DNA of 5,518 nucleotides from Lachnospiraceae bacterium (GTDB taxonomy: Bacteria; Bacillota_A; Clostridia; Lachnospirales; Lachnospiraceae). This document shows, one piece after another, positions 1-5,518 of this stretch. The stretch covers positions 1 to 5,518 of the forward strand of contig JAISHZ010000386.1 of assembly GCA_031262285.1 (NCBI GenBank), read 5' to 3'. Each line of letters begins with the position of its first letter. The stretch's first letter is position 1. Position numbers and translations under genes: made by a program. The notes under the pieces are model-generated. The model had not been told where the DNA came from. It made no database searches and saw nothing but the letters and a program-made list of their open reading frames with translations.

Positions 1-685
1 CATAATCTTCCGATACAACTGTCGGTTGTTGCGTCGCCGGATCTTCTGTGGTTGGCGCCTCCGGTGTCGATGATATGGTCAGATAATCGGTTCTGATGTA
101 ACCGGTCTTGGATACCCCATCTTTGGTAAAAGATACACGATACCATATATATCCATCATCTCCGGTGATCTGTCCGTCCACTGTAAGGGAGACATCCATC
201 CCAATCGTTTCCACAACTTCACTGGCATCCGACGGGTTCTGTCTTACCCTGGCATTGTCTTGATTGGTCATGGCGCTCACCGGATCCATCGGTATCACGA
301 CCGGTTCCGGCGTCGCCGGTTCAGATCCGGTGGAGGAAGAACCGGAAGTAGCTCCTGATACATCAGGGATCGTTCCTGTCACGGCTTCGACGTATTCACC
401 TTTGACATAGCCAAGGGAAGTCGCATCGTTTACGATTTGATACCACACTGCTCCATTTCCGTCTGTGGCTTTTCCCGTAATCGTGACTGTCGTCCCCATC
501 TCCGCGCTACCAATGACATCTGTGTTGGTACCTGCACCGGCACGAATCCGAATTGTGGTGGTGATCCTGCCTGTCCCTTCCGCATAAGTATTGATCCCCA
601 ATACGAGCCATAGAATCGTCGTGCATAGGAATAAGATTCCCAATCGCAGCGAAATGTCGTGTCTTTGTAACTTATTTGTTTTCAT
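1..685 (-). CDS. Secreted protein with two bacterial SH3 (SH3b) domains, 3' end beyond window
   Basis: The reading frame is open from an ATG at 685 to the window edge, giving 228 complete codons and no stop. Residues 1-36 look like a signal peptide: basic start (MKTNKLQR), hydrophobic core at about 15-31 and a likely cleavage after NTYA. Two SH3b-like repeats follow, at about 41-101 (IRIRAGAGTNTDVIG, then WYQIV and LGYVKGEYV) and 141-203 (ARVRQNPSDASEVVETIG, then WYRVSF and GYIRTDYL). A Pro/Ser/Thr-rich linker (about 104-136) separates them, and a similar linker starts at 205. Such proteins are exported and usually bind the cell wall. A hydrolase domain often follows, but nothing of it is visible here. 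GGGAG (about 691-695) sits 5-6 nt before the ATG. An in-frame ATG four codons upstream overlaps that site and is less likely. It starts 60 nt after the zinc-ribbon gene, with no terminator between, so read-through is possible. Confidence 0.85.
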   Translation of the reverse strand, partial: MKTNKLQRHDISLRLGILFLCTTILWLVLGINTYAEGTGRITTTIRIRAGAGTNTDVIGSAEMGTTVTITGKATDGNGAVWYQIVNDATSLGYVKGEYVEAVTGTIPDVSGATSGSSSTGSEPATPEPVVIPMDPVSAMTNQDNARVRQNPSDASEVVETIGMDVSLTVDGQITGDDGYIWYRVSFTKDGVSKTGYIRTDYLTISSTPEAPTTEDPATQQPTVVSEDY

Positions 686-745
686 CTGTGCTCCCATCCG
701 CGCTCATCGCGCTACTCTAATCCTCGTAAAACGTTTCCTATTGCA

Positions 746-1207
746 TTACCATTTATTGTTATCGTAAGGAATATATCTTCTTTCTCCTTCTTCGGTCGAT
801 TTCTTTTCCATGCTAAAGCCTTCCATTTTTTTCTTTTTGCTTCGCTCTCGCTCTTCTGTGACGCGATGATATTTCACTTCACACTCCGGGCAAAATCGTC
901 CCGAGCGAATATCTTTTCCACACGCTTCGCACTGAATAAAGACTCTGGAATTGGGGGCGATTTGCAGACGTTCTTCCCGTAGTAAACGTCGTATGACCCT
1001 GCCGGAGACGCCTGTTCCGTTTTGAATGTCTTGCGAATTGACACCAGGATGCGTTTCTATGTAAAGTCGAACTTTTCCGTAATCATCATATGCCACATGA
1101 CCGCATTCTTCGCATGCGTACTCTCCCACTCCTTTAAATATCATTACCCCTCCACATTCCGTGCAGACGTACGGAATGTGGTAATAGTCCATGCCCATAA
1201 TATCCAT
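746..1207 (-). CDS. Small double zinc-ribbon protein with a helical middle, function unknown
   Basis: This 153-residue protein has two four-cysteine clusters. The first is C15-x2-C18 with C32-x2-C35, and the second is C93-x2-C96 with C106-x2-C109; each should bind one zinc. Between them, residues 44-83 (YGKVRLYIETHPGVNSQDI, then GVSGRVIRRLLREERL) resemble a small helix-turn-helix or winged-helix segment. The tail from about 115 is highly charged (a KKKK run, many Glu) and probably disordered. The layout recalls the small zinc-ribbon proteins near flagellar genes in Bacillota (YvyF-like), but no flagellar gene is in view and I cannot assign a function; DNA or RNA binding is a guess. The start at 1207 is preceded by AGGGGGAC with about 5 nt spacing; Met4 and Met6 are weaker alternatives. 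It begins 38 nt after purD, with only a 5-bp hairpin (1219-1231) between, so it is probably co-transcribed with the purine genes. Confidence 0.8.
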   Translation of the reverse strand: MDIMGMDYYHIPYVCTECGGVMIFKGVGEYACEECGHVAYDDYGKVRLYIETHPGVNSQDIQNGTGVSGRVIRRLLREERLQIAPNSRVFIQCEACGKDIRSGRFCPECEVKYHRVTEERERSKKKKMEGFSMEKKSTEEGERRYIPYDNNKW

Positions 1208-1245
1208 TTTGTCCCCCTACAGTGTAACTGTTTATCCCATGATTT

Positions 1246-2538
1246 TTATTGGCATTCGTCAATTGCTTTACCGATGTCACTTCGCAGATACATATCTTGA
1301 AAATGGATCCGGTTGGTTGCTTCATATGCTTTATGTCTGGCTTCTTGCAAATCCTGTCCAAGTGCGGTTACCCCCAAAACTCTACCGCCTCCTGTTACGA
1401 TTCCCTCTGATGTCTGTTTGGTTCCTGCATGAAAGCAATAATACGCTTCTTTCCCTTCAAAATATTCCAATCCATGAATCGGATATCCGGTTTGATAATT
1501 CACCGGGTATCCTCCGCTTGCCAATACCACGCATACCGCTGCGTTCTCTTCAAATTCCAAACTTATCTCATCCAAAGAACCATCCACACACGCTTCCATG
1601 ACCTCCAACAGATCATTTTTCATCCGAGGTAAGACCACTTGTGTTTCGGGATCTCCAAATCTGGCATTGTATTCCAGCACCTTCGGTCCCTCTTGGGTTA
1701 ACATCAAGCCAAAGAATATAATACCGCAAAACGGCTTCCCTTCTTTTGCCATCGCATCTACTGTCGCTTGATATATGTGCTTTTGGCAGTATGCGTCAAT
1801 TTCTTTTGTATAAAAAGGGGATGGGGAAAAGGTTCCCATTCCTCCCGTATTGGGTCCTTGGTCATTATCCTGCGCTCGCTTGTGGTCTTGCGCGGAAGTC
1901 ATGATCCGAATCGTCTTGCCATCTGCAAAGCTAAGTACACTGACTTCTCTACCGACCATAAATTCTTCAATGACCAATAAATTACCCGAGCTGCCAAATT
2001 TCTTCTCTTCCATAATCGTTTTGACTGTGTCCAACGCTTCTTCGCGTGTCGAAACGATGATAACCCCTTTCCCCGCAGCCAACCCATCGGCTTTGAGTAC
2101 GATTGGGAATCGGACTTGATCACCGGTTAAGTATGCTTTTGCGTCATGGGGATTGTCAAATACTTCATATTCTGCTGTCGGGATATGATATTGCTTCATT
2201 AATTTCTTGGCAAAAGCTTTGCTCCCTTCGATCTGCGCCGCTTCTTTGGTCGGACCAAATACGCGTATTCCGGCACTTTGAAACACATCCGTCAGACCAT
2301 CGACCAAAGGATCTTCCCCGCCGATGATCACAAAATCGATATCGTTTTCTTGTGCAAAGGCAAGTAATTTGTCAAACTCCATAGGACCAATCGGAACGCA
2401 CTGCGCAATCGCCGCAATCCCCGCGTTACCCGGTGCACAGTAGAGCTTTCGCACTTTAGGGCTTTTGCGGATACTTTGTGCTATCGCGTGTTCCCTCCCG
2501 CCGCCGCCGACGATTAATACATTTTGTAACTGCTCCAT
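1246..2538 (-). CDS. purD: Phosphoribosylamine-glycine ligase (GAR synthetase)
   Basis: PurD joins 5-phosphoribosylamine and glycine using ATP to make GAR, the second step of IMP synthesis, in the cytoplasm. The 430 residues match the usual full length. The N-terminal domain opens with GGGGREHA (11-18) and carries IIGGEDPLVDG (71-81). The ATP-grasp core shows GSKAFAKKLM (105-114), the nucleotide-binding VLKADGLAAGKGV (147-159), DHKRAQDNDQGPNTGGMG (218-235) and the metal and phosphate site VLEYNARFGDPETQ (287-300). The C-terminal domain includes TGGGRVLGVTA (382-392) and ends in RIHFQDMYLRSDIGK. Nothing key is missing. The start at 2538 follows a strong GAGAGGAG site about 5 nt upstream. It begins 38 nt after the purN stop, in keeping with one transcript. 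SVLSF and TFSPSPFYT in the ATP-grasp part look clostridial rather than proteobacterial, from memory. Confidence 0.98.
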   Translation of the reverse strand: MEQLQNVLIVGGGGREHAIAQSIRKSPKVRKLYCAPGNAGIAAIAQCVPIGPMEFDKLLAFAQENDIDFVIIGGEDPLVDGLTDVFQSAGIRVFGPTKEAAQIEGSKAFAKKLMKQYHIPTAEYEVFDNPHDAKAYLTGDQVRFPIVLKADGLAAGKGVIIVSTREEALDTVKTIMEEKKFGSSGNLLVIEEFMVGREVSVLSFADGKTIRIMTSAQDHKRAQDNDQGPNTGGMGTFSPSPFYTKEIDAYCQKHIYQATVDAMAKEGKPFCGIIFFGLMLTQEGPKVLEYNARFGDPETQVVLPRMKNDLLEVMEACVDGSLDEISLEFEENAAVCVVLASGGYPVNYQTGYPIHGLEYFEGKEAYYCFHAGTKQTSEGIVTGGGRVLGVTALGQDLQEARHKAYEATNRIHFQDMYLRSDIGKAIDECQ

Positions 2539-2576
2539 TGTGCTCCTCTCTTCTGTTTGGGTCGCGTATCATTCGA

Positions 2577-3176
2577 TTATGATTGAATCCGTCCATGTGC
2601 AAAATCCTCAATTGCTTGAGGCAGCAAGTTCCATTCCGCTTCTTCCATGACTCTTCTTTGTAATGTTTCCGGTGTGTCTGTTGGTAGTACGGAAACTGCT
2701 TTTTGGGAGATAATCGGGCCTTCGTCCAAGCCTTGTGTCACGAAATGTACAGTCGCACCGGTCACTTTGACCCCTCTTTCCAGAACTTTTTCGTGTACAT
2801 GAATGCCATACATTCCCAACCCGCAAAAGGAGGGAATCAAAGAGGGATGAATGTTGATGATGCGTCCTTCGTAGCGTGTTATCATCGCTGCGCTGATCTT
2901 CACCATAAACCCTGCCAATACGATCAAGTCGGGGTCAAAGTGCTCTACCCCTACCAAAAGTCCTTCCTCAAATGCTTGGCGATTGACGTATTGCTTGGGG
3001 GATATGACACGAGTGGCAATTTGCGCCGCTTGCGCTCGTTCCAAACCTTTCGCTTTCGGATTGTTGCTGATCACGCCCACGATCTTGGTATCGGTGATCT
3101 TTTCCGTCGCGATGGCATCTATGATTGCCTGTAAATTGGTGCCGCCTCCGGAGATTAACACGACTACTCGAAGCAT
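2577..3176 (-). CDS. purN: Phosphoribosylglycinamide formyltransferase, folate-dependent
   Basis: PurN moves a formyl group from 10-formyltetrahydrofolate to GAR, giving FGAR, the third step of IMP synthesis. The product is 199 residues, close to the family norm. It has the phosphate-binding SGGGTNLQ (9-16), SNNPKAKGLERA (37-48), the folate-side LAGFMVKIS (87-95), and the catalytic triad N108, H110 (in NIHPSLIPSF) and D151 (in GLDEGPI), equivalent to E. coli N106, H108 and D144. I start it at 3176 because the family begins at LRVVVLISGGG and AGAAGGAG-type bases lie 5-6 nt upstream. The frame stays open to an ATG at 3221, which would add 15 unconserved residues lying inside purM. The chosen start overlaps the end of purM by 13 nt, which points to translational coupling. 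Confidence 0.97.
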   Translation of the reverse strand: MLRVVVLISGGGTNLQAIIDAIATEKITDTKIVGVISNNPKAKGLERAQAAQIATRVISPKQYVNRQAFEEGLLVGVEHFDPDLIVLAGFMVKISAAMITRYEGRIINIHPSLIPSFCGLGMYGIHVHEKVLERGVKVTGATVHFVTQGLDEGPIISQKAVSVLPTDTPETLQRRVMEEAEWNLLPQAIEDFAHGRIQS

Positions 3177-4210
3177 ATCGACTCCTTCTGACTCTTTGCC
3201 GCGTTTTGGTTGGCTCGGCAAACGCCAACTTCATAGGCTTGCTCTCCGGTTCGGCGAATCGCTTCCATGGCAGCGCTTACATCTTTGGGAGAAAGAGCCA
3301 ACATCATGCCGATACCCATATTGTAAGTGTTGTACATCATTTCTTCTTGAATCTCGCCTTCTTTTTGGATCAAGTCAAAAATCGGCGGAATCGGATAGGA
3401 TCCTTTGCGAATCACTGCCGTGATGTTATCCGGGAGCATTCTGGGGATATTTTCATAAAAGCCCCCTCCCGTAATATGGGAGCAACCTTTTACCGTAACA
3501 CCGGCTTCTTTGATCGCTTTCATCGTCTTGACATAAATCTTGGTCGGACAAAGTAGTGCTTCTCCCAAAGTCTTTTCCAACAGGGGTTCGTAGGTATTGA
3601 GGCGTTGTGATGTCATTGGAAAGATTTGACGGATTAAGGAAAAGCCGTTGCTATGTACACCGGATGATGCGATTCCCACCAAAATATCGCCATCTGCAAT
3701 GCTTTGTCCGGTAATAAGTTGTGATTCATCAGCGATCCCTACCGCGAATCCGGCCAGGTCATATTCGTCCTCAGGGTAAAAACCGGGCATTTCCGCCGTC
3801 TCTCCGCCGATTAACGCGGCTCCCGCTTCTTTACAACCTTGCGCGACACCTTTTACCAGAGAGGCTATTCGCTCGGGAAGATTCTTGCCGCAAGCGATGT
3901 AATCCAAGAAGAACAAGGGTTCTCCACCTGCACATGCTACATCATTGACGCACATCGCGACGCAATCGATTCCCACGGTATCGTGCTTGTCCATTATGAA
4001 TGCTAATTTGAGTTTCGTTCCGACGCCGTCCGTACCGGATAGTAACACTGGTTTTGACAGTTGCGCGAAGGACGCAAGGGAAAAGGCTCCTGAAAATCCT
4101 CCTAACCCTCCTAATACTTCCGGGCGAAGGGTGGATTGTACGTGTTCTTTCATCAGTTCTACTGCGCGGTACCCGGCTTCGATGTCTACTCCGGCTTTTT
4201 TGTAATCCAT
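3164..4210 (-). CDS. purM: Phosphoribosylformylglycinamidine cyclo-ligase (AIR synthetase)
   Basis: PurM closes the imidazole ring of FGAM with ATP to give AIR, the fifth step. The protein has 348 residues, normal for the family. Hallmarks in order are SGTDGVGTK (58-66), CVNDVACAGGEPLFFLDY (87-104), GGETAEMPGFY (135-145), DILVGIASSGVHSNGFS (175-191), LLCPTKIYVK (219-228) and HITGGGFYENIPR (245-257). All the expected ATP-site and dimer-domain motifs are intact. The start at 4210 has AGGAG 10 nt upstream and a second purine stretch (AAAGG) 4 nt upstream; MDYKKAGVDI is the usual family beginning. The stop TAG lies inside the start of purN. It is separated from purE by 538 nt of repeats and non-coding DNA, so it may need its own promoter, though I see no convincing one. 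Confidence 0.98.
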   Translation of the reverse strand: MDYKKAGVDIEAGYRAVELMKEHVQSTLRPEVLGGLGGFSGAFSLASFAQLSKPVLLSGTDGVGTKLKLAFIMDKHDTVGIDCVAMCVNDVACAGGEPLFFLDYIACGKNLPERIASLVKGVAQGCKEAGAALIGGETAEMPGFYPEDEYDLAGFAVGIADESQLITGQSIADGDILVGIASSGVHSNGFSLIRQIFPMTSQRLNTYEPLLEKTLGEALLCPTKIYVKTMKAIKEAGVTVKGCSHITGGGFYENIPRMLPDNITAVIRKGSYPIPPIFDLIQKEGEIQEEMMYNTYNMGIGMMLALSPKDVSAAMEAIRRTGEQAYEVGVCRANQNAAKSQKESICFE

Positions 4211-4253
4211 TTTACCTTTACTCCTATCTATGCGATATGGGTGCGTTTTTAAT

Positions 4254-4357
4254 CGTTCGTTACGTGGAGATAATAAGTTTGTTGTTCAGACGAAGCACGT
4301 TCGTTGCGCGGACATAGCAAGTTTGTCGTTCAGACGAAACACGTTCGTTGTGCGGAC
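4254..4357. repeat. 44-bp tandem repeat, 2.4 units, upstream of purM
   Basis: Unit 1 is 4254-4297, unit 2 is 4298-4341, and the first 16 bp of a third unit are 4342-4357. Units 1 and 2 agree at 37 of 44 positions, and unit 3 matches unit 2 at 15 of 16 before similarity stops abruptly. Each unit begins CGTTCGTT and ends GTTCAGACGAARCA. The unit junctions form an interrupted palindrome, ACGAA-5 nt-TTCGT, at 4290-4304 and 4334-4348. The array begins 44 nt upstream of the purM start codon, so in a read-through transcript it would be leader RNA. It ends exactly where the inverted-repeat structure begins. The function is unknown; paired protein-binding sites or slippage-generated repeats are both possible. 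Confidence 0.9.
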
Positions 4358-4513
4358 GAACCGAACAGGCGGAAAGCTCTCCGGGTACTAGGCTCTCTGA
4401 CCGTTCCGATGAGCCCAGGTCTGTGAGATGAACGCGCAAGCAGGCGTTCATCTCGCATGGTCTCATCTCCACAGAACGCATAGTACCCGGAGAGCTTTCC
4501 GCCTGTTCGGTTC
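4358..4513. repeat. 156-bp structure with perfect 33-bp inverted arms
   Basis: The arms are 4358-4390 and 4481-4513 and are exact reverse complements over all 33 bp, around a 90-nt centre. The outer ends read GAACCGAACAGG and CCTGTTCGGTTC. The centre contains a further perfect stem and a short GGCTC/GAGCC pairing (4391-4395 with 4411-4415). No T-run follows on either strand, so it does not look like an intrinsic terminator. It has no coding capacity I believe, and I see no obvious target-site duplication. It looks like a MITE-like non-autonomous element, or DNA for a long structured RNA between purE and purM. The inverted arms are certain from the sequence; the identity is inference. Confidence 0.9.
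4425..4454. repeat. Perfect 11-bp hairpin nested in the 156-bp structure
   Basis: GAGATGAACGC (4425-4435) pairs with GCGTTCATCTC (4444-4454) across an 8-nt loop. The stem can extend by three more pairs, one of them a wobble in RNA. A second TCATCTC lies at 4463-4469, so GAGATGA (4425-4431) has two possible partners, and TCTGTGAGATGA (4420-4431) can pair with 4463-4475 with one bulge. This gives two mutually exclusive folds inside the large stem. Confidence 0.85.
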
Positions 4514-4521
4514 TGTGTATC
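4508..4521 (-). repeat. 14-bp dispersed repeat GATACACAGAACCG, copy 1
   Basis: On the minus strand this reads GATACACAGAACCG. It overlaps the last 6 bp of the right inverted arm and extends 8 bp outside it. The same 14 bp occur on the plus strand at 5489-5502. Counting the next six bases inward, 18 of 20 positions agree, while the bases outside GATACACAG do not, so the match has a sharp outer edge. Confidence 0.75.
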
Positions 4522-4748
4522 GGATGGCCTTATGATCGTGTATCTTTTCATTAATGTTTATATGTTGACGCCCGGGATTTTTTTGATTCAACCCTCGGAA
4601 AGGTTCTTGAATATTGAGATTCTGTTGGGAAAACTTGGTGTAATTTGACTCAAAATTCACCTCAATAAGGCTAAAAAATTGATTCTATGCGGACTTGAGT
4701 TGAGTTAGTCAAAAAAACAGTTGGGGTTAATATCGTATTGTTAAGTGG
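4514..4748. other. AT-rich non-coding gap downstream of purE
   Basis: No plausible gene lies here; frames are short, without convincing ribosome sites or family motifs. It is visibly richer in A+T than the adjacent inverted-repeat block. Small features seen are a palindrome TTTGA-C-TCAAA (4644-4654) and an 8-bp stem with a 3-nt bulge (4586-4593 with 4602-4612). On the minus strand there are also runs of T at about 4691-4697 and 4673-4678. The T-runs lack a strong hairpin in front, so termination after purE is unproven. On the minus strand TTGACT and TAGAAT are spaced 19 nt apart (4684-4714). This is a poor promoter candidate for purM because of the long spacer. Confidence 0.6.
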
Positions 4749-5264
4749 TTATTGCTGGTATTCGCGATAACCTACTTTTTTTAATTTCGCATCTTTTACC
4801 AGAACGCTCTCTTTTTGTCGTTCGCTGTATGCTTTGAGTCGTTCTAGTAAGGATGGGTCTGATACCGCAAGGATCTTTGCTGCCAGTAATCCTGCGTTTA
4901 ACCCTCCTCCAATCGCCACTGTTGCTACGGGGATGCCGCTTGGCATCTGGACGATCGAATAAAGGGAATCTCGTCCACCAAGTGATGTGGTGTGCATGGG
5001 TACTCCGATCACCGGTAATGGGAAAATAGCGGCACACATACCCGGCAAATGCGCAGCCATCCCCGCACCTGCAATGATACATTTGATTCCTTTTTGTTCC
5101 GCGCCATTAGCATATTCATAAAAGATATCCGGTTCTCTGTGAGCACTGATAATGGACATCTCAAAAGGAATCTCTAACTCGGCTAAAATATCTGCCGCTT
5201 TTGACATCACAGGCATATCCGAATCGCTTCCCATCAATATCCCGACTACTGCTGTTTCGTTCAT
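4749..5264 (-). CDS. purE: N5-carboxyaminoimidazole ribonucleotide mutase, class I PurE
   Basis: PurE shifts the carboxyl group of N5-CAIR to carbon 4, giving CAIR, after PurK has carboxylated AIR. The product is 171 residues, in the usual 160-170 range. It shows GSDSD (12-16, substrate phosphate and ribose site), SAHR (40-43, catalytic histidine), GAGMAAHLPGM (66-76), GVPMHTTSLGGRDSLYSIVQMP (87-108) and the C-terminal IGGGLNAGLLAAKILA (118-133). SAHR and AAHLPG point to the bacterial class I mutase rather than the class II AIR carboxylase with SAHKT. The start at 5264 has GGGAG about 5-6 nt upstream and gives the family's normal N-terminus. The frame is open to a GTG at 5375, but that region lacks a ribosome site and is occupied by a perfect hairpin, so I treat it as leader. 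PurK is not in the window. Confidence 0.97.
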   Translation of the reverse strand: MNETAVVGILMGSDSDMPVMSKAADILAELEIPFEMSIISAHREPDIFYEYANGAEQKGIKCIIAGAGMAAHLPGMCAAIFPLPVIGVPMHTTSLGGRDSLYSIVQMPSGIPVATVAIGGGLNAGLLAAKILAVSDPSLLERLKAYSERQKESVLVKDAKLKKVGYREYQQ

Positions 5265-5309
5265 TTTTGCTCCCATCTGCGTGCCAACGGCGCGCGTACC
5301 AATCAAGGC

Positions 5310-5335
5310 GTTTGAAAGTTCACTTACTTTCAAAC
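5310..5335 (-). promoter_or_regulatory. Perfect 10-bp inverted repeat in the purE leader
   Basis: GTTTGAAAGT and ACTTTCAAAC are exact inverted copies separated by 6 nt. The site lies 45 nt upstream of the purE start codon, roughly +50 to +75 of the proposed transcript. As RNA it makes a 10-bp hairpin without a following T-run, so it is not a terminator by itself. As DNA it has the symmetry of a dimeric repressor operator. Which of the two acts is not decided by the sequence. Confidence 0.7.
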
Positions 5336-5378
5336 TAGCTTCAATCTGCGCGTCAATGATACGACTTACAACCACGCA

Positions 5379-5390
5379 TTAGTTTACTAA
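5379..5390. promoter_or_regulatory. Short palindrome over the predicted purE transcription start
   Basis: TTAGT and ACTAA flank a 2-bp centre, directly downstream of the proposed -10 hexamer. The position would suit a repressor site. The arms are only 5 bp, so chance occurrence is possible in this AT-rich stretch. Confidence 0.35.
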
Positions 5391-5419
5391 ATTATCCGGC
5401 TCAATGCAATACTTTTCAG
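5391..5419 (-). promoter_or_regulatory. Candidate housekeeping-sigma promoter for purE
   Basis: On the minus strand CTGAAA (5414-5419) and GATAAT (5391-5396) stand 17 nt apart, matching TTGACA and TATAAT at 4 and 5 of 6 bases. A second overlapping pair, TTGCAT (5404-5409) and TAAACT (5381-5386), also has a 17-nt spacer but matches less well (3 and 4 of 6). Either would start the transcript roughly 110-120 nt before the purE start codon. Confidence 0.5.
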
Positions 5420-5488
5420 TTGATTTGCAGTTTTGCACCTTAAAACATTACTATATACGCGTTCGCCGATCTCCGTCTAAAGCTTACT

Positions 5489-5502
5489 GATACACAGAAC
5501 CG
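5489..5502 (+). repeat. 14-bp dispersed repeat GATACACAGAACCG, copy 2
   Basis: This is an exact copy, in the opposite orientation, of the 14 bp at 4508-4521. The match continues to 18 of 20 positions before the sequence diverges into a G-rich run at the window edge. It may be the edge of another copy of the element family, lying upstream of purE and cut by the window end. Confidence 0.65.
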
Positions 5503-5518
5503 CACAGAGCCGGGGGGA

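Follow-up and report, generated by a model that had tools for sequence, protein, structure and literature searches.

The hairpin between purE and purM

The window, that is, the whole stretch of 5,518 nucleotides from a Lachnospiraceae bacterium analysed here, carries a long hairpin between two genes of the − strand, purE (TIGR01162, 4752-5264 without stop) and purM (TIGR00878, 3167-4210). Positions 4358-4390 and 4481-4513 are exact reverse complements of 33 bp each, separated by 90 nt, and form the only perfect inverted repeat of at least 16 bp with a gap of at most 200 nt in the window; once mismatches are allowed, the arms extend to 42 nt at 93%. For 4330-4540 on the + strand the folding energy is −125.8 kcal/mol; 200 shuffled sequences average −68.06 (sd 4.35), which corresponds to z = −13.27. 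The centre is itself structured, with an inner inverted repeat of 14 nt at 93% (4422-4435/4444-4457) enclosed by two more helices. These results confirm an earlier note on this DNA, which had described perfect 33-bp arms around a structured 90-nt centre between the two genes. The features are listed below, where R1 denotes a covariance model for the ~95-nt core shared by the repeat family to which the hairpin belongs (alignment A1 of five cores, window included) and A2 is an alignment fitted to R1.

4358-4390, no strand assigned: outer arm of 33 bp, exact reverse complement of 4481-4513; the 3' arm in the direction of the family core (− strand)
4481-4513, no strand assigned: outer arm of 33 bp, partner of 4358-4390; the 5' arm when read on the − strand
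4390-4482, − strand: conserved family core, co-directional with purE and purM; 79.4 bits with R1, of which the window is one of five seeds
4473-4478, − strand: helix 1, 5' side, partner of 4393-4398, with one mismatched position in the window copy; 6/6 pairs covary and 94.4% of cells are paired (A2)
4393-4398, − strand: helix 1, 3' side; covariation in alignment A2
4458-4467, − strand: helix 2, 5' side, GATGAG-A-CCA, pairs with 4408-4417; 9/9 pairs covary and 98.4% of cells are paired
4408-4417, − strand: helix 2, 3' side, TGG-G-CTCATC; covariation in alignment A2
4422-4457, − strand: inner hairpin with 14-nt arms (4422-4435/4444-4457), from the inverted-repeat listing and alignment A2; variable across the family
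5489-5518, + strand: start of a probable second copy in opposite orientation, from a match to GATACACAGAACCGnACAG; truncated at the window end, core beyond 5518

The pattern GATACACAGAACCGnACAG occurs twice in the window, at 4503-4521 (−) and 5489-5507 (+), the 19 bases at the outer edge of the window copy recurring in inverted form at the second site. Two matches were found in none of 200 shuffles, a post hoc test given that the pattern was derived from the same two sites with one base left free. A second copy, with its core outside the window, probably flanks purE. No target duplication of at least 8 bp was found around the window copy. The earlier note had also remarked on the lack of a T-run, and indeed none lies directly outside the stem on either strand, so the hairpin is without this mark of an intrinsic terminator; the terminator scan itself, limited to loops of 3-8, is blind to a stem with a 90-nt centre. 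We also noticed a 44-bp direct repeat (4254-4341, two units at 84%) that adjoins the hairpin on the purM side, and a further partial unit of it that runs into the hairpin arm.

In the window, 538 nt separate purE from purM. Among the 71 relatives with both genes placed, this gap has a median of 42 nt and is longer than 200 nt in only two, L006 (215) and L036 (535). The gap of L036 (purM at 10001) holds no core match. None of the PurM loci of 80 relatives has an R1 core between purE and purM. These best 80 PurM matches (69-75% identity) are mostly labelled Lachnospiraceae or genera placed there, with a minority labelled Clostridiales, Bacillota, Eubacterium, Ruminococcus or Bacillus. Of the 80 genomes behind the PurM loci, 50 were sampled, G001 not among them, and three of the 50 carry core copies: Butyrivibrio sp. 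LB2008 has 8, Kineothrix alysoides KNHs209 has 2, and the MAG RGIG4530 has 2.

A family of hairpin repeats in Lachnospiraceae

The window hairpin is one copy of an interspersed hairpin-repeat family in Lachnospiraceae. BLASTN of the element against relatives (20, then 397 genomes), which the earlier note had proposed as a check, returned only matches judged to be chance. Perfect inverted repeats with arms of at least 18 bp are found in the loci of five relatives, among them L080 (Butyrivibrio sp. LB2008), where 38-bp perfect arms surround a 97-nt centre that can be aligned with that of the window, the arms being unlike. A motif from the window and L080 gave four matches in three of 397 Lachnospiraceae genomes, and the reversed-pattern control gave none among the matches listed. 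Two candidates were dropped, L102, a motif match judged to be chance (21.5 bits with R1), and L099 (viral contigs), which is without a flanking stem. A stricter motif pattern matched nothing in viral contigs, and plasmid and phage collections held no match to the element.

The covariance search that the earlier note had suggested did recover the family: at E ≤0.01, R1 has matches in 21 of 397 Lachnospiraceae genomes, with a best E below 1e-6 in every one of them. Of 398 genomes drawn from across the phylum and searched at E ≤1e-4, the sole carrier was G001 (the genome of L001), with 0/397 among the others. R1 scored at most 10 candidates per genome in both searches, and copy counts of 10 are therefore floors. 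To avoid circularity, the window was left out of a second model, R2, which rests on the remaining four seeds. R2 recovers the core of the window at E 1.2e-6 (32.1 bits) when the window is searched by itself; in a search of 45 sources (930 kb) this core is the only match at E ≤1 (E 0.0002). This leave-one-out score is modest, and the window core is a distant member of the family. Two related genomes proved especially rich, with at least 28 copies in G251 and at least 44 in G431 (150 candidates scored in each), and no copies were found in the other 11 relatives of G251 searched.

Structure and covariation of the core

Over the 99 distinct rows of A2, 96.8% of 1482 core cells are standard pairs, against 77.1% after shuffling, and only 21-39% are paired when the partners are moved by 1-3 columns. 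Both members of a pair have changed in 345 cells, as compared to 96.8 (sd 14.3) in shuffles, and 15/15 pairs covary. RNAalifold on A2 returns the same two helices, with one additional pair on the first and two additional pairs beside the loop.

This strong covariation of both helices is what would be expected if the element were a structured cis-acting RNA whose stem and core are kept by selection on pairing through single-base compensatory mutations, its spread being incidental; the conserved unpaired bases around ATGGA / GGAATG and the apical GAAGCC..GCTGA seen in many copies point the same way. The kinds of pair that occur do not. The 1482 core cells comprise 1422 Watson-Crick pairs, 13 G-U, 7 A-C, and 40 others, and the mispairs of the outer arms include 133 G-T and 174 A-C (112/116 copies), so that G-T is not in excess. 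Because G-U pairs are few in the core and G-T does not exceed A-C in the arms, the usual wobble route of a single-stranded RNA is not seen in the covariation, and the arms are therefore no proof of RNA. The suggestion of the earlier note that structure is selected, perhaps as an undescribed RNA, keeps its footing in the core covariation, though with so few G-U pairs the arms do not prove it. Also at odds with a structured RNA, no Rfam family reaches its gathering score on any element searched (the window; L100, L101, and L103; nine loci of pairs). Models of plant miRNA precursors match the elements in L330, L331, and L334 far below gathering (best E 3.8e-6, 50.1 vs 137 bits), which may be what any long stem gives. 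Overall, we lean against the structured-RNA explanation, while holding it to be a serious possibility.

Nearly strict Watson-Crick pairing with many pair types, together with conserved unpaired bases in the core, would also be compatible with a DNA signal, in which a protein reads an extruded hairpin or cruciform and selection keeps the pairing of the DNA. Extruded hairpins are read by proteins at REP sequences, attC sites, and the ends of IS200-type elements. We consider such a signal unlikely, for reasons found in the arm changes and in the target duplications described below.

Outer arms and their changes at orthologous sites

Across 116 copies, the core is flanked by outer arms of widely differing length and sequence. 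With a filter that asks for arms of at least 18 bp, at most 6% mismatch, and a similar distance from the core, 55/116 copies pass, 27 of them with perfect arms, and 61/116 fail; many copies have short or imperfect arms. The element is ~160-170 bp long in the G251 alignment. Far longer arms occur in G127, where four are free of mismatches (86, 103, 107, and 116 bp) and the seven filtered copies have arms of 86-116 bp with an internal identity of 99.1%. In two genomes, the arms of sibling copies resemble each other no more than shuffled sequence does: by gap-tolerant alignment the likeness is 0.74 in G127 (shuffled 0.74; cores 0.90) and 0.74 in G251 (shuffled 0.77; cores 87%). The G127 arms do share some columns in a multiple alignment, and sibling arms are alike in G337 (0.97) and in eight aligned G196 copies.

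Twenty elements lie at the same site in G251 and G431, with both flanks aligned. In their arms, 654 columns are the same, 60 show a new matching pair through changes in both arms, 34 differ on one side only, and 16 are complex; a mismatch is present in both genomes in 204 columns, unpaired columns included. The 60 concerted columns are concentrated in seven pairs (16, 15, 13, 7, 4, 3, and 2) and the other 13 pairs have none. These columns are not equivalent to events, since the four-row alignment contains few gaps and a mirrored indel is counted as a run of columns; such register-shift runs occur in C1_1904776, C1_1135651, and C1_2668200. The pair C1_2919583/C11_79908 is free of register shift and has 13 columns substituted on both arms, the core and flanks being unchanged. 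One arm of C1_1921831/C42_30656 has 11 differing columns that are not mirrored on the other, possibly an intermediate not yet corrected. A donor for the changed arms of the three most-changed pairs was sought among the other fetched copies of both genomes, with no match.

The conversion between arms that the earlier note had put forward finds its counterpart in these mirrored changes at orthologous copies. Two-sided runs of 13-16 columns in three pairs, with none in 13 others, are not what single-base compensation in a structured RNA predicts, and selection at the DNA level alone also leaves the runs unexplained. We infer that one arm is copied from the other because the arms are matched, are unlike between copies, change in two-sided runs, and contain few wobble pairs. 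Template switching would be the likely means; the mirrored changes could also stem from rapid compensation under selection. Many of the copies common to the two genomes, whose flanks are 85-98% identical, still have unchanged or perfect arms, so that perfect arms do not in themselves mean a recent origin.

Core identity in the 20 pairs averages 96.3%, as compared to 90.6% for the upstream and 95.4% for the downstream BLAST-aligned flanks. In fixed 100-nt windows, where indels depress the values, the flanks reach 76.1% upstream and 91.5% downstream, and the core is higher in 19/20 and 16/20 pairs, respectively; the upstream comparison is a further point for a structured RNA. Two cores changed much (0.78 and 0.84). 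The core is kept clearly better than the upstream flank and about equally to the downstream flank, which is often near a reading frame. The near-equal conservation of the core and the BLAST-aligned downstream flank lowers the odds that the core is under selection.

Terminal repeats, target duplications and empty sites

MITEs are non-autonomous DNA transposons, and the family resembles them in being short, dispersed, multi-copy, non-coding, and mostly intergenic. In G196, copies end in TAGGnAATTGCGAAAC...GTTTCGCAATTnCCTA. These terminal inverted repeat (TIR) ends number 72 and 69 at ≤1 mismatch, against 0 and 1 for the controls. Exact repeats flank the 53 distinct TIR-bounded elements in lengths of 11 bp (10 cases), 10 bp (6), 9 bp (3), 12 bp (2), 13 bp (1), and 8 bp (1), and the mispaired-flank control gave a frequency of 0.0000 for exact matches of at least 7 bp. 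TIRs with target duplications are seen in some copies from G196, G418, G423, and G410; a strict duplication finder accepts 7/114 copies, only from G196 and G410, with none in the control.

The site of the element in L165 is empty in seven of 15 relatives (G415, G416, G417, G419, G422, G423, and G426), where the flanks lie 3-136 nt apart with no element match. The flanks are 219 nt apart in G418 and several kb apart in G420 and G421, and the remaining five relatives have one flank, none, or partial matches only. Together with the 80 PurM loci that have no core, these empty sites make the family variable in presence at orthologous sites, which is not the picture of a single-copy locus fixed at one site in all relatives that the earlier note had set against mobility. 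In some genomes the family is MITE-like, having TIRs, orthologous sites that are empty, and target duplications that mostly measure 9-12 bp. A transposon origin is established for one genome group, and we infer it for the rest of the family.

TIR-bounded elements range over ~50-330 bp, and the short ones are core-less where they were looked at. Core-less miniatures of ~55-131 bp with G196-type terminal repeats are seen in L236, L237, L299, and L230. As to an autonomous partner, no obvious transposase enclosed by both TIR ends was found in G196, where 20 stretches were fetched and six lone ends inspected by reading frames. A 1.16-kb TIR pair in G423 (L230) was considered as a candidate autonomous element and rejected, as it consists of two miniatures around ordinary reading frames, one of which, bordered by the two miniatures, reads like thymidylate synthase. 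A half element in L290 (~150-930, − strand reading), a single case, lies directly before a reading frame whose motif resembles that of a serine recombinase.

The TIRs, target duplications, and empty sites in G196 and its relatives and the existence of core-less miniatures would all be accounted for if the element were a plain MITE, with long TIRs that are perfect only from youth and with the core as a passenger. This account is already weakened by the orthologous pairs, where old shared copies can keep their perfect or unchanged arms; it also fails to explain that, unlike in a MITE, the interior core is conserved between genomes while arms and ends vary, and that the window copy has no duplication. 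We regard it as quite improbable. The MITE-like character proposed by the earlier note is thus borne out in some family copies and at the core-less PurM loci, and not by a duplication at the window. More generally, each of its three explanations of the perfect arms (insertion, conversion between arms, and selection on structure) finds support, for the family more than for the window copy. The target duplications also bear on the DNA-signal explanation, since they are contrary to what HUH elements lead one to expect; duplications of the target are not expected of HUH elements.

Placement and orientation

Among 173 copies, with crude gene calls (reading frames of at least 110 codons) and with copies of related genomes that are non-independent, genes point their 3' end toward the upstream side of the core in 98 cases and their 5' end in 43, and the downstream side is unbiased (79 and 88). 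Between tandem genes, the core is co-directional in 56 cases and opposed in 26 (P 0.0012; 42 and 17 without G431), and the window copy is co-directional with both purE and purM; non-tandem neighbours are convergent in 40 cases and divergent in 15. The preferred position downstream of a co-directional gene is another point in favour of a structured RNA.

Wherever two copies were found within 1.5 kb of each other, they are divergent (13/13 cases, or 11 once orthologous repeats are removed), a regularity that a DNA signal would accommodate. The window copy and the probable second copy on the far side of purE would follow this arrangement. Under the assumption that the four arrangements are equal, 11 divergent pairs would arise by chance with a probability of 0.25^11 = 2.4e-7. 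The spacers between the cores of paired copies (~130-710 bp) are unlike one another and no content common to the divergent pairs was seen, two of the pairs being orthologous. In L330 (998-1252), two tRNA genes (Val, Met) lie between the members of a divergent pair.

Comparison with known systems

Dispersed palindromic repeats, MITEs, and correction by template switching are each already known. REPs and REPINs are described as intergenic palindromic repeats with RAYT transposases (PMC3116915, PMC2817692); the present family is likewise intergenic and palindromic with neighbouring copies inverted, and differs from that description in its longer stem, its two-helix core, its target duplications, and the unlike spacers of its pairs. 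Template switching at inverted repeats is presented as an established process (PMC8794818, PMC8604942), and its corrective action has been studied in RNA genes, in yeast genes, and in an E. coli assay (PMC8794818, PMC8604942, PMC7202029). Common to that process and our data are imperfect inverted repeats that turn perfect and multi-base changes on both sides of a stem; here the setting differs, as the pattern is found at orthologous sites of a dispersed repeat family in bacteria. Concerted evolution of the arms of long perfect inverted repeats is also known from the mitochondria of Nematomorpha, where template switching was proposed (PMC6649704). Those palindromes are mitochondrial and lie within genes, and the passages considered do not present them as a dispersed family with a shared core. 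Among the open-licence papers listed by the searches, none names a family that unites a conserved, covarying interior with drifting matched arms.

Interpretation

We consider it probable that the element is an old mobile hairpin in which arm-to-arm copying through template switching preserves the match between the arms, with a core that is possibly under selection. The family would have spread as non-autonomous transposons moved in trans by a putative transposase. After insertion, the repeat would form a hairpin or cruciform at which the polymerase may switch template between the arms, so that a mutation of either arm would be transferred to its partner, leaving the two complementary even as their sequence diverges. 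The core would then be selected at individual sites, perhaps as a transcript structure downstream of a gene, here in the purE-purM message. This site-by-site selection is the least certain step. That the core has a job is suggested by its conservation and placement, and a role as RNA would be the likeliest one.

A bolder form of this proposal is that the mobile hairpin has turned into a part of the host, its core serving as a cis-acting structure of the 3' transcript at dozens of sites and its stem being rewritten blockwise from arm to arm; we find this rather doubtful. If it were true, the strength of the stem would be inherited without its sequence, and covariation, which is the standard evidence for a functional RNA, would here arise from a copying mechanism and not from two selected mutations.

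The work adds to gut-type bacterial genomes a repeat family of high copy number for which no Rfam model reaches its gathering score, and its mirrored changes at orthologous sites, with few wobbles, provide a natural test of whether stems are maintained by template switching or by selection alone.
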